Shown here: positions 1 through 64,000 of the stretch, in pieces
How positions within the stretch are numbered: position 1 is the stretch's first letter
How the letters are laid out: each line of letters starts with the position of its first letter
Origin: an uncultured Bacteroidales bacterium
GTDB taxonomy: Bacteria > Bacteroidota > Bacteroidia > Bacteroidales > Muribaculaceae
Assembly (NCBI GenBank): GCA_949289215.1
Contig: CASENC010000049.1
Coordinates: 1 to 64,000, forward strand
Length of the DNA stretch: 64,000 nt
Direction: 5' to 3'
Program-made: the position numbers and the translations under genes
Notes under the pieces: generated by a model
Database searches by the model: none
Told to the model about the DNA's origin: nothing
Seen by the model: the letters and a program-made list of their open reading frames with translations, nothing else

Positions 1-67
1 GTCCGAGAAAATGTGTACCTTTGCTCATCGTTATTATAGTTTTGTGGTAGAAACAAAGGTAACGAAA

Positions 68-99
68 AGGGCAGACTTCCAAGCGAGGAAGCCTGCCCT
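68..99 (-). terminator. Rho-independent terminator of the glycosyltransferase unit
   Basis: A hairpin with arms AGGGCAG/CTGCCCT and CTTCC/GGAAG, one internal mismatch and a six-base loop lies just past the stop of the glycosyltransferase at 105. Read on the minus strand it is followed by TTTTCG. It also has a T-rich stretch on the plus-strand side, so it may work both ways. Confidence 0.6.
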
Positions 100-104
100 A
101 ATTT

Positions 105-841
105 TTATTGGACATAAAAAGTTTTACCGGACACCAATAATAATATTTCAAGTACCTTTATGCGGCACTGCAGTTTCCACTTCGAGCTTTTGGCAGTTAT
201 CGAGCCTTCACGCAGGTCATAGACCAGTGTAGTGGCGTTTACCACAGCTATGGTTTGTGCCACTGTCGCAATCTTGAACGACCAAGGGTCGTCTTCGTGC
301 ACGATGCCGGGTTCAAAGTATAAATTGTGCCGCTTGACGAAATCGGTTTTTATCAGTTTGTTCCACGCCATCACATACCATTCTCGCGGTAGAATGTTTT
401 CATTATTTCCTTGTTGCCTTTTACTGCGCCCGATGGCAGTTCAAGGCGCGGCGGCCGTCGGTTATTCCCTATCAAGGTATAATTGCCTATGGCAAAGTCG
501 GCATCGTATTTCATTGCTTGGGCGGCAAGCAGCTCGATGGCATTGTCGGTTATATAATCGTCGCTGTCAAGGAAATACAGGTAGTCGCCCGATGCGGCAT
601 TGATACCGGTGTTGCGTGAACACGACAATCCCTGGTTTTGGGTGTGGGTGATTATTTCAACGGCATTTTTCCGTGGATGGTTTTCAAGCAAGCGGCGAGC
701 GATATCCATTGATTTGTCGGGTGAACAATCATCGATAAGCAATATCTCGATGTCGCCGTATGATTGATTTAACACCGATGTGAGACATCGCTTGATGTAA
801 GGCTCGACATTGTAAACAGGTATTATTATGGAAACTTTCAT
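105..841 (-). pseudogene. GT2 family glycosyltransferase, interrupted by a frameshift
   Basis: This is a family 2 (GT-A fold) glycosyltransferase that would add a sugar from a nucleotide-sugar donor to a surface glycan. The first frame (841 to 371) opens with the typical SIIIPVYNVEPYI and carries the DSDD metal-binding motif, then stops after FYRENGM. The second frame (from about 380 to 105) reads WYVMAWNKL and HEDD, the usual continuation of this family including the ED acid/base motif. Losing one base near 381 explains the break: restoring it joins REN to WYVMAWNKL. The intact protein would be about 245 residues. It lies 27 bp downstream of another glycosyltransferase on the same strand and is probably cotranscribed with it. 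The break could be a true mutation or a sequence error; the intact conserved residues in both halves suggest it is recent. Confidence 0.8.
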
Positions 842-868
842 GAGAAAAATAGTATTAGTATCAATGTA

Positions 869-2029
869 TTATTTTATCCCGTGTGGGGTGTGGATGAATG
901 AGCGGTTGGCGTTGCGCAGCTTGAAGATGTTGGCTGTGAAGAGTAGGAAGAGCCAAGGCAACTTCACAAGGGCTTTTGCAAGCCGTGCGGTGTATAGCTT
1001 GCGAGGAGTGGCAAGCAGCATTGCAAGCAATGTGGCTGCTAATATTGCCCACCATTTGATTGCTGCGGCAAGGTTGAAGAATGAGATTGTGATTGCGACG
1101 ATTAAGCACAGGCCTATCAGCATAAGCCGTGGAATAAGCATATTTTGGAATACCTTGTTGCAGAAATCAATGTTGCCCTTGAATAATTGTGGGAAGAAAT
1201 CAAGGGCGAATGTCAGGAAATAGTGCCATTGTGCCGACAGCCACCTACGACGTTGGTTTGAGAAGTTCCCGGAAGATTGTACTTTTTCGTCAAGCACGAT
1301 TGTATTTTGCAGGTATGCTATATGTATGTGATGGTAGGTGAGCGATAGTTCGAGTGCCCGGTCAAAACCGCCTACTGCGTTTATGCTGCCCAGGAGATTT
1401 TCAAGCAACTTGTAGGTAAATGCCATCCCCGAGCCTATGAGGGCTGCCGAGAGGCCTGCTGCGGCGTGCCCTTTGCGGAATATCGAATTGTTGATTTCCT
1501 CGCTCAGTGCATCGAGCGTGGCAATGTCGGTGTTCATGTTCTTTGCGGTGCGGTGTGCCTGCACGGCATGGTATCCGGCATCGAATGATGCATTTATTTC
1601 GGTCAGGAATGATGGTTTTACCACATTGTCGGCATCAAGGATTATTGCCACGTCATATCGGTCGCCTATTTCTGCCATCGCTTTGTTCAGGGCTTTTACC
1701 TTGGTGCTTTTGTCGAAGTTTACTACTATGAGGCGCAGCGGCAACTGCGACAGCCGGCGGTTGGTATCGTCGGTCATGCTGTCGGAGATTACCACTACGT
1801 CAAACAGGTCTCGTGGATACCGTTGTGCAATTGCCGAGCGTGCACATTCCATTATAACGCTGTCTTCCCGGTATGCAGGAATCAGTATGGCCATGCGTCG
1901 CCGCGACTTTCCCGGGCTTTTCCGGTCCGGGACTTTCAGCAGCGACAGTGTCGCAAACAGCAACAGATAAAGCACGTTGGCGGCAAAAAACGCAAAAAAT
2001 ATGTAGTCGATGACAGTCAAAGCAATCAT
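869..2029 (-). CDS. Membrane-bound GT2 processive-type glycosyltransferase
   Basis: This 386-residue inner-membrane protein has one N-terminal membrane helix (residues about 5-30), a cytoplasmic GT2 domain and three or so C-terminal membrane helices. The GT-A signatures are visible: ILIPAYRED, the UDP-binding SDS, the metal-binding ILDADN, and QRRRW, the Q-x-x-R-W motif of cellulose- and hyaluronan-synthase-like enzymes. It is shorter than cellulose synthase and lacks a PilZ domain. The polymer it makes cannot be told from the sequence. It is the first gene of a two-gene minus-strand unit with the broken GT2 gene, and is preceded by a good Bacteroidetes promoter at 2080-2110. Confidence 0.85.
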   Translation of the reverse strand: MIALTVIDYIFFAFFAANVLYLLLFATLSLLKVPDRKSPGKSRRRMAILIPAYREDSVIMECARSAIAQRYPRDLFDVVVISDSMTDDTNRRLSQLPLRLIVVNFDKSTKVKALNKAMAEIGDRYDVAIILDADNVVKPSFLTEINASFDAGYHAVQAHRTAKNMNTDIATLDALSEEINNSIFRKGHAAAGLSAALIGSGMAFTYKLLENLLGSINAVGGFDRALELSLTYHHIHIAYLQNTIVLDEKVQSSGNFSNQRRRWLSAQWHYFLTFALDFFPQLFKGNIDFCNKVFQNMLIPRLMLIGLCLIVAITISFFNLAAAIKWWAILAATLLAMLLATPRKLYTARLAKALVKLPWLFLLFTANIFKLRNANRSFIHTPHGIK

Positions 2030-2079
2030 TTGCAGAAATTTGATTTAGGTATAACTTCTTTAGTAGGATTCTTACGATG

Positions 2080-2110
2080 CAAAGATAGTGCAAGGCGGTG
2101 GCAAAACAAA
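2080..2110 (-). promoter_or_regulatory. Bacteroidetes-type promoter of the glycosyltransferase unit
   Basis: On the minus strand TTTG, 19 bases, then TATCTTTG matches the Bacteroidetes -33/-7 consensus (TTTG-N19/20-TAnnTTTG). The start codon at 2029 follows after about 45 bases of leader. The element belongs to the same repeat-like sequence family (CAAAGRTAGTGCAAGGCG) as the duplicated promoter upstream of ychF. Confidence 0.65.
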
Positions 2111-2283
2111 ACGTGCTATTAATATTCAACCGAAGAGATGAATACACGAATTGTTCCCATTTCATAGAAAGCACGCTTGATGGGATTGTCGATGGCGGAA
2201 ATAATAGTTAAATGTGTGTAGGATAATCTTGTAGTTCAAATTGTTTGGCTAATGTTTTAAAATCCATGGTGCAAAAATGAAAA

Positions 2284-3261
2284 TCAGTTGAAAATGACGG
2301 TGCAGGAGATATAGGCTATGTATATGGCTACGAAAATTATGCCTTCGTGGCGGTCGATGGCGTGCCGCTTGAAAGTGAAGGCGCACACAAAGGTCAGCAC
2401 GGCGGCAAGTATCATTACGCCGAAGTCGATGATATTGATATCTTCAAGCACCAACGGGCGGATAAGGCCGCTGATGCCGAGTATGCCGAGTATGTTGAAT
2501 ATGTTAGAGCCAAGCACGTTGCCGAGTGCGAGTTGTGGCGCTTTTTTTGCAGCTGCGATTATGCAGGTGACAAGTTCGGGCAACGAAGTGCCAACGGCGA
2601 CAATCGTAAGCGACACCACCTTGTCGCTTATGCCCCATTGCCGAGCAAGGGCAACGGTGTTGTCGAGAAACAGGTTACCGCCATAAAGCAGTGCGGCAAG
2701 CGACACTGCTGCCACGGTCCATAGCAGTAATGCCGGTCGGCCCGAGAGCCGCGAGGTTGCGTTTTCCTCGTTTTCATGGCGCGATTTTTCCTCTTTGCGG
2801 GAATGTAGTGTGGCAATAGCCATATATCCGGCAAAGATTAACAGGAATACAAAAGCGTCCAGGCGGCCTATCTCGTTTTGGGTGATGCGCGGGAACAGAG
2901 TGTCGGAACATAGCAACAGCAGCAGTATCGACACCAATATGCCGAAAGGAATGTCGCGTGCCATGTTTTGCCGTGTCACAGAAAAGGGGGTGATAATCGT
3001 TGTCAGGCCAAGTATGAGCAAAATGTTGCAGATGTTTGATCCCACCACATTGCCCACGGCCATGTCGCCCATGCCTTGTAAGGCCGACGATACCGATACA
3101 TACAATTCGGGCAGAGATGTGCCTATGCCCACCACGGCAATGCCGATGATGAAATCCGACACCTTGGCACGCCTTGCGATGGCGATGGCCGAATCAACAA
3201 GGAAATTGGCTCCTGCAAGCAGCAGGGCAAGACCTGATATTAACAGCAGAACAGTTATCAT
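2284..3261 (-). CDS. Calcium/sodium antiporter (CaCA family, YrbG-like)
   Basis: This 325-residue inner-membrane exchanger of the Ca2+:cation antiporter superfamily expels Ca2+ in exchange for Na+. The protein has the inverted two-fold repeat of the family. Each half carries an alpha-repeat with GTSLPEL (GIGTSLPELYVSV and AVGTSLPELVTCI) and a paired GN-V/L-GSN motif (GNVVGSNICNI, GNVLGSNIFNI) that forms the ion sites. About ten membrane segments surround a short charged cytoplasmic loop (KEEKSRHENEENA) in the middle. It lies 14 bp after the LolC/E-like permease gene and is probably the last gene of a three-gene minus-strand operon. Confidence 0.93.
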   Translation of the reverse strand: MITVLLLISGLALLLAGANFLVDSAIAIARRAKVSDFIIGIAVVGIGTSLPELYVSVSSALQGMGDMAVGNVVGSNICNILLILGLTTIITPFSVTRQNMARDIPFGILVSILLLLLCSDTLFPRITQNEIGRLDAFVFLLIFAGYMAIATLHSRKEEKSRHENEENATSRLSGRPALLLWTVAAVSLAALLYGGNLFLDNTVALARQWGISDKVVSLTIVAVGTSLPELVTCIIAAAKKAPQLALGNVLGSNIFNILGILGISGLIRPLVLEDINIIDFGVMILAAVLTFVCAFTFKRHAIDRHEGIIFVAIYIAYISCTVIFN

Positions 3262-3275
3262 GACGGTAAATGGTT

Positions 3276-4529
3276 TTATTCAAAATTAATGGACCGAGAC
3301 GGTTTTATCGATGATATTGCCAATGAAGGTATTATCAATGTGAGATATGACACTATGATTATGGCGATGTTGAGCAGTATAATAGTCAACCAGTCGATTT
3401 CTACGGGAACATATGGTATGTAATAGGATTCTGCGTCGAGCTTGACGATATGGAAGTGCTGTTGCAGTAAAGCCAGCCCGAGGCTGACGGCATTGCCTAT
3501 CACCAAAGCCTTGAATATTAGCTTCTGCGTGAGGTAGATGAAGATGCGCCGTATCGAGCTGTTGCAGGCTCCGAGTGTTTTGAGCAGCCCTATCATGTTG
3601 ATGCGCTCAAGTACTATCATCAGCAGTGCCGATATGAGAGTGAATGCCGATACGATGGCCATCAGTATGATAATGATTACGACGTTCATGTCGAGCAGGC
3701 CCAACCATGAGAAGTATGCCACATTGTTGCCATGCGTCTCGGTGACGTTGTATAGCGGGCGGCCATGATTGTCGGTGCGGTCGTTGTATAGGGTTGAAAA
3801 TATCGAATATGCTTCATCTTCAATCCAGTCGGTGCGCTTTATGTTTATACCCACATAGCTTCCCGTGTGACTGTTCCACCCGTTGACGTTTTGTACAGCT
3901 TTAAGGTTGCCGATGGCGAATGCTTGGTCATATTCTTCAAAGTCGGTCGAGAAAATTCCCACCACAGTCATGCGCCTCACCTTGATTTTATCGTCGATGA
4001 AATAGGTGTATATGCGGTCGCCCACGTGCAATTGCAGTTGCGAGGCCATGAGACGGGAAATGATTACTTCCCATATATTTGCGTCATCGCCCATGGCAGG
4101 CAATCGGCCTTCGGTAAGGCAATCGGCAAGGTATTGCCAGTCGTAGCCGGGGCCGCAGCCTTTGTATATCACGCCTTTAAAGTCGTCGGCAGTCTTGAAT
4201 ATTGCCGGTTTCTCGGCAATCAGGCTCATGTTTGCGATAGAATCGTTAACCGGCAGGCTTTCCAACAGAGGGATGATGTTTCGCTCGTCAACGCAATTAT
4301 AATCGGTATCGAGCGAATAGCCCGAATTGCCAATCTTTACGTGCGAGTCGATGTTATAGATTTTGTCGGAAATCTCCTGTTTGAAACCGGTTACGATGGT
4401 GATTGCCAAAATCATGATGACGATGGCAAGCACCATGCCGATAACGGCAACGGTGAGGCTCGGTGATGAAGTGCGTTCCTGCCCTTCGCTCAACTTGAGC
4501 CGCCGTGCTATCATCAGCTCATACTTCAT
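3276..4529 (-). CDS. LolC/LolE-like ABC transporter permease
   Basis: This 417-residue inner-membrane protein is related to the permease subunits of the LolCDE lipoprotein-releasing complex, which lifts lipoproteins from the inner membrane to the periplasmic carrier. It shows the family layout: one N-terminal helix (residues 26-50, VIGMVLAIVIMILAITIV), a large periplasmic MacB-type domain (about 50-270) and three C-terminal helices of an FtsX domain (about 275-400). The start ATG overlaps the stop of the aminotransferase gene by four bases (ATGA), so the two are translationally coupled. The ATPase partner LolD is not in the window. A general MacB-like exporter role is the alternative. Confidence 0.85.
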   Translation of the reverse strand: MKYELMIARRLKLSEGQERTSSPSLTVAVIGMVLAIVIMILAITIVTGFKQEISDKIYNIDSHVKIGNSGYSLDTDYNCVDERNIIPLLESLPVNDSIANMSLIAEKPAIFKTADDFKGVIYKGCGPGYDWQYLADCLTEGRLPAMGDDANIWEVIISRLMASQLQLHVGDRIYTYFIDDKIKVRRMTVVGIFSTDFEEYDQAFAIGNLKAVQNVNGWNSHTGSYVGINIKRTDWIEDEAYSIFSTLYNDRTDNHGRPLYNVTETHGNNVAYFSWLGLLDMNVVIIIILMAIVSAFTLISALLMIVLERINMIGLLKTLGACNSSIRRIFIYLTQKLIFKALVIGNAVSLGLALLQQHFHIVKLDAESYYIPYVPVEIDWLTIILLNIAIIIVSYLTLIIPSLAISSIKPSRSINFE

Positions 4530-5725
4530 ATTGTTTTGCCTGGATATGCCGCGAGAGCTTTTTCAAGAATAAACATTGCGTCGGCAAGGTCTTCTTTTTT
4601 TAAGACGTATGCCAGGCGTACTTCGTTGCGTCCCAACCCCGGTGTGGTATAGAAGCCTGAAGCCGGTGCCATGAACACGGTGCGACCTTCATATTCAAAG
4701 TCGCGCAGGCACCATTGGCAAAAGAGGTCGGCATCATCGACGGGCAGTTTTGCCACCGTGTAGAATGCCCCCATCGGAATAGGCGTGTAGCAGCCCGGTA
4801 TCTTGTTGATGCTATCTACGAGAAATTTGCGCCGCTCCACATATTCGTTATATATTCCGAGCATATATTCGGGTGAAGTGCTTATCGATGCTTCGGCCAC
4901 TATTTGCCCAAGCAATGGAGGACTCAGGCGGGCCTGGCAGAACTTGATGACATTCTTCTTAAGTTCCTCGTGCTTGGTGACAAGCGCCCCCACGCGAATT
5001 CCGCACTCGCTGTAGCGTTTCGAGAATGAATCGACGAGGACTACTTGATTTTCAATCCCCGAAAGGTGGAATGCCGATATGTAAGGTGCGCCGGTATAGC
5101 AAAATTCACGGTACACTTCATCGGAGAAAAGGAACAGGTTGTATTTTTTCACAATGTCGCGCAACTGTTCCATTTCACGTTGTGTGTAAAGGTAACCGGT
5201 AGGGTTGTTGGGATTGCATATAAGTATCCCCTTTGTGCGCTCGGTGATAAGTTCCTCGAATTTGCTTATGGGAGGAAGCGAGAAGCCGGTTTCGATTGAC
5301 GACGGAACAGTTTTGATAACGGCGCCTGCCGAGATGGCGAAAGCCATATAGTTGGCGTAGGCCGGTTCGGGAACAATGATTTCATCGCCCGGGTCGAGGC
5401 AGGCCATGAATGCGAACAATACAGCCTCCGAGCCGCCCGATGTTATGATTATATCGTTTACATCGACGTTGATGTTGAACCTCTTATAATAAGTCACCAG
5501 TTTTTCACGCAATGAATATAACCCTTCCGACGGGCTGTATTCAAGCACCTTGCGGTCGATGTGCTTTAATGCTTCGAGCGCATTGGGCGGAGTGGGCAGG
5601 TCGGGCTGTCCTATGTTGAGGTGGTAAACCTTTATGCCCCGAGCCTTTGCCGCATTGGCAAGCGGCACCAGTTTGCGTATAGGTGATGCGGGCATTACTG
5701 TGCCGCGAAGAGAAATGTCTGGCAT
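4526..5725 (-). CDS. Class I/II PLP-dependent aminotransferase (aspartate-aminotransferase-like)
   Basis: A 399-residue cytoplasmic fold-type I aminotransferase of the AspC/AAT-I family. Diagnostic features are the N-terminal NIGQPDLPTP, the substrate-binding NPNNPTGY loop, the cofactor-binding SDEVYREF, and the PLP-binding lysine in DSFSKRYSECGIRVG followed by the phosphate-binding arginine. The C-terminal APASGFY and NEVRLAY agree with this group. The amino donor and acceptor cannot be fixed from sequence; aspartate or another common amino acid with 2-oxoglutarate is likely. It is the first gene of an operon with the LolC/E-like permease (4-bp overlap) and the Ca2+/Na+ antiporter. A TAATTTTG -7 element sits upstream at 5754-5761 on the minus strand. 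Confidence 0.9.
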   Translation of the reverse strand: MPDISLRGTVMPASPIRKLVPLANAAKARGIKVYHLNIGQPDLPTPPNALEALKHIDRKVLEYSPSEGLYSLREKLVTYYKRFNINVDVNDIIITSGGSEAVLFAFMACLDPGDEIIVPEPAYANYMAFAISAGAVIKTVPSSIETGFSLPPISKFEELITERTKGILICNPNNPTGYLYTQREMEQLRDIVKKYNLFLFSDEVYREFCYTGAPYISAFHLSGIENQVVLVDSFSKRYSECGIRVGALVTKHEELKKNVIKFCQARLSPPLLGQIVAEASISTSPEYMLGIYNEYVERRKFLVDSINKIPGCYTPIPMGAFYTVAKLPVDDADLFCQWCLRDFEYEGRTVFMAPASGFYTTPGLGRNEVRLAYVLKKEDLADAMFILEKALAAYPGKTI

Positions 5726-7324
<1,599 letters not shown>

Positions 7325-7343
7325 ACCACGAAATCATGTAAAA

Positions 7344-7399
7344 ATGCGCCCCACGATGTGGCGGCTTGAAAGCCATGCACACACATCGTGGGGGCGCAT
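7344..7399. terminator. Bidirectional terminator between eno and prs
   Basis: A 17-bp stem (ATGCGCCCCACGATGTG with its complement, one bulged G) brackets a smaller inner hairpin GGCTT-GA-AAGCC. It separates the convergent eno and prs genes and can act for both, although neither side has a long T tract. Confidence 0.65.
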
Positions 7400-7423
7400 A
7401 TCTTGTGTTGCTTGATATGTTTC

Positions 7424-8362
7424 TTATAATAGGTATTGCGAGCTGATCGAGCGGTTTTCGTGTACACGCTGTATGGTGTCGGCAAACAGCCCGGCAATGC
7501 TTAATATGGTCACCTTGGGGCAATCCTTGTGGAAAGGTATGCTGTCGGAGAAAATCATCTCGGTCAGTGCGCTGTCCATTACTCGTTGCGAGGCCGGATC
7601 GCTCATGATTGCGTGCGAGGCGAGAGCCCTTACCGAACGAGCCCCGTTTTCTTTCATCAGGTTGGCTGCACGGCAAATGGTGCCGGCGGTGTCAACCATG
7701 TCGTCAACGAGTATCACATCCTTGTCGCGCACGTCGCCTATTATGGTCATGTTTTCAACCACATTGGCTTTTATGCGTTGCTTGTGGCACAGCACCAATG
7801 GCACGTTGAAATATTTGGCATAGTTGTTGGCTCTTTTGGCTCCACCCACGTCGGGCGATGCAATCACCATGTTTTCGAGCTTGAGCGATTGAATGTAGGG
7901 GATGAAGCACGATGATGCATAAAGGTGATCGACAGGCACGTTGAAGAAGCCTTGTATTTGGTCGGCGTGCAAGTCCATCGTGATGAGGCGGTTGATGCCG
8001 GCGGTGCTGAGCAGGTCGGCAACGAGCTTCGATGCTATCGACACACGCGGCTTGTCCTTGCGGTCTTGGCGCGCCCAGCCGAAGTAGGGCACGACAGCAA
8101 TGATCGACTTAGCCGATGCGCGTTTGGCCGCATCAACCATCAGGAGCAATTCCATCAGGTTGTCGCTGTTGGGGAACGTCGATTGCACGAGATATACCTC
8201 GCAACCGCGAATCGACTCTTCAAACGACACTTCAAATTCGCCATCGGCAAAGTGCTGGATGTTCATTTTACCTAACTCAACGCCAAGGTTCCGGCAGATT
8301 TCCGTAGCAAGGTACATTGAATTGGTACCCGAGAAAATCTTGAATGGAGTTAAAGAATTCAT
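7424..8362 (-). CDS. prs: Ribose-phosphate pyrophosphokinase (PRPP synthetase)
   Basis: This cytoplasmic enzyme makes phosphoribosyl pyrophosphate from ribose 5-phosphate and ATP, feeding nucleotide, histidine and tryptophan synthesis. The 312-residue length is normal for a class I enzyme. Visible signatures are the N-terminal FSGTNSMYLA, the ATP-binding YFGWARQDRKDKPR flexible loop, DLHADQIQGFF (metal and ATP contacts) and the ribose-5-phosphate loop VDDMVDTAGTI. The gene faces enolase and is monocistronic; a minus-strand TAACTTTG -7 element is at 8399-8406. Confidence 0.97.
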   Translation of the reverse strand: MNSLTPFKIFSGTNSMYLATEICRNLGVELGKMNIQHFADGEFEVSFEESIRGCEVYLVQSTFPNSDNLMELLLMVDAAKRASAKSIIAVVPYFGWARQDRKDKPRVSIASKLVADLLSTAGINRLITMDLHADQIQGFFNVPVDHLYASSCFIPYIQSLKLENMVIASPDVGGAKRANNYAKYFNVPLVLCHKQRIKANVVENMTIIGDVRDKDVILVDDMVDTAGTICRAANLMKENGARSVRALASHAIMSDPASQRVMDSALTEMIFSDSIPFHKDCPKVTILSIAGLFADTIQRVHENRSISSQYLL

Positions 8363-8398
8363 ACGTTTTTATAATAAAGGGCTTGTGAAAAACTGGTG

Positions 8399-8406
8399 CA
8401 AAGTTA
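8399..8406 (-). promoter_or_regulatory. -7 element of the prs promoter
   Basis: TAACTTTG on the minus strand matches TAnnTTTG and lies about 37 bases upstream of the prs start. No good -33 TTTG is seen at the usual spacing, so the promoter may be weak or activator-dependent. Confidence 0.4.
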
Positions 8407-8413
8407 ATGTTAT

Positions 8414-10132
8414 TTAATCGTTTTTTTGCTTTTTTTCTTCAACTTTTTTCTCGGAGTCAACCGGCAGCAATTTCCATATAACGGCACCGTTGGCCGGTAT
8501 ATCGGTTGCAAACGGTTCGCCTATGGCAAAGCGGCAGTCGCGTTTGTGGCCGGCCAACAGTTCGCTGCACCGGTAGTCGCCTTGCTTTATTTTCAGGCAT
8601 GAGAATGCAAGGGGCGGCACGTCGAGGCGAATGTGGCACGGTGCATTGTCGAAGTTTACCGCGATAAGCAATACTTCTTCGCCATAAGTGCGCATATAAG
8701 CATATTGGCGATGTGGGTTGAGGTTGCCGTAGTTGACATACATCAGGTCGAAGAACAATCCGTCGCTCACTGCTTTCTCGCGGTTACATATCGACAGTAT
8801 GCGTGCATAGGTGTTGCGCAGCCTTATTTCAAATTGCGACAAGTGCTCCTCGTTGCACTTGCCATGGTTGTACCAGCGGCGCACGGTGGGGATGCTCCAG
8901 TAGTCGAATATGGTTGTGCGCCCGTCGCGTCCGCTGAAGCCTTCGGCATCGATGGCACGTTCGCCCAGTTCCTGCCCGGCATATATCATCATGGCACCGC
9001 GGTTGATGGTGGCGCATACCACGAGCGACGGTACCACGAGCGCGGCATTACCGGCATATTCCCATGATGCAAAACGTTGCTCGTCGTGATTTTCAAGGAA
9101 ATTGAGCATATGGTCGCTTATGCCGTCAACCGTCTGCCAGCAATTGGTGAGTGTTGCGGCCGAGACGTTATGGCACTGGATGTTGCGCAGCGTGTCGTAA
9201 AGTGTAACCTTGTCATACAGGTAGTCAAACTTGCCGTTATAGAGATAGTCGCGATATAATCCCACATCATAGATTTCGGCGATAAACAATATGTTGGGAT
9301 ATTTACCTTTTACTTGCGGTATCGCCCACTTCCAAAATTGTACGGGAACCATATGTACCATGTCGCAGCGGAAGGCATCTATACCTTTCGATGCCCAAAA
9401 GCGCAGGAAGTGCAGCATCTTGAACCATGTGTCGGGCACGGGGTCGAAGTGCTCGGTATGGTCACCGTAGTCACGCCCGTAATTTATCTTTATGGTCTCA
9501 TACCAGTCGTTTTTCGACGGGAATGCCGTGAAGCAATCGTTGCCTGTGGCTTTTGCCGGGAATTCGATATAGGTGTCTTTGCCTTCCCCAAGGAACACAT
9601 CGTTAGGTATAAATTGCTGGCGTGGGATATAATAGAAGTTGTTGTTGGGCGCAAAATGCTTGGTGCGGTCGTCATCGGCACCCAGGTCTTCTATGCCTGC
9701 GGGTTTCACGTCGCTGTGGTATTGGCGGGCCACATGGTTGGGCACAAAATCGATTACCACTTTCAGCCCGGCGTTATGGGTGCGTTTTACCAGTGCTTCA
9801 AACTCGGACATTCGGTTGGGCACGTCCACGGCAATGTCTGGGTCGATGTCGTAGTAATCCTTTATGGCATATGGCGAGCCTGCCTTGCCTTTTACTATAT
9901 ATGGGTTGTCGCGAGCGATGCCATACTGCGAGTAGTCGGTAGTGGTGGCATGTTCTATCACTCCGGTGTACCACACATGGGTAACACCCAGGGCGCGTAT
10001 CGAGTCGAGCACCCGGTTGCTGATGTCATTCATCTTGCCCACACCATTCTGCTCGATTGTTCCGTAATGCACGCACGACGAGCATTGGTTGGTGAACAGG
10101 CGTGGCAACAGTTGGTATATTACAGGCTTCAT
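8414..10132 (-). CDS. Cytoplasmic GH13 alpha-amylase family protein
   Basis: This 572-residue glycoside hydrolase of family 13 has no signal peptide, so it should act on alpha-glucans such as glycogen or imported malto-oligosaccharides inside the cell. The TIM-barrel motifs are clear: VVIDFVPNH (residues 125-133), the nucleophile D257 in DAFRCDM, the acid/base E286 in FIAEIYD, and D350 in FLENHDEQR. The C-terminal beta domain ends in a lysine/glutamate-rich tail (EKKVEEKKQKND). It follows the patatin-like gene by eight bases and is probably cotranscribed with it. Exact specificity (alpha-amylase or a related transferase) cannot be read from sequence. Confidence 0.9.
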   Translation of the reverse strand: MKPVIYQLLPRLFTNQCSSCVHYGTIEQNGVGKMNDISNRVLDSIRALGVTHVWYTGVIEHATTTDYSQYGIARDNPYIVKGKAGSPYAIKDYYDIDPDIAVDVPNRMSEFEALVKRTHNAGLKVVIDFVPNHVARQYHSDVKPAGIEDLGADDDRTKHFAPNNNFYYIPRQQFIPNDVFLGEGKDTYIEFPAKATGNDCFTAFPSKNDWYETIKINYGRDYGDHTEHFDPVPDTWFKMLHFLRFWASKGIDAFRCDMVHMVPVQFWKWAIPQVKGKYPNILFIAEIYDVGLYRDYLYNGKFDYLYDKVTLYDTLRNIQCHNVSAATLTNCWQTVDGISDHMLNFLENHDEQRFASWEYAGNAALVVPSLVVCATINRGAMMIYAGQELGERAIDAEGFSGRDGRTTIFDYWSIPTVRRWYNHGKCNEEHLSQFEIRLRNTYARILSICNREKAVSDGLFFDLMYVNYGNLNPHRQYAYMRTYGEEVLLIAVNFDNAPCHIRLDVPPLAFSCLKIKQGDYRCSELLAGHKRDCRFAIGEPFATDIPANGAVIWKLLPVDSEKKVEEKKQKND

Positions 10133-10140
10133 GATTTATA

Positions 10141-10947
10141 TTATACGTTGTTTTCGTTGTTGGTCAAATTTTTCACATAATTGTTGATGGCAGTCATCGC
10201 TTCATCATATCCCGATTTCATTATTTTATTTTTAGGCTTGATGTCAAAAACGTTCAATTCGCCGATGCCGCGTGTCTGTATCGTGATGTCGCACATTGCG
10301 ATGTCTTCCCTGGCATTGCTGCGCGACATTATGTCGTAAGAACGCGAAGCTATTTCAATCAGCGAGTTCCGGTATTTCGTTCCCGGCATCGGACTTACGT
10401 TCACTCCCACCAGCACGTCGCATTTGTCACGCACCGACCATGCGGGGAGGTTGCGCATCACGCCGCCATCTACATATGTTACACCGTTGATTTTCACCGG
10501 CTGGAACACTATGGGTATGCTGCACGATGCAGTCACGCAGTCGCCTATCGGCCCCTCTTCAAATGCCACAGGGCGGCAATTGTCGAAATCGGTGGCGCAC
10601 ACGATTGCTCTCATTGGCAATTCCTCGATGCGTGTTGCGGCGATGCGTTTCTTCAAGAACTCTTTTAATTTCGTGAGTTTCAGGAACCCGTTCTTGGGCA
10701 TGGCAATTTCGGTGAGGTCTCCCATCGACATTTCACCGAAGGCTTTGGCGATGTCGGCGGCTTTCATGCCCGATGCGTAAAGCACCGCGACAATGCTCCC
10801 GGCACTGACACCTGCAATTGCGCAAGGCACTATGCCGAGTTCTTCCATAGCCATCAGCACGCCCACATGGGCAAAACCGCGTGCGCCTCCGCCGCTTAAG
10901 GCAAGGCCCACACGCTTGTTCTCAAACATCTTTGCCACGTTGTCCAT
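10141..10947 (-). CDS. Patatin-like phospholipase family protein (RssA-like)
   Basis: A roughly 268-residue serine lipid acyl hydrolase of the patatin/RssA type. It shows the oxyanion loop SGGGARGFAH, the nucleophile elbow GVSAGS (G-x-S-x-G) and the catalytic aspartate in YVDGGVMRNLP, so a Ser-Asp dyad is complete. There is no signal peptide. I choose the ATG at 10947 (MDNVAK); an ATG seven codons further upstream would lie on the likely transcription start, because a TAAATTTG -7 element is at 10976-10983. It precedes the GH13 amylase by eight bases. The substrate is unknown; family members release fatty acids from membrane phospholipids. Confidence 0.88.
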   Translation of the reverse strand: MDNVAKMFENKRVGLALSGGGARGFAHVGVLMAMEELGIVPCAIAGVSAGSIVAVLYASGMKAADIAKAFGEMSMGDLTEIAMPKNGFLKLTKLKEFLKKRIAATRIEELPMRAIVCATDFDNCRPVAFEEGPIGDCVTASCSIPIVFQPVKINGVTYVDGGVMRNLPAWSVRDKCDVLVGVNVSPMPGTKYRNSLIEIASRSYDIMSRSNAREDIAMCDITIQTRGIGELNVFDIKPKNKIMKSGYDEAMTAINNYVKNLTNNENNV

Positions 10948-10975
10948 ACACAAAGTTGTGAAAAACACGATTGCA

Positions 10976-10983
10976 CAAATTTA
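10976..10983 (-). promoter_or_regulatory. -7 element upstream of the patatin-like gene
   Basis: TAAATTTG on the minus strand matches the Bacteroidetes -7 consensus. Transcription would start near 10969, which supports translation from ATG 10947 rather than from the ATG at 10968. Confidence 0.45.
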
Positions 10984-11110
10984 ATAATAAATAATGATAC
11001 ACGAGAAAAAGAACACCCAAATAATTCGTCGGTTTTGGCTGTTTTTCATGCGTTGCATTTATAAAATGCCGTATTATAAGCCGATTGTGATGCTAATTAC
11101 AAAGAAAATT

Positions 11111-11140
11111 TTTGTAATTCCCAAAATATGCGTAAATTTG
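11111..11140 (+). promoter_or_regulatory. Bacteroidetes-type promoter of rpmE2
   Basis: TTTG, 18 bases and TAAATTTG fit the Bacteroidetes consensus closely. The leader before the L31 start codon would be about 65 bases. Confidence 0.65.
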
Positions 11141-11211
11141 CACGCCATTGCGAAATCCACGCTACCAACGTGGTAAAAATGTAGTATCAAAATAAAAAAC
11201 AATAGACGACA

Positions 11212-11469
11212 ATGAAAGAAGGTATTCATCCTAGCAACTACCGCGAAGTAGTTTTCAAAGATATGTCAAACGGTGAGACGTTCATCACTCGCTCGACAGT
11301 GGCATCAAAGGAAACAATCGAAATCGACGGTGTAACTTACCCATTGGTAAAGCTTGAAATCACAAGTTCGTCGCACCCGTACTTCACCGGCAAGCAAAAG
11401 TTGGTTGACACCGCAGGTCGCGTCGATAAGTTCATGCAACGCTACGGCAACCGCAAGAAACAACAGTAA
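11212..11469 (+). CDS. rpmE2: 50S ribosomal protein L31 type B
   Basis: This 85-residue protein of the large ribosomal subunit begins [15 protein letters not shown] and contains [23 protein letters not shown], the signature of L31. It lacks the CxxC pairs that bind zinc in type A L31, so it is the zinc-independent type B form; in bacteria with both forms this one is induced under zinc limitation. Here it has a consensus promoter and no visible Zur box, so it may simply be the sole L31. A GC-rich hairpin follows. Confidence 0.96.
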
Positions 11470-11495
11470 TTTCATAACTGGGAAAAACGCTATAC

Positions 11496-11529
11496 AAGCC
11501 CCGACAGTCTCCAAAAGCTGTCGGGGCTT
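11496..11529. terminator. Terminator downstream of rpmE2
   Basis: A perfect 12-bp stem AAGCCCCGACAG/CTGTCGGGGCTT closes a ten-base loop 26 bases after the rpmE2 stop. The minus-strand side is followed by GCGTTTTTCCC, so it may also stop transcription arriving from the TonB-dependent receptor gene. Confidence 0.7.
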
Positions 11530-11653
11530 GGCGTATATATGCGTGGTTAAATGAGTGCAGGTAAATGGTATGTCGTTTAATAACTTGTATTTGGTAATGA
11601 CATATTGCACGGGGTAGATGGGAACATGGTCGTGGAACAATTTTCCCGCAGGT

Positions 11654-14074
11654 TCAGAAGCGGAGGGAGAGGCGGACGTTGAACTGGCGGCGGGTGAGGT
11701 AGTTGGGGACGGCATATTGGATTTGGTTCACGTCGGTTACCCAGTAGTAGCTGCTCACGTTGGAGATGTCGAGCAGGTTGAACACGTCCACGCCAAGCCA
11801 GATGTCCTTGAAGTGGCTGAGTAGGCCGGTTGTGGGGCGAGACTGGCCGCCCACGAGCTGGTAGGATATGCCCACATCGACGCGCTTGTAGGCCGGGGTG
11901 CGGAAGTATCCCTGGTCGCGAGTGGAGCGTGGGGCAGTGGTAGGTAGTCCGTCGGAGTATATGCCGCGCAGGCTGAATTTCATTTTGGGAAACTTGGGGA
12001 AATAGTCGGTGAAGAACAGGGCTATGCTGTAACGCTGGTCGGTGGGGCGCGGCACTTTCACGCCGTTGAGGTTTTCCTGCGTCTTCATCAGCGACAGGCT
12101 TATCCATGAGTCGGTTCCTTCGACAAATTGCCCGAAGAATTTCATGTCGATGCCGGCCACATATCCTTTTGAACTGTTAATGCCCGAATATACCAGTTTC
12201 AGGTTGTCGATTTCATAGGGAATGATGTTCGACAGGTTTTTATAATACAATTCGGCCGACAGCCTGAACGGGCGGTTCATGGCGCGGAACGTGTAGTCGC
12301 CGCCAAGTATAAGGTGGACGCTGCGTTGCGACTTAATGTCGTGGTTAAGCACAATGTTGCTGTTGCCGCGCTCGTCGGTCTGTTCCATGCGGTATTCCTT
12401 GTAGAACGGGGCTTGATAGTAGAGTCCGGTGGCGAAACGCAGGGCGATGCGTTCGTTGCGTGCGGGCACGAAGCCTACGCTTGCACGTGGGCTTACGAGG
12501 AACTCGCGGTTGAAATCCCAGTAAGTGAAACGCACGCCGCCGTTGAATGTGATGTAACCGGCGTCGTTTACCAGTCGGAAGGCATCTTGTGCATAAAATG
12601 AGAGGCGGTTAGATGTAATATCGTGCCGGGAAGTGAGGTTATACACCATGTTCACGCCGTTGCCGGTGTGCGGCAACGAATATCCGGCCGAGTCGCGTTG
12701 TTCCCATTCGCGGGTGCGGTCGTGTATGTTTTCGTGTTGATACGTCAAGCCATAACTAATGTTATTGTTGCTTATCGACGTGTTTCCTTTCAGTGTGAGG
12801 GCAAACACGCTTGCTTTAAGGCGGTTGCGAGCGTGCTCGTGATACATGCCCACGCCCAGTTCGCCGCCAATTCCGCCGCCATTGCCCATATCGTTGGTTC
12901 CGGCCTCGTCGAGCCAATATTCGCCGTGAATGTCATATGTTACAAGCTCGTTGGTAAGGTATCCCGAGGCGAGCAGTGTAAGGTCGGTGCTGCGCGAGTG
13001 GCGGTAATTGAGTGAGAATGCGCCGAAGTAGGTCTCGAAGCGGTCTTTTTCCTGCCCGTCGAAATACACGGTGAACGTACGGGCATTGTTCATTGTGCCG
13101 AAGTTGGTTTCACGGGTTTCGGGTGTGAAGCGGTAATCGTTGACCGAGATATTGCCAAGGAACGAGGCTTTCCAGCGGTTGTTGATTTGGAAATTCAGGT
13201 TGGTTTGGTAGTCGAAATATTGCGGGTCGTATTCCCCTTTTGATTCGAGCGAGCCAAGCAGTGATGAATTGCGCTTGTAGCGAAACCCGTGCAGTTGTGA
13301 GAAGCGGCTGCTGCCTTGCCCCACGGCCACGCTGCCGCCCATGAGGCTTGCCGCCACCGAACCCTCGAATGCCTCGGGTTGGCGGTATGTGATGTCGAGT
13401 GCCGACGACATTTTGTCGCCGTATTCGGCACTGAACCCGCCGGTGGAAAATTCCACCCGGCCCACGAGGTCGGGATTGATTATGCTAAGTCCTTCTTGCT
13501 GTCCCGAACTGATGAGTTGCGGGCGATAAACTTCTATTCCGTTGATATACACGCTGTTCTCGTCATACGAACCGCCGCGGACCATATATTGCGAGCTCAT
13601 CTCGTCTTTTTGGCTTACTCCGGCCATAGTGGAAAGCACCGCCTCGATGCTGCCGCCGCTTGCGTCGGGTGAAAGCCTGGTTGCTCCGACGTCGATGGTT
13701 TGCATTTGTCCCGTTTGCCGCTTGTATTCGGTAACTTCAATGTCTTTCAATTCAAGCGACTTTTTTAGTAATTTCACGTCGAGCGTCACATCACCTTCGG
13801 CATCGGCGAGCTTGCGGGTGACTTCGGTGTAACCCATGCAGCTGAATATAACAGTGATGGTGTCGGCTTGTGGCACGGTAAGGCTGTATCGCCCGTCAAG
13901 TCCGGTGGTAGCTCCTATGGCAGAACCGCCGATGCGCACTGTTGCAAATTCCACAGGCTGGTTGTCGCCATCGGTAACCTTCCCCGACAGTTTAACATTG
14001 GCGGCACCTGCTGCCAATGCCACAATGCACCACAGCAACAGCAATATATATCTTTTAGTACAGGAAAAATTCAT
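11654..14074 (-). CDS. TonB-dependent receptor with carboxypeptidase-like N-terminal domain
   Basis: This 806-residue outer-membrane transporter takes up an unknown ligand with energy from TonB. A signal peptide (residues about 1-24, ILLLLWCIVALAAGAANV) precedes a carboxypeptidase-regulatory-like domain (about 27-110, SGKVTDGDNQPVEFATVRIG and FSCMGYTEVTR). A plug domain (about 120-230) contains YMVRGGSYDENSVYINGIEV and FSTGGFSAEYGDKMSSALDI, and the rest is a beta-barrel ending in the aromatic RQFNVRLSLRF. It is shorter than SusC-type transporters and has no SusD partner, so it is more like receptors for cofactors, metals or siderophores. It lies 89 bp downstream of lpxB on the same strand; whether they share a transcript is unclear. 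Confidence 0.9.
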   Translation of the reverse strand: MNFSCTKRYILLLLWCIVALAAGAANVKLSGKVTDGDNQPVEFATVRIGGSAIGATTGLDGRYSLTVPQADTITVIFSCMGYTEVTRKLADAEGDVTLDVKLLKKSLELKDIEVTEYKRQTGQMQTIDVGATRLSPDASGGSIEAVLSTMAGVSQKDEMSSQYMVRGGSYDENSVYINGIEVYRPQLISSGQQEGLSIINPDLVGRVEFSTGGFSAEYGDKMSSALDITYRQPEAFEGSVAASLMGGSVAVGQGSSRFSQLHGFRYKRNSSLLGSLESKGEYDPQYFDYQTNLNFQINNRWKASFLGNISVNDYRFTPETRETNFGTMNNARTFTVYFDGQEKDRFETYFGAFSLNYRHSRSTDLTLLASGYLTNELVTYDIHGEYWLDEAGTNDMGNGGGIGGELGVGMYHEHARNRLKASVFALTLKGNTSISNNNISYGLTYQHENIHDRTREWEQRDSAGYSLPHTGNGVNMVYNLTSRHDITSNRLSFYAQDAFRLVNDAGYITFNGGVRFTYWDFNREFLVSPRASVGFVPARNERIALRFATGLYYQAPFYKEYRMEQTDERGNSNIVLNHDIKSQRSVHLILGGDYTFRAMNRPFRLSAELYYKNLSNIIPYEIDNLKLVYSGINSSKGYVAGIDMKFFGQFVEGTDSWISLSLMKTQENLNGVKVPRPTDQRYSIALFFTDYFPKFPKMKFSLRGIYSDGLPTTAPRSTRDQGYFRTPAYKRVDVGISYQLVGGQSRPTTGLLSHFKDIWLGVDVFNLLDISNVSSYYWVTDVNQIQYAVPNYLTRRQFNVRLSLRF

Positions 14075-14163
14075 TCGAGTTTCACGCAGAAAACATTATT
14101 CCTTTTAATAACGGCAAACCTCCCTGTTTCAGTATGGCAGCCCGCAAGTTTTCTCTGAGTGTC

Positions 14164-15324
14164 TCATTGCTGCTGCCGGCGCAGGCGGGTGGTGAGCAGG
14201 CGGGCGGCGGTGGCTGTGCAATCGGCCGAGCCCAGGCGGTCCATCATGCGGCTGTAGCCTGCAAGCATTTCGCTGCGCTGCGGTGTGTCATCGAGCAGCG
14301 GCGCGATGGCTCGGGCTATGGAGCGGCGGTTGCAGAAGTGCAGCAATAATTCGGTGAGTATAGGCTCATCGGCAATCAGGTTGGGCAGTGATACATATTT
14401 CACTTTAAGCAGCCGTTTGTACCAGTCATACACACGCTTGCTGCCGTTCATGCGGTAGCATACCACTTGCGGCGTGCCAAGCACAGCTGTTTCGAGCGTA
14501 GCCGTACCCGATGTGACTATTGCGGCACGGGCATGGGCAACAAGTTCAAACGACCGTCCGAAAAGCACTTTTATTGTGTCGGCCTGCTTGATGCCGGCCT
14601 TGTGCAGCACATTGCGGTATTCTTCTTCATTAATGCTTGGTGCGCCGCCTATAACCGGCTGGTATTCCGTAAATTCAAGGCAGGCAGCCACCATCTCGGG
14701 CAGATTGTCGCGTATTTCCTTGTGTCGAGAACCGGGCAGCAAGGCTATGATGGGGCGTGAAGGTTCAAGGCCGTTGTCTTGCTTGAATTGGTGGCCGGAA
14801 GTGAAATTTTTGCGAACTTCGGCCATTTCTTTTACCGTAGGGTTGCCCACATATTCCACGCGATAGTTGTGGCGTGCGTAAAAGTCGGTCTCGAAAGGCA
14901 GTATAGAGTATAGCTCGGTGATATATTTCTTGATTTGCTTCACGCGGTATTCTTTCCACGCCCACACCTTGGGTGAAATGAAATAGAATACATTTATTCC
15001 CCGGCTGTGGGCATACCCGGCCACCTTTAGGTTGAACGACGGGTAATCGACGAGTATCACCGCATCGGGTTTCCATTCGTCAATTATGCGTTTTGCCCGG
15101 CGAAGGAAACCGGTGATTTGCCCGATGTGTTTCAGTACCTCGATGAAACCCATGAATGCCATGTCGCGATAATGCACTGTGGGTTGCACACCGGCAGCCC
15201 CGGCCATGAGGTCGCCGCCGAAAAATTCAAATTCGGCTTTGCTGTCTTCAGCCTTTATGGATTTAATAAGTTGCGAGGCATGAATGTCGCCCGAAGCCTC
15301 TCCGGCAATCAAGAAATATTTCAT
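14164..15324 (-). CDS. lpxB: Lipid-A-disaccharide synthase
   Basis: This 386-residue GT19 glycosyltransferase joins UDP-diacylglucosamine and lipid X to the tetraacyl disaccharide of lipid A at the inner face of the inner membrane. Visible family motifs are the N-terminal YFLIAGEASGDIHASQL, GFIEVLKHI (membrane-associated helix), the central PKVWAWKEYRVK, YVGNPT and LLPGSRHKEI, and the donor-binding SGTATLETA with PQVVCYR. Length is typical. In several Bacteroidetes lpxB follows surE; here the upstream gene is divergent. A TAACTTTG -7 element is at 15357-15364 on the minus strand. Confidence 0.97.
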   Translation of the reverse strand: MKYFLIAGEASGDIHASQLIKSIKAEDSKAEFEFFGGDLMAGAAGVQPTVHYRDMAFMGFIEVLKHIGQITGFLRRAKRIIDEWKPDAVILVDYPSFNLKVAGYAHSRGINVFYFISPKVWAWKEYRVKQIKKYITELYSILPFETDFYARHNYRVEYVGNPTVKEMAEVRKNFTSGHQFKQDNGLEPSRPIIALLPGSRHKEIRDNLPEMVAACLEFTEYQPVIGGAPSINEEEYRNVLHKAGIKQADTIKVLFGRSFELVAHARAAIVTSGTATLETAVLGTPQVVCYRMNGSKRVYDWYKRLLKVKYVSLPNLIADEPILTELLLHFCNRRSIARAIAPLLDDTPQRSEMLAGYSRMMDRLGSADCTATAARLLTTRLRRQQQ

Positions 15325-15356
15325 TGCAATACAATGTTATCGTTTTGGTGATGATG

Positions 15357-15392
15357 CAAAGTTACTCCAAGCCAAGCGCAAAATAAAGCAAA
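15357..15392 (-). promoter_or_regulatory. Probable promoter of lpxB, degenerate copy of the repeat-like promoter
   Basis: The minus strand has TAACTTTG at 15357-15364 with TTTG-type sequences 14 and 24 bases upstream. The layout (CAAAGTTACTCCAAGCCAAG on the plus strand) resembles the duplicated promoter sequence before ychF, with changes. Confidence 0.45.
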
Positions 15393-15557
15393 CCGGCCTG
15401 TTTTTTCACGTTGTGCCGTATGGTTACCGTTGATGTTATAATTATTTGCCGGGGAGCTACCGAAAAATTCATTAAAAAATATGGTTGTGTTTATGCTGAA
15501 TTCAATTATAATATATAATTTTGATAATTAATTAACAAAACCAAAAATCGTTATATT

Positions 15558-16091
15558 ATGATTAGATGCAATCGCTGTGGACAGATGATCGAAGATAATT
15601 CGATGTTTTGCCCTAATTGTGGGCAGCCTGTGAGTCAAGGCCAACCTGCTCCGCAACCCAATCAACAGTCACAAAACAATTGGCAGCAACAAACGCCGCC
15701 CAATTATAACCAACAGCAGAAGCAGGCTTATTATACAGCCCCTAACGGTATGAAGGTGCGCAACCTTGAAATGCTTGAAGCATGTAAAATGTTCTGGACC
15801 AAATATGCCGTATTCGAGGGACGTTCGCGCCGTGCCGAGTTTTGGTGGGCTTATCTTATGGTATTTGTGATAAACTTGTTGTTGGGCTGGACTTATATCG
15901 CGTCGTTGGCTTGCCTGATACCGATGATTGCCTTGAGTGTGCGCCGTTTGCACGACATAGGCAAGAGCGGATGGTACTACTTGTTGATTCTTATTCCTAT
16001 CGTTGGCGCGATTGTGCTGATTGTGTGGTGGTGCCAAGATGGCAAGATAGGGCGTAACCAATATGGTGAAGACCCGAAATACATAGTCTGA
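15558..16091 (+). CDS. Zinc-ribbon plus DUF805 membrane protein
   Basis: A 177-residue protein in three parts. Residues 1-25 form a zinc ribbon with two CxxC pairs (CNRCGQ and CPNCGQ). Residues 26-65 are a low-complexity glutamine/proline-rich linker. Residues about 75-170 are a DUF805 domain: F-x-GR-S-RR-A-E-F-W (EGRSRRAEFWWAYL), membrane helices, the family signature SVRRLHDIGKSGW and a final helix before WWCQDG. DUF805 proteins are inner-membrane proteins of unknown function (YhaH-like). The gene stands alone; a TAATTTTG -7 element is at 15516-15523. Confidence 0.9.
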   Translation: MIRCNRCGQMIEDNSMFCPNCGQPVSQGQPAPQPNQQSQNNWQQQTPPNYNQQQKQAYYTAPNGMKVRNLEMLEACKMFWTKYAVFEGRSRRAEFWWAYLMVFVINLLLGWTYIASLACLIPMIALSVRRLHDIGKSGWYYLLILIPIVGAIVLIVWWCQDGKIGRNQYGEDPKYIV

Positions 16092-16157
16092 GAGACTTCA
16101 GGAAATGTATCGGGGAAATTTTGTATCCTGACAGGCTGCAAGAACAGCGCAAAAATT

Positions 16158-16215
16158 ATTCCCGCAGGTAAACGCAAACAAGAGTGATGCTCTTGTAGGG
16201 GTTACCTGCGGGAAT
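16158..16215. terminator. Bifurcated hairpin between the DUF805 gene and the T9SS operon
   Basis: A 14-bp perfect outer stem (ATTCCCGCAGGTAA with its complement) encloses a second stem ACAAGAG-TGATG-CTCTTGT. It lies between convergent transcription units; on the minus strand it is followed by AATTTTTGCGC, so it probably ends the ybjQ-side transcript. Confidence 0.6.
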
Positions 16216-16256
16216 TGTATTGTGGAAACGGTCCGGTTGTTCCTCAGTGCATGTTT

Positions 16257-16583
16257 CTACAGATTTGCTATGTTTACTGCGGTGCCGCTGCAAGTCACCA
16301 TAAGCATACTGCCGTTTGCTCCGACGGTTTCGTAATCCAAGTCAATGCCTATGACGGCATTTGCGCCCAATTGTGCGGCTTGGGCTTCCATTTCGGCCAG
16401 TGCGGTGTCTTTTGCTTCGCGTAGCACTTCTTCATAAGAACCTGAACGTCCGCCGATGAAATCACGCACGCTTGCAAATAGGTCGCGAACGAAGTTGGCA
16501 CCTATTATGGTTTCTCCCGATACTATGCCATAGTAGGTTGTTATGCGCATACCTTCCACGGCGTTGGTTGTGGTAAGTAACAT
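16257..16583 (-). CDS. YbjQ family (UPF0145) heavy-metal-binding-domain protein
   Basis: A 108-residue protein of the YbjQ/UPF0145 family, which forms pentamers of unknown function. The pattern [20 protein letters not shown], then [38 protein letters not shown] and a hydrophobic C-terminal strand is the standard domain. There are no membrane segments or signal. It begins 36 bp after gldN on the same strand and might be carried on the end of the T9SS transcript; a functional link to secretion is not implied by the family. Confidence 0.9.
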
Positions 16584-16619
16584 ATATAAATCGCTTTGTT
16601 AATTGTTGATTGTCAATTG

Positions 16620-17753
16620 TCAACCCTTTCTGCGGCGAACCGAGCGGACGGCCGAGCCGCTGTTTGAAACTTTGGCCTTTTTCACATTCGATGTTTTTGG
16701 CTTTTTTGTGCGCTTCGAGCGCTTGTTCTTCGGTTCTTTTTCTTGATTGTCTTCGTCACGGTCGCGGATTACTATGCCGTCTTCCTCATCGCCTGCTGAG
16801 GCGAGTGCTGTGCTGTCGGCTGCCGCTTCGCGGGCTTCGGCAATGGCTTGCAGTTCTTCGCGCGAAGGTATCCACAAGTTGCGGTCGAATGACTCAAGCC
16901 TGTTTTCGATGCTGTCTTGTGCCCGTTTCAAGTCTTCGGGGTCGGGGAACATTTGCACCATTGAGAGGTTTCGCAGGTTCTTGGTCTTATAGATGCTGCC
17001 CTTGTACATTCCCATAACGAAGAAATCTTCGAGATTGTAACGGGCAAGGTTGTTATCGTTGTCGGTGAATACGTATTGTTGGGAAATATAGGGCCTGATG
17101 TCGTCCATTTCAACCCAAAACATCGGGTAGCGCACTGCATCGCCGCCAAAATCATCGGTACGGTGCAGCACCGGGCATATTGCCGTGACTTTCTTTTTCA
17201 TTTTCCCTTCAAGACGGTCAAATTCCATGCGTTCGATGATGTAGTAGCTAAGTACCTCGTTGGCCGGGACATCGCTTTCCTCGATTGTGAAACGCGGGTT
17301 GCGCTCGGTGCTGCCCTTGGCTTCGGTATAAAGCACATGGAAACGGTCGAGCATTTCACTCACGTTGATGCGGTATTGCTCGGTGAATAGTTCGCGACCG
17401 TCAAGGTATTCATAGGCCGGGATTTTGCCATCGGCAAGCAGGCGCATTATTATGAAAAACAGGTTCTGCCCGTCCTCGTTGGGCAGTTCGGGATAGTACA
17501 ATGCCATGTTGGTTGCATCGGTGAGGTCGATGGAGCGGTATATGACACGCATCCATTCCACATTGGCATCTGACTGTTCCCGCTCTTCATAAAATGCTTT
17601 CATGCGTTCGGTCATGCCGGTTTCATCTTTTTCGACATTCCGGCCGCCGGGAGTGCGGCGGCGCACCACGCCGCTTTCATCTTGTGCCAAGGCACAGGGC
17701 ATTGCAATGCCCATCAGCAACACGCTTGCTAAAATATATTTTAAGGTCTTCAT
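16620..17753 (-). CDS. gldN: Type IX secretion protein GldN/PorN
   Basis: A 377-residue exported protein with a signal peptide ending about residue 23 (PCALAQ). In P. gingivalis, PorN joins the PorK lipoprotein in a large ring on the periplasmic face of the outer membrane. Family features seen are EWMRVIYRSIDL, NMALYYPE, FFIIMRLLADGKIPAYEYLDG, YYIIERMEFDR and the conserved MFWVEMDDIRPYI with LEDFFVMGMYKGSIYK. The last 40 or so residues are strongly basic (KNKRSKRTKKPK, VRRRKG) with an acidic stretch just before them, an unusual tail. It is the last core gene of porT-porP-gldK-gldL-gldM-gldN, 24 bp after gldM. Confidence 0.94.
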   Translation of the reverse strand: MKTLKYILASVLLMGIAMPCALAQDESGVVRRRTPGGRNVEKDETGMTERMKAFYEEREQSDANVEWMRVIYRSIDLTDATNMALYYPELPNEDGQNLFFIIMRLLADGKIPAYEYLDGRELFTEQYRINVSEMLDRFHVLYTEAKGSTERNPRFTIEESDVPANEVLSYYIIERMEFDRLEGKMKKKVTAICPVLHRTDDFGGDAVRYPMFWVEMDDIRPYISQQYVFTDNDNNLARYNLEDFFVMGMYKGSIYKTKNLRNLSMVQMFPDPEDLKRAQDSIENRLESFDRNLWIPSREELQAIAEAREAAADSTALASAGDEEDGIVIRDRDEDNQEKEPKNKRSKRTKKPKTSNVKKAKVSNSGSAVRSVRRRKG

Positions 17754-17777
17754 ATATTTATCTATGAGGTTTTGTCA

Positions 17778-19355
17778 TCAGTTCACAATTACTTCCATCG
17801 GGGCGAGTGTGCGCTCGATGCCGTCGGGGCCTATTGCTCTCACGCGTGATATGTAGAACCGCTTGCCGCGGGTGAGGCGGCGGAAACTGCTCTTTTGCCG
17901 GTTTGAGAACTTGTCGCCATCCGACACTTCGGGAATGGCATTACCCATCGAGTCGAAAAATACGGTCTCGAAACTCAGCACACGGTATGCCACGTTGAGC
18001 ATATCGTCGTCGATGGCTGCCGCGATGCCGTTGGTTTGCAACAACAATGATTTGGCAAACGGCTTGCCGCCGCGATATCGCTCGGGATTGCCTTTACTGT
18101 CGGTATATGCTATGTATGGCATCGGGTCGGGCAGCTTGCGTACACGGAAGTTGGTCGTGGCAACCGTTTGTTGCCTGCCGTCGATGGTGGCAGTAACGGT
18201 TATCACGGCTTCGGTTCCCACTTTGTCGGGGTGTGCTGCCCAAGTGTCGCCGTTGCGTGTGAGCGTGCCGTTGGTCATCGATGCTGAAATGGCATTGCCG
18301 GGAATGCCCGGGACGGCAATCGACAGCGGGTTGTCAATGCCTGCGTAAAGCAAGTTCATCATGGTTGCCGAGATTGTCGCAGTGGGGTCGATTACGGTGT
18401 ATGACGAAGTGAAGTTGTGCTTCGACGTGGTGCCGTCGCCATGAGCCACCTCTATGTAACCCGAGTAATCGAAATTGCCCGAGCGCGATGTGGTTACTTC
18501 ATACAGCCCGCGGTCGTTGCCGAGGCGGTTACCGCCGACATATACTGCAGGCCGCTGCGTGGTATCGACTGCGGCAAGCACTATGTTGGCCGAGTAGCTG
18601 CTGCCGCGCATAACGATGCGCGACTCGGGAATCACGAAGGCTTCGACCTGGTTTACACGCAGGTCGCTTGCATCGATATTGTTGAGCAATGTGCCCAGCA
18701 CTTCGCCTTCGGCATAAAGCAGGTCGTTCTGGATTTTTGAAAGCAGCGTCACCGAAGCTACCACAGGCATATTTTCAAACATACCTTCTTCCCACGACTT
18801 GTTTTTGCCCACGGCACGCAATTCGCGAGGTGCGGTCGAGAGCGCGTTCTCGATGTTTTGCCGCTTTAGTGTGTCGTCGAGCATGGCTGCTACGTAGGTG
18901 CGGTAATGGTCGATGCGCTCGCGCAATTCCTTGCCCTTGCCGTTGCGTGGGGCAAGCATTATCACCGAGGGTGTTTCGGTGTCGTCTTGGTTGCGAATAT
19001 TGCGCACGTCGCCATCTTCGCCGTCCGAAGTTTTCACGATGGCGATTTTCAGCGAGTCGATATATGAATAAAGTTGGTTGGTGCGTTGTCTCACTTCCGA
19101 GGCCCGGGCATACCACACACCACCCTTTTCGGGGTTTTGGGCGTTGAATGCCTCAAGTTGGTCGTAGATGGCGCGGTTGCGGTCGGCGACGGTGCGGTTT
19201 GAGCGTGTCAGGCCGTCTTCGACCTGAGTGAAGCCGTTGAGCACGTCGCTCGACACGTTGAGTGCCAGCATTGCGGTCAAGACGATATACATGAGGTTTA
19301 TCATCTTTTGCCGCGGCGACATTCGCCCTACCGTCTGATTATGTGCGTTAGCCAT
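17778..19355 (-). CDS. gldM: Type IX secretion/gliding motor protein GldM/PorM
   Basis: A 525-residue inner-membrane protein. One N-terminal helix (residues about 17-37, MINLMYIVLTAMLALNV, the near-invariant GldM anchor) is followed by a long periplasmic part with four domains. With GldL it forms the proton-driven motor that energizes type IX secretion and, in gliders, motility. The opening MSPRQKMINLMYIVLTAML and the C-terminal VSDGDKFSNRQKS region fit the family. The gene follows gldL by eight bases. Confidence 0.96.
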   Translation of the reverse strand: MANAHNQTVGRMSPRQKMINLMYIVLTAMLALNVSSDVLNGFTQVEDGLTRSNRTVADRNRAIYDQLEAFNAQNPEKGGVWYARASEVRQRTNQLYSYIDSLKIAIVKTSDGEDGDVRNIRNQDDTETPSVIMLAPRNGKGKELRERIDHYRTYVAAMLDDTLKRQNIENALSTAPRELRAVGKNKSWEEGMFENMPVVASVTLLSKIQNDLLYAEGEVLGTLLNNIDASDLRVNQVEAFVIPESRIVMRGSSYSANIVLAAVDTTQRPAVYVGGNRLGNDRGLYEVTTSRSGNFDYSGYIEVAHGDGTTSKHNFTSSYTVIDPTATISATMMNLLYAGIDNPLSIAVPGIPGNAISASMTNGTLTRNGDTWAAHPDKVGTEAVITVTATIDGRQQTVATTNFRVRKLPDPMPYIAYTDSKGNPERYRGGKPFAKSLLLQTNGIAAAIDDDMLNVAYRVLSFETVFFDSMGNAIPEVSDGDKFSNRQKSSFRRLTRGKRFYISRVRAIGPDGIERTLAPMEVIVN

Positions 19356-19363
19356 CTCTTTGT

Positions 19364-20344
19364 TTATGCTTTGTTATCGTCGTCGTTGTTGTTGGTATCC
19401 ATTCCCGGCATCATGGGGCGGTACATATTCACGGTCATGGCTTTCACCATTTTTTCATACACGTTGTTGAGCTGCTTCATGTAACGGGCCATTTTTTCGG
19501 CTTCGTCGCAATAGCTTGCGCTCTCGGCGGCCGATTTTTCATACATATCGCGTATGTCTTTCAGCCCGCGGTTCACGCGGTCGATGTTGTCGAGCTGCGT
19601 GGATATGCTCTTCAACTGTATTTCATAGATAGTGTTAAGCCCGTTGATATTCCGGTTGAGGTTTTCCATCTGTCCCACATATCCTTGCGAGCTGCGGGTG
19701 ATATTCTCGCTGTTGTCGGTTATGGCCTTGTATGAAGTAAGCAGTACCGATGTCACTTGGTTCAAGGCTTCGGTTGTAGAGCGTAATTGTTCCATTTGCT
19801 CGGATATTGCCGACAGTTGCGACAGGTATTGTCCTGTGGCATCGGTCAGTTCGGCCATTTTCGAGAGTTGGTCGCTTGCCGCTGCCATTTTGGCGATGCT
19901 TTCGCTTAGCGAGCGAGTATCCTCTTCCGATACGTTCACGCCGGCAGGCAATACGCCACCGGTTCCGCCGGCGGCATTGATGTTGATGGTACCACCTTCG
20001 GCAGCCGTTCCGCCACCGTTTCCACCGCCATTGATCACAATTCCTTTGCCGCTTGAAAAGTCGGGGCGGTCTTCGGGATTATTCGACCTCAGCACCGGGA
20101 ATACCTCTTCCCATTTGTAGGCTTGTTCGGGGCGGTCGAATGCGGTGAGGATAAACATAAGCACTTCGGTGCCCATACCGATGCAAAGCAGCGTGTTGCC
20201 ACCAGGCAAGTGCAAAATTTTGAACAGTGCACCCCAAATTACCACGGCTGCACCTATACTGTAAGCAAAATTGAAGAAACGTTGCCCCTTTTCACCCGAG
20301 AGGAACCGCTCTATGCTGTTTTTATATTTTTTATATTTACCCAT
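19364..20344 (-). CDS. gldL: Type IX secretion/gliding motor protein GldL/PorL
   Basis: A 326-residue inner-membrane protein with two N-terminal helices (residues about 22-40 and 48-66) and a long cytoplasmic coiled-coil. The motor signature is KILHLPGGNTLLCIGMGTEVLMF, which carries the conserved membrane glutamate thought to take part in proton flow. A glycine-rich linker (residues about 100-135, GGGNGGGTAAEGG) and an Asn/Asp-rich C terminus are species-specific. It pairs with GldM and lies between gldK (39 bp away) and gldM (8 bp). Confidence 0.96.
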   Translation of the reverse strand: MGKYKKYKNSIERFLSGEKGQRFFNFAYSIGAAVVIWGALFKILHLPGGNTLLCIGMGTEVLMFILTAFDRPEQAYKWEEVFPVLRSNNPEDRPDFSSGKGIVINGGGNGGGTAAEGGTININAAGGTGGVLPAGVNVSEEDTRSLSESIAKMAAASDQLSKMAELTDATGQYLSQLSAISEQMEQLRSTTEALNQVTSVLLTSYKAITDNSENITRSSQGYVGQMENLNRNINGLNTIYEIQLKSISTQLDNIDRVNRGLKDIRDMYEKSAAESASYCDEAEKMARYMKQLNNVYEKMVKAMTVNMYRPMMPGMDTNNNDDDNKA

Positions 20345-20383
20345 GTCGAGATGTATGTATGAGTATGTTTTTTTTAATGAGTA

Positions 20384-21814
20384 TTATTTGCGTTTGCTCT
20401 TTTGGTATCCTACAGCCGAGCGTACACAGCGGAAGCCGATGAACGAGCGTTGCTCATTCTGGTATTCCCACATACGCAGGTCGCTGCGCACATTGTGTGC
20501 CACGTCTTTCCACGAACCGCCGCGCACCACTTTGCGTTTCATGCGGTAAGGGTCTTCGATTGCAGCGTTGTAGCGATATTCGGGATTGAGGTCGGAAGTG
20601 CGTTCGCTCATGCTTTCCGAGTAAGCGGTAGATGTCCATTCACTCACGTTGCCGGCCATGTCAAACAGCCCGAACTCATTGGCATCGTAAGTGCCTGCCT
20701 GTGAAGTGATGATGTTGCCGTCGCGCACATAATTCCCTTCTTGCGGTTTGAAGTTGGCATAGAAGCATCCTTCATTCTCGTCGATGGGCATATCGCCTTC
20801 CCACGGGAACTTGTTCTTGTCGATGCCGGCACGTGCGGCATATTCCCATTCTGCCTCGGTGGGTAACCGGTATGGTTCCACATACACGCCTTGTGCGCCC
20901 AGTGCGCGTTTCAGGTATGCCGTGCGCCATGCGCAGAACGCATTGGCCTGTTCCCAACTAACACCCACCACGGGGAAGTCGTTGTACCCGGCGTGGGAGA
21001 AATACATCCGCACGTATTGCTCATTGTATGAGTTTTCGAAGTCGTTGATCCAGCACGTCGTGTCGGGATATATATTCACGATGTAAGTGTTCAGGAAATC
21101 ATAGTCGCCTGTGAGTTGGCGCGTAATGGTTTGGCGGACGATGCGTCCGTCGTCGGTCATGTAGGCCGTGTCTTTCGAGATTGTGGGCAATTCCTCGCTC
21201 ACCGGGTGGTCGGTGTTGAGGTCGCGGCGTGCAGGGTCGCGGCGGTATTTGCGCTTTGCCGCCTCGGTGAGGTTGAAAATCTCGTAACGATAATTCATCT
21301 GCTCAGGGTCGAGTTCACGTGCTCCCGTAATGGGGTTGGTGCGGTACACACTCTCGATGGCGCGTTGCTCGTCCTCGTCGGGGTTGCGCCAAGGTATCGC
21401 CTTGTTCCAGTTGAGGTGCGGCGTAATGGGATTGCCTTCATCGTCTTCCTCGATGCGGTATTCCTCATTGCCGCCATATGCCGGGTCGGCAAGGCGTTCG
21501 CGGATAATCGAGTCTCGCACCCACAGCACGAATTGCTTATACTTGGAATTGGTGATTTCTGTTTCGTCCATCCAGAAGGCATCGACCGAGATTCCGCGGT
21601 CGTCCTTGCGAATGCCCCATGCAGTGTCGTTTTCGGCCGGACCCACGCGCATCGAGCCTCGTTCCACCAGCACCATGCCGTAGGGGGTGGGTTCGGTATA
21701 GGCGGTTCCGCCCACCCCGGTTACTTCGCCGCCTGCGCCAATGCTGCGCGACGACATACACGAAGTGGCGAGCAGCCCTAATGCCGAAGCAATATAAATC
21801 AATCCTTTTTTCAT
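20384..21814 (-). CDS. gldK: Type IX secretion lipoprotein GldK/PorK
   Basis: A 476-residue outer-membrane lipoprotein with signal peptide and lipobox LATSC (C19). The body is a formylglycine-generating-enzyme (SUMF1)-like fold: VERGSMRVG, DAFWMDETEITNSKYKQF, VVGVSWEQANAFCAWRT, YRLPTEAEWEYAARAG, GNVSEWTSTAY and VVRGGSWKD, ending in FIGFRCVRS. In the T9SS this fold is structural; PorK forms a periplasmic ring with PorN. The gene follows porP by four bases. The protein keeps most FGE core positions, but no sulfatase is nearby to suggest enzyme activity. Confidence 0.95.
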   Translation of the reverse strand: MKKGLIYIASALGLLATSCMSSRSIGAGGEVTGVGGTAYTEPTPYGMVLVERGSMRVGPAENDTAWGIRKDDRGISVDAFWMDETEITNSKYKQFVLWVRDSIIRERLADPAYGGNEEYRIEEDDEGNPITPHLNWNKAIPWRNPDEDEQRAIESVYRTNPITGARELDPEQMNYRYEIFNLTEAAKRKYRRDPARRDLNTDHPVSEELPTISKDTAYMTDDGRIVRQTITRQLTGDYDFLNTYIVNIYPDTTCWINDFENSYNEQYVRMYFSHAGYNDFPVVGVSWEQANAFCAWRTAYLKRALGAQGVYVEPYRLPTEAEWEYAARAGIDKNKFPWEGDMPIDENEGCFYANFKPQEGNYVRDGNIITSQAGTYDANEFGLFDMAGNVSEWTSTAYSESMSERTSDLNPEYRYNAAIEDPYRMKRKVVRGGSWKDVAHNVRSDLRMWEYQNEQRSFIGFRCVRSAVGYQKSKRK

Positions 21815-21818
21815 AATT

Positions 21819-22811
21819 CTACATTATGCGAATGCTTTTATGCTTGTTTTTATTTTTGTCTTGTAAATTCAGTTTCACGTTGTATTGCAAGAACACCTCG
21901 TGGCTGCCGCTGCTGGCCTTGGAGATGGCCGAGACGGGGTAGTCGTAGCAATAGCCGAGGAAAAAATTCTTGTATTCGCCTCCAACCATTATTGATACAG
22001 CATCGTTCCACCTGTAACCTATGCCACCCGAAAGGAATTTCTTGAAACGCACCCGGGCAGTTATGTCGCCGGTGAATGAAAAGAAATCGGTGCGCAGCAT
22101 CATTGACGGTTGTATTTCAAATAACGTATTTTTTATAGGAATATTGCTACCGGCCATGAAATACAGCGCACGGCCCATTTGAAATTCGTATTGGCCTTCC
22201 GATGACTGGCTGTTTTCGGACTTCAGCGTCATTGTCGGTTGCAACAGGTGTGTCGATGATATCGAAGCCCAAAACCACCGGTGAGTGTAGAACACGCCCG
22301 CAGCCATGTCGAAAGCCATTCCGGCAATGTCGTTGGTGGGGATGGCTTCATCGTCGCTATTGTGGTAGTCGTTGCCTTCGGGTATGAAAACTTCGGTGCC
22401 GTGGAATGTCTGGTTGGCCAATCCCACTTGCACGCCTATGCTTAGCATACCGCCGAGCAGTTTCATTTTATAAGCGAGTTGCGCCCCTATGTTGATGGTG
22501 CTGAAAAGTCCTATGCTTTCTTGTGAAAACGCAATGCCCGCACCTATACGCTTGCCGAATACCTTGAACGGGCTGTCGGCCAGCCCGGTGAATGTGACCG
22601 GCGCATTTGGAATGCCCACCCATTGCATTTTGGCTCCGGCAGTGATTTTTATCGAGTCGCTGTTTCCCGCAGCTGCCGGGTTGTAATATGACGGCAATGC
22701 CCAGTATTGCGAGAACAGGGCATCGCTTTGAGCCACTGCACCTGCCGGGGCAAGTATTGCAGTAAGCACTGTGACTACTGTGGCGAATATTTTGATGATG
22801 CGGCTCGTCAT
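21819..22811 (-). CDS. porP: PorP/SprF family type IX secretion outer-membrane protein
   Basis: A 330-residue outer-membrane beta-barrel with a signal peptide (MTSRIIKIFATVVTVLTAIL to AVAQ). Family motifs include SQYWALPSYYNPAAAGNSD near the mature N terminus, repeated glycine/aromatic strands and the GGIGYRWNDAVSIMVGGEY segment near the C terminus. PorP/SprF proteins help secretion or anchoring of type IX cargo. I start at ATG 22811, one base after the porT stop; the longer open frame to 22838 would overlap porT. Gene order places it between porT and gldK. Confidence 0.93.
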   Translation of the reverse strand: MTSRIIKIFATVVTVLTAILAPAGAVAQSDALFSQYWALPSYYNPAAAGNSDSIKITAGAKMQWVGIPNAPVTFTGLADSPFKVFGKRIGAGIAFSQESIGLFSTINIGAQLAYKMKLLGGMLSIGVQVGLANQTFHGTEVFIPEGNDYHNSDDEAIPTNDIAGMAFDMAAGVFYTHRWFWASISSTHLLQPTMTLKSENSQSSEGQYEFQMGRALYFMAGSNIPIKNTLFEIQPSMMLRTDFFSFTGDITARVRFKKFLSGGIGYRWNDAVSIMVGGEYKNFFLGYCYDYPVSAISKASSGSHEVFLQYNVKLNLQDKNKNKHKSIRIM

Positions 22812-22812
22812 T

Positions 22813-23547
22813 TTATTCGAAATAAAAAGTAACGACAACCATTCGCGAGCGTCCGCGGTCGATCGAACGGGTGTATTTCATCATTTCGGGGTCGTCCGAT
22901 AGGTCGTCGCGCACGTGGTCGAGCAAGTCGCGCAGGCCGAAACAGAATTTCACTTCGGGGCACAGCTTGAAAAAAGGCAGGTAGAAGTCGCACCCGAACC
23001 CGATGGTCAGCATCAAGTCGGCCGAAGTGAGCCTGAGTTGCTCGCTGCGCTTCTTGGCAACGTCAAACACGCCCATCACCCCGCCCACCAAGTAAGGGCG
23101 CAGGTTCTTGTACCGCAGGGCCGAGTATTTCAGGTCGAGCGGCACCACCACGTAGTTGCTGCGTATGTTTTGCGTCTCCTCGGTGCCGTTGTTGGTGTCG
23201 AGGAATGTCACCCGCTTGTTGCCGAAGTACATTCCCGGCGAAAGCCGCAGGTTGAAGTATTTCGACAGGCGCAAGTCGGCAAGCACGTTGACGCAGAAAC
23301 CGGGCGAATGAGCCGGCACCTCGGCCACCCAAGCCTCGCCGGCATCGGTGACGAACCCGTTGTTCTTCAGCATCAAGTCTTGGAAGTGCATTCCCACCGA
23401 GAACCCGAAGTGCAGCCGTTTCAAGTCGGCATACGGGCGGTTGAGCAAGTCCTGGTTGTTGCCACCGGCGGCCACGGCCTGCCCCGTGCCGCAGGCCAGC
23501 ACGGCCACCAACAAAATAATATAACGCAATAAAGCTGTTTTCATCAA
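22813..23547 (-). CDS. porT: Type IX secretion/gliding outer-membrane protein PorT/SprT
   Basis: A 244-residue outer-membrane beta-barrel protein with a signal peptide ending about residue 27 (GTGQAVAAG). It has the PorT hallmark RPYADLKRLHFGFSVGMHFQDL, then VVVPLDLKYSALR, RPYLVGGVMG and FCFGLRDLLD, and ends with an aromatic strand (VVVTFYFE). PorT is required for type IX secretion in P. gingivalis. It is the first gene of the operon here; in P. gingivalis porT lies apart from the porPKLMN cluster, so this linkage is notable. No clear -33/-7 pair is visible in the 170 bp upstream. Confidence 0.9.
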   Translation of the reverse strand: MMKTALLRYIILLVAVLACGTGQAVAAGGNNQDLLNRPYADLKRLHFGFSVGMHFQDLMLKNNGFVTDAGEAWVAEVPAHSPGFCVNVLADLRLSKYFNLRLSPGMYFGNKRVTFLDTNNGTEETQNIRSNYVVVPLDLKYSALRYKNLRPYLVGGVMGVFDVAKKRSEQLRLTSADLMLTIGFGCDFYLPFFKLCPEVKFCFGLRDLLDHVRDDLSDDPEMMKYTRSIDRGRSRMVVVTFYFE

Positions 23548-23669
23548 TAATAAGAACGAAACCGCAGCCCCAATATTGCCTTTATAAGATAAAAATCGGG
23601 GGAGGTGAAGGTTGTGTAATATCCAATATCGAAGAACGATTGTGTGTGCGAATTTGCTTTGAACCGTTT

Positions 23670-23698
23670 TTTTTGATGTGGAAAATAGTTGTTATCTT
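23670..23698 (+). promoter_or_regulatory. Promoter upstream of the SUI1-like gene
   Basis: TTTG, 17 bases, then TATCTTTA, one base off TAnnTTTG. The transcript would probably carry the SUI1-like gene and the AddA-like helicase downstream. Confidence 0.5.
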
Positions 23699-23716
23699 TA
23701 TGGCCTGTAATAATTA

Positions 23717-24070
23717 ATGTGTGACATGGATATCGATTGGAAAGATAAATTGGGGGCCGCATTCGGCATCGACCCGTCGGAGGTGAAGGCCGATGAACCG
23801 GAAGAAAAGACTGAAACAGGTGAGGAACTGGCTGCCACCGGCAGGCTCGACGTGATGCTCGATAAGCGCAACCGTAACGGTAAGAAAGTGACACTTATAG
23901 TGGGCTTTGACGGCAGCGACGAGGCGGTGAAGGCTCTTGCCAAGGAGCTGAAGCTGCATTGCGGCGTGGGCGGTTCGGCGCGCGGAGGCGAGATATTGAT
24001 ACAGGGCGATATGCGGCAGCGCGTGTGCGAACTGCTGCGCGAGCGCGGGTTCAAGGCCAGAATAATTTGA
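23717..24070 (+). CDS. SUI1/eIF1-like translation factor
   Basis: A 117-residue protein whose second half is a SUI1 domain: VTLIVGFDGSDEAVKALAKEL, the conserved basic-glycine turn CGVGGSARGGEILIQGD, and a C-terminal RGFKARII. Bacterial SUI1 (YciH-like) proteins bind the small ribosomal subunit and influence start-codon choice in vitro; their role in vivo is not settled. An in-frame ATG at 23726 (MDIDWKDKLG) matches the usual family start and may be the true one. The gene ends 13 bp before the AddA-like gene, probably in one transcript. Confidence 0.9.
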   Translation: MCDMDIDWKDKLGAAFGIDPSEVKADEPEEKTETGEELAATGRLDVMLDKRNRNGKKVTLIVGFDGSDEAVKALAKELKLHCGVGGSARGGEILIQGDMRQRVCELLRERGFKARII

Positions 24071-24083
24071 TGCACGATCTGTT

Positions 24084-27000
24084 ATGTTGAAGATAATCAA
24101 GGCATCGGCCGGCTCGGGCAAGACTTACACCCTTGCGTTGGAATATATCACATTGCTGTTGGGCGAGAAAAACAAGGAATCGGGCAAGTATCGCCTTGCC
24201 GATGTCGAAGGGCGTGAGTATCACCGCCATATACTTGCCGTGACGTTTACCAACAAGGCCACCGAGGAGATGAAGGAGCGCATCATCAAGGAGCTTGCGG
24301 TGCTGGCCGGTTACCGTGACGGTGGTCGCAGTCCTTACCTCGATACGCTTTGTGAACGTTTTGGGGTAGAAAAGGATAAAATACGCCATGCAGCCGGACG
24401 AGCTTTGGGTGAATTGCTGTTTGATTACACCAATTTCAACGTAAGTACCATCGACTCGTTTTTCCAAATAATACTTCGCACATTTGCCGGGGAAATCGAT
24501 GTCCCGTATGATTACAATATCGAGCTTAACGAGAAATATGCCATGCAGGTGGGTATCCGCGACTTCCTGTCACGATTGCGCCGCAACGATTCACTGGCCG
24601 GCAACCCCGTGGTGGGGTGGCTGAAGAAATACGTAACCGAAAAGATCAACGAAGGCTCGGGGTGGAACATATTTTCATCAATTTCACCGCAGCAAGGTGG
24701 TGGCGACTTGTTTAAATTTGCCGCAGTAATCAATACCGAACAGTATCGCAAGGCAAGCAGGCAGATGTCGGAATACTTTGCCGCAAATAACGGCGGTAAC
24801 GTTGGGAAATTTCAGGTGGCTGTGGGTAATATGGCCGATAGATGCCGTGACATGATAAAAGATGCGGCGTACAGGGCGTTGCAAATTATCAGTGATAACG
24901 GAGTCTCCGATTTTATGAGAAAAGACGGAGCTGCTGCAATGCTGTGCCGACTTGCCGAAAAAAACGATGCCGTTAAGGACGAAAAGCCTGACAACCTTTT
25001 CAAATATATGGAACAACCTGAGAAGGTGCTGAAGAAAATAGCAAAGAAAGATGACCTGCGTGACAGAATAATAGGATGTATCGCACCCGAGATGGGGAAA
25101 ATAAGGGATTACTATGCTGATTACTTATTGTTGAGCAACATGAACCGCCATATATACACACTTGGATTGCTTGGCGGTATAAGCGGCAGTGTGGGGCGAT
25201 TCCGTAAAGACAACAATTTGATATTGCTTTCCGATACCAATGAGTTGCTCAACCGGGTGATAAGCGAAGATGATACCCCTTTTATATATGAGCGTATAGG
25301 GGTGTGGATTAATAATTTTCTCGTCGATGAGTTCCAAGACACGTCGGCATTGCAATGGCAGAATTTCAGGCCTTTGTTGAGCAATAGCTTGTCGTCGGGT
25401 TACGACGATTTGATAATCGGCGATGAGAAACAGTGCATATATCGCTTCCGCAACAGTGATCCATCGCTGTTGCAATTTCGTGTAAAAGAGCAATTTGGCA
25501 GCCAGGCAATAGTTGACGGAACGAAAAGCACCAATTGGCGAAGCACTCCCAACATAATAAAGTTCAATAATACATTCTTTTCAATGGCAGCCTTGCGTAT
25601 GGATGTTACCGATGTGTACGAGAACGTTGTGCAGTTGCCAAATGAAAAGGAACGTAAAGTAAAGGGATATGTGAGAGTGGAAATTCTTGACCCTCCCGAG
25701 AAAAAAAAGGCCGGTGACAGTGATGGCTGCGAAGGTGCCGAAATGCAAGAATTGAAATTTGCCGACAAGGTGCTTGAACGGTTGCCACAGGAATTGTCGG
25801 CAATACTTGACCGCGGATACAGGCAGAGCGACATTGCCATACTTGTAAATACGAATACCGATGGCGCCGCAGTTATAAAACGCCTGCTTGAATATAACCT
25901 TGAAGAGACGGCTGTGCGTAAATTCAAGGTGATTTCGAGCGATTCGTTACTTTTGAAGAATAGTCCCACGGTGCGGTTGATTATAAGTCATTTGCGCTAT
26001 CTTGGCGTGGCGGTGGAAATGCGTGACGGGTTGAAGAACGACCGCCAGGAGGTTGAAGAAAAAATTCACCGTCTGTTGCGGCAATACGAGAATTACCTCA
26101 ATAAAGGCAAAACGCCCGAGCAGGCCATGGAACTTGCCGTGACTTCGCCTGTGAGCAAGGAAGATATGCTGGGAGAAATAGATGAATTTGTACCGCGTGA
26201 CAGCCAGTGCCACAATCTGGTGTCGGTGGTGGAGCGTATCATAGAAAAAACTGTTTCGGAGGAGGCTTGCGAGCATGAAAACCCGTTTATTGCAGCATTG
26301 CAGGATTATGTGATAGACTTCAGTTCTCGCGGCAACCCGAGCATACGCTCGTTTGTCGATTGGTGGGATCGCAATTGCGACAAGTTGTCGATAACTTCAC
26401 CATCGGGTGTGGATGCTATTAACGTGATGACTATACACAAGTCAAAGGGGCTTGAATTTCCCTGCGTGGTAATACCGTTTGCCGACTGGGAAATGTGCAA
26501 ACCCGACGACACGGTGTGGTTTTCACGAGAAGAAGTATTGCAGACCGGGTTGTTTGACGACAATGCTACTGCCGCGGTGCCGCCAATTGTCCCGGTAAAA
26601 CATTACAAACAGTTATATACTTCCTCACGACTTGCCGATGCTTATGACAAACGTGTGAAAGAGAGCGTGATAGATGCACTTAACAAGACGTATGTGGCAT
26701 TTACTCGTGCCGTGGACGAGTTGCATATATTCACCGAACGCCCCGGGAAACAGGCCGAAACGCTTGGAAACTTGTTGATTAGCGAGTGCTTGTGTGATTT
26801 CGGTGCCGACAGATGCCTGCCCGACAGGGTTAAGGAATTGAATGATAAGTTCGGGTGTGAAGTTGCCACAGGTGTTACGGCCGGCGAGACAGGATATCGT
26901 GTAGGGGAGATTATGCCGAATGATCGAAGTGCCACAGAGATGCCGCCGATTACTGCGATGCTGCCATATTTTGTAGTCAACCGCCATAATCTTGCGCAAT

Positions 27001-27458
27001 TTGACTTGCCCGATGTGTTTTATACCATGCAGCAAGAACGAGGAATACTTTTGCACAAGATACTGGGCATGATACACGACGAGAGTGAAATAGAACGCTG
27101 CCTGAAGTATTGCCGTGTGAGGTGCGTGGTGTTGCCCGACAGGTATGACGAAATCAGCTGCACCATTCGCCGCATATTGGTACAAAACGATGAAGTGCGG
27201 CGGTGGTTTGCCCGCGGCAACAGGGTATATAAGGAACGGACAATTTCGGTTGATGGCAAGCATTACCGCCCCGACCGTGTGGTGATTACTCCCGATGGCG
27301 AAACCATTGTAATAGATTTCAAGTTTGGCGACAAGCACTTGCCGAGCTACAGGCAGCAGGTAAAGAGGTATATGGAATTTGTGTCGGAAGCCGGCTTGCC
27401 GCAAGTGTCGGGTCGCATATGGTATCCGCTTGAAGGTGTCATCGAAGAAGTAAAATAA
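24084..27458 (+). CDS. AddA/RecB-like UvrD-family helicase-nuclease
   Basis: A 1124-residue superfamily 1A helicase joined to a nuclease, as in AddA and RecB of double-strand-break repair. Residues 8-14 hold the Walker A (ASAGSGKT). VTFTNKATEEMKERI is motif Ia, VDEFQDTSALQW near 414 is Walker B, and IIGDEKQCIYRFR is motif III. VNVMTIHKSKGLEFPCVV is motif V and YVAFTRAVDELH is motif VI. The C-terminal RecB-type PD-(D/E)XK nuclease is seen as YRPDRVVITPDGETIVIDFK (D and K of the active site near 1078). In many Bacteroidales an AddB-like partner gene is adjacent; here the next genes are winged-helix and AAA+ ORFs. It may act with an unlinked AddB or alone. Confidence 0.92.
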   Translation: MLKIIKASAGSGKTYTLALEYITLLLGEKNKESGKYRLADVEGREYHRHILAVTFTNKATEEMKERIIKELAVLAGYRDGGRSPYLDTLCERFGVEKDKIRHAAGRALGELLFDYTNFNVSTIDSFFQIILRTFAGEIDVPYDYNIELNEKYAMQVGIRDFLSRLRRNDSLAGNPVVGWLKKYVTEKINEGSGWNIFSSISPQQGGGDLFKFAAVINTEQYRKASRQMSEYFAANNGGNVGKFQVAVGNMADRCRDMIKDAAYRALQIISDNGVSDFMRKDGAAAMLCRLAEKNDAVKDEKPDNLFKYMEQPEKVLKKIAKKDDLRDRIIGCIAPEMGKIRDYYADYLLLSNMNRHIYTLGLLGGISGSVGRFRKDNNLILLSDTNELLNRVISEDDTPFIYERIGVWINNFLVDEFQDTSALQWQNFRPLLSNSLSSGYDDLIIGDEKQCIYRFRNSDPSLLQFRVKEQFGSQAIVDGTKSTNWRSTPNIIKFNNTFFSMAALRMDVTDVYENVVQLPNEKERKVKGYVRVEILDPPEKKKAGDSDGCEGAEMQELKFADKVLERLPQELSAILDRGYRQSDIAILVNTNTDGAAVIKRLLEYNLEETAVRKFKVISSDSLLLKNSPTVRLIISHLRYLGVAVEMRDGLKNDRQEVEEKIHRLLRQYENYLNKGKTPEQAMELAVTSPVSKEDMLGEIDEFVPRDSQCHNLVSVVERIIEKTVSEEACEHENPFIAALQDYVIDFSSRGNPSIRSFVDWWDRNCDKLSITSPSGVDAINVMTIHKSKGLEFPCVVIPFADWEMCKPDDTVWFSREEVLQTGLFDDNATAAVPPIVPVKHYKQLYTSSRLADAYDKRVKESVIDALNKTYVAFTRAVDELHIFTERPGKQAETLGNLLISECLCDFGADRCLPDRVKELNDKFGCEVATGVTAGETGYRVGEIMPNDRSATEMPPITAMLPYFVVNRHNLAQFDLPDVFYTMQQERGILLHKILGMIHDESEIERCLKYCRVRCVVLPDRYDEISCTIRRILVQNDEVRRWFARGNRVYKERTISVDGKHYRPDRVVITPDGETIVIDFKFGDKHLPSYRQQVKRYMEFVSEAGLPQVSGRIWYPLEGVIEEVK

Positions 27459-27502
27459 TAGTTTTTCCGTAAGTTGTGCCACGGTTTGGCATAACCCCTG
27501 TG

Positions 27503-27510
27503 TAATTTTG
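27503..27510 (+). promoter_or_regulatory. -7 element upstream of the winged-helix ORF
   Basis: TAATTTTG matches the Bacteroidetes -7. A TTTG lies 15 bases upstream (27484-27487), shorter than the usual spacing. It suggests the winged-helix/AAA+ pair has its own promoter, separate from the helicase gene. Confidence 0.4.
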
Positions 27511-27530
27511 TGGCATAAATCACAGGCGAT

Positions 27531-28487
27531 ATGGAAAAGACTTCGATACAATACATCAAGGCTGCGGCCTCGAAACTGCGCGACAGCAAGTTGCAACGGC
27601 TTGGCGGCAAGGAAGTAACGGCGTTCCTTGAAGGGATAATGCGTACTTTGGAACTTGGAGACAAGGGCGAAGCAATAATATTCACGGCACTTTTCGACCG
27701 CAGTTGTGCCGGCCGCAGCAGCGATCTTGATGATATAGCGCACTATTTCGGTTGTCCGCAACTTGAAATCATGGAATATGTTCCATCGTTGAAATCATTG
27801 CTGAAAAAAGACCTTGTGGTACAAACCGATTTAAGCGAATGTCGCATAGGCCGCCAGAATTTCATGGTCACCAATTATGTTATAGGCTGCATACTTGAAA
27901 ATAAGAAGCCAGAGTCGCGGCAGGCTCGTATTCTTGAAAAGAAGTTTGACAAATACGACTTTTGTAAATTGGTCGATTCGATGGTGCAAGACAGTGACAT
28001 CACAGCCGAGGCACTTTTCCAGCAAGTAGAGTCGCTGGAACGCGACAACCGGGATATGCCGTTGGTTAAAGAATTGAAGGCCATCGTGCATGAATTGCCT
28101 GCCCGTGCACTGTTCTATGAAGTGTGTAACGACTTTTTCATGTGTGACGGCAATGGCCGCAGCGACTTGACCGATACATTAAAAGATATATACGAAGCCT
28201 ATGGCGTGCGTTTCAGCGAACGCAAATCGCTGCTCGAAGGGTCTCACCCGCTCCTCAAGACCGACTTGGTTGAGCTGTCGGGCAACAAAGAAGACATACT
28301 GCTGTCGCTCCACGGGCAGCGGCTTTTCCTCGGGGAAGACTTCGGCGTATTTGGCAAACAATATATAGGGCTTAACCGTTATTCATTTGCCAAGGAAGTA
28401 AAAAAATTTGTTCACGGAAAGGAGCATGATATCGATAATCCGCAGGCCATGAAACGCCTTGCCGAGAAAATACAGTTAGTTGATTGA
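27531..28487 (+). CDS. Winged-helix repeat protein, probable N-terminal part of a split AAA+ ATPase
   Basis: This 318-residue protein has no catalytic motif. It appears to hold two copies of a winged-helix-like unit: residues about 30-120 (EAIIFTALFDRSCAG to KSLLKKDLVVQ) and about 185-275 (RALFYEVCNDFF to HPLLKTDLVELSG, followed by LSLHGQRLFLGED). A third copy of the same pattern (RALFYIICDACANG to LQRLDLVEMV) opens the next ORF, which then continues into an AAA+ domain. The stop is TGA at 28485-28487 and the next ORF is in the following frame, overlapping eight bases. Skipping one T in GATTGAA would fuse the two into one protein of about 700 residues. Its function is unknown. Confidence 0.75.
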   Translation: MEKTSIQYIKAAASKLRDSKLQRLGGKEVTAFLEGIMRTLELGDKGEAIIFTALFDRSCAGRSSDLDDIAHYFGCPQLEIMEYVPSLKSLLKKDLVVQTDLSECRIGRQNFMVTNYVIGCILENKKPESRQARILEKKFDKYDFCKLVDSMVQDSDITAEALFQQVESLERDNRDMPLVKELKAIVHELPARALFYEVCNDFFMCDGNGRSDLTDTLKDIYEAYGVRFSERKSLLEGSHPLLKTDLVELSGNKEDILLSLHGQRLFLGEDFGVFGKQYIGLNRYSFAKEVKKFVHGKEHDIDNPQAMKRLAEKIQLVD

Positions 28488-29643
28488 AGATGCCAATTCG
28501 TCGCTATCGTGCCTTGGCAAAATAAAGGAACTTGTTCCCGAAGAAGATTATCGTGCATTGTTCTATATCATTTGTGATGCTTGTGCCAATGGCGAAGAAG
28601 GGGCAAGTGTGCTTGGTGAGCTTGGCAAGCTGTATCCCGTGAAAGAGCGAAACAATAACTTGAAGTTGCTGAAAGACGAGGCTCACAAGTTGCAACGTCT
28701 CGATCTTGTAGAGATGGTTTCGATTGATAGCTTTTTCGGGGAATACACGGTATTGCGCCTTACCGATATGGCCAAGGAGCTGTATTTCGAGGAGGATGCC
28801 CCCATATTCATCGAGAAAATAAGCAAAAAAGAACTTATCGAGGCTTCGGGCATCAAGGAGAAACACTTGTTCTTCTCTCAGCGTGAGCAGGAGCTGCTGT
28901 CGATGGTGGAGAACGCCTTGCAGGAAGACAATTACCGTAATCTTGTGGAGCGGCTCGACACGAAAGGATTGCCGCACGGTATAGCCATATTGCTATATGG
29001 TGCGCCCGGTACCGGCAAGACCGAGAGCGTGATGCAATGGGCGCGCAAGTCGGGGCGCGATATTATTCACGTTGACATCAGCGCGGCCAAGAGTATGTGG
29101 TATGGCGAAAGCGAAAAAATCATCAAGGGGATATTCACCCGCTACCGGCAGACTTGCAAGCGGGCTGCCATGAAGCCCATATTGCTTTTCAACGAGGCCG
29201 ATGCCATATTCTCGAAACGCCGCGACATGGACGGAGGCCGCAGCATCGACCAAACCGAGAACACAATCCAAAACATAATTCTCGAAGAGATGGAACGGCT
29301 CGACGGCATATTGATAGCCACCACCAACCTGGCCGGAAACCTTGACGCGGCTTTCGAGCGCAGGTTCCTGTTCAAGATACGTTTCGACCGCCCGTCGGTC
29401 GAGGCAAAGCGTCGGATTTGGCTCGATAAGTTACCGGGGCTTGATGCATCGGCAGCCGGGCAGCTTGCCGTGAATTATAATTTCAGCGGCGGGGAAATCG
29501 ACAACATTGTACGTAAAGTAACTATGATGGAGGTGCTTGACGGCACGGTTCCATCATTCGAGATAGTCAACCGGCTTTGCGGTGAAGAAAAGATTTCCAA
29601 GGGTCGGCCGCAAACGCGCATCGGGTTTAGCAGCGACCTGTGA
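28480..29643 (+). CDS. AAA+ ATPase with N-terminal winged-helix unit
   Basis: A 387-residue protein with a winged-helix unit (residues about 15-100) and a classic AAA domain. The Walker A is GAPGTGKT (174-181). The pore-loop-like stretch is SMWYGESEK. The Walker B is LLFNEADAIF, with Asn238 where an Asp is usual and Glu239 kept. Sensor 1 is IATTN (N283), and the arginine finger lies in AFERRFLFKI. It resembles CDC48/FtsH-type remodelling ATPases without transmembrane or protease parts. The only possible early start is TTG at 28480, directly after an in-frame TAG and inside the end of the previous ORF (TTGATTGA). So it is either translationally coupled or the back half of one frameshifted gene. 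A client cannot be inferred. Confidence 0.8.
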   Translation: MIEDANSSLSCLGKIKELVPEEDYRALFYIICDACANGEEGASVLGELGKLYPVKERNNNLKLLKDEAHKLQRLDLVEMVSIDSFFGEYTVLRLTDMAKELYFEEDAPIFIEKISKKELIEASGIKEKHLFFSQREQELLSMVENALQEDNYRNLVERLDTKGLPHGIAILLYGAPGTGKTESVMQWARKSGRDIIHVDISAAKSMWYGESEKIIKGIFTRYRQTCKRAAMKPILLFNEADAIFSKRRDMDGGRSIDQTENTIQNIILEEMERLDGILIATTNLAGNLDAAFERRFLFKIRFDRPSVEAKRRIWLDKLPGLDASAAGQLAVNYNFSGGEIDNIVRKVTMMEVLDGTVPSFEIVNRLCGEEKISKGRPQTRIGFSSDL

Positions 29644-29653
29644 CAGGTTGCGT

Positions 29654-30154
29654 TTACCGTGGTAGAGCGAGAATCCAGGGTTTGGGAATGGGTATGCGTA
29701 TTTCAAGTGTCCGGGCGACGGTGTCAAGGTAAGCAGCGGCTTCGGGGGCGGTGTCAAAACCTTTGGCGATGACATAGTAGGTGCTTTCGCTGTTTTTGAC
29801 AACGTAAGACGGGTGCCCTTTGCCTTTGAGGCGGTTTCGGAATGAGCGGGCATTGAAAAGTTGCTTGTATTCACCCACGACAACTCCGTAAGGCTTCAAG
29901 TCTGATAGGGTACCGTCAACTATGTTCACACGGTCGGTAACCATTCTGACCGAGTCGCCCGAAATCATTGTTGTGTTGGCAGTGCGTTCGGCCTCGATGC
30001 GGGCGTATGTGGCACTGTCAACGCCCTCTTTCTCGCGTTGGCGTGCAATGGTGGTGTCGTATGCGGCGCGGTAGTTGGCTTCGCTCGATTTGCATGAGGT
30101 GAAACCGCAAATGGCGGCAATTGAGAGCAGGGTGATGGTGATGACGTGTTTCAT
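29654..30154 (-). CDS. SPOR-domain lipoprotein
   Basis: A 166-residue lipoprotein with signal peptide and lipobox GFTSC (C21 from ATG 30154). The C-terminal 75 residues form a SPOR domain (YGVVVGEYKQLFNARSFRNRL, then GHPSYVVKN and YYVIAKGFDTAPEAAAYLD). SPOR domains bind peptidoglycan stripped of side chains at division sites, so the protein is likely an envelope or division-associated outer-membrane lipoprotein. I use ATG 30154; the longer frame begins with TTG inside the TATCTTTG -7 element (30169-30176), so the leader is very short. It converges with the AAA+ gene and diverges from the P-type ATPase. Confidence 0.88.
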   Translation of the reverse strand: MKHVITITLLSIAAICGFTSCKSSEANYRAAYDTTIARQREKEGVDSATYARIEAERTANTTMISGDSVRMVTDRVNIVDGTLSDLKPYGVVVGEYKQLFNARSFRNRLKGKGHPSYVVKNSESTYYVIAKGFDTAPEAAAYLDTVARTLEIRIPIPKPWILALPR

Positions 30155-30168
30155 GTGCTTATTTTTGC

Positions 30169-30176
30169 ACAAAGAT
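30169..30176 (-). promoter_or_regulatory. -7 element of the SPOR lipoprotein gene
   Basis: TATCTTTG on the minus strand, an exact TAnnTTTG match, ends about 15 bases before the ATG at 30154. It implies a leader of only about ten bases. Confidence 0.45.
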
Positions 30177-30262
30177 AGTGAAAATATAGTGCAAATAAAG
30201 GCCCCTTACAGCGACTTCCGGCAAGGGGTGACTTTTGCAACTGTGTTGCATGGACGATTGCC

Positions 30263-30270
30263 TACTTTTG
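30263..30270 (+). promoter_or_regulatory. -7 element of the P-type ATPase gene
   Basis: TACTTTTG matches TAnnTTTG and lies 21 bases before the ATG at 30291. The TTG/TTTG candidates are 14 and 25 bases upstream, both off the optimum, which would suit a gene turned on by an activator under metal stress; that is inference. Confidence 0.4.
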
Positions 30271-30290
30271 CGGTAGGAAAAATACGCAAT

Positions 30291-32162
30291 ATGAAAAAGA
30301 AATTGACAAGGATTGCTGTGGCTGCAATGCTACTGGCAGTTGCTGCAATTGTGGAACATTTCGGGGAATTGCCTGTGTGGCAGTTGCTGCTTGTATATCT
30401 GGTTCCTTACCTTGTGGCCGGGTATGACGTTATAGGTGAGGCATTGGAAGGATTGTTCCATGGCAAGATGTTTAACGAGTGCTTGCTGATGTGCATAGCC
30501 ACATTAGGAGCATTGGCGATAGGTTTCATGCCGGGCATGGAAAATGAATTTGCCGAGGCCGTGTTTGTGATGCTGTTTTTTAAGGTCGGTGAATTATTTG
30601 AAGCGTATGCCGAGGGGCGCAGCCGCCGGGCCATATCACACTTGATGGATATACGCCCCGACACGGCCTGTGTGGAGCGCGACGGACTGGTAGCCGTGGT
30701 TCCGGCCGAGAGTGTGGCCGTGGGCGAAACGATAGTGGTGAAGCCCGGTGAGAGAATTCCGCTTGACGGGGAAATAATAGAAGGTGCATCAAGCCTTGAC
30801 ACCGTGGCTCTTACCGGCGAGAGCCTGCCGTGGGATGTCTCGGCCGGTGATGACGTCGTGTCGGGCGGTGTGAATATTTCCGGCTTGTTGAAAGTGAAAG
30901 TGACGAAAATGTTTGGCGACTCTACTGCTACGAAGATAATAGAACTTGTGGAAAACGCGAGCGAGAAAAAATCGCGAAGCGAGACGTTTATTGCGCGCTT
31001 TGCTCGTGTATATACTCCGATTGTGGTTTTTGTGGCCGTGGTGCTTTCCTTGCTGCCGCCATTGCTGTCGGGTAATTTCGCCATGGAATTCCCTGTGTGG
31101 CTGGGGCGTGCGCTCACCTTCCTTGTGGTGTCGTGCCCGTGTGCGTTGGTCATATCGGTCCCGTTAACTTTTTTCGGCGGCATAGGCGGAGCGTCGAGGA
31201 ATGGCATATTGATAAAGGGGGCAAGTTATATCGATACATTATCGAAGTTGGAAACTGTAGTGTTTGACAAGACCGGTACGCTCACCAAGGGGCAGTTTGA
31301 GGTCGAGGCGGTGCATCCCGACAAATGTGATGGAAAACATTTGTTGCATCTTGCCGCTCATGTAGAACGGTATTCCACGCACCCTATTGCACGCTCGCTG
31401 CGCAACGCTTATCCCGGTGAGAATGATGGTTGCAGTGTAGAAGCCGTTGAAGAGGTTGCCGGGCAAGGCGTGCGTGCACAAGTCAATGGCTGCGAGGTGT
31501 GTGTGGGTAATGCGGCAATGATGGAGGCTATGGGTGTCGATTGGAAGCCTTGCCACAAGGTGGGTACCATTGTCCATGTTACCATAGGCGGCACATATGC
31601 CGGGCATATAGTTGTGGCCGATGCCGTGAAGGCCGATGCACGAAGTGCCATAGACGAACTTAGAAGGCTTGGCATTAAAAAGACTGTAATGTTTACGGGT
31701 GACCATGATGCCGTGGGGCGTGATGTTGCCGAAAAGGTGGGCGTAGATGAATATCATGCCGAAATGATGCCTGCCGACAAGGTTGCTATGCTTGAGAACC
31801 TGATTGCGGTAAAGCCCGAAGGAAGTGCGCTTGCTTTTGTTGGTGATGGCATAAATGACGCACCGGTGCTTGCACGTGCCGATGTAGGCATTGCTATGGG
31901 GGCACTTGGCTCGGATGCGGCAATCGAGGCTGCCGATGTGGTGCTTATGGACGACAAGCCATCGAAAATAGCATTGGCTGTGGAAATTGCACGGCGCACA
32001 TTACGCATAGCCAGGCAGAATGTGTGGTTTGCGGTAGGCGTGAAAGTGGCGGTGCTAGTGCTTGCCGGTTTTGGACTTGCAACGATGTGGATGGCCGTAT
32101 TTGCCGATGTCGGGGTGATGGTGCTTGCCGTGCTTAATGCACTTAGGACGCTACGTGTGTAA
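30291..32162 (+). CDS. Zn2+/Cd2+/Pb2+-type P1B ATPase (ZntA/CadA-like)
   Basis: A 623-residue inner-membrane pump that exports divalent heavy metals using ATP. TGES (175-178) is the actuator motif. SCPCALVISVP carries the CPC metal site (282-284). DKTGTLTKG has the phosphorylated D326. YSTHPIA is the P1B His-Pro motif, and GDGINDAP is the hinge. The last helix reads FADVGVM, whose Asp together with CPC points to the P1B-2 class (Zn/Cd/Pb) rather than copper pumps. There is no N-terminal metal-binding domain (no MxCxxC or His-rich region), so it is a short form. I choose ATG 30291; the open frame upstream overlaps the SPOR gene and is not used. Confidence 0.93.
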   Translation: MKKKLTRIAVAAMLLAVAAIVEHFGELPVWQLLLVYLVPYLVAGYDVIGEALEGLFHGKMFNECLLMCIATLGALAIGFMPGMENEFAEAVFVMLFFKVGELFEAYAEGRSRRAISHLMDIRPDTACVERDGLVAVVPAESVAVGETIVVKPGERIPLDGEIIEGASSLDTVALTGESLPWDVSAGDDVVSGGVNISGLLKVKVTKMFGDSTATKIIELVENASEKKSRSETFIARFARVYTPIVVFVAVVLSLLPPLLSGNFAMEFPVWLGRALTFLVVSCPCALVISVPLTFFGGIGGASRNGILIKGASYIDTLSKLETVVFDKTGTLTKGQFEVEAVHPDKCDGKHLLHLAAHVERYSTHPIARSLRNAYPGENDGCSVEAVEEVAGQGVRAQVNGCEVCVGNAAMMEAMGVDWKPCHKVGTIVHVTIGGTYAGHIVVADAVKADARSAIDELRRLGIKKTVMFTGDHDAVGRDVAEKVGVDEYHAEMMPADKVAMLENLIAVKPEGSALAFVGDGINDAPVLARADVGIAMGALGSDAAIEAADVVLMDDKPSKIALAVEIARRTLRIARQNVWFAVGVKVAVLVLAGFGLATMWMAVFADVGVMVLAVLNALRTLRV

Positions 32163-32169
32163 ACAATGA

Positions 32170-32442
32170 GGGTGTATCAAAGGGAGAGCGGCAAAGCCGT
32201 CTAATCTGTGGTAACCGGCGGTGCAGCGGCCGCCGAGGAGGCGAGATGCAAGCCGTCGGCAAGGCTAAGCATCAATAAGCTCGGCCTCAAAGAGGTCGAA
32301 CACATTGAACCTAAATGCATTCGACCTCTTTGAAGCCGTTCCAAATATGATGGTTTCAAGTTCCGACGGTTCGGTTTCACCTCACACGTCGTTTACCTCA
32401 AATTGGACGGCTTTGCCGCCCAATCTGTATTTTGACACATCC
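32170..32442. repeat. 273-bp imperfect inverted-repeat element, possible MITE
   Basis: The stretch between the convergent ATPase and pullulanase genes is one long imperfect palindrome. The ends are GGGTGTATCAAA and TTTGACACATCC (10 of 12 bases match as inverted repeats). Inside them CGGCAAAGCCGTC pairs with GACGGCTTTGCCG. Near the centre TCAAAGAGGTCGAA pairs with TTCGACCTCTTTGA around a loop of about 19 bases. There is no ORF. It could be a miniature inverted-repeat transposable element, an insertion-sequence remnant or a large bidirectional terminator. I see no target-site duplication. Confidence 0.6.
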
Positions 32443-32452
32443 TTAATATCAA

Positions 32453-34489
32453 TTAATCGATTGCGAGGATAAGGGCTGTGTGTGGTGGCAGTGTGATTTC
32501 GCCGCCGCGGGTCGTGCCAAGGCCGTTCATGTCGATTTTGCCATCTTGGGCGATGATTGTCCAGTCGGCTTTTTTGATTTTAACCGTTTGTGCCTCATTT
32601 GCACCATTGAACACAAGTTTTATTTCTTTCCACGAGTCACCGCCTGCATTGTCGGTGATAGAATATGAAATAAGGTTGTCGGTGTTGGCGTCATCAAATT
32701 TTATATGCCGGGCAATCTCATCGGCAGTGCGCAGGCGGAATGCCGGGTGGGCTTTGCGCATGGCTATGAGATTACGGTAATAGTCGAAGAGGTCGCGGTA
32801 ATGAGCTTTTTGGTTCCAATCGATGGCATTGATGCTGTCGGGCGAGCTGAAACTGTTGTGTACGTGTTGCTTGCTGCGGAATACTTCTTCACCGGCAAAC
32901 ATGAACGGTGTTCCTTGTGATGTGAACACGATGGTCTGGGCCAGTTTGGCTGCGTTGATGCGGTCGGCTTCATTGCTGCCTTCCATCGAGATGTCTAATT
33001 TGTCGGTAAGGCACAAGTCGTCGTGGCATGAAACGTAATTGATGATTTGTTGCGGCGAAGTGGCATACGGAGCTTTGGCATTGTTCCCTTTGCTGTAGTC
33101 CACTTGCGGGTGTGCCGTCGATGCCACTATGCCTATTTTCACCGTTTCCTCGTTTCCCGGTTTCCCTGATGCAAATCCGCGGTCGCGCTCGTTGGCGTAA
33201 TGCCCTTTCACGGCATCGCGAATATCGTCGCTGAATACGGCAATGTCGGTCATTTTTGCAACATTTACTTTAAGTGCCTGTTGCTCGACCGGCAGTGGAG
33301 AGCTGCCTGCCATCCATCCTTCACCATATATGAATGCCGACGGGTTGATCGACTTTATGGCAGCCGCTGCTTGAGTCATGGTTTCGGTGTCGTGTATGGC
33401 CATCAAGTCGAAGCGGAAACCGTCGATGTGGTATTCTTTGACCCAGTATTTTATTGAATTGATTATAAAGTTTCGCATTTGCTGGCGGTCGCTTGCCGTT
33501 TCGTTGCCGCAGGCCGATGCATTGGAATAGGTCCCGTCGGGGCGTTGACGGTAATAATATCCCGGAGCCGTGAGCTCGAAGTTTGAGCCGGCTGTTATGC
33601 CGGTGTGGTTGTACACCACGTCCATTATTACGCCTATGCCGGCATCGTGCAGGGCTTTTATCATCTCTTTCATTTCACGGATGCGGCAATATGGGTCGGC
33701 CGGATTGGTGGCATAAGAGCCGTCGGGTACATTATAGTTGATAGGGTCGTAACCCCAATTGTATTTGTTGGAAGGGAGTTGCGTCTCATCTACACTCATA
33801 TAGTCGAACGACGGCAGTATGTGTACGTGCGTCACGCCCAATTCCTTCAAGTGGTCGATTCCTGTGGCTTGTTCGCCATCGAGCGAAATGGTGCCTTCTT
33901 CGAGCATTGCGACGAATTTGCCCTTGTTGGCTATGCCCGAATTGGGGTGTATCGAAAAGTCGCGGTGATGCATTTCATAAATTATCACGTCGGTGGTGCT
34001 TTCCACCTGTGGGCCACGGTCGTCGCCCCAGCCTTCGGGATTGGTTTTTGAGAAATCTATAATTGCAGCTCGCTTGCCGTTTACTCCCACAGCCTTGGCC
34101 CATACGCCCGGAGTTTCATCAAGCCACCGGTCGCCGATTTTTATTTGGAAAGTGTAGAAGCGGTTCATCAAGTCATCGGTCGATGTAGCCCGCCACGTAC
34201 CGGTAGAGGCATCTTTTTCAAGCAGGAATGTGGTTATCAGGTTGCGGCCTTGTCCGTGCTTATAGATGTTGACACGTGCGCTGTCGGCCATTGGAGACCA
34301 AAGGCAGAAGTGATAACCGTTGCGGTCGATGGCAAGTTCAAGGTCTTCGCCATCATATGCCGGATAATTTGCGAATTTTTCCATTTGAGTTTTTGTTACA
34401 ACGTTTTGGGCTTGCATTGCCACGGGAGCGGCAGCCAATGGCATCATAGCCATTGAGGCTGCGCATACTTTCAGAGCAATTCGGTTCAT
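32453..34489 (-). CDS. pulA: Secreted type I pullulanase (GH13)
   Basis: A 678-residue exported debranching enzyme that cuts alpha-1,6 bonds of pullulan, starch or glycogen. A signal peptide (residues 1-27, APVAMQAQ) is followed by an N-terminal CBM48-like domain (about 45-145, YHFCLWSPMADSARVNIY) and the GH13 barrel. YNWGYDP (243-249) is the pullulanase signature. VIMDVVYNH is region I. D361 in DGFRFDL is the nucleophile, E390 in IYGEGW the acid/base, and D490 in YVSCHDD the third acid. The C-terminal beta domain ends LPPHTALILAID. It has no lipobox, so it is probably periplasmic. It stands alone with a strong promoter at 34577-34608 but likely supports the same alpha-glucan use as the Sus locus 18 kb away. 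Confidence 0.95.
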   Translation of the reverse strand: MNRIALKVCAASMAMMPLAAAPVAMQAQNVVTKTQMEKFANYPAYDGEDLELAIDRNGYHFCLWSPMADSARVNIYKHGQGRNLITTFLLEKDASTGTWRATSTDDLMNRFYTFQIKIGDRWLDETPGVWAKAVGVNGKRAAIIDFSKTNPEGWGDDRGPQVESTTDVIIYEMHHRDFSIHPNSGIANKGKFVAMLEEGTISLDGEQATGIDHLKELGVTHVHILPSFDYMSVDETQLPSNKYNWGYDPINYNVPDGSYATNPADPYCRIREMKEMIKALHDAGIGVIMDVVYNHTGITAGSNFELTAPGYYYRQRPDGTYSNASACGNETASDRQQMRNFIINSIKYWVKEYHIDGFRFDLMAIHDTETMTQAAAAIKSINPSAFIYGEGWMAGSSPLPVEQQALKVNVAKMTDIAVFSDDIRDAVKGHYANERDRGFASGKPGNEETVKIGIVASTAHPQVDYSKGNNAKAPYATSPQQIINYVSCHDDLCLTDKLDISMEGSNEADRINAAKLAQTIVFTSQGTPFMFAGEEVFRSKQHVHNSFSSPDSINAIDWNQKAHYRDLFDYYRNLIAMRKAHPAFRLRTADEIARHIKFDDANTDNLISYSITDNAGGDSWKEIKLVFNGANEAQTVKIKKADWTIIAQDGKIDMNGLGTTRGGEITLPPHTALILAID

Positions 34490-34576
34490 GACGTTTTTTT
34501 TAATGATATATTAGGTGAAACATAAGTTATGTCAATGGCTTTTGATTATTATTCATGGGGAAATGCCGTTACAGTA

Positions 34577-34608
34577 CAAAATTAATATTTTTTGCCTGTA
34601 AAGGCAAA
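34577..34608 (-). promoter_or_regulatory. Bacteroidetes-type promoter of pulA with an overlapping palindrome
   Basis: On the minus strand TTTG, exactly 20 bases, then TAATTTTG: a full consensus match. The -33 element is the outer part of the inverted repeat TTTGCC-N6-GGCAAA (34591-34608), a candidate operator for a regulator of pulA. The leader is about 80 bases. Confidence 0.65.
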
Positions 34609-34786
34609 TATTTTTTCAAATGAAAGATGTGTGTTTTTCAGATGTATATATTTTCATGCAGCAGAAGATAAATGGCATAATTGTGCAAAGGCCTATATTT
34701 ACACAAGTGAGGGGGCGGGTGACGTATTGAAACAGGTAATGGCCCTTTCTGCCTGAAGATGCTGCCTGTGCATAACATAAACGGAT

Positions 34787-34818
34787 ACAAAAACAGCCGG
34801 ACGTGATGCCCGGCTGTT
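34787..34818 (-). terminator. Rho-independent terminator of the OmpA/TPR lipoprotein gene
   Basis: A 9-bp stem AACAGCCGG/CCGGCTGTT with a nine-base loop. On the minus strand it runs straight into TTTTTG. It is 22 bases past the stop codon at 34841. Confidence 0.8.
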
Positions 34819-34840
34819 GATGTTTAAAGTTATGTTTTTA

Positions 34841-36526
34841 TCAGAGAACGCTTGAGATGTCGAATTTCGAGAATTCGAGGTCGTTGGCAGCCTTGTCGCG
34901 GAGCGAGCTGTCCTTGCTGATAGCCTGGCTCAAGTTAGAAGTAACCATTTGTTGGTTGTTGGTGCGGGCACCGAGTACGGCCATCAAGTAGTAGGTGGTA
35001 GCATCGGGTTGAGCGATGGCAGCAAGAGTGTTGCGAGCCTTGCTGTAATCCTTGGTGAGGATTTGTGCGAGAGCTGCGTTGTTGCTCTTTGCGTCGCCAA
35101 ATGCGTTAACAGCAGCGTTGTAGTCGCCACGTTCCATGTAATAAACACCGAGTGCTTCGTTCAAACCTTCAACACCACCGGCGTTGCCAAGTTTCTGGTT
35201 TGCGCTGTCGTAGTTACCGTCGATGATATCGCACAATGCTTGGTTCATAGTGGTTTCCTTGCTGTCGGGAGCGAGGTTTGCAGCTTTGTTGAAGTTGCCC
35301 TTTGCTGCACTATAGTCGCCTGCGATGAACTGGCACATACCAAGGTTGTTGTAACCGCGGTAGTCATTGGGGTATTGGCGAGTGCAAGCAGTGTAGATTT
35401 CGATGCGCTTAGCGTTGTCGTCGGTGAGAGTACCGCAGTAGAGCAGTTCTTCAACAGTGAGCGATGCAGGGTCGCTGTTGTAAGCGGCTACGATTTCATC
35501 GTCGCTCTTACCGATAACGTTGATCGATGCAGTCAAGCGAGAACGACGCAATTGCGGCAAGATTTCGTCGGCGAGTTGTTCAAATACAGAAGAGAGGTTG
35601 CGGATTTCTTTTTCACGTTGTTCGGGATCGCTGTACATCGACAATACGCTCAGGATAAGATCCTTGTCTTGGATGTTGCTTGCAGAAACCAATTCCTGGA
35701 AACCTTCCCAGTCTTCAGCGGTGAAGTCGGCAGTGAGTTCGCCGAATTCCTTGATTTTGTTGCTCTTGAACGACTTGTCGAGGTATTTGCGGGTGTTGTC
35801 CTCACGCTTTTGTGCAAGTTTCTCGTTGAAGTCATACTTACCATCGGGCGAAGCGTAAGACTTGATGTTAACCTCTTGTATGTCGAGGCGGTCGTTGCCT
35901 TGTGCATTGGCAAGGGCAGCGTTGAAATCGGCAATTTGTTGCGATTCGGTTTCGCTCTTCCTTACGTTGGCCTGGTTGATGAGGAACTTGATTTCGGCAT
36001 TATATTGCTCGTTGATTATGCGTTGGAACTTGTCGGGCGTGGTAGCCGGAGTTACGGTACCAGCATCGGCAAAAGTTGCAGTTGCTATAACGCCGTCGGC
36101 AACTTTAATGCGAGGCAATGTATAGGTCTTCTTGCCTTGAACGACGTTGAAATCAAGAACGAGTTCCGATTTAATCATTTCAGGAACATAGTCAAAAGAA
36201 ACGGGAACCGAAACTGTACCGCCGTTATCATAAGAAACTGTCTGTCCGTTTCCGTTGACATCTTCGCCGATGAACTTGTAAGATTGAGAAGGAGTCTCCT
36301 TGTCGCCATATACCAAGTAGGGGGTAACGGTAACCTCGGCGTTTTTCACGAAGAACTTTTGAGGAATTTGACCGGTTACGGTAGCCGGAACTTTACCTGC
36401 AACGACTTCCAGTGGGGACGGGTTAACCGTAAAGTACTCGGCGCTTATTTCGTTGAGCTTTTTGTTACAGCTCGTCAGGGCCAAAGCACCGCCCACTAAG
36501 ACTGATAAGAATAATTTGCTATTCAT
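34841..36526 (-). CDS. Outer-membrane lipoprotein with OmpA-like and TPR regions
   Basis: A 561-residue lipoprotein (lipobox ALTSC, C20). Residues about 30-150 form two beta-rich units (PATVTGQIPQKFFVKNAEVT and SFDYVPEMIKSELVLDFNV). Residues about 170-260 look like an OmpA-type peptidoglycan-binding domain, with KFLINQANVRKSE, the loop IKSYASPDGKYDFN and the helix LAQKREDNTRKYL. Residues about 350-540 are tetratricopeptide-like repeats (NDYRGYNNLGMCQFIAGDYSAAKGNFNKA and similar). It probably links outer membrane and cell wall and scaffolds partners, though no role is proven by sequence. The coding strand has strongly biased codons, as in highly expressed genes; this also leaves a long spurious antisense frame. 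It is monocistronic with a terminator. Confidence 0.85.
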   Translation of the reverse strand: MNSKLFLSVLVGGALALTSCNKKLNEISAEYFTVNPSPLEVVAGKVPATVTGQIPQKFFVKNAEVTVTPYLVYGDKETPSQSYKFIGEDVNGNGQTVSYDNGGTVSVPVSFDYVPEMIKSELVLDFNVVQGKKTYTLPRIKVADGVIATATFADAGTVTPATTPDKFQRIINEQYNAEIKFLINQANVRKSETESQQIADFNAALANAQGNDRLDIQEVNIKSYASPDGKYDFNEKLAQKREDNTRKYLDKSFKSNKIKEFGELTADFTAEDWEGFQELVSASNIQDKDLILSVLSMYSDPEQREKEIRNLSSVFEQLADEILPQLRRSRLTASINVIGKSDDEIVAAYNSDPASLTVEELLYCGTLTDDNAKRIEIYTACTRQYPNDYRGYNNLGMCQFIAGDYSAAKGNFNKAANLAPDSKETTMNQALCDIIDGNYDSANQKLGNAGGVEGLNEALGVYYMERGDYNAAVNAFGDAKSNNAALAQILTKDYSKARNTLAAIAQPDATTYYLMAVLGARTNNQQMVTSNLSQAISKDSSLRDKAANDLEFSKFDISSVL

Positions 36527-36724
36527 AATGCATTAAAATTATATGTGGTTAATAAAATTTACAATTACCGGTTATATCTTGGGTGTAAAGATACACTAAA
36601 TATGTAAAAACGTATAATCGATTAACATAAATTAGTGCAAAATTCACGTTTTGAATCCGTCTTGTCGTTTTGTCGAAAAGTGTGCCATGTCGCAATGTTT
36701 GTGGCAATGCATGGGCCGGAACAA

Positions 36725-36738
36725 TTTGTCATGACAAA
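36725..36738. promoter_or_regulatory. Palindromic candidate operator
   Basis: TTTGTCATGACAAA is a perfect 14-bp palindrome about 80 bp upstream of the ftsX -33 element, with a second TTTGTCATG some 30 bases downstream. The shape suits a dimeric regulator; none can be named. Confidence 0.3.
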
Positions 36739-36816
36739 AGTACACACAAATATGGTTTATTTGTCATGCATAAAAAGGAAAAATGTGCGATAAATAGCAA
36801 ATAATTCAAAAAAATA

Positions 36817-36847
36817 TTGACAAACGGCCTTGAGGGTTGTAATTTTG
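36817..36847 (+). promoter_or_regulatory. Bacteroidetes-type promoter of the ftsX operon
   Basis: TTG, 20 bases and TAATTTTG fit the consensus. The leader to the GTG start at 36958 would be about 105 bases, and the operon downstream is ftsX-DUF3098-uppP-truB-queA. Confidence 0.65.
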
Positions 36848-36957
36848 TACCGTTATTTCAAGCCTTGTGGCAGGAAAAGTGAATTTTCCGCAGCATTGTC
36901 TCGTGGCAATGTGAGAGTGGAAACGGGCGTGCAGAGGTTTGTGGATAAAATGACGGC

Positions 36958-37827
36958 GTGGTGAAAAAAACTAAGATTTCATATATCAACACCAACATTA
37001 CTTCGATAATCAGCGTGGCACTTGTGTTGCTGTTGCTGGGTATGGGGGCGATGTTGGGCTTGTTTGCTCGCAGTGCCGCCGAGCGCGTACGGGCCAACAT
37101 CGGTTTTGATGTGTCGATGTCCGACACGGCAAGTGACGGTCAGGTGCTGGCTATGAAACGATTGCTTTCGGCTGCACCTTACACGGCAAGTGTGAGGTAT
37201 ATATCAAAGGAAGAAGCGTTGATGTATTGGCAGCAAGAGACGGGTGAGGACTTGATGAAAGTGCTCGGCTTCAATCCGCTAACGGCCGAATTTGAGGTGC
37301 ATGTGCGTCCGCAGTATGCTGTGGTTGACAGCCTTGGGGCGATAGAGGCATCATTGTCGCAAGTGCCGGGTGTGGATGTGGTGCAGGTGCATCGCGACAG
37401 GGTTGAGGCCATAAGCCGCAACATAAGCAACGTGGTGGCCGTGCTTGGCGTGGTAGCCCTTGCGTTGCTTGCTATATCATTTGCCTTGATTAACAACACC
37501 GTGAGGCTCACTGTTTATTCCCGGCGGTTCCTTATCTACACTATGAAGCTGGTGGGTGCGACCCCCGGTTTCATACGTCGCCCGATAGTGGTGAGCAATA
37601 TAATTAATGGTGTGATTGCCGCACTTGTGGCTGCCGTAGTGCTTAGCGTGGGGCTGTTTTATATCGACAAGGCCGAAGGGGGCTGGTCGGATTTGGTCAC
37701 TCCCGCGGAGGTGTGGTGCGTGTATGGCGGATTGGTGGTGGCCGGTGCTGTGCTTTGTGGCATAGGAGCTTTGCTAGCTTCCAATAAATACTTGCGCCTC
37801 GATTATGATGAATTGTTTAAGCGATAA
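36958..37827 (+). CDS. ftsX: Cell division protein FtsX
   Basis: A 289-residue inner-membrane protein with the FtsX layout: one N-terminal helix (residues about 15-36), a periplasmic domain (about 40-165, with YISKEEALMYWQQETGED and FEVHVRP), then three helices. FtsX works with the ATPase FtsE to activate cell-wall hydrolases at the division site. The start is GTG at 36958 (a second GTG follows immediately); no ATG is available in frame. It opens a conserved Bacteroidetes operon and is 21 bp before the DUF3098 gene. FtsE is not in the window. Confidence 0.93.
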   Translation: MVKKTKISYINTNITSIISVALVLLLLGMGAMLGLFARSAAERVRANIGFDVSMSDTASDGQVLAMKRLLSAAPYTASVRYISKEEALMYWQQETGEDLMKVLGFNPLTAEFEVHVRPQYAVVDSLGAIEASLSQVPGVDVVQVHRDRVEAISRNISNVVAVLGVVALALLAISFALINNTVRLTVYSRRFLIYTMKLVGATPGFIRRPIVVSNIINGVIAALVAAVVLSVGLFYIDKAEGGWSDLVTPAEVWCVYGGLVVAGAVLCGIGALLASNKYLRLDYDELFKR

Positions 37828-37848
37828 CAAATTAAGATAAATTAGATA

Positions 37849-38130
37849 ATGGCAAAATCAAACTTGCGCGAAGGTGGCACCGGCATTTCCGGTAGTGACG
37901 ACAACATAAAGCATGGCCAATTCCCGTTGGCAAGAATTAATTTCTTGTTGATGGCGGCAAGCGGATTGTTGATAGTGGTTGGCTTTTTGCTCATGTTGGG
38001 AAGTGCCAACGACGGTGAAGCGTTTAACAACGATATTTTCAGCACCAGGCGCGTGGTCGTCGGGCCGACGATGGCCTTCATCGGCTTTGTCGCTATGGCT
38101 GTTTCGATTATTTACAAAGGGAAAAAATAA
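37849..38130 (+). CDS. DUF3098 small membrane protein
   Basis: A 93-residue protein with two membrane helices (residues about 32-50, FLLMAASGLLIVVGFLLML, and 70-88, VVVGPTMAFIGFVAMAVSII) joined by a short loop (NDGEAFNNDIFSTRR). PLARINFLLMA and FSTRRVVVGP are characteristic of DUF3098. Its function is unknown, but it regularly sits between ftsX and uppP in Bacteroidetes, suggesting a role in envelope growth or division. Confidence 0.9.
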   Translation: MAKSNLREGGTGISGSDDNIKHGQFPLARINFLLMAASGLLIVVGFLLMLGSANDGEAFNNDIFSTRRVVVGPTMAFIGFVAMAVSIIYKGKK

Positions 38131-38254
38131 GTGTGAAAGGCAGTGCTGCTGCGGCAGTGGGCGCATTATGGCGTTTTATTGCGGCAGTAGGCAGTTGCCG
38201 AATTTTTTTATGTGGTAAAGGCGGTTTGCCGCCGATAAAAATCTTTAGATAAAA
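38131..38254 (+). other. Gap before uppP with small hairpins
   Basis: A weak hairpin CGGCA/TGCCG at 38182-38200 runs into a seven-T tract (38203-38209), and GGCGG-TTTG-CCGCC at 38220-38233 lies 21 bases before the uppP ATG. They might cause partial termination or cover the ribosome site. This is suggestive only. Confidence 0.35.
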
Positions 38255-39100
38255 ATGGATATTTTTCAATCGGTTGTCATTGCCATAGTTGAGGGCTTGA
38301 CTGAATTTCTGCCTGTGTCGTCAACCGGGCACATGATTATCACGCAAGAAATACTTGGCGTGGAGTCAACCACGTTTGTAAAGGCTTTTACGTTTATAAT
38401 ACAGTTTGGTGCCATTTTGTCGGTAGTGTGCCTTTATTGGAAGCGGTTCTTCCGTTTAAAAGAAGTTCCTGCCGGCAAGAAAGGCCTTGAGGCATTTCTC
38501 ATCAGGTATGATTTTTACTGGAAACTGTTCCTTGCGTTTTTGCCTGCCGCAGCGTTCGGACTGTTGCTCAGCGACTTTATCGATGCCATGCTTGAGAATG
38601 TGACTGTGGTAGCCGTCATGTTGGTGCTTGGCGGCGTGTTGATGCTGTTTGTTGACAAATGGTTTGCGAAAAACGAAGGCAAGGAAACCCCTATGACCGA
38701 GCGACGCTCGATAATGGTGGGATTGTATCAGTGCATCTCCATGATACCCGGTGTGTCGCGTTCGATGGCAACCATAGTGGGCGGTATGCAGCAAGGGCTG
38801 TCGCGAAAAGATGCAGCCGAATTCTCGTTTTTCCTTGCCGTTCCCACGATGTTTGCCGCGTCGGTTTACAAAATGTGGAGCTTGATGAGCGAGCCTGAGT
38901 CGATGCAGCAGCTTAGCGATAACTGGGTGGTGCTCGTGGTGGGCATGATTGTGGCGTTTATCGTGGCGATGGCGGCGATAAAGCTGTTTATCAGTTATGT
39001 CACCAAATATGGGTTCAAGGCTTTCGGATGGTATAGGATTATTATCGGCGGGGCCATTATTGTCATGTTGTTGTGTGGCGTAAGTCTTGAAATAGCATGA
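38255..39100 (+). CDS. uppP: Undecaprenyl-diphosphatase
   Basis: A 281-residue, multi-pass inner-membrane phosphatase of the UppP/BacA family. It recycles undecaprenyl diphosphate to the monophosphate carrier used for peptidoglycan and surface glycans, and its overexpression gives bacitracin resistance. The active-site motifs are VEGLTEFLPVSSTGHMII (E14, E17 and the serine pair) and MIPGVSRSMATIVGG. It overlaps truB by four bases (ATGA). Confidence 0.96.
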   Translation: MDIFQSVVIAIVEGLTEFLPVSSTGHMIITQEILGVESTTFVKAFTFIIQFGAILSVVCLYWKRFFRLKEVPAGKKGLEAFLIRYDFYWKLFLAFLPAAAFGLLLSDFIDAMLENVTVVAVMLVLGGVLMLFVDKWFAKNEGKETPMTERRSIMVGLYQCISMIPGVSRSMATIVGGMQQGLSRKDAAEFSFFLAVPTMFAASVYKMWSLMSEPESMQQLSDNWVVLVVGMIVAFIVAMAAIKLFISYVTKYGFKAFGWYRIIIGGAIIVMLLCGVSLEIA

Positions 39101-39855
39101 TGGCAGTGCGCAGGTTGAATCCCATAGAAGGCGAGGTGTTTGCCGTTGACAAACCGCTTGGATGGACTTCGTTTGATGTGGTGAAACGTGTGCGTGCCAA
39201 GCTTGCGCATCGCCTTGGCATGAAAAAGATAAAAGTGGGTCATGCAGGAACGCTCGACCCGCTTGCCACCGGAGTGCTGGTTATATGTACCGGACGTGCG
39301 ACCAAGCGCATCGACGAGTTGCAAGCCCATGTGAAAGAATATGTTGCCACGTTGCAGTTTGGCGCAACCACGCCGAGCTTCGACCTTGAGACCGAGGTCG
39401 ATGCCAGGTATGAATGGGAACATATCACGCGAGAAGGGCTTGAACGAGTGTTGCGCGAACGGTTCACGGGGGCTATTGAGCAGGTGCCGCCATCGTTCTC
39501 GGCTTGTAAAATCGATGGGCACAGGGCATATAAGATGGCTCGGAAAGGGCACGAAGTGGAATTGAAGCCGAAGCAGCTTGTCATTGACGAAATAGAATTG
39601 GTCGATTTCTCGATGCCATGTGCCACGCTGCGCATAGTGTGTAGCAAGGGTACTTACATCAGGGCCTTGGCCCGCGACATAGGCGAGGCGATGGGTAGCG
39701 GTGCGCACCTTGTGGCCTTGCGCCGCACCAGGGTGGGCGATGTGTGTGTGGATAAGTGCCATACGGTTGATAGTCTTATCGGATACCTGCAAGAGTGCGA
39801 CATGGTAATGCCCGAGGAGCTTTTGCCGCAATCGGTGGAGATGAAGAAAAGTTAA
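39097..39855 (+). CDS. truB: tRNA pseudouridine(55) synthase
   Basis: A 252-residue enzyme that converts U55 in the T-loop of tRNAs to pseudouridine. It has the opening VDKPLGWTSFDVV, the catalytic aspartate D54 in GHAGTLDPLATGVL, and YVATLQFG, PPSFSACKIDGHRAYKMARKG and CSKGTYIRALARDIGEAMG. It lacks the longer C-terminal PUA extension of the E. coli enzyme. The start overlaps the uppP stop, implying translational coupling. Confidence 0.96.
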   Translation: MMAVRRLNPIEGEVFAVDKPLGWTSFDVVKRVRAKLAHRLGMKKIKVGHAGTLDPLATGVLVICTGRATKRIDELQAHVKEYVATLQFGATTPSFDLETEVDARYEWEHITREGLERVLRERFTGAIEQVPPSFSACKIDGHRAYKMARKGHEVELKPKQLVIDEIELVDFSMPCATLRIVCSKGTYIRALARDIGEAMGSGAHLVALRRTRVGDVCVDKCHTVDSLIGYLQECDMVMPEELLPQSVEMKKS

Positions 39856-39882
39856 CGTTAAAGATATAAAGCAGAAACCAAA

Positions 39883-40935
39883 ATGAAATTATCGGAATTT
39901 AATTACAAATTGCCAGAAGGGCTTATAGCAAGCGAGCCTGTGCCGGTGCGTGACGAATCGCGCTTGCTCGTGTTGCATCGCAAGACGGGAGAGATAGAGC
40001 ACAGGATTTTCAAGGAAATACTTGATTATTTCGACAGCGGCGACGTTTTCGTGTTTAACGACACGAAGGTGTTCCCGGCTCGCTTGTTCGGAAACAAGGA
40101 GAAGACCGGTGCCAAGATTGAAGTATTCTTGTTGCGTGAACTTAACGAGGAGCACAAATTGTGGGATGTGCTGGTGGAACCGGCTCGCAAGATTCGTATA
40201 GGCAATAAATTGTATTTCGGTCTCGATGATTCGATGGTTGCCGAGGTCATAGACAATACCACCTCGCGCGGCCGCACGTTGCGTTTCCTTTACGACGGGC
40301 CACATGATGAATTCAAAGCCAACCTGTATGCCCTGGGCGAGACTCCGCTGCCCGATTATATAAAGCGCAGCCCGGTGCCTGAGGATGCCGAGCGTTACCA
40401 GTGCATATATGCCAAGAACGAAGGTGCCGTGGTGGCTCCGGCGGCAGGTTTGCACTTCAGCCGCGAATTGATGAAACGCATGGAGATAAAGGGCGTTGAC
40501 AGCGGTTTCCTTACGTTGCATTCGGGGCTTGGCAATTATCGTGAAATAGATGTGGAGGATCTCACCAAGCATCGCATGGACTCTGAACAGATGGAAGTGG
40601 GCGAGGAGCTGGTGCAACTTGTCAACACGGCCAAGGATCGTGAACACCGTGTGTGCTCGATAGGAACATCCACACTGCGTGCAATTGAAAGCACCGTGGG
40701 CATGAACGGGCACATCAAGCCGTATTCGGGCTGGACCAACAAGTTCATCTTCCCCCCGTATGATTTCACCGTGTGCAACGCGTTAGTGAGCAATTTCCAC
40801 TTGCCCTACTCGGTGATGCTGATGATGGTGGCGGCCTTCGGCGGTTACGAAGAGGTGATGCACGCCTATGAAGTGGCTGTTGAAGAAAAGTACCGCTTTG
40901 GCGCATACGGCGATGCCATGCTCATCATCGACTGA
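39883..40935 (+). CDS. queA: S-adenosylmethionine:tRNA ribosyltransferase-isomerase
   Basis: A 350-residue enzyme that moves the ribosyl part of S-adenosylmethionine onto preQ1 in tRNA to make epoxyqueuosine. Motifs include [66 protein letters not shown] and [13 protein letters not shown]. It closes the ftsX operon, 27 bp after truB, and is followed by a hairpin. Confidence 0.97.
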
Positions 40936-40963
40936 TTTTTAGTGTGCCACGGCATACTAAAAA
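40936..40963. terminator. Hairpin after queA
   Basis: TTTTTAGTGTGCC and GGCATACTAAAAA form a 13-bp stem (one G-T pair) with a two-base loop, starting right at the end of queA. The A/T ends make it a plausible bidirectional terminator separating the operon from the polysaccharide cluster. Confidence 0.5.
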
Positions 40964-41021
40964 CAGCGAACTTGCGTTAAATTTATGAAAGTCGTTACAA
41001 CAAATTGTATATAAGTTTATT

Positions 41022-41828
41022 ATGAGAGAAATACTCCCTTTCCTTGTCGGTGCCATTGTAATGATGTTGGCGAGTTGCAACAGCAACAAGAATATGGTGT
41101 ACTTCCGTGACATCGACGACAATCCCGAGCGGCTCGAAACTCTTTACAAGGATTACGCCGTGCGCGTGAAGCCTGCCGACGAGTTGCTGATAAGCGTGTG
41201 GTCGGAAGTGCCGGAGGCCACTGCCATATATAATATGCCGCAAGTGGCATACGCCGAGGGAACGGACAACACCCTCGCCGCCAACACCAAGATACTGACT
41301 TACATAGTCGATAAGGATGGGTATATAAATTTCCCCGTGGTGGGCAAAGTGAAAGTGGAGGGCCTTACCGTGGGTGAAATCTCCGACCTGCTTACCGAAC
41401 GCATATCGAAGGATGTGAGCAACCCCTACGTGAGGGTGCAGCTGGCCAGTTTCCGTGTCAACGTGATGGGCGAAGTGAACAGCCCTGGTGCCAAGTGGGT
41501 GGCGAAAGAACGCTATTCGATACTTGATGCCATAAGCGATGCTGGCGACATCAACCAGTATGGCCGCCGCGACAATATCCTGCTCATACGCGAGGAGGAC
41601 GACGGCACACGTTCATACCACCGACTTGACTTGGGCTGTAGCGACTTGCTTACGTCGCCTTACTTCTACTTGCAGCAGAACGATGTGGTGTACGTTGAGC
41701 CAAACGACGTGCGCCAGTCGAATGCCGAGTATAATCAAAACAATAGCTACAAGGTGCAGGTGATTTCCACAGCCATCAGTGCGGTGTCGGTAATTGCCAC
41801 GCTCATCATAGCACTGGTCATTAAGTAG
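41022..41828 (+). CDS. Polysaccharide export outer-membrane lipoprotein (Wza-like)
   Basis: A 268-residue lipoprotein (lipobox MLASC, C19) of the polysaccharide export family. It has a Poly_export domain (residues about 40-140, VKPADELLISVWSEV and KDGYINFPVVGKVKVEGLTVGEI) and a SLBB unit (about 145-225, FRVNVMGEVNSPGAKWVAKERYSILDAISDAGD). One membrane helix lies at the C terminus (ISAVSVIATLIIALVIK), as is common in Bacteroidetes forms. It would form the outer-membrane exit channel of a capsule or exopolysaccharide and heads the polysaccharide cluster. Confidence 0.93.
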   Translation: MREILPFLVGAIVMMLASCNSNKNMVYFRDIDDNPERLETLYKDYAVRVKPADELLISVWSEVPEATAIYNMPQVAYAEGTDNTLAANTKILTYIVDKDGYINFPVVGKVKVEGLTVGEISDLLTERISKDVSNPYVRVQLASFRVNVMGEVNSPGAKWVAKERYSILDAISDAGDINQYGRRDNILLIREEDDGTRSYHRLDLGCSDLLTSPYFYLQQNDVVYVEPNDVRQSNAEYNQNNSYKVQVISTAISAVSVIATLIIALVIK

Positions 41829-41837
41829 TACAGCATA

Positions 41838-43091
41838 ATGCTAAGCAAGAATAAAATATTCTTTGGATTATTCCTGTTGGTTCTGCTCTCCGAGATGCTT
41901 GCTCCTGTATGGGTTAAGCCAGTCGATGAGTTGTTGTTATTACTGTTCTTGCTTGTTATTGCTCTTGATTTGGTCGTAAATCGTGATTTCGTGCGATATA
42001 AATCGCTGTTTGTACTCGAAGGGATATTCTTATTTTATTTTGTTTTTTCTGTACTATTCAGGGATTTTAATACTGTAGGAGCAATAATTAATGATTTTAT
42101 CTTGGAGCAGAAGGCTTTTGTCCCATTTATCATAGCGTATGCTATGGCTCCAAGATTTACGGTAAAAATGAAGGCCACATTGAAAGCCATATCCATAGCC
42201 ACGGCAATTATATTGGCTCTTTTGTTTTTCTCAAAATTGACGAAATTGGTATTAGGGCATGTCTATCATTATGGCACTATTTCAGTATCGGTTTCGTTGC
42301 TTTATCTATATTGCAGTATTGATAGCGAGGGGAAAGTTCCGCTACGTGACATGATTGTCGGGATATTGTTGTTGTCTGTAGGATTGCTGGGCACACGGTC
42401 CAAATTTTTTGGTGAATATGTGGCAATTTTATTTATGTTCTTTGTGTATCGGCCAGGCTTGGTACGTAACCTGAATTTCAAGCATGCAATGGTCTTGGTT
42501 TTAGGCATGGTTTGTGTTGTGGTCGTGGCATGGCACAAGATTAAGTTCTATTTTATTTCAGGTGCGGCCGATGCGTTTTCTTTTTCTGTTGACGAATTAG
42601 AGTCGATAGCCCGTCCTGTGTTATATGCCACAATGTTTCTGATATTAGGGGATTATCCCATATTTGGGTCCGGCCTTGCGTCGTTTGCGTCTCACTCTTC
42701 ATCGGCGTATGTCAATTATTCCGGCGTATATCAAGAGTACGGTATTGATAAAGTGTATGGATTGTCACCTAAGATGTCGGATTTTGTGTCAGATACATAT
42801 TATCCTGTATTGGCTCAATTTGGCATTGTAGGCATAATATTGTTTGTGTATTTTTGGGCTTGGATATGGCGGAAACTCCGTGTCATACTCCATTTGGGGC
42901 GTGTGATGGAGTTCTCAATAGGTGTTTCGGCCATTTGTTATGTTTTGATAGAAAGTGTGGCCGGTGCCACTGTGCTGCAAATAGGCGGATATGTGCCGAT
43001 GATGTTGCTTGGCATGATTGTGAGCAGTTGCAGATTAATGAGCAAGGAAGAAAAAAATAAAATATTGTCGAACGATTATATACAAAATTAA
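41838..43091 (+). CDS. O-antigen polymerase/ligase-like membrane protein (probable Wzy)
   Basis: A 417-residue protein with about ten to twelve membrane helices and one larger periplasmic loop toward the C terminus (residues about 275-320, containing GSGLASFASHSSSAYVNYSG). This layout is that of Wzy polymerases or O-antigen ligases, whose primary sequences vary greatly. Position between the export lipoprotein and the chain-length protein supports Wzy, joining repeat units on the periplasmic side. The coding sequence is AT-rich compared with queA and truB. Confidence 0.75.
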   Translation: MLSKNKIFFGLFLLVLLSEMLAPVWVKPVDELLLLLFLLVIALDLVVNRDFVRYKSLFVLEGIFLFYFVFSVLFRDFNTVGAIINDFILEQKAFVPFIIAYAMAPRFTVKMKATLKAISIATAIILALLFFSKLTKLVLGHVYHYGTISVSVSLLYLYCSIDSEGKVPLRDMIVGILLLSVGLLGTRSKFFGEYVAILFMFFVYRPGLVRNLNFKHAMVLVLGMVCVVVVAWHKIKFYFISGAADAFSFSVDELESIARPVLYATMFLILGDYPIFGSGLASFASHSSSAYVNYSGVYQEYGIDKVYGLSPKMSDFVSDTYYPVLAQFGIVGIILFVYFWAWIWRKLRVILHLGRVMEFSIGVSAICYVLIESVAGATVLQIGGYVPMMLLGMIVSSCRLMSKEEKNKILSNDYIQN

Positions 43092-43096
43092 ACTGT

Positions 43097-45310
43097 ATGG
43101 CAAATATAAGCGATGATAAAATAGACTTGCGGCGTATCATAAATGCTGTTAAACGGTGCAAATGGATTTGCCTTGCGGCATTTGTTGTGCTGATGGCCGG
43201 GTCGATATATTTTGCTTTTACGCGTGAACCAAAGTACGAGCTGTATTCTATTATGTTGGTCGAAGATGACCAAAGCAGCGGTGCTGGTGCTTTGCTTGGA
43301 GGAGCAAGTAGGAACTCTTTGATGAATATGCTTTCGATAGGTGGTTTTGGGAAAGCTTCTATCGAGAATGAGATGGTGGTGGTGAAGTCTCATTCTGTAA
43401 TGGAGAGGGTTGTTAAAAAACTTGACCTGAATATTAAATATTACCTTAAAGAAGGCTTTATGCGCAAGAAGACGCTATATGGCAATTCGCCAGTACTTGT
43501 GGTAGCCGATGACGGTTATTTTGATACTTTGACGAAATCATTGCAATTTAAGATAGAACTAAAGAAAAATGGCAAAGCCGATGTAAAGGCTGTGCGTGGT
43601 TTCTTTAATACCCTTTACGAAGGTTCTGATATGAATTTGCCTGCCACGGTTAAAGTTGACGGTGTGTCGTTTGCATTGTTGCCAACTGATTATTACGTTG
43701 AAGGCGAACCGTTGAAAATGAATGTGTTTCTGTCGGATGTAACCACGACAGTAGAAGACCTGTCTGAGAAAATAAATATAGACGCATATGATAAGAAATC
43801 GGATGCTTTGCTGATGGCTTACGATGACCCAAATATGCAAAGAGGCAAAGATATCCTTAATGCCTTGGTGGCTGAATACAAAGAGCACCGGTTGAAGGGG
43901 AAATCAGAGAAAGCAATGTTGGGGGTGGAATTTATCGATCGGCAATTGAAAACAGTTTATGAAAGCCTTGTGCAATCCGAGGCCAACATGGAGAAATTCA
44001 AGGAGGAGAACAAAATCACCAACATTTCGGTGGAACTTGAAGTCATGCTCGAAGCAGCCAGCAAGCTTAACGAAGGTATGCTTGAGGCTCGCGCCCAAGA
44101 TATGATATGTGACTTGATGCTGATGTTTCTTAGAACCGAGGATAGCAAATATTCGTTGTTGCCAACCATGGAGAGTGGTGGCGGTGGAACATCAAGTGGC
44201 GGTGGAACGAGCAGCCGCTCTAAAGGCGGCAATTCGATTGGAGGTAATCCGCTGGTGACACAATATAATGCCCTCGTGCTGCAACGTATGAGGCTGTTAC
44301 GCTCGGCAAAGCCCGACAATGTGGCACTCACGGAAGTTACTGCAAACATCGATGCTATGCGGGGTGCCGTGGTTGAGAGCGTAGAGCAACAGAAAAAGAA
44401 CATACAAGCAGGTTTATCGGTACTCGACGAGCAATACGGTGAATTTGAGTCTCGTCTCAATAGCACTCCGAGGCTTGAACGGGAATATGTCATACGCCAG
44501 CGTGACGTTGAGCTGAATAATCAAATATACTTGTTCTTGCTTGGAAAGAAGGTGGATTACCAGTTGAGGCAGGAGTCGAATTCTGTACCTGCGACTGTAA
44601 TCGACATTGCTTATAACAAGGAAAACAAGCCGTCACGCTTGAAAAGTATGGCATATCCTATAATAGGTTTGGTTGTGTCGCTCGTTTTTATGGCATTGTA
44701 TGTGATTTATTGGTTGCATCGCCATCAGGAAATTGAAAAAGAGTATGATATGCCGGCATCGGTCGATCACAGTTTGGTATATGACAATGCGGTAGTGTTA
44801 CGTTCCATATTGCTTACCCAATGTACGTCTAAATTGGTGCCGATGACGTATTGTTGTACATCGGGAATGGCCGTGGAAAGATTGTCTGCGGCGGTGCTTG
44901 AAATATGTGAACAAATAACCAATGCGGGAAAAAAGGTCCTGCTTATCGACCTTGATGATATATGTGGAGGTGAATGTAGATTAAACGATATATCATCACA
45001 AGCCGATGTCAGGCCATCTTCGTTTAAGGGAACTGATTACCTTGGGTATAATGGTACCATGGCAAGCGATATGTTGCTGAATGATAAATTTGCGGCATTG
45101 ACATCTTCATTGTGCGAGAAATACGACAAGATATTACTGTTGTATCAATATAGTGAAGATGCCGATACAGCATCGGCTGCCTTGACCGAAGGCAATGACG
45201 CACGTGTGATGGTATATATGGTAAAATCGGGTTATACCAAGCGGGCTGAAATAGACAATATTGCCAAATCGGGCAAGAACCGAGGCGAGGTGGCCTATTA
45301 CATATATTAA
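43097..45310 (+). CDS. Wzz/Wzc-like chain-length protein with degenerate kinase domain
   Basis: A 737-residue inner-membrane protein. A helix at residues about 26-45, a periplasmic Wzz domain with long coiled-coils (about 255-500) and a second helix at about 516-537 match the chain-length co-polymerase part. After that, other Wzc proteins carry a BY-kinase domain with a GEGKT-type Walker A. Here the matching stretch is TSGMAVERLS (near 590), with no lysine-threonine pair, while the Walker A' VLLIDLDD (near 614) survives. The C terminus has a few tyrosines (VAYYIY) but no long cluster. A glycine/serine-rich insert (about 357-382) is also unusual. It likely sets glycan length without kinase activity. 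Confidence 0.85.
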   Translation: MANISDDKIDLRRIINAVKRCKWICLAAFVVLMAGSIYFAFTREPKYELYSIMLVEDDQSSGAGALLGGASRNSLMNMLSIGGFGKASIENEMVVVKSHSVMERVVKKLDLNIKYYLKEGFMRKKTLYGNSPVLVVADDGYFDTLTKSLQFKIELKKNGKADVKAVRGFFNTLYEGSDMNLPATVKVDGVSFALLPTDYYVEGEPLKMNVFLSDVTTTVEDLSEKINIDAYDKKSDALLMAYDDPNMQRGKDILNALVAEYKEHRLKGKSEKAMLGVEFIDRQLKTVYESLVQSEANMEKFKEENKITNISVELEVMLEAASKLNEGMLEARAQDMICDLMLMFLRTEDSKYSLLPTMESGGGGTSSGGGTSSRSKGGNSIGGNPLVTQYNALVLQRMRLLRSAKPDNVALTEVTANIDAMRGAVVESVEQQKKNIQAGLSVLDEQYGEFESRLNSTPRLEREYVIRQRDVELNNQIYLFLLGKKVDYQLRQESNSVPATVIDIAYNKENKPSRLKSMAYPIIGLVVSLVFMALYVIYWLHRHQEIEKEYDMPASVDHSLVYDNAVVLRSILLTQCTSKLVPMTYCCTSGMAVERLSAAVLEICEQITNAGKKVLLIDLDDICGGECRLNDISSQADVRPSSFKGTDYLGYNGTMASDMLLNDKFAALTSSLCEKYDKILLLYQYSEDADTASAALTEGNDARVMVYMVKSGYTKRAEIDNIAKSGKNRGEVAYYIY

Positions 45311-45320
45311 GACTGTGTTT

Positions 45321-45348
45321 GTAGAGATGCAAATTTTTGCGTCTCTAC
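45321..45348. repeat. Palindromic repeat GTAGAGATGC-type, copy 1
   Basis: GTAGAGATGCAAA and TTTGCGTCTCTAC form a 13-bp stem (one mismatch) in the gap before the first GT4 gene. The arm GTAGAGAYGC recurs in the perfect palindrome at 55972-56001, so the two are members of one dispersed palindromic family. Confidence 0.6.
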
Positions 45349-45378
45349 ACACTGTTTGTCTTGTATAATAAATTAAAA

Positions 45379-46602
45379 ATGAAGATACTTCAGATAAATA
45401 AATATTATTACAGGAAGGGTGGCGCCGAAACTGTGTTTTTTAATACAATTGGTCTTCTTGAGAAACATGGACATAAGGTAATTCCGTTCAGTTTGAAGAA
45501 CAAGAAGAATGAATCGTCGCCATACGAGGATTATTTTGTGGATTATCCCGAGTTGTCAGAATCTTCGTTGCCACAGAAGATTAAATATTTGCCTTCGTTT
45601 ATATATAATAGGGAAGCTGCGCGTAAATTAGAAATATTATTGCAGAAAGAGAAACCCGATGTAGCACATATACACTTGATGTTCAACAGTATGTCGGTCT
45701 CCATTCTGCCTGTCCTCAGGAAATATAATATTCCGGTAGTGATGAGTGTGCATGATTATCGTCTTGTGTGTCCTGCATATACATTCACCGATGGGAACGG
45801 TAATTTTTGTGAACGGTGCAGCAATGAACGTTATTATAATTGCATTTTGCATAAATGTTATAAAGGAAATATATTCAACAGTTTTATGCTGAGCATGGAT
45901 AGTTATTTCCGCGCAACCTTTTTCCAACCGATTAATTATATTGATCGGTTTATATTTGTAAGTAAATTTTCCATGAATAAGCATATCGATAAAGATAAGC
46001 GCTATAAGGATAAATGTACTTATTTATATAATTTTACTCCGAATGTGGATGTTGATGTTACGCAAAAAGGAAAATATGTTTTATTCTTTGGCCGGATTTC
46101 TGTCGAGAAGGGTATATGTACTTTGTTGAATGCAATGGAATTAATTCCGGAAATAAAATTAAAAGTAGCCGGTGTGGGACCCTTGCTTGACCGTTTAAAA
46201 TTTGCGGCACCTTCGAATGTCGAATTTTTAGGGTTTAGGAAGGGCGAAGAATTGCAATTGTTAATTCAGAATGCTTCCTATGTAATAGTCCCTTCGGAGT
46301 GTTATGAAAATAATCCTATGTCGATTATCGAGGCTTACATGAATGGAACACCGGTAATAGGGAGTAAATTGGGCGGCATTCCTGAACTGATTGTTGAAAA
46401 AGAGACCGGTTATACCTTTCAATCAAAATCGGCAGAGGATTTAAAGAATGTTATAGAAAGGGCTTGTTCCATAACGACAGAAGAATACACCCGAATGTCG
46501 GCAGCAGCAAAGAGGTTTGCGTTAGAGAATTTTTCAGAAGAAAGCCATTATAAGCAATTGATGAAGAATTATCAGTTGGTTATCGATATGAAGAAAGGGT
46601 GA
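45379..46602 (+). CDS. GT4 family glycosyltransferase
   Basis: A 407-residue GT-B glycosyltransferase. The N-terminal acceptor domain opens MKILQINKYYYRKGGAETVFF, and an insert with paired cysteines follows (CERCSNERYYNC). The donor domain has LFFGRISVEKGI, GVGPLLDRL and the E-x7-E motif in PSECYENNPMSIIEAYMNGTPVIGS. It would add a sugar to the lipid-linked repeat unit at the cytoplasmic face. I use ATG 45379, where the family begins; the longer frame runs into the palindromic repeat. It is markedly AT-rich, consistent with horizontal acquisition. Confidence 0.92.
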   Translation: MKILQINKYYYRKGGAETVFFNTIGLLEKHGHKVIPFSLKNKKNESSPYEDYFVDYPELSESSLPQKIKYLPSFIYNREAARKLEILLQKEKPDVAHIHLMFNSMSVSILPVLRKYNIPVVMSVHDYRLVCPAYTFTDGNGNFCERCSNERYYNCILHKCYKGNIFNSFMLSMDSYFRATFFQPINYIDRFIFVSKFSMNKHIDKDKRYKDKCTYLYNFTPNVDVDVTQKGKYVLFFGRISVEKGICTLLNAMELIPEIKLKVAGVGPLLDRLKFAAPSNVEFLGFRKGEELQLLIQNASYVIVPSECYENNPMSIIEAYMNGTPVIGSKLGGIPELIVEKETGYTFQSKSAEDLKNVIERACSITTEEYTRMSAAAKRFALENFSEESHYKQLMKNYQLVIDMKKG

Positions 46603-46606
46603 TGGA

Positions 46607-47692
46607 ATGAAGACTGTATATGTGTTTGGGACAAGAGGGTTCCCCGGAGTGCAGGGAGGCGTTGAAAAACATTGCGAGCAGTTGTATCCTGAATTGCTGT
46701 CGGAATATGATATTCATGTGTTCCGAAGGATTCCTTTTTTGAAAACCGATAAAAAAATAAAGGAGTTTAAAGGAATACATTTTATAGATTTGCCATCTAC
46801 TCGGATAAAAGGTTTCGAGGCATTTTTTCATTCTTTTTTGTGCACAATTTTCTGCATGATCAAGAGGCCTGATATTGTGCATATTCATAATATAGGCCCC
46901 GGAATGTTTATTCCTTTGCTTAAATTGGCGAAAGGGAAAGTGGTGCTGACTTACCACAGTGCGAATTACGAACACAAAAAATGGGGATGTTTTGCACGAA
47001 AGATATTGAAATTAAGTGAAAGCATAGCTTTAAAGTGGGCCGATGCCGTTATATTTGTCAATAAAGGGCAATTTGAACGGTTTGACGGTAAAATCAGGGC
47101 TAAATCTGTGTATATACCGAATGGGGTGTCGATAAAGTCTCCGAGCGAAAAGACCGATTTTATAGAAAGTATCGGTTTAAAACCTCAAGGTTATATACTT
47201 GCAGTGGGTCGGATTACCCAAGAAAAGGGTTTCGATTATTTGATTGATGGGTATGTAAATTCTCTTCCCCATGGTTTAAAACTTGTTTTGGCCGGTGGAA
47301 TAGATCACAAGTCGGCTTATGCATCGGAAATTAAAGAAAAGGCAGTAAAGCATCATGTAATTATGCCGGGATATGTCGATGGGGAGCCGTTACGGCAATT
47401 ATATTCTCATGCACGCTTGTTTGTCATTCCGTCTTATAATGAAGGCTTCCCGTTGGTGTTGCTTGAAGCCATGAGTTACCATTTGCCTATATTGGCAAGT
47501 GATATCAAGGCCAATAAATTACCTGAACTGCCTATGCAAAGTTTCTTTAAAACCGGCAATACTCAAGACTTGTCGAGGCACATCAGGCAGGAATTGTCTT
47601 TAGAACCGCGAAAAGTAGATTATGCCATAAGTAATTACACATGGACTAATGTTGCATCTAAAATGGCGGAAGTTTTTGATGCGATTATTTGA
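46607..47692 (+). CDS. GT4 family glycosyltransferase
   Basis: A 361-residue GT-B enzyme. It begins VYVFGTRGFPGVQGGVEKHCEQL, the typical opening of the DUF1972/GT4 rhamnosyl- and galactosyl-transferase-like group. The donor site is seen as ILAVGRITQEKGFDYLIDGY and VIPSYNEGFPLVLLEAMSYHLPILAS (E-x7-E). It follows the previous glycosyltransferase by four bases. The sugar is not predictable. Confidence 0.92.
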   Translation: MKTVYVFGTRGFPGVQGGVEKHCEQLYPELLSEYDIHVFRRIPFLKTDKKIKEFKGIHFIDLPSTRIKGFEAFFHSFLCTIFCMIKRPDIVHIHNIGPGMFIPLLKLAKGKVVLTYHSANYEHKKWGCFARKILKLSESIALKWADAVIFVNKGQFERFDGKIRAKSVYIPNGVSIKSPSEKTDFIESIGLKPQGYILAVGRITQEKGFDYLIDGYVNSLPHGLKLVLAGGIDHKSAYASEIKEKAVKHHVIMPGYVDGEPLRQLYSHARLFVIPSYNEGFPLVLLEAMSYHLPILASDIKANKLPELPMQSFFKTGNTQDLSRHIRQELSLEPRKVDYAISNYTWTNVASKMAEVFDAII

Positions 47693-47902
47693 CAACTGGC
47701 ACGTAAGTGTTGTTCCCTATTTGCATAAGCATTTATTTTGTGCTATTTTTGTATAAGAATAATCGTGATGTAATGAAAGGTACCGGTTATTGGACTTCAA
47801 AAATTATCGGTTCCAATGAAATGCCTTTTCATCACATATGCTCTATGCAGGCGCATGGAGATGTATTTGTAGCCCGGTATATTATATTAAACTGAAGTGT
47901 GC
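47693..47902 (+). other. Gap between GT4 and flippase genes
   Basis: About 210 AT-rich bases. One open frame (47707-47895, GTG start, 62 codons) has no recognisable features. It may be the remnant of a lost gene in this variable cluster. Confidence 0.3.
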
Positions 47903-49363
47903 ATGGCGGCAGAAACGGAACTAAATAGAAACAAGAAATTCATGAAAGATGTTGGAATCTATGCCATAGGCAACTTGGGTTCCAAGATTATAACATTCTT
48001 GATGGTTCCGTTATATACATATTTCATTGCCGACGTAAGCGATTTCGGATATTATGATTTGTGTCTGTCGGTAGTGTTTTTCTTTGTGCCTTTTGTTACA
48101 TTGCAATTAGGCGACGGGGCTTTCAGGTTCTTGCTGAATGCCGGTAACGATGAATGCCGACAACGAGCCGTGTTGTCGGTTATATATAGGACCTTGGCAT
48201 CAATGTTATCGTTGTCGCTGGTGATCGTGGTGGCTGTTTCAATGTTTTGGCAAATCAAGTATGTGTGGCTTTCGTTAGGTTTGTTATTTGCGATGTCGTT
48301 ACACGACGTAATATCGCAAGTGGCACGAGGCCTTGGCTATTCAAAATTGTATGTGGCATCGGGAATATTGTCATCGATAGGGATTGGTGCTTTCAGTGTC
48401 TTGTTTGTGGTAGTTTTCGAGGCGGGGGTTCCGGGAATATTTTGGGCTAATATACTGTCGAGAGTTGTTGCTATTATTTTTATTGAACTGAAAGTTGGAA
48501 TAATAAGGAAATATTTGTCAGGGAACGATGAAACTGCGGTAATCGGCAGGAAAAGATTGCTTGGCAAAATATTAAAATATTCATTGCCATTGGTCTATAC
48601 GACTATGTATTGGTGGCTGATTAATTGCAGCGACCGTTTCTTTATTGCGCATTATGTGGGATTGGAACAGAATGGTATTTATTCGGTGGCAGTGCGTTTT
48701 ACTGCCATTTTGCAAACATTCGGATTTATTTTCTACCAGGCGTGGCAAGACTCGGCTTTCAGGCAATATAATAGTTCCGATCGGAACAGTTTCTTCTCAA
48801 AAGTGCTCAATGGTTATATCTTTGCCATGGTGGTTATTTTGCTGCTTTATACTTTTGGCTTGAAGATGATTTATCCGTGGCTTGTCGAAGACCGGTATCA
48901 AGGTAGCATCGAGTATCTTTATCCACTCGGCATATCGGCATTTTTGTACACCATGGTTTATTTTACCAATATTATATATCAGTGTGCGCTTGATACTCAT
49001 CGCACCATGGTACAGATGATAGTTGTATCATGCATGAATATAATTCTTAATTTTATATTGGTAAGGTGGCTTGGAGTGTATGGTGTTATAGTGACTTCTA
49101 TCGTTACTTATTTGGTGCTGTTGTTATATAGGATTTTCGACATGGTGCGTTATGTAAAATTAAAGTTGAATATATCTTCGGCTGTGCCCATTATAATGGT
49201 TGTTGTCGGAATGTTGCCGTTTTATTTTGATACTTCGTTGATTCAGGATATTGCATTCTTGTCAGCAGCCATGATATTAATATATCTTGTTTTGCCTAAG
49301 TATTATAAGAATATGTTGTTTTCAAAATTCCATATTCCTGATAAGAATTCAACGCCGGGATAA
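47903..49363 (+). CDS. Polysaccharide flippase (Wzx/MVF-type)
   Basis: A 486-residue inner-membrane protein with about fourteen helices, of the MOP/MviN-Wzx superfamily. It opens KDVGIYAIGNLGSKIITFLMVPLYTYF, the standard start of oligosaccharide flippases, and has LPLVYTTMYWWLINCSDRFFIAHYVG in the middle. It moves undecaprenyl-linked repeat units across the inner membrane for Wzy. I choose ATG 47903 over a GTG two codons earlier. Its end overlaps the convergent GT2 gene by 15 bases. Confidence 0.92.
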   Translation: MAAETELNRNKKFMKDVGIYAIGNLGSKIITFLMVPLYTYFIADVSDFGYYDLCLSVVFFFVPFVTLQLGDGAFRFLLNAGNDECRQRAVLSVIYRTLASMLSLSLVIVVAVSMFWQIKYVWLSLGLLFAMSLHDVISQVARGLGYSKLYVASGILSSIGIGAFSVLFVVVFEAGVPGIFWANILSRVVAIIFIELKVGIIRKYLSGNDETAVIGRKRLLGKILKYSLPLVYTTMYWWLINCSDRFFIAHYVGLEQNGIYSVAVRFTAILQTFGFIFYQAWQDSAFRQYNSSDRNSFFSKVLNGYIFAMVVILLLYTFGLKMIYPWLVEDRYQGSIEYLYPLGISAFLYTMVYFTNIIYQCALDTHRTMVQMIVVSCMNIILNFILVRWLGVYGVIVTSIVTYLVLLLYRIFDMVRYVKLKLNISSAVPIIMVVVGMLPFYFDTSLIQDIAFLSAAMILIYLVLPKYYKNMLFSKFHIPDKNSTPG

Positions 49364-50308
49364 AATTAAGCCGATTGGCATGAACAGAGCTGCAAGCAAT
49401 TTTTTTAATAAACTGTTGCAATCTTTTAGAATCGAGAACACATTGCGACCCGATGTGAAGCCGTCCATGCTTATGCCCACATAGGCTTTCAGTATGAAAA
49501 CGGGGTTGTATATTATATAGCGGCTCAAGTTGTTGATATGGTAAAGCCACAAGTAGTAATTGGCGGCAGATCGGTTTATGTTTTTTGCCGACATTATCGA
49601 GGTTGCTGTGTCGTGGAAATAAATCCTTGCAGCTTCGTCAACGACACGCATCTTGTATTTTTTTGCTATCTCAAACCATACTATGCTCTCGGGGCAAAAT
49701 CTCATGCGTGGGTCATATGACGGGAACGGATATTGTTTTAAAATCTCAACCCGATACATTTCAAGCATCTCACCCTTGATGCGGTATTTCAGTCTCAGGT
49801 CTATTGCCGACACGTCGAGAGGGGAGTGCGGAAGGGGATTCCCGACGATATTCCCGTTTTCTTCTTTGCATCGGGCCGTAACGGCACAAAATCCATCATC
49901 GTTGCCAATGTTGTTCCATTCCCTGAAGTATATTTCAAGAGCATTGGGCAATATGGTGTCGTCGCTGTCTATGGTCAGCCAAAATTCGCCGCAGGCAGCT
50001 TGTTGTATGGCAAAGTTCATTGCCACGTGCTTGCCTTGGTTTTCCTGTTGGTAATAGCGCATGGGCAGGCGGTTCTCGTCGCACCATTTTCTGCACAGTT
50101 CAGCAGTGTTGTCGGTGGAACCGTCGTCCACTATTATCCATTCAAATGTCACTTTTGAACCGTTGTAATATGGTGGTATTATGCTTAGCAGCGATTCGTA
50201 TGTGCGTGTTATGGTATCTTTACGGTTGTATGTCGAAGTAAAGAACGTCAGTGTATATTTATGGTTCCCGCATTTGAATTTGTCGCTTTGGTATTTTAGA
50301 ACAGCCAT
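49349..50308 (-). CDS. GT2 family glycosyltransferase
   Basis: A 319-residue GT-A glycosyltransferase: TLTFFTSTYNRKDTITRTYESL, the donor motif WIIVDDGSTDNT, the loop ENQGKHVAMNFAI, the DxD-type LTIDSDD, and a later acceptor region. The C terminus has a hydrophobic stretch (LLAALFMPIGLIL) that may touch the membrane. It runs against the polysaccharide operon but very probably contributes to the same glycan. A TACCTTTG -7 element is at 50340-50347. Confidence 0.9.
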   Translation of the reverse strand: MAVLKYQSDKFKCGNHKYTLTFFTSTYNRKDTITRTYESLLSIIPPYYNGSKVTFEWIIVDDGSTDNTAELCRKWCDENRLPMRYYQQENQGKHVAMNFAIQQAACGEFWLTIDSDDTILPNALEIYFREWNNIGNDDGFCAVTARCKEENGNIVGNPLPHSPLDVSAIDLRLKYRIKGEMLEMYRVEILKQYPFPSYDPRMRFCPESIVWFEIAKKYKMRVVDEAARIYFHDTATSIMSAKNINRSAANYYLWLYHINNLSRYIIYNPVFILKAYVGISMDGFTSGRNVFSILKDCNSLLKKLLAALFMPIGLILSRR

Positions 50309-50339
50309 AGAGTTAGGAAAATTTATATTGCTTATATTA

Positions 50340-50347
50340 ACAAAGGT
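50340..50347 (-). promoter_or_regulatory. -7 element of the GT2 gene
   Basis: TACCTTTG on the minus strand matches TAnnTTTG and lies about 32 bases before the start at 50308. No convincing -33 TTTG is present. Confidence 0.45.
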
Positions 50348-50411
50348 ACTGAATTATTTTCGTAAGAAAGATTGGTTGGCATATGTTTTTTGCCCGAGAG
50401 GCGTTTCCCAT

Positions 50412-50450
50412 AAAAAAATCGGGAACGGGCTTATATTAAGCTTCGTTCCC
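50412..50450 (-). terminator. Rho-independent terminator of ychF
   Basis: An outer stem GGGAACG/CGTTCCC and inner stem GCTTA/TAAGC stand about 30 bases past the ychF stop. On the minus strand they are followed by a TTTTTTT tract. Confidence 0.8.
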
Positions 50451-50478
50451 GGGGTATGTTATGAAAAGTCGGAATGTG

Positions 50479-51582
50479 TTACACGTTGAAGCGGAAGTGC
50501 ATGATGTCGCCGTCCTGGACTATGTAGTCCTTGCCTTCGACATACATCTTGCCGGCTTCCTTCACGGCGGCTTCGCTGCCCAGTGCCACGTAGTCGTCGT
50601 ATTTTATCACTTCGGCGCGGATGAAGCCTTTCTCAAAGTCGCTGTGTATTACTCCGGCGCATTGCGGAGCCTTGCTGCCGCGGCGGAATGTCCATGCGCG
50701 CACCTCTTGCGGGCCGGCGGTGAGGAATGTTTCAAGGTTGAGCAATTTGTAGGCTGCCTTGATGAGGCGGTTCACGCCCGATTCCTCAAGCCCTATTTCG
50801 GCAAGGAACATTTGCTTGTCTTCATACGAGTCGAGTTCGGCGATTTCCGATTCTATTTTTGCGGCCACGATGAGTATTTCGGCACCTTCTTCTTTCACGG
50901 CCTCGCGCACCATGTCAACGTAGTGGTTGCCGTTGACGGCACTTGCATCGTCAACATTGCACACATATAACACCGGCTTATTAGTGAGCAGGAACAGGTC
51001 GTGAGCAGCTTTCTGTTCTTCTTTACTTTCGAATTGCACCGTGCGTGCCGGTTTTCCTTGTTCCAGTGCTTCCTTATACCGGCTCAGCACCTCGTATTGC
51101 AGTTTTGCCTGTTTGTCGCCGCCCGTCTGTGCCTGTTTCTGCACGCGGCCTATGCGGCCCTCGATGGTTTCGAGATCCTTCAGTTGCAGTTCGTAGTCGA
51201 TGATTTCCTTGTCGCGCACCGGATCGACAGTTCCATCGACGTGTGTGATGTTATCGTCGTCGAAGCAGCGCAATACGTGCAAAATGGCATCGGTCTCGCG
51301 GATGTTGGCAAGGAACTTGTTGCCCAAGCCTTCACCTTTCGATGCACCTTTCACCAACCCGGCAATGTCAACAATCTCGACCGTTGTCGGGACAATCTTT
51401 TGCGGGTTAACCAACTTGGCCAGTACGTTGAGCCGTTCGTCGGGTACAGTAATAACGCCCACGTTGGGCTCGATGGTGCAGAAAGGGAAGTTTGCAGACT
51501 GTGCCTTAGCGTTTGAAAGGCAGTTGAATAGGGTCGATTTGCCCACGTTGGGCAGCCCCACTATGCCACATTGAAGAGCCAT
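50479..51582 (-). CDS. ychF: Redox-regulated ATPase YchF (Obg-family)
   Basis: A 367-residue cytoplasmic P-loop protein of the TRAFAC/Obg group that binds ribosomes and prefers [15 protein letters not shown] is the P-loop. [20 protein letters not shown] is the switch region, and the G4 region reads [15 protein letters not shown], not the NKxD of true GTPases. The C terminus is a TGS domain ([40 protein letters not shown]). Length is standard. It is driven by a promoter inside one of two 34-bp repeats upstream. Confidence 0.97.
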
Positions 51583-51611
51583 ATCTATTTAAGTATCTTG
51601 ATTTCTGAGTG

Positions 51612-51643
51612 CAAAGGTAGTGCAAGGCGAGCGCAAAAGCAAA
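51612..51643 (-). promoter_or_regulatory. Promoter of ychF inside repeat copy 1
   Basis: On the minus strand TTTG, 20 bases and TACCTTTG match the consensus exactly. The transcript would start near 51605, leaving about 23 bases before the ATG. Confidence 0.65.
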
Positions 51644-51646
51644 TCA
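51613..51646. repeat. 34-bp direct repeat, copy 1
   Basis: A 34-bp sequence starting AAAGGTAGTGCAAGGCGAGC is identical to 51693-51726, 80 bp away. It contains the ychF promoter. Confidence 0.9.
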
Positions 51647-51692
51647 TGCTTGCATGAATTTGCTGTTTGCCGAGCCGCCGCCCACGTTATGG

Positions 51693-51726
51693 AAAGGTAG
51701 TGCAAGGCGAGCGCAAAAGCAAATCA
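51693..51726. repeat. 34-bp direct repeat, copy 2
   Basis: Identical to 51613-51646. The base next to it is G, not C, so its -7 reads TACCTTTC, probably weakening it as a promoter. It lies between ychF and the divergent FtsZ-like gene. Confidence 0.9.
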
Positions 51727-51753
51727 AGTCTCGGCTGTTTCGTTGATTTTTCG

Positions 51754-51761
51754 TATTTTTG
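51754..51761 (+). promoter_or_regulatory. -7 element of the FtsZ-C-like gene
   Basis: TATTTTTG matches TAnnTTTG, 60 bases before the ATG at 51822. The -33 position has no clear TTTG. Confidence 0.4.
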
Positions 51762-51821
51762 CAGTATATCCGATACTGCATTTATATTCCTTGTCAAACA
51801 ACATTATAATTAACTGGTATT

Positions 51822-52277
51822 ATGACAGACGACTGCAAGAATGAAATTTTGGAGCTGCTTGAAAAGCAAGCAGGCGGCCTTGCCTCGAAAGAGGAAATAA
51901 TCGACATGATTGAGAATGGTTTCATTGCCGGCGACAATCTTATTAGTATTGATCATAACGATGTGTTGCAGACTATAAAAGGCATGAGTGAAATCGATGC
52001 TGCAAGTGCCTCGGGCTTGAACTCCGACCTGTATGCGATGCTTAAGGATGCAATCTCCCGGATTTCTGCCGCCCATGGCGGCAAGGCTCCATCGAGCATG
52101 CTGATTACGTTCCATATCCCACGTGACGGTAATTTCATGATTGGCCACATGGACGGCATGAATCAATGCCTTGATGAAATAGAAGGCAATCCCGATATAA
52201 TATGGGGGGTAGCAAATGTTGACGGCATGGCAGCCGATGAGGTGAAAATATTCCTGATGACTGGGTTCAAGGGTTAA
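51822..52277 (+). CDS. Stand-alone FtsZ C-terminal-half-like protein
   Basis: I do not know this 151-residue protein as a named family. From residue 36 on, it reads like the second half of FtsZ. DNLISIDHNDVLQTIKGMSE corresponds to the T7 loop, GLxNVDFADV in FtsZ, with both acidic positions kept (D44 and D47). SASGLNSDLYAMLKDAIS fits the helix after it. Residues 90-105 would be the first strand of the C-terminal domain. DIIWGVANVD (125-134) and VKIFLMTGF (141-149) match the DIxVIWGVAxD and VKITVLATGF strands of Bacteroidetes FtsZ. The N-terminal GTP-binding Rossmann half and the C-terminal tail are missing. It could bind the nucleotide face of FtsZ and cap filaments, but this is inference. It stands alone, divergent from ychF, with its own terminator. 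Confidence 0.7.
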   Translation: MTDDCKNEILELLEKQAGGLASKEEIIDMIENGFIAGDNLISIDHNDVLQTIKGMSEIDAASASGLNSDLYAMLKDAISRISAAHGGKAPSSMLITFHIPRDGNFMIGHMDGMNQCLDEIEGNPDIIWGVANVDGMAADEVKIFLMTGFKG

Positions 52278-52306
52278 CCGGCTAAAAGAGCAGGTGTTTA
52301 TCTTAT

Positions 52307-52344
52307 AAGGAAGGGAGCTTGCCATCGCGGCAGCTCCCTTCCTT
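52307..52344 (+). terminator. Terminator of the FtsZ-C-like gene
   Basis: A perfect 13-bp stem AAGGAAGGGAGCT/AGCTCCCTTCCTT with a twelve-base loop lies 30 bases after the stop. It separates the gene from the convergent Sus locus. Confidence 0.7.
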
Positions 52345-52419
52345 GATACTGTTTATTCATGAGATTAAGGTTATTCTTCTTTACCCAAATGTATATATTA
52401 TTTACCTATGATTGATATT

Positions 52420-54546
52420 TCATTTTTTAGGAACAAGGCGCATGGCAAAACCGCCGCCGGGGGCCACGTATTGCTTTAACCGCGTATTGTGGTTGATTTT
52501 TTTCTTGGTAGTAATGCTGTATGACTGTGGATTGTCCTTGTAATGGGCATCTTTGCCATCGGCATATATCGTAGCTTCATAATCCACACCTTCGGGCAGG
52601 AAACTGAAGTCTATTTCGGCCGTGCGGGCATTTTCATCGGTCACACCGCCTACATACCAGTCTTGGGAATGCTTGTCGCGGCGTGCAACGGTGATGTAAT
52701 CGCCCGGTTCTGCCTCAAGGTAACGGCTGTCGCTCCAGTCAACAGGCACATCTTTGATGAATTGGAATGCGTCGGGGAATCGCTTGTAATTCTCGGGCAG
52801 GTCGCAGGCCATTTGCAGCGGGCTCGGCATTGTGAGGTACAATGCCAGCTGGCGGGCAAGTGTGGTCAATGCCTGTCCGGTTTTGCCTTCATTATAATAG
52901 CTCAGGCGAGTTTCAAACAATCCGGGGGTATAATCCATCGGGCCGCCTTTAAGCCTTGTGAAAGGCAATATGGTGGTATGCTCGGGTGGATTGCCTCCCA
53001 TCGATTCAAACTCTCCACCGCGAGCCGACTCCTGGGCTACCCAGTTGGGATAAGTGCGGCACAACCCGGTTGGTCGCACGGCTTCGTGGCTATCGACCAT
53101 GATGCGATAATCGGCGGCACGCTTGGCTACGTGTAAATAATGGTTTACCATCCATTGCGATGAGTGGTGTTCGCTGCGAGGTATGATGCCACCCACATAA
53201 CCAGTCTTTACCGAATTGTAACCGTGGTCCACCATATATTGGAAGGCGCGGTCGAGTTGGCGTTCATAGTCGGCGGCATTGGCTGCGGTTTCGTGGTGCA
53301 TGATGATTTTCACCCCGCGATCGGCGGCATATTGCTGCAATTCATCGATGTCAAAGTCGGGATAAGGCTTGTCGAAGAGGAATTGACGGTTTTTGCGGAA
53401 ACTTGCCCAGTCTTCCCAACCTTCGTTCCATCCTTCCACCAGCACACCGTCTATGCCGTTTTCGGCAGCGAAATCAATGTAGCGTTTCACATTTTCGGTA
53501 TTGGCTGCATGGCGTCCGTTGGGAGTAAGTTTTGTATAGTCGGTTATGCCGGGCTTTGCCTTGTAATAGTCGCTGTAGGCCCAAGTGCGTTGTGTGCCTA
53601 TGAACATTTCCCACCACACGCCGACAAATTTTTGCGGCTTAATCCACGACGTATCTTCTATCTTGCACGGTTCGTTAAGATTGTAGATAAGTTGCGATGC
53701 AAGAATGTCGCAGGCATTGTCGGCAACGATGACGGTGCGCCACGGTGTGTTGAACGGCAATTGCACGTAAGCTGCCACGCCGTTTACATCGGGAGTGAGG
53801 TGAGCCGAAAGGCCGTAGTTCAATGTATCAACATCAAGCGACATGGCTGCATAATCCACAAGTGCGGCTTCGTGTATGTTGATGTACATCCCTCCATCGG
53901 GACTTTTCATCATCAGTGGGGTTTGCACAGTAAGTTTCTTGATAGCCTGGCTTTCGGAGTGGCGTCCGCGGTAACGGTCAAGTGCTGCTGCCACTTGTGA
54001 TAATGGAGATGTTGCATACAGGTATTCGTCGGTATCGTAATCTCCCGGCATACAGTACATGGTGTTGTCGGCAGCAAGATTGAATTCGGTGGCCTCGTCC
54101 ATCACCGCAAGGTAGTTCACCGGTTCTTGTTCGGGCAACTCGTAGCGGAAGCCAAGGCCATCGTCGAACAGGCGGAAACGAACAGTCATCGTCACCCCGT
54201 TCTCGCTGTTCTGTGCAAGAGTCACGGCAAGTTCGTTGTAATGGTCGCGAACGGTGGCATATTCGCCCCAAACAGGCTCCCATGTGCTGTCGTGTGAGGT
54301 TGTTGCAACGTCGGTTACCGCAAAGCCGGTGGTGAAATCGGCTTCGCGTCCCGAAAGTCCGAGCAGGCTGTTCTTGATTACTGCGTTGCCATCCAACGTC
54401 AGGCCGTAGAATGGTTGACCGTTGTCGTTTATATCTACCGAAAGCTGCAACCGGCCATTGGGAGAGCTAATCGTGTCGGCTGCCATGGCGCACAGTGGCA
54501 ATGTGGCAGCGACAACTGAAAATATCTTATTTAGCAAATGTTTCAT
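52420..54546 (-). CDS. susB: GH97 alpha-glucosidase (SusB-like)
   Basis: A 708-residue exported glycoside hydrolase of family 97, like SusB, which releases glucose from malto-oligosaccharides in the periplasm. A signal peptide (residues 1-23, TLPLCAMAAD) leads into the N-terminal beta-sandwich (about 25-270), the TIM barrel (about 280-590) and a C-terminal beta domain. The barrel carries VEGWNEGWEDW, the acidic positions in MHHETAAN and VDSHEAVRPTG (candidate bases and Ca2+ ligands of inverting GH97), and ARGGEFESMGGNPPEHTT (candidate general acid). I use ATG 54546, which gives a proper signal peptide; the open frame reaches 54594 into the upstream gene. It is the last gene of the starch operon. 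Confidence 0.93.
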   Translation of the reverse strand: MKHLLNKIFSVVAATLPLCAMAADTISSPNGRLQLSVDINDNGQPFYGLTLDGNAVIKNSLLGLSGREADFTTGFAVTDVATTSHDSTWEPVWGEYATVRDHYNELAVTLAQNSENGVTMTVRFRLFDDGLGFRYELPEQEPVNYLAVMDEATEFNLAADNTMYCMPGDYDTDEYLYATSPLSQVAAALDRYRGRHSESQAIKKLTVQTPLMMKSPDGGMYINIHEAALVDYAAMSLDVDTLNYGLSAHLTPDVNGVAAYVQLPFNTPWRTVIVADNACDILASQLIYNLNEPCKIEDTSWIKPQKFVGVWWEMFIGTQRTWAYSDYYKAKPGITDYTKLTPNGRHAANTENVKRYIDFAAENGIDGVLVEGWNEGWEDWASFRKNRQFLFDKPYPDFDIDELQQYAADRGVKIIMHHETAANAADYERQLDRAFQYMVDHGYNSVKTGYVGGIIPRSEHHSSQWMVNHYLHVAKRAADYRIMVDSHEAVRPTGLCRTYPNWVAQESARGGEFESMGGNPPEHTTILPFTRLKGGPMDYTPGLFETRLSYYNEGKTGQALTTLARQLALYLTMPSPLQMACDLPENYKRFPDAFQFIKDVPVDWSDSRYLEAEPGDYITVARRDKHSQDWYVGGVTDENARTAEIDFSFLPEGVDYEATIYADGKDAHYKDNPQSYSITTKKKINHNTRLKQYVAPGGGFAMRLVPKK

Positions 54547-54568
54547 ATACACACAAATTATGTCTCGG

Positions 54569-55912
54569 TTATTTATAATAAATGGCATATCCATAACCGG
54601 CGAGGTCGATTGTCAAGGGCAATGTCGCATCGGTTCCGGTGAGCATATCACGCATTTGAGTACCCGAGTAGGCCATCGGGACTTTTACCGTAGCCTGTTC
54701 TCCTGTGGGGTTAACCATTACGAGCATCGAGTGAGAGCCATTGGTGCGGGCAAATGTCACTACGTCGCCTGTTGAATATGTGAGCAATTCACCACCACGG
54801 GCATCGGCAGTGGCTGTGTATATGCTGTTGATAAGGGCATACACATCGGCTTTTTCGCTGTTCCACGTGAGCGGGTTATAGTTGAAGAACGAGAGTGTAC
54901 CGTTGTCCGACAATTCGGTTTCCATCGAGGAATACACAATCGGTGTGCCGTTAAGCATCGCAGTCAGCGCATATGCGGCCGGTAGAGCATCGGCACCGCC
55001 GTAAAGCGACGCAAGGGTATTTGACGAAGCCACATCGTGGTTATACACATATCGCATTACCTTTGCCGCATCATCAATCGGGGCAAGCAATTCGTCGGCT
55101 TTCTCGAAGAATGTTTTGATGTCGCCGCCGTTGAACAGGTTCTTTAGCAGTGTGGCATACGACCAGTCGTAGTACATATCAAACCCGTCCTTCAGGTAAT
55201 CGCTGCCTTCCGATTCTGACAGCATGAACAATTCACTGTCGATGGCACGCAATTGCTTTATTGCATCGGCCCAAAAGTCGTGGGGCACACCGTCGGTATA
55301 GTCACAACGATAGCCGTCGATGCCCACAGTCGTGACCCAATACTTCATGGCATCAATCATGGCCGCACGCATGGCGGCATTGTCATAGTTCAGTTCGGCC
55401 ACATCGTTCCAGTTCTGCCCCGGAGGCGTGATTATGTTCCCTGCACCGTCCTGCGCATACCAGTCGGGATGCTCTGTAATCCAGGCATTATCCCACGATG
55501 TGTGGTTGGCCACCCAGTCGAGTATCACCTTCATGCCCATAGAGTGCGCATTATCCACGAGAAACTTTAAGTCATCGACAGTGCCGTAATGCGAATTTAT
55601 GGCTTTATAATCTTTTATGCAATAGGGAGAACCTACCGATTTCAGCTCGCCCGGCTCGCACACGGGCATAATCCACAGCACCGTGGTTCCCATCGCCTTT
55701 ATTTCATCGAGACGGTCGTTGATTGCATCAAGGCAATTGACGGTGGCGAAGAAACGCGGGTTGGCCTCGTATATCACCATAGTGCCTGCGGCAGCTGCCG
55801 GAGTGGTTGTGCCAGGGCCGGGAGCCGGTTCGTCGTCCGACGAGCAGCCGCCCATCGCAAACAGCGAGCTTGCAAGCATCAATGATGACAATAATATCTT
55901 AGTCGTTTTCAT
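54569..55912 (-). CDS. GH13 alpha-amylase lipoprotein (SusG-like)
   Basis: A 447-residue surface-type lipoprotein (lipobox AMGGC, C23, followed by the acidic SSDDEP, a pattern linked to export to the cell surface). The GH13 barrel has VILDWVANH as region I. D204 in GYRCDYTDG is the nucleophile, E233 in FMLSESEG the acid/base, and D293 in YNHD the third acid. It is shorter than B. thetaiotaomicron SusG (about 690 residues) and lacks the inserted CBM58, so starch binding must come from the neighbouring CBM protein. It would make the first cut in starch at the cell surface. It follows the CBM gene by about 100 bp that contain a palindromic repeat. Confidence 0.92.
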   Translation of the reverse strand: MKTTKILLSSLMLASSLFAMGGCSSDDEPAPGPGTTTPAAAAGTMVIYEANPRFFATVNCLDAINDRLDEIKAMGTTVLWIMPVCEPGELKSVGSPYCIKDYKAINSHYGTVDDLKFLVDNAHSMGMKVILDWVANHTSWDNAWITEHPDWYAQDGAGNIITPPGQNWNDVAELNYDNAAMRAAMIDAMKYWVTTVGIDGYRCDYTDGVPHDFWADAIKQLRAIDSELFMLSESEGSDYLKDGFDMYYDWSYATLLKNLFNGGDIKTFFEKADELLAPIDDAAKVMRYVYNHDVASSNTLASLYGGADALPAAYALTAMLNGTPIVYSSMETELSDNGTLSFFNYNPLTWNSEKADVYALINSIYTATADARGGELLTYSTGDVVTFARTNGSHSMLVMVNPTGEQATVKVPMAYSGTQMRDMLTGTDATLPLTIDLAGYGYAIYYK

Positions 55913-55971
55913 TCGTTCGTTTTATTTTATTGCGGTTAATCGCATTCAGGGTTAATTGCGTCAAGGTTCAA

Positions 55972-56001
55972 TGTAGAGACGCGATTAATCGCGTCTCTAC
56001 A
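55972..56001. repeat. Perfect 30-bp palindrome, GTAGAGACGC family copy 2
   Basis: A perfect palindrome, each half being TGTAGAGACGCGATT, lies in the Sus operon between the CBM gene and the amylase gene, 11 bp after the CBM stop. It can form a 15-bp stem with no loop, so as RNA it may stabilise the upstream message or limit read-through. It shares its arm with the element at 45321-45348. Confidence 0.75.
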
Positions 56002-56011
56002 TCATTTCGAT

Positions 56012-57454
56012 TTATTCCTTTTCGGTAACACTTGTGGCGGTTACAGTAAGATAATAGTCGCGGTCGAGGGTTGCTGCGAAGTCGGGTGCCTGGTCGGTAC
56101 CGTTGTTGAAAATCAGGTTTTGCGATTCGCCGCTTCCTTCGATTTCCCAATATGTGTAGGTGGTGCCCTCTATTTCGGTTGTTCCAGTCGGAGCCATTCC
56201 CGGCCATGCACCGAAAATGTCGTTCACATCACCCCAAGAATACATATAAATTGCATCCCAGCCGGTGAGGTTTTCCACATAAATGGTATAGGCTTCGGCA
56301 GGTTCCGGTTCAGGCTCAGGTTCGGGTTCCGGTTCTACGGCTCCGCCTCCTGTGTAAGAGTTCGGATCTTCAATTTCCACACCTCCGGTAGCTGTAATCG
56401 AATAGTAATAGTCGCGGTCGAGGGTTATACCTGCAAGGTCGAATTGATCATCACCGTTGTTCATTATCATATTTACAAACACGCCTGCATTAGCCTCGCC
56501 TGTGTCGAAATACTTGTAATTTACACCGTTGATGGTGACTTCGCCTGTTGGTGCCATTCCCGGCCATGCACCAAACAGGTCGTTCACTCCGTCGCCCCAT
56601 ACATACAGGTTCAGAGCATCCCAGCCCGTAAGGTCCTCGAAGAAGATTGCATAGCCGTCGTGTTCAACCATTGCGCTTTGGTCGATTTCAACTGCACCGT
56701 CGGGAGTCAATTCAATAAAGTAGTCACGGTCGAGCACTACGGGGAAATCGGCAAGCTGGCTGCCATTGTTATTGTTGTTGAATATGAGGTTCAACGACAA
56801 TCCTGCATTAGCCTCGCCTGTGTCGAAATATTTGTATTCGGTTCCGTCAACAACTTCGGTTCCCGTTGGCAATATGCCCGGCCATGCACCGAATGCCTCG
56901 GCATCGCCATAAGCATACATGGCAAGTGCGTCGTAGCCGCTGTTGTCTATTACATAAATCACATAACCGTCATGAGTGATTTCTTCGCTTGATGCAAAGT
57001 ATGAAGCCCAACGTTCGGCATTGATATTGATGCGCGAACCAACGCCGGCATTGTCGTAGTGCATCACACTGTCGCCTTTCAATGTGCGTTCTTCGCGTTG
57101 GGTAGCCGAGTAAAAGTAGTAACCGTCGGCGAGAGAAGTACCCTCGGCAAACGTTGTGGGATCGAGGTAGATGCCATATTTGTAATCATAGTCGGCAGCC
57201 TTTTCCAATTGCCACAGCGGATTGCCCTTTACGGCATTGGCATCACCGCCGTTGATTGCACCCACTATGTACATTTCATCGCCAATAGGGGTATTGGAAG
57301 GAACTAGCACTTCCACCAAGATGCGGTCGTCGCGCAACTCGAACCGCGGGAGGTCGCTTTCAAAAACTATTTCTTCCTCGTCGCAGCTCTGCAATGTTGC
57401 CATCAGCGGCAGCATCATGAGCAGCAACAGCATATATGAATATATCTTTTTCAT
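56012..57454 (-). CDS. SusE/F-like starch-binding lipoprotein with three CBM26-like modules
   Basis: A 480-residue outer-membrane lipoprotein (lipobox LQSC, C24, followed by DEEE). An N-terminal SusE/F-type domain covers residues about 30-155 and three tandem modules follow. Each module repeats the pattern aromatic-DALxxYxxGD-x-FGAWPG-PTG then a strand with NxIxNN and LDRDY(Y/F). The WDA-L/I-Y-W and GAWPG positions match CBM26 starch-binding modules. A Glu-Pro repeat linker (EPEPEPEPEPEPAE) divides modules 2 and 3. It takes the place of the SusE and SusF pair and would hold starch at the cell surface. Gene order (SusC, SusD, this, GH13) supports this. Confidence 0.88.
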   Translation of the reverse strand: MKKIYSYMLLLLMMLPLMATLQSCDEEEIVFESDLPRFELRDDRILVEVLVPSNTPIGDEMYIVGAINGGDANAVKGNPLWQLEKAADYDYKYGIYLDPTTFAEGTSLADGYYFYSATQREERTLKGDSVMHYDNAGVGSRININAERWASYFASSEEITHDGYVIYVIDNSGYDALAMYAYGDAEAFGAWPGILPTGTEVVDGTEYKYFDTGEANAGLSLNLIFNNNNNGSQLADFPVVLDRDYFIELTPDGAVEIDQSAMVEHDGYAIFFEDLTGWDALNLYVWGDGVNDLFGAWPGMAPTGEVTINGVNYKYFDTGEANAGVFVNMIMNNGDDQFDLAGITLDRDYYYSITATGGVEIEDPNSYTGGGAVEPEPEPEPEPEPAEAYTIYVENLTGWDAIYMYSWGDVNDIFGAWPGMAPTGTTEIEGTTYTYWEIEGSGESQNLIFNNGTDQAPDFAATLDRDYYLTVTATSVTEKE

Positions 57455-57538
57455 TGTATGATATGCAAATTAAACGTTTTATGTGTTTTTTATGGTGCCG
57501 GGGTGCACGAGTGTGTACCCCTATGCACCATGATAAAA

Positions 57539-59332
57539 TCAATAATTGGGGTTTTGTACAAGTCCGGGGTTAACCATGAGTGCGGCTTCGGGAAGCGGGA
57601 ACCATTCATACTTGCGGTTGCGCTGTGCCGAAAGGTCGTAACCGGTTTCGGTGTCACGGCCGAAGAACCACCATTGCCCTTGTGTGAACTTGTCGAAACG
57701 GCGCAAGTCGGTGCGACGGCGGCGTCCTTCGTTGAGGAATTCAATGCCCCACTCGCTGAGCAGCCAGTCCATGCCGAATTCTCCATACACCGATTTCGGG
57801 CCAGGAGTGTCGAGCGCGGTTTTGTCGGTAAAGTAACGAGAACGCACGTCATCGATAAGTTCCTTTGCACCGTTGGCATCACCGGCACGCATACGGCACT
57901 CGGCAAGCGTGTAGTAAGCTTCGGCAAGGCGGAATTCGACTTCGGGAATATTCAGGTAGCTGAGACCGGTCGATTCGGGATACATGGGGTACTTCATCAG
58001 TCGCAATCCCGAGCTGGTTTCACCCCAGCGAGGGTTCATGACATCGGCAAGCGGACGGCCAAGGCCGAGGAACGTACCCACTTGATCGACATATACAAGC
58101 GGCATACCGTCGCGGTCGGCATCGGCAAGCACCGGTTCGCCTGTTTCGCGGTTCAGCATTGCGCCCTTCAGGAATATGCCGCCGTTCCATTCGCCGGCGT
58201 CGGTACAATTGAAATTCTGCTTGCGAATGTCGGCATCGTTAAAGCGGTCATACACGGCACCCAGTTTGTCACCGTAATCAAACAGGAAACTCTTCGGGTT
58301 GTCGGTGCCGCCGTCGGGTTGCACGGTACCCGAGTTGTCTTTCGACGGTACAAGGCAGAAGCAATTCCATCCGCTGTTAGGGAATGTTTGTCCTACGAAT
58401 TCATCATAGTTGTAGGGCAGGAACGGAGTGTTGCGGTTGTTGTTGGTCAACTGTCCGTCTTCTTGTGCGAAAGCAAATATCACCTCGGGGCAAGAAACAT
58501 TACCGTTCGAGAATATGTCGCGGTAGTCGGTTGCAAGGCCATATGTGCCATAGTCGCCATCGATGATGTCTTGTGCAAGGGTGGCACATTCGCTGTAATG
58601 GTCTTCGCCAATGAATACCTCGCTGTTGAGCAGCAAGCGCATTTTAAGCATGCGGTTCATGCCCTGATTGATGCGCAGGCGGGAATTGCCGGAGCCGTCT
58701 TCCTTCATCAGCGAAGAATAGCTTTCATCGAGTTCGGTGGCGATGAAGTCGTAGATTATTTTGCAGCCTTCGTCAAAGTTGGCCGATGCCGAACCGGGAA
58801 TGTCGCCCTGGGTGCTGGTACACAATGGCAGTGTGCCGCCCCACAGCTCGAAGTTGTTGTAATAGGCCCAGGCACGTAGTGTGCGTACTTCGGCGATATA
58901 CATGGCTTTTGCTTCCTCGCTCATGCCGAGTGCGCCTGCATCTATGCCGTTGAGGTCTTCGACAAGCATATTGCACAAGCCTATCGTTTTCCAAGCGTTC
59001 TCCCAAGCCTGACGTATGATTACCGACTCGGAGTTCCACGATTGAGCCGTGAGCACGAATTTTTGTCCTTCGTCCCAGCCCCATGCTCCGCCGTTCCACG
59101 AACGCCAGGCCACCTGGTCGGCACTAAGTTCGTTGAGGTACCAGAAGTATTCAAGGAAACCCGTTGTGGCGGCATTGTAAGCCGACGCTATGGCACCTTT
59201 CACACTGTTTTCGTCTTGATAATAGATTGAAGAGTCGATGCGGTCAAACACTTTCTCGTCGAGGTCGGTACAAGAAATCATGGTACCTCCCATGGCAGCA
59301 GCGACAGCAGCAATCAAGCATATTTTTTTCAT
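57539..59332 (-). CDS. susD: SusD/RagB family nutrient-binding lipoprotein
   Basis: A 597-residue surface lipoprotein (lipobox MISC, C21) that sits as a lid on SusC and passes malto-oligosaccharides to it. Family features are KVFDRIDSSIYYQDENSVKGAIASAYN near the start, helical TPR-like regions (AEVRTLRAWAYYNNFELWG), and the conserved C-terminal EVRFRLAEAYYTLAECRMRAGD-type helix with WLLSEWGIEFLNEGRRRRTDLRRF. ATG 59332 gives the proper signal peptide; a TTG further up is ignored. It lies 36 bp after susC. Confidence 0.95.
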   Translation of the reverse strand: MKKICLIAAVAAAMGGTMISCTDLDEKVFDRIDSSIYYQDENSVKGAIASAYNAATTGFLEYFWYLNELSADQVAWRSWNGGAWGWDEGQKFVLTAQSWNSESVIIRQAWENAWKTIGLCNMLVEDLNGIDAGALGMSEEAKAMYIAEVRTLRAWAYYNNFELWGGTLPLCTSTQGDIPGSASANFDEGCKIIYDFIATELDESYSSLMKEDGSGNSRLRINQGMNRMLKMRLLLNSEVFIGEDHYSECATLAQDIIDGDYGTYGLATDYRDIFSNGNVSCPEVIFAFAQEDGQLTNNNRNTPFLPYNYDEFVGQTFPNSGWNCFCLVPSKDNSGTVQPDGGTDNPKSFLFDYGDKLGAVYDRFNDADIRKQNFNCTDAGEWNGGIFLKGAMLNRETGEPVLADADRDGMPLVYVDQVGTFLGLGRPLADVMNPRWGETSSGLRLMKYPMYPESTGLSYLNIPEVEFRLAEAYYTLAECRMRAGDANGAKELIDDVRSRYFTDKTALDTPGPKSVYGEFGMDWLLSEWGIEFLNEGRRRRTDLRRFDKFTQGQWWFFGRDTETGYDLSAQRNRKYEWFPLPEAALMVNPGLVQNPNY

Positions 59333-59368
59333 AATTGTTATTGTCAATGTGTTGGTTAATTGGATAGA

Positions 59369-62329
59369 TTATTTAAACCTGAACGTTACGCCCAGTGTGA
59401 GCTGGGTGGCTTGCGGATAGGCACTGTTGGTGTCCACACCCGGAGTAATGCCGGTGGATGTGACAATCGACGGGTCGTTGCCCGAGTAACCGGTAAGTGT
59501 GAACAGGTTCTTGGCTGCGAGGTAAACACGCAGGCTTTCGACAAACTTGTTGCTCTTGAACGGAACAGTGTAGCCAAGTGTGACATTGGCGAGCTTGAAG
59601 TAGTTGCCGTTTTCAAGGAAGTAAGATGAAATGATACCGCCGCCGGTAATCACACCCTTATCTTCGAGGTAGGCACTGCGCAGCACGTTGTCGCTGCCGC
59701 AACCTTGCAAGCCCATTCCATACTTGCGCATATTGAATATTTCATGGCCGAATGCTCCCTGGAACATCACGCTGAGGTCGAAGTCGCGCCAACGCAATGT
59801 GTTGTTCCATGTGAGGAAGTGCTCGGGTGCACCGTTGCCTATGTAACGCTTGTCTTCGGCAGTGGCTTGTGCGGTGAGCACTTTTTCGCCATCCTTGTTG
59901 TAAACGAGCATATTGCCCTCGTCATCGGTTCCGGCATATTCGTAACCGTAGAATTGGCCTATCTTGCCGCCTTCCTGCACGCGGAAGAAGTATTCGCTTG
60001 TTCCCACGCCCGGCTTCAAGTACAGGTCGAGATATGAAGCCTTGTAGATGTCGTTAGAGAGTTTTGACAGCTTGGTAGTGCCGTAAGAGTAGTTTACTCC
60101 GGTAGTCCATTTCACGGGAGTATCGACAAGCACGTCGCCGGTGAGCGAGAGTTCGACACCTGTGTTTTTGGTGGTACCCACGTTAACCAGTATGGTTGAA
60201 TATACATAAGGCGGTTGAGGTGCGGTATAGGTGTAAAGCAGGTCGTTGCTGCGACGATCGAAGTATTCGATTGATCCATACACGCGGTTCCACAGCATGA
60301 AGTCGATACCGTAGTTTGCGCTCGATGATTTTTCCCACTGCAATTCGGGGTTGGCGTTGTTCGACGGAGCATAACCGGTTACCCATTGACCATCGATATA
60401 GTACTTGCCGTTGGCCGAATATGTGGCGATAGACTGGTAAGCATCGAAGTCGCTACGTCCGGTAACGCCATATGAGAAACGCGGCTTGAGGCTTTGCACG
60501 ATGTCGCTGTAATCTTCCATGAACGGCGTCTTGGCTATTTCCCATGCCAACGAAACCGACGGGAATGCACCCCACTTGCTGTCGGCACCGAACTTGGTGG
60601 ACCCTTCATAACGCATCGAGGCCGATGCAATGAGCATATCGCGCCAGTTGTAGTTAACGCGGCCGAAGAAGCCGACGAGAGTAGATTCCGATTTCCCGGC
60701 ATACATATTGGCTTTGCCCTCTTGCAGGTAGCTGCCCGAGCCTATGCCATGCCACAGCGCGTTGTCGAAAGTGAAATTCTTGTTCTCCATGAACATTTGT
60801 TCCCAGTTGTCGCGTTCATAGGTGTAACCCACCATTACCTTCACGTCGTGGCCGTTGTTGTTGAAGAAATAGTTGCCGAGCCATTCCACACGGTTGGTCC
60901 ACCACTTTTGGTAGGTTATGCTTGCACGGCCCTTGTATCCGTTCCAGTAAGATTCGCTCGAAGTGGAAGGGGTGTAGAAATCGCTCTTGAGGTCGTTGTA
61001 GTCATAAGAATAAGACACCTGAGTGTTTACCGAGTGGGTGCCGTTGCTCCAAATGTTCCATTTTGCATCGGCAGTGCCCAGGATATATGTGCGGTTGCCT
61101 TGGCTCGTTTCAAGGTTGAGCTTGCCCACTGGGTTGGAAACGCCGGTAGGCGATGTGGGTTGGTAGTAATCGCCGTTTTCGTCGTAAATGGGGATTGTGG
61201 GGTTCATGGAAAGGGCAGTGTCGAACATACCGCTATCGCCCCAGTCTTCCTTCACGTGGCGGGCATTAAGTGTGAATGTGAGTTGCAGCCTCTTGTCGAG
61301 GAACATCTGTTGAATGGCGGCACGTGCCCCGTATTCCTCGCGTGCGCTTATTATGTCGAGACCGGTTGCACGCTTGTAGTTGATCGAGGCATTGTAATAA
61401 CCGTTTTCGGTGCTGCCGTCGATCGACACATATTGGTTGGTGTCATACGAGAAATCGCGCATCAGTGCGTCATACCAGTCGGTGCTTGCCCCGAAGTCGT
61501 TGCCGCGACGTGCACGACGCCATTCGTCGGCCGAAAGCACATCGGGCTTGCCCTTTGCGAGGTTCACTGCGAAGTAGCTGTCGTAGGTTATGACAGGCTT
61601 GCCGGGAGTGCCCGACCCTTTCTTGGTGGTAATAAGGATAACGCCGTTGGCACCGCGCGTACCGTAAATGGCAGCCGAGGCGGCATCTTTCAGCACGGTC
61701 ATCGACTCGATGTCTTGTGGTGCAAGGGTGCGTATGTCACCGCCTGCCACACCATCGATAACAATAAGCGGCTCGTTGCTTGCCGTCAGCGAAGTTGCAC
61801 CGCGCACCTGTAACGAAGATGTGCTGTTGGGGTCGGCAGGCGAAACGGTCGATACGTTAAGACCTGCCACTTTACCCGAAAGCATTTCCATGACGTTGTT
61901 CATACCGCCTTGCTGGAACTGGTCTTTGTCGATTTGCACAATCGAACTGGTCAATTCCTTGCGGCTCAATGAACCGTAACCCACAACCACCACTTCGTCG
62001 AGCAGCTGCTGGTCGTCGCTCATTACCACGTCGATTACGGCTCTGCCGTTAACTTTTTCTTCGATGGTTTTGTATCCAAGCGAAGAAAATACGATAGTGG
62101 CATCAGTAGGAACGTTTTTTAAGGCATACTTTCCGTTGATGTCGGTTGCCACTCCGTTAGTAGTTCCTTTAACCATTACGGTGGCACCGATAACGGTTTC
62201 TCCGGCCGCGTCGGTAACAGTTCCGCTCACCGTTTGCTGCGCAAACGCCGATGCAGAAGTAACCATCACGCCCAATAGGATCAACACGTGCCTGAGCAGG
62301 CACTGTTTGGCTTGATTAATTTTTTTCAT
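59369..62329 (-). CDS. susC: SusC/RagA family TonB-linked outer-membrane transporter
   Basis: A 986-residue outer-membrane transporter. A signal peptide (1-30, SASAFAQQ) is followed by a carboxypeptidase-like domain (about 31-110, VSGTVTDAAGETVIGATVMVKG). The TonB box region is LLDEVVVVGYGSLSRKELT. The plug has VRGATSLTASNEPLIVIDGV and IESMTVLKDAASAAIYGTRGANGVILITTKKG, the SusC signature. The barrel ends LTLGVTFRFK. With SusD it imports starch oligosaccharides. It is the first gene of the operon susC-susD-CBM-GH13-GH97. Confidence 0.95.
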   Translation of the reverse strand: MKKINQAKQCLLRHVLILLGVMVTSASAFAQQTVSGTVTDAAGETVIGATVMVKGTTNGVATDINGKYALKNVPTDATIVFSSLGYKTIEEKVNGRAVIDVVMSDDQQLLDEVVVVGYGSLSRKELTSSIVQIDKDQFQQGGMNNVMEMLSGKVAGLNVSTVSPADPNSTSSLQVRGATSLTASNEPLIVIDGVAGGDIRTLAPQDIESMTVLKDAASAAIYGTRGANGVILITTKKGSGTPGKPVITYDSYFAVNLAKGKPDVLSADEWRRARRGNDFGASTDWYDALMRDFSYDTNQYVSIDGSTENGYYNASINYKRATGLDIISAREEYGARAAIQQMFLDKRLQLTFTLNARHVKEDWGDSGMFDTALSMNPTIPIYDENGDYYQPTSPTGVSNPVGKLNLETSQGNRTYILGTADAKWNIWSNGTHSVNTQVSYSYDYNDLKSDFYTPSTSSESYWNGYKGRASITYQKWWTNRVEWLGNYFFNNNGHDVKVMVGYTYERDNWEQMFMENKNFTFDNALWHGIGSGSYLQEGKANMYAGKSESTLVGFFGRVNYNWRDMLIASASMRYEGSTKFGADSKWGAFPSVSLAWEIAKTPFMEDYSDIVQSLKPRFSYGVTGRSDFDAYQSIATYSANGKYYIDGQWVTGYAPSNNANPELQWEKSSSANYGIDFMLWNRVYGSIEYFDRRSNDLLYTYTAPQPPYVYSTILVNVGTTKNTGVELSLTGDVLVDTPVKWTTGVNYSYGTTKLSKLSNDIYKASYLDLYLKPGVGTSEYFFRVQEGGKIGQFYGYEYAGTDDEGNMLVYNKDGEKVLTAQATAEDKRYIGNGAPEHFLTWNNTLRWRDFDLSVMFQGAFGHEIFNMRKYGMGLQGCGSDNVLRSAYLEDKGVITGGGIISSYFLENGNYFKLANVTLGYTVPFKSNKFVESLRVYLAAKNLFTLTGYSGNDPSIVTSTGITPGVDTNSAYPQATQLTLGVTFRFK

Positions 62330-62387
62330 CTGTTAACTTTTAGATTTTAATGATAAGTTTACATAGGTAAAAGAATGATTTCATGGA

Positions 62388-62417
62388 AAAAGGTATTCGG
62401 CAATACGCTTAATCAAA
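62388..62417 (-). promoter_or_regulatory. Probable promoter of the starch (sus) operon
   Basis: On the minus strand TTTG, 18 bases, then TACCTTTT, one base off the -7 consensus. The leader would be about 52 bases. The imperfect -7 fits a promoter needing the SusR-like activator encoded just upstream; no operator could be recognised. Confidence 0.5.
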
Positions 62418-62574
62418 AAAATCATACCGACACGAAATTATTAAGTTTAAATTCCGCTGCATAATGCACCTAATATAAATCTAACTATATTCAAGGTGCA
62501 ACAAGTTGTGTATTAGTTGATTGAAGTGGTTATAGAATGATAAAAATCTAAATACCTTCTTAATTGAAAAGTCC

Positions 62575-64000
62575 TTAAAACGATGCAATTTTCATTATTT
62601 CATCGTCGAAATCCACAGGGCAGAGCGAACGTTTCTTGCGCTTGGAACGATAGGTGTAGATGGTGGTGATGGAACAACGCAAGAAACCGGCAATCTTGGC
62701 ACTGTCGGTTATGCCGAGTCGGATAAGGGCGAACACACGCAACTCGGTGTTGAGTTTTTCGTCTTCTTTCAAGAGTATTTTGTCGCTTTCGGGAAGCAGG
62801 TCGTTAAACCTGGCCACGAAATCGGGGAAAATATTTAGGAATGCCGTGTCGAATGCCTGATAAAACTCTTTGAGCGTGTTATTCACGATGCTGGTGGAGC
62901 GCAAGGCCTTGTGCAAGTCTTCGCTGCGACCCGAGGCGGCATAGTGGTAAAGCATTTTGCGATACTGTTCGAGTGTGGATATATAATTGGAACACAATTC
63001 CATGAATTTGCCTATGTATTCCTCTTTGATGCAACTTGATTCCGAGAGTGCGGTGTTGGTGCTTTTGAGTGTGGCATTGGTTTGTTGCAACTCCTCGTTG
63101 AGTTTCAGCAGCTTGTCTTTCGTTATCGATACCAGGCGCAAACTGCGCGATACCGTTCTCAGTTGCTTAATGATGAAAAACACTGCCACCACAAGCCCCA
63201 CGGCCAATGCGCTGATTACCACAATGAGCCACTTTAGTTGCGATTGCATTTCTCGCTGTTTGGCTTCGTAAGCCCTGATTACCAGTGGCAAGATGTTTGC
63301 CGACTGGTTTTTGCGCATTCGTGCCGAAAAATAGTTGGCATCTTCCATGCTTTTCCTCAGGTAATGATAGGCATGGGAGACATCGCCGGCCTCAAACCTG
63401 AATTCGGCGAGTGCTCGCAGTGCCAGGTTCTCTTTCACCGACCCATGGATGTCGGAAATGGCACTTGATGCCATATAATATTCGCATTTGTCGATGTTGC
63501 CTTCAAGTTGGTACACATAGGCTATCAATGATGCAATGACCGAGTATTCCCTTGTTCCGAAATTGTAATTTTCAAGACTTCGGGTAAAGAAATCGGCTGC
63601 TTCTTGCCGCCTGCCAAGCTGGATTAATCGCGACCCGTATTCGGTTTCATAGATAAAACTGTCGGGAGCTGACATTGCCAGCACCGAATCCCTGTATGCT
63701 GTTATCTTGGTTTGATAATCATGTATATACTCGCTGCCGTCGGCATACTCGGCCATATATTGGTAAGTGGTGCCGCATATTTGGTAATAATTGTCTTTGA
63801 TGTCGTCGGGGAGGGTACGGGAGTCTATTCCTGAGAGTATTTTAAGTGCCTCGGTGAAAATGCCTGCTTTTGCAACCAGGTCGGCTTTTTCGATAAGCGA
63901 CATCATAAGCCATTCTTTGTCGCCTGCATCTCGGGCTTGGGAAATGTTGGCATTTATGTAATGCAGAGCCGAGTCGCACACAAACGATTTATATTCAAGA
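62575..64000 (-). CDS. susR: SusR-like membrane transcription regulator (DUF6377), 5' end outside the window
   Basis: At least 474 residues are present and the frame stays open to the right edge, so the N terminus is missing. The visible part has TPR-like repeats (KADLVAKAGIFTEALKIL, FFTRSLENYNFGTREYSVIASL, RALAEFRFEAGDVSHAYHYL). One membrane helix follows (LKWLIVVISALAVGLVVAVFFII), then a coiled-coil (SITKDKLLKLNEELQQTNAT). A C-terminal helix-turn-helix has the pattern LRVFALIRLGITDSAKIAGF followed by TIYTYRSK. This is the architecture of SusR, which senses maltose-type sugars in the periplasm and activates sus genes. It is directly upstream of susC on the same strand. Confidence 0.9.
   Translation of the reverse strand, partial: LEYKSFVCDSALHYINANISQARDAGDKEWLMMSLIEKADLVAKAGIFTEALKILSGIDSRTLPDDIKDNYYQICGTTYQYMAEYADGSEYIHDYQTKITAYRDSVLAMSAPDSFIYETEYGSRLIQLGRRQEAADFFTRSLENYNFGTREYSVIASLIAYVYQLEGNIDKCEYYMASSAISDIHGSVKENLALRALAEFRFEAGDVSHAYHYLRKSMEDANYFSARMRKNQSANILPLVIRAYEAKQREMQSQLKWLIVVISALAVGLVVAVFFIIKQLRTVSRSLRLVSITKDKLLKLNEELQQTNATLKSTNTALSESSCIKEEYIGKFMELCSNYISTLEQYRKMLYHYAASGRSEDLHKALRSTSIVNNTLKEFYQAFDTAFLNIFPDFVARFNDLLPESDKILLKEDEKLNTELRVFALIRLGITDSAKIAGFLRCSITTIYTYRSKRKKRSLCPVDFDDEIMKIASF

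Follow-up and report, generated by a model that had tools for sequence, protein, structure and literature searches.

A stand-alone homologue of the C-terminal half of FtsZ in Muribaculaceae, possibly acting in trans on an FtsZ-fold partner

The 64,000-nucleotide stretch of DNA from a Muribaculaceae genome analyzed here, which we call the window, encodes at 51822..52277 on the + strand a stand-alone protein of 151 residues that is homologous to the C-terminal half of FtsZ, the T7 loop through the last strand. On the evidence of profile comparisons we regard this homology as settled. We read the gene as a diverged FtsZ derivative whose product would dock its T7 face in trans on the nucleotide face of an FtsZ-fold partner, and we give this reading a probability of roughly 0.4. 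Genomes, contigs and loci are referred to below by our own G, C and L numbers, and the product of the window gene and its relatives as C-halves.

The frame of the C-half gene runs uninterrupted from ATG to TAA over 151 codons, and the coordinates, strand, length and motifs that an earlier note had given for it were all exact. The equivalent of the T7 synergy loop, SIDHND, occupies residues 42-47 (51945..51962, +) with acidic positions D44 and D47, the pair W128-G129 (52203..52208, +) is held in common with the DVIWG strand of Muribaculaceae FtsZ and lies in the motif DIIWGVANVD (residues 125-134), and the motif VKIFLMTGF spans residues 141-149. The protein stops at the last strand and lacks both the C-terminal linker and the tail peptide of FtsZ. 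An N-terminal lead of residues 1-33 (51822..51920, +), which falls outside the hhalign alignment to FtsZ, is probably helical, the helices being taken from a low-confidence model. A promoter-like -7 element had been claimed and a match was indeed present, TATTTTTG at 51754..51761 (+), to what we take to be the consensus of the Bacteroidetes-type -7 box, but the motif occurs in the window at chance frequency (47 occurrences of TANNTTTG versus 45 expected). The presumed 5' leader contains a stem-loop at 51760..51780 (+). The terminator that had likewise been claimed corresponds to a strong stem-loop 3' of the stop codon (52307..52344, +; z -3.9 for that stretch), although this hairpin is absent from the list of the terminator scan and its tail is not T-rich, and we refer to it as a possible terminator only.

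Upstream of the C-half gene lies a divergent ychF gene (50479-51582, -), named by eye from its translation, and on the other side a GH97-like gene (52420-54594, -) is convergent with it, followed by an amylase-like gene (54569-55912, -), both again named by eye. No FtsZ N-domain-like sequence was seen upstream of the C-half gene and no division gene was recognized beside it. Between ychF and the C-half gene we observed a 37-nt direct repeat (51610-51646 and 51690-51726, 80 nt start to start). An antisense frame of 171 residues (51810-52325, -) was rejected as a shadow frame, the homology sitting in the + frame. A full-length FtsZ with the GGGTGTG signature is encoded elsewhere in the source genome by an intact 444-aa frame (G000:C14).

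When the window protein was searched alone no match was obtained in Pfam at E 10 or in NCBIfam at 0.1, because a single sequence as diverged as this one is not matched by the curated models, and PDB sequences returned no FtsZ at E 10. With a profile of six same-genus rows, FtsZ accounted for the 25 best of 30 matches to PDB sequences (best E 7e-5), and with a 19-row profile for the 48 best of 53 (best E 5.7e-11). Alignment of the six same-genus rows with six Muribaculaceae FtsZ sequences by hhalign gave a probability of 98.1%, in agreement with the earlier identification of a C-terminal half that includes the T7 loop. The GTP-binding half had been described as absent, and this was borne out, since hhalign covered only residues 212-335 of the organism's own FtsZ, with nothing corresponding to the N-terminal GTPase domain with GGGTGTG, and the gene upstream is the divergent ychF. 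A single-sequence search of 61 genomes found matches in 15, including the source genome and five other genomes of the same genus (98, 44, 35, 32 and 26% identity); short frames elsewhere were also matched, and the full-length FtsZ of 10 genomes (frames of 440-545 aa) was matched weakly (E 3.6e-5 to 0.008) over residues ~34-149 of the window protein. A profile of eight such proteins had a match in 369 of 397 Muribaculaceae genomes, most of the matches listed being frames of 437-608 aa, and matched the FtsZ of the source genome itself at E 3.6e-15. When 19 family members were scanned singly, 12 matched the NCBIfam ftsZ model TIGR00065 (best 7.6e-8) and 10 matched Pfam FtsZ_C (PF12327) at E 0.1 or better (best 1.6e-4), the window protein being in neither group and the PF12327 scores seen for five members being 13.6-18.7 bits and thus below the curated cut-off of 27. 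From this relationship the window protein is predicted to adopt the fold of the FtsZ C-terminal domain; an AlphaFold2 model made from two near-identical rows had a pLDDT of 41, too low for use.

Residue conservation was assessed in an alignment of 41 C-halves, 15 proteins of a second class of about 240 aa described below, 2 degenerate full-length copies and 32 FtsZ sequences, from which one frame each of L064, L063 and L056 was removed by name and in which the labels of one fusion (L032) and of one frame of L080 were changed. Among the columns conserved to at least 90% in the 32 FtsZ rows, the C-halves held at least 85% only at D44 (88%), D47 (95%), W128 (98%) and G129 (98%), so the acidic residues of the T7 loop have outlasted nearly all other FtsZ-conserved columns. 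Retention of the tryptophan, the glycine and the aspartates could be partly structural, and profile-based detection itself favors retention of the W, the G and both Asp. In the tree the window protein belongs to a clade of nine C-halves (from the source genome, G006, G001, G004, G003, G007, G066, G341 and G156) drawn from four genera (g1, g4, g8 and g9), and D44 and D47, which the earlier note had singled out, are both present in all nine. The clade has support of 99/87 but is less sure than this suggests, because four of the nine members (L055, L087, L006 and L031) have long branches. L052, a C-half of another clade, has Glu at the D47 position. A single origin of C-halves was unsupported by the tree, in which long branches are numerous and no fewer than two changes are needed.

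The frame is uninterrupted in the 98% identical relative and in four further same-genus proteins at 24-43% alignment identity, in line with the view already taken in the earlier note that the gene is not simply debris. A dN/dS of 0.20 between the source genome and G006 (9 nt and 4 aa differences) was discounted, as recombination has made the region a mosaic. When 48000-57000 of the window was compared with L120 of G006, blocks of 98-100% identity were found beside blocks of about 80%, a sign of recombination.

By reading frames, C-half proteins are present in at least 35 of 397 Muribaculaceae genomes and in 13 of 30 genera, a lower bound since it was counted among the matches listed with only some second matches opened; two of these proteins are fusions. 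These and the other genome sets were chosen, not random, and the genomes are metagenome-type assemblies of many contigs. Within the genus no C-half match was found in three of nine genomes, and the window gene is therefore dispensable. Proteins of the second class, about 235-280 aa long, in which a C-half follows an eroded N-domain, were read in 13 genomes (L091-L106, e.g. L098 3122-3844, -). In several loci a gene of this 240-aa class has as neighbors a WYL regulator, a DnaQ-like exonuclease and two small genes, one of 71 aa and one of about 75 aa with a hydrophobic stretch. For 290 genomes from other families of the order, a single match was read as FtsZ only and the 22 genomes giving at least two matches were inspected; C-half-like proteins were found in G593 and G619 and an ambiguous one in G544, the remaining multi-match genomes having FtsZ-length frames and G532 shorter frames, one of which was read as FtsZ. 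The smallest frame among the matches listed for 147 other genomes of the phylum was 396 aa. Among the genomes from the other families of the order, G426, G528, G607 and others have two or three FtsZ-length matches close together on one contig. L056, L063 and L064 carry a second FtsZ-like paralogue, full-length or nearly so, in which GGETGT replaces GGGTGTG; the L064 copy is broken by a stop.

Conservation of the ychF-adjacent location did not hold up: adjacency was found only in the source genome and its close relative G006, the six other same-genus genomes in which ychF was found had no C-half gene in the 1.5-kb flanks, and ychF synteny was accordingly rejected as support. Upstream of ychF at L109-L112, near the site which holds the C-half gene in the source genome, there is an MNT/HEPN-like gene pair (by eye) or one gene of such a pair. 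Across 53 clustered loci, some of which are near copies, genes of the C-half and 240-aa classes had as recurrent neighbors a WYL-type regulator (15 loci), a DnaQ-like exonuclease (7), an ADP-ribosylglycohydrolase (5), a metallophosphoesterase (5) and RtcB (4), the domain being confirmed on one representative each for the first three and the last two being named by eye. The C-half also occurs fused to other domains. In L079 (1883-3898, +) it stands at the end of a protein whose other domains are the alpha, motor and gamma domains of FtsK, and the gene that follows immediately encodes an ADP-ribosylglycohydrolase; in L054 it is preceded by a HAD_SAK domain. In G001 and G004 the C-half gene begins 7 and 9 nt after a glucosidase-like gene (by eye), in G003 and G007 it lies near tsaE- and birA-like genes, and a Sir2-like gene was found close to the C-half of G004 and to a further C-half, that of G281. 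The window gene and the copies in other genomes of its genus have ordinary chromosomal genes around them and do not lie in such islands.

A search with PADLOC gave for the window protein one 14-bit match to REase_II, which looks like chance, and nothing convincing for the half-FtsZ proteins themselves. Phage records contained no relative of the window protein, viral contigs gave no match for three queries and a plasmid search returned one weak match to the window protein (32%, E 0.02); a phage or plasmid origin of the window gene was rejected on these results. Another C-half, L060, had matches in four unverified faecal 'Bacteriophage' records, two of which were opened: L122 (E 1e-4) contains an island with a 240-aa-class gene, and no phage gene was recognized in it, and L123 (E 0.08) carries a frame with an FtsZ signature.

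The complementary half of FtsZ was also found alone. Three of four small proteins encoded near C-half-type genes (L058, L092 and L095; 183-228 aa) scored above the cut-off of the Pfam Tubulin/FtsZ GTPase model, and L071 was dropped as a further candidate for lack of a Pfam match. Seven aligned N-halves matched residues 23-209 of the organism's own FtsZ (99.7%), stopping where the C-halves (212-335) begin, and their T4 motif is altered. The Pfam model detected N-halves in 7 of 41 C-half genomes when G544 was included and in 6 of 40 without it, versus 0 of 19 controls (p 0.16 without G544); one of these controls, G021, has a weak 115-aa match to the C-half profile. A model built on the seven N-halves detected N-half-only proteins in 13 of 41 C-half genomes. 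The split pair of G544 was rejected, since at L095 the frame with the C-half and a TIR domain lacks an ATG ahead of residue 98 and shares 94 nt with the N-half, and therefore 12 of 40 was used instead, versus 1 of 38 controls (Fisher p 0.0015) in what was a chosen set of 78 genomes and not a random one. After the five model-training genomes were dropped the figures were 7 of 35 versus 1 of 38 (p 0.024), and within the genus 3 of 6 C-half genomes versus 0 of 3 (p 0.46). All 12 N-halves were read as proteins, seven of them found only by the model built on the seven N-halves. At L095 (2565-4078, -) the N-half overlaps the frame in which the C-half is joined to a CAP12/Pycsar-type TIR domain, and the locus may be a single frameshifted full-length gene. 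In the control G088 a 731-aa protein (L131 737-2929, -) has an N-half with GGMTGT in its middle and no C-half detected behind it, and it was therefore counted as the one positive control. A weak match in the control G085 was rejected as an N-half, as it sits in a long tubulin-like frame with GGTGSG.

Four pairs of an N-half and a C-half-type gene lie within about 2 kb of each other (G129, G065, G125 and G164; rough chance 0.2% per pair), three of them with a member of the 240-aa class, which has an eroded N-domain of its own, and only that of G129 with a short C-half. In the source genome the C-half is encoded on contig C49 and the N-half on C47, where it makes up the end of a 470-aa protein. 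This protein (L115 1681-3093, -) has repeats, hexapeptide-like by eye, followed by the N-half with GGKTGS, and beside its gene is one for a 229-aa protein (249-938). The 160-aa N-half of G007 (L117) is encoded in overlap with the 5' end of a 493-aa gene that has hydrophobic stretches. An N-half was matched in the source genome, G001 and G007, with no match in G006, G003 and G004. As G006 is listed as 99% complete and has a C-half without an N-half match, the partner of this C-half is probably not an N-half of the kind detected.

That the T7 loop of FtsZ has its role at the nucleotide of the neighboring subunit is in part general background. On the reading given at the outset the gene derives from an FtsZ that lost its GTPase half while both aspartates of the T7 face used in polymerisation were retained, and this face would dock in trans on an FtsZ-fold partner, at the N-terminal face that bears the nucleotide. 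The solitary window copy would most likely have the cell's own full-length FtsZ as its partner, and in genomes which also encode an N-half that protein may be the partner. Docking might keep a monomer from joining a filament or cover the minus end, D44 and D47 could trigger hydrolysis of the partner's GTP, and the net outcome would be a protein that tunes FtsZ assembly. The T7 loop is described in the available part of PMC10333351 as contributing to GTP hydrolysis and, in the filament, as facing the nucleotide of the neighboring subunit. The C-terminal face of FtsZ is the plus end and is bound by SulA, MciZ and MinC, and binding at the N-terminal face is expected to bring nucleation and stabilisation, or sequestration if the subunit is altered (PMC11938149, in part). 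As the window protein consists of the C-terminal face only, its expected binding site is the nucleotide face, either that of FtsZ or that of an N-half, with the minus end or free monomers of FtsZ as the target. The suggestion of the earlier note that such a protein could cap or trim filaments thus becomes one option beside sequestration, minus-end stabilisation and triggering of the GTPase. Retention of exactly the T7 aspartates is the main evidence for this proposed mechanism. Without the FtsZ tail nothing by itself takes the window protein to the Z-ring.

The N-halves and the gene islands, which the earlier note had not seen, add serious rivals to docking on FtsZ. A C-half and a separate N-half could make up one composite subunit or heterodimer that assembles apart from FtsZ, and the complementary alignment, the excess of N-halves in C-half genomes, the four close pairs and the N-half behind a repeat-rich domain in the source genome are consistent with this. 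However, 28 of the 40 C-half genomes, G006, G003 and G004 included, show no N-half, the two halves of the source genome do not share a contig, a 240-aa-class protein is a member of three of the four close pairs, G088 has an N-half without a detected C-half, the T4 motif is altered and the association falls to p 0.46 within the genus and p 0.16 with the Pfam model alone in genomes that were chosen, so that we consider such a composite unlikely. We think it rather unlikely that the half-FtsZ proteins are parts of conflict systems, serving as decoy or sensor of an attack on FtsZ or as assembly trigger, with the window copy a solitary offshoot. The recurrence of WYL regulators, exonucleases, ADP-ribosylglycohydrolases, metallophosphoesterases and RtcB in the clustered loci, the fusions to HAD_SAK, to an FtsK-type motor and ambiguously to a TIR domain, and the patchy distribution of C-halves argue for it, but ordinary chromosomal genes surround the window copy and its relatives within the genus, phage records contained no relative of the window protein and viral contigs none for three queries, the TIR fusion is perhaps one frameshifted gene and PADLOC found nothing convincing.

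Reuse of the domain in an unrelated role, as a scaffold or in metabolite or protein binding with no contact with FtsZ or an N-half, would fit the fast divergence of the C-half, its position directly after a glucosidase-like gene in G001 and G004 and the GH97-like gene which the window copy faces; that the T7 acids are retained better than nearly all other columns makes it improbable. Loss of half of the protein and the lack of a match in three of the nine same-genus genomes are what debris of a duplicated FtsZ gene would leave behind, yet the frames are intact across the nine-member clade, identity within the genus is as low as 24-43% outside the closest pair and no N-half remnant adjoins the window gene, and we hold this explanation to be highly improbable. 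Half-FtsZ proteins may control FtsZ or join bacterial conflict systems. A broader proposal, that N-halves, C-halves and eroded intermediates form a split-FtsZ class of Muribaculaceae stress or conflict switches which reassemble or act in trans, the window protein being a nucleotide-free member whose T7 aspartates would set GTP hydrolysis or assembly of FtsZ, is doubtful.

To our knowledge no family of separate FtsZ halves has been described, the titles and abstracts found by searches of the open-licence PMC literature contained nothing on stand-alone FtsZ halves, and the scattered C-half group is seemingly undescribed. FtsZ is usually seen as one indivisible polymerising GTPase whose best-known inhibitors hit the plus-end face; here many gut Muribaculaceae have the polymerisation face as a gene product of its own, and the nucleotide half likewise occurs by itself. 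These proteins would be natural tools for testing minus-end capping or trans-activation of GTP hydrolysis, and they hint that division control or FtsZ-based conflict biology in gut bacteria has a layer so far unrecognized.

The window protein is homologous to the FtsZ C-terminal domain (PF12327, TIGR00065) from T7 to the last strand, including the T7 Asp pair and WG, but it lacks the GTPase domain, linker and tail of FtsZ, has its own start and stop, diverges much faster and falls below the Pfam cut-off. Tubulin relatives are known in conflict systems, and the tubulin-containing NTP-dependent systems likewise bring FtsZ/tubulin relatives and FtsK-like domains together in their loci; rare FtsZ/tubulin members are mentioned for them, as are tubulin domains accompanied by coiled coils, and the available part of that account makes no mention of separate FtsZ halves (PMC7159879). 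FtsZ-like families of other architectures are also known (PMC2875224, PMC9871819, each in part). Among these FtsZl1 and FtsZl2 are likewise diverged members of the superfamily found by distant similarity and gene context, but as far as the available text of PMC2875224 goes they have the GTPase half with other C-terminal regions, whereas the window protein is without a GTPase half. SulA, MciZ and the MinC N-domain act, as proposed for the window protein, on a polymerisation face of FtsZ, but they bind the C-terminal, plus-end face (PMC11938149, in part), while the window protein is itself that face and should bind the opposite one.
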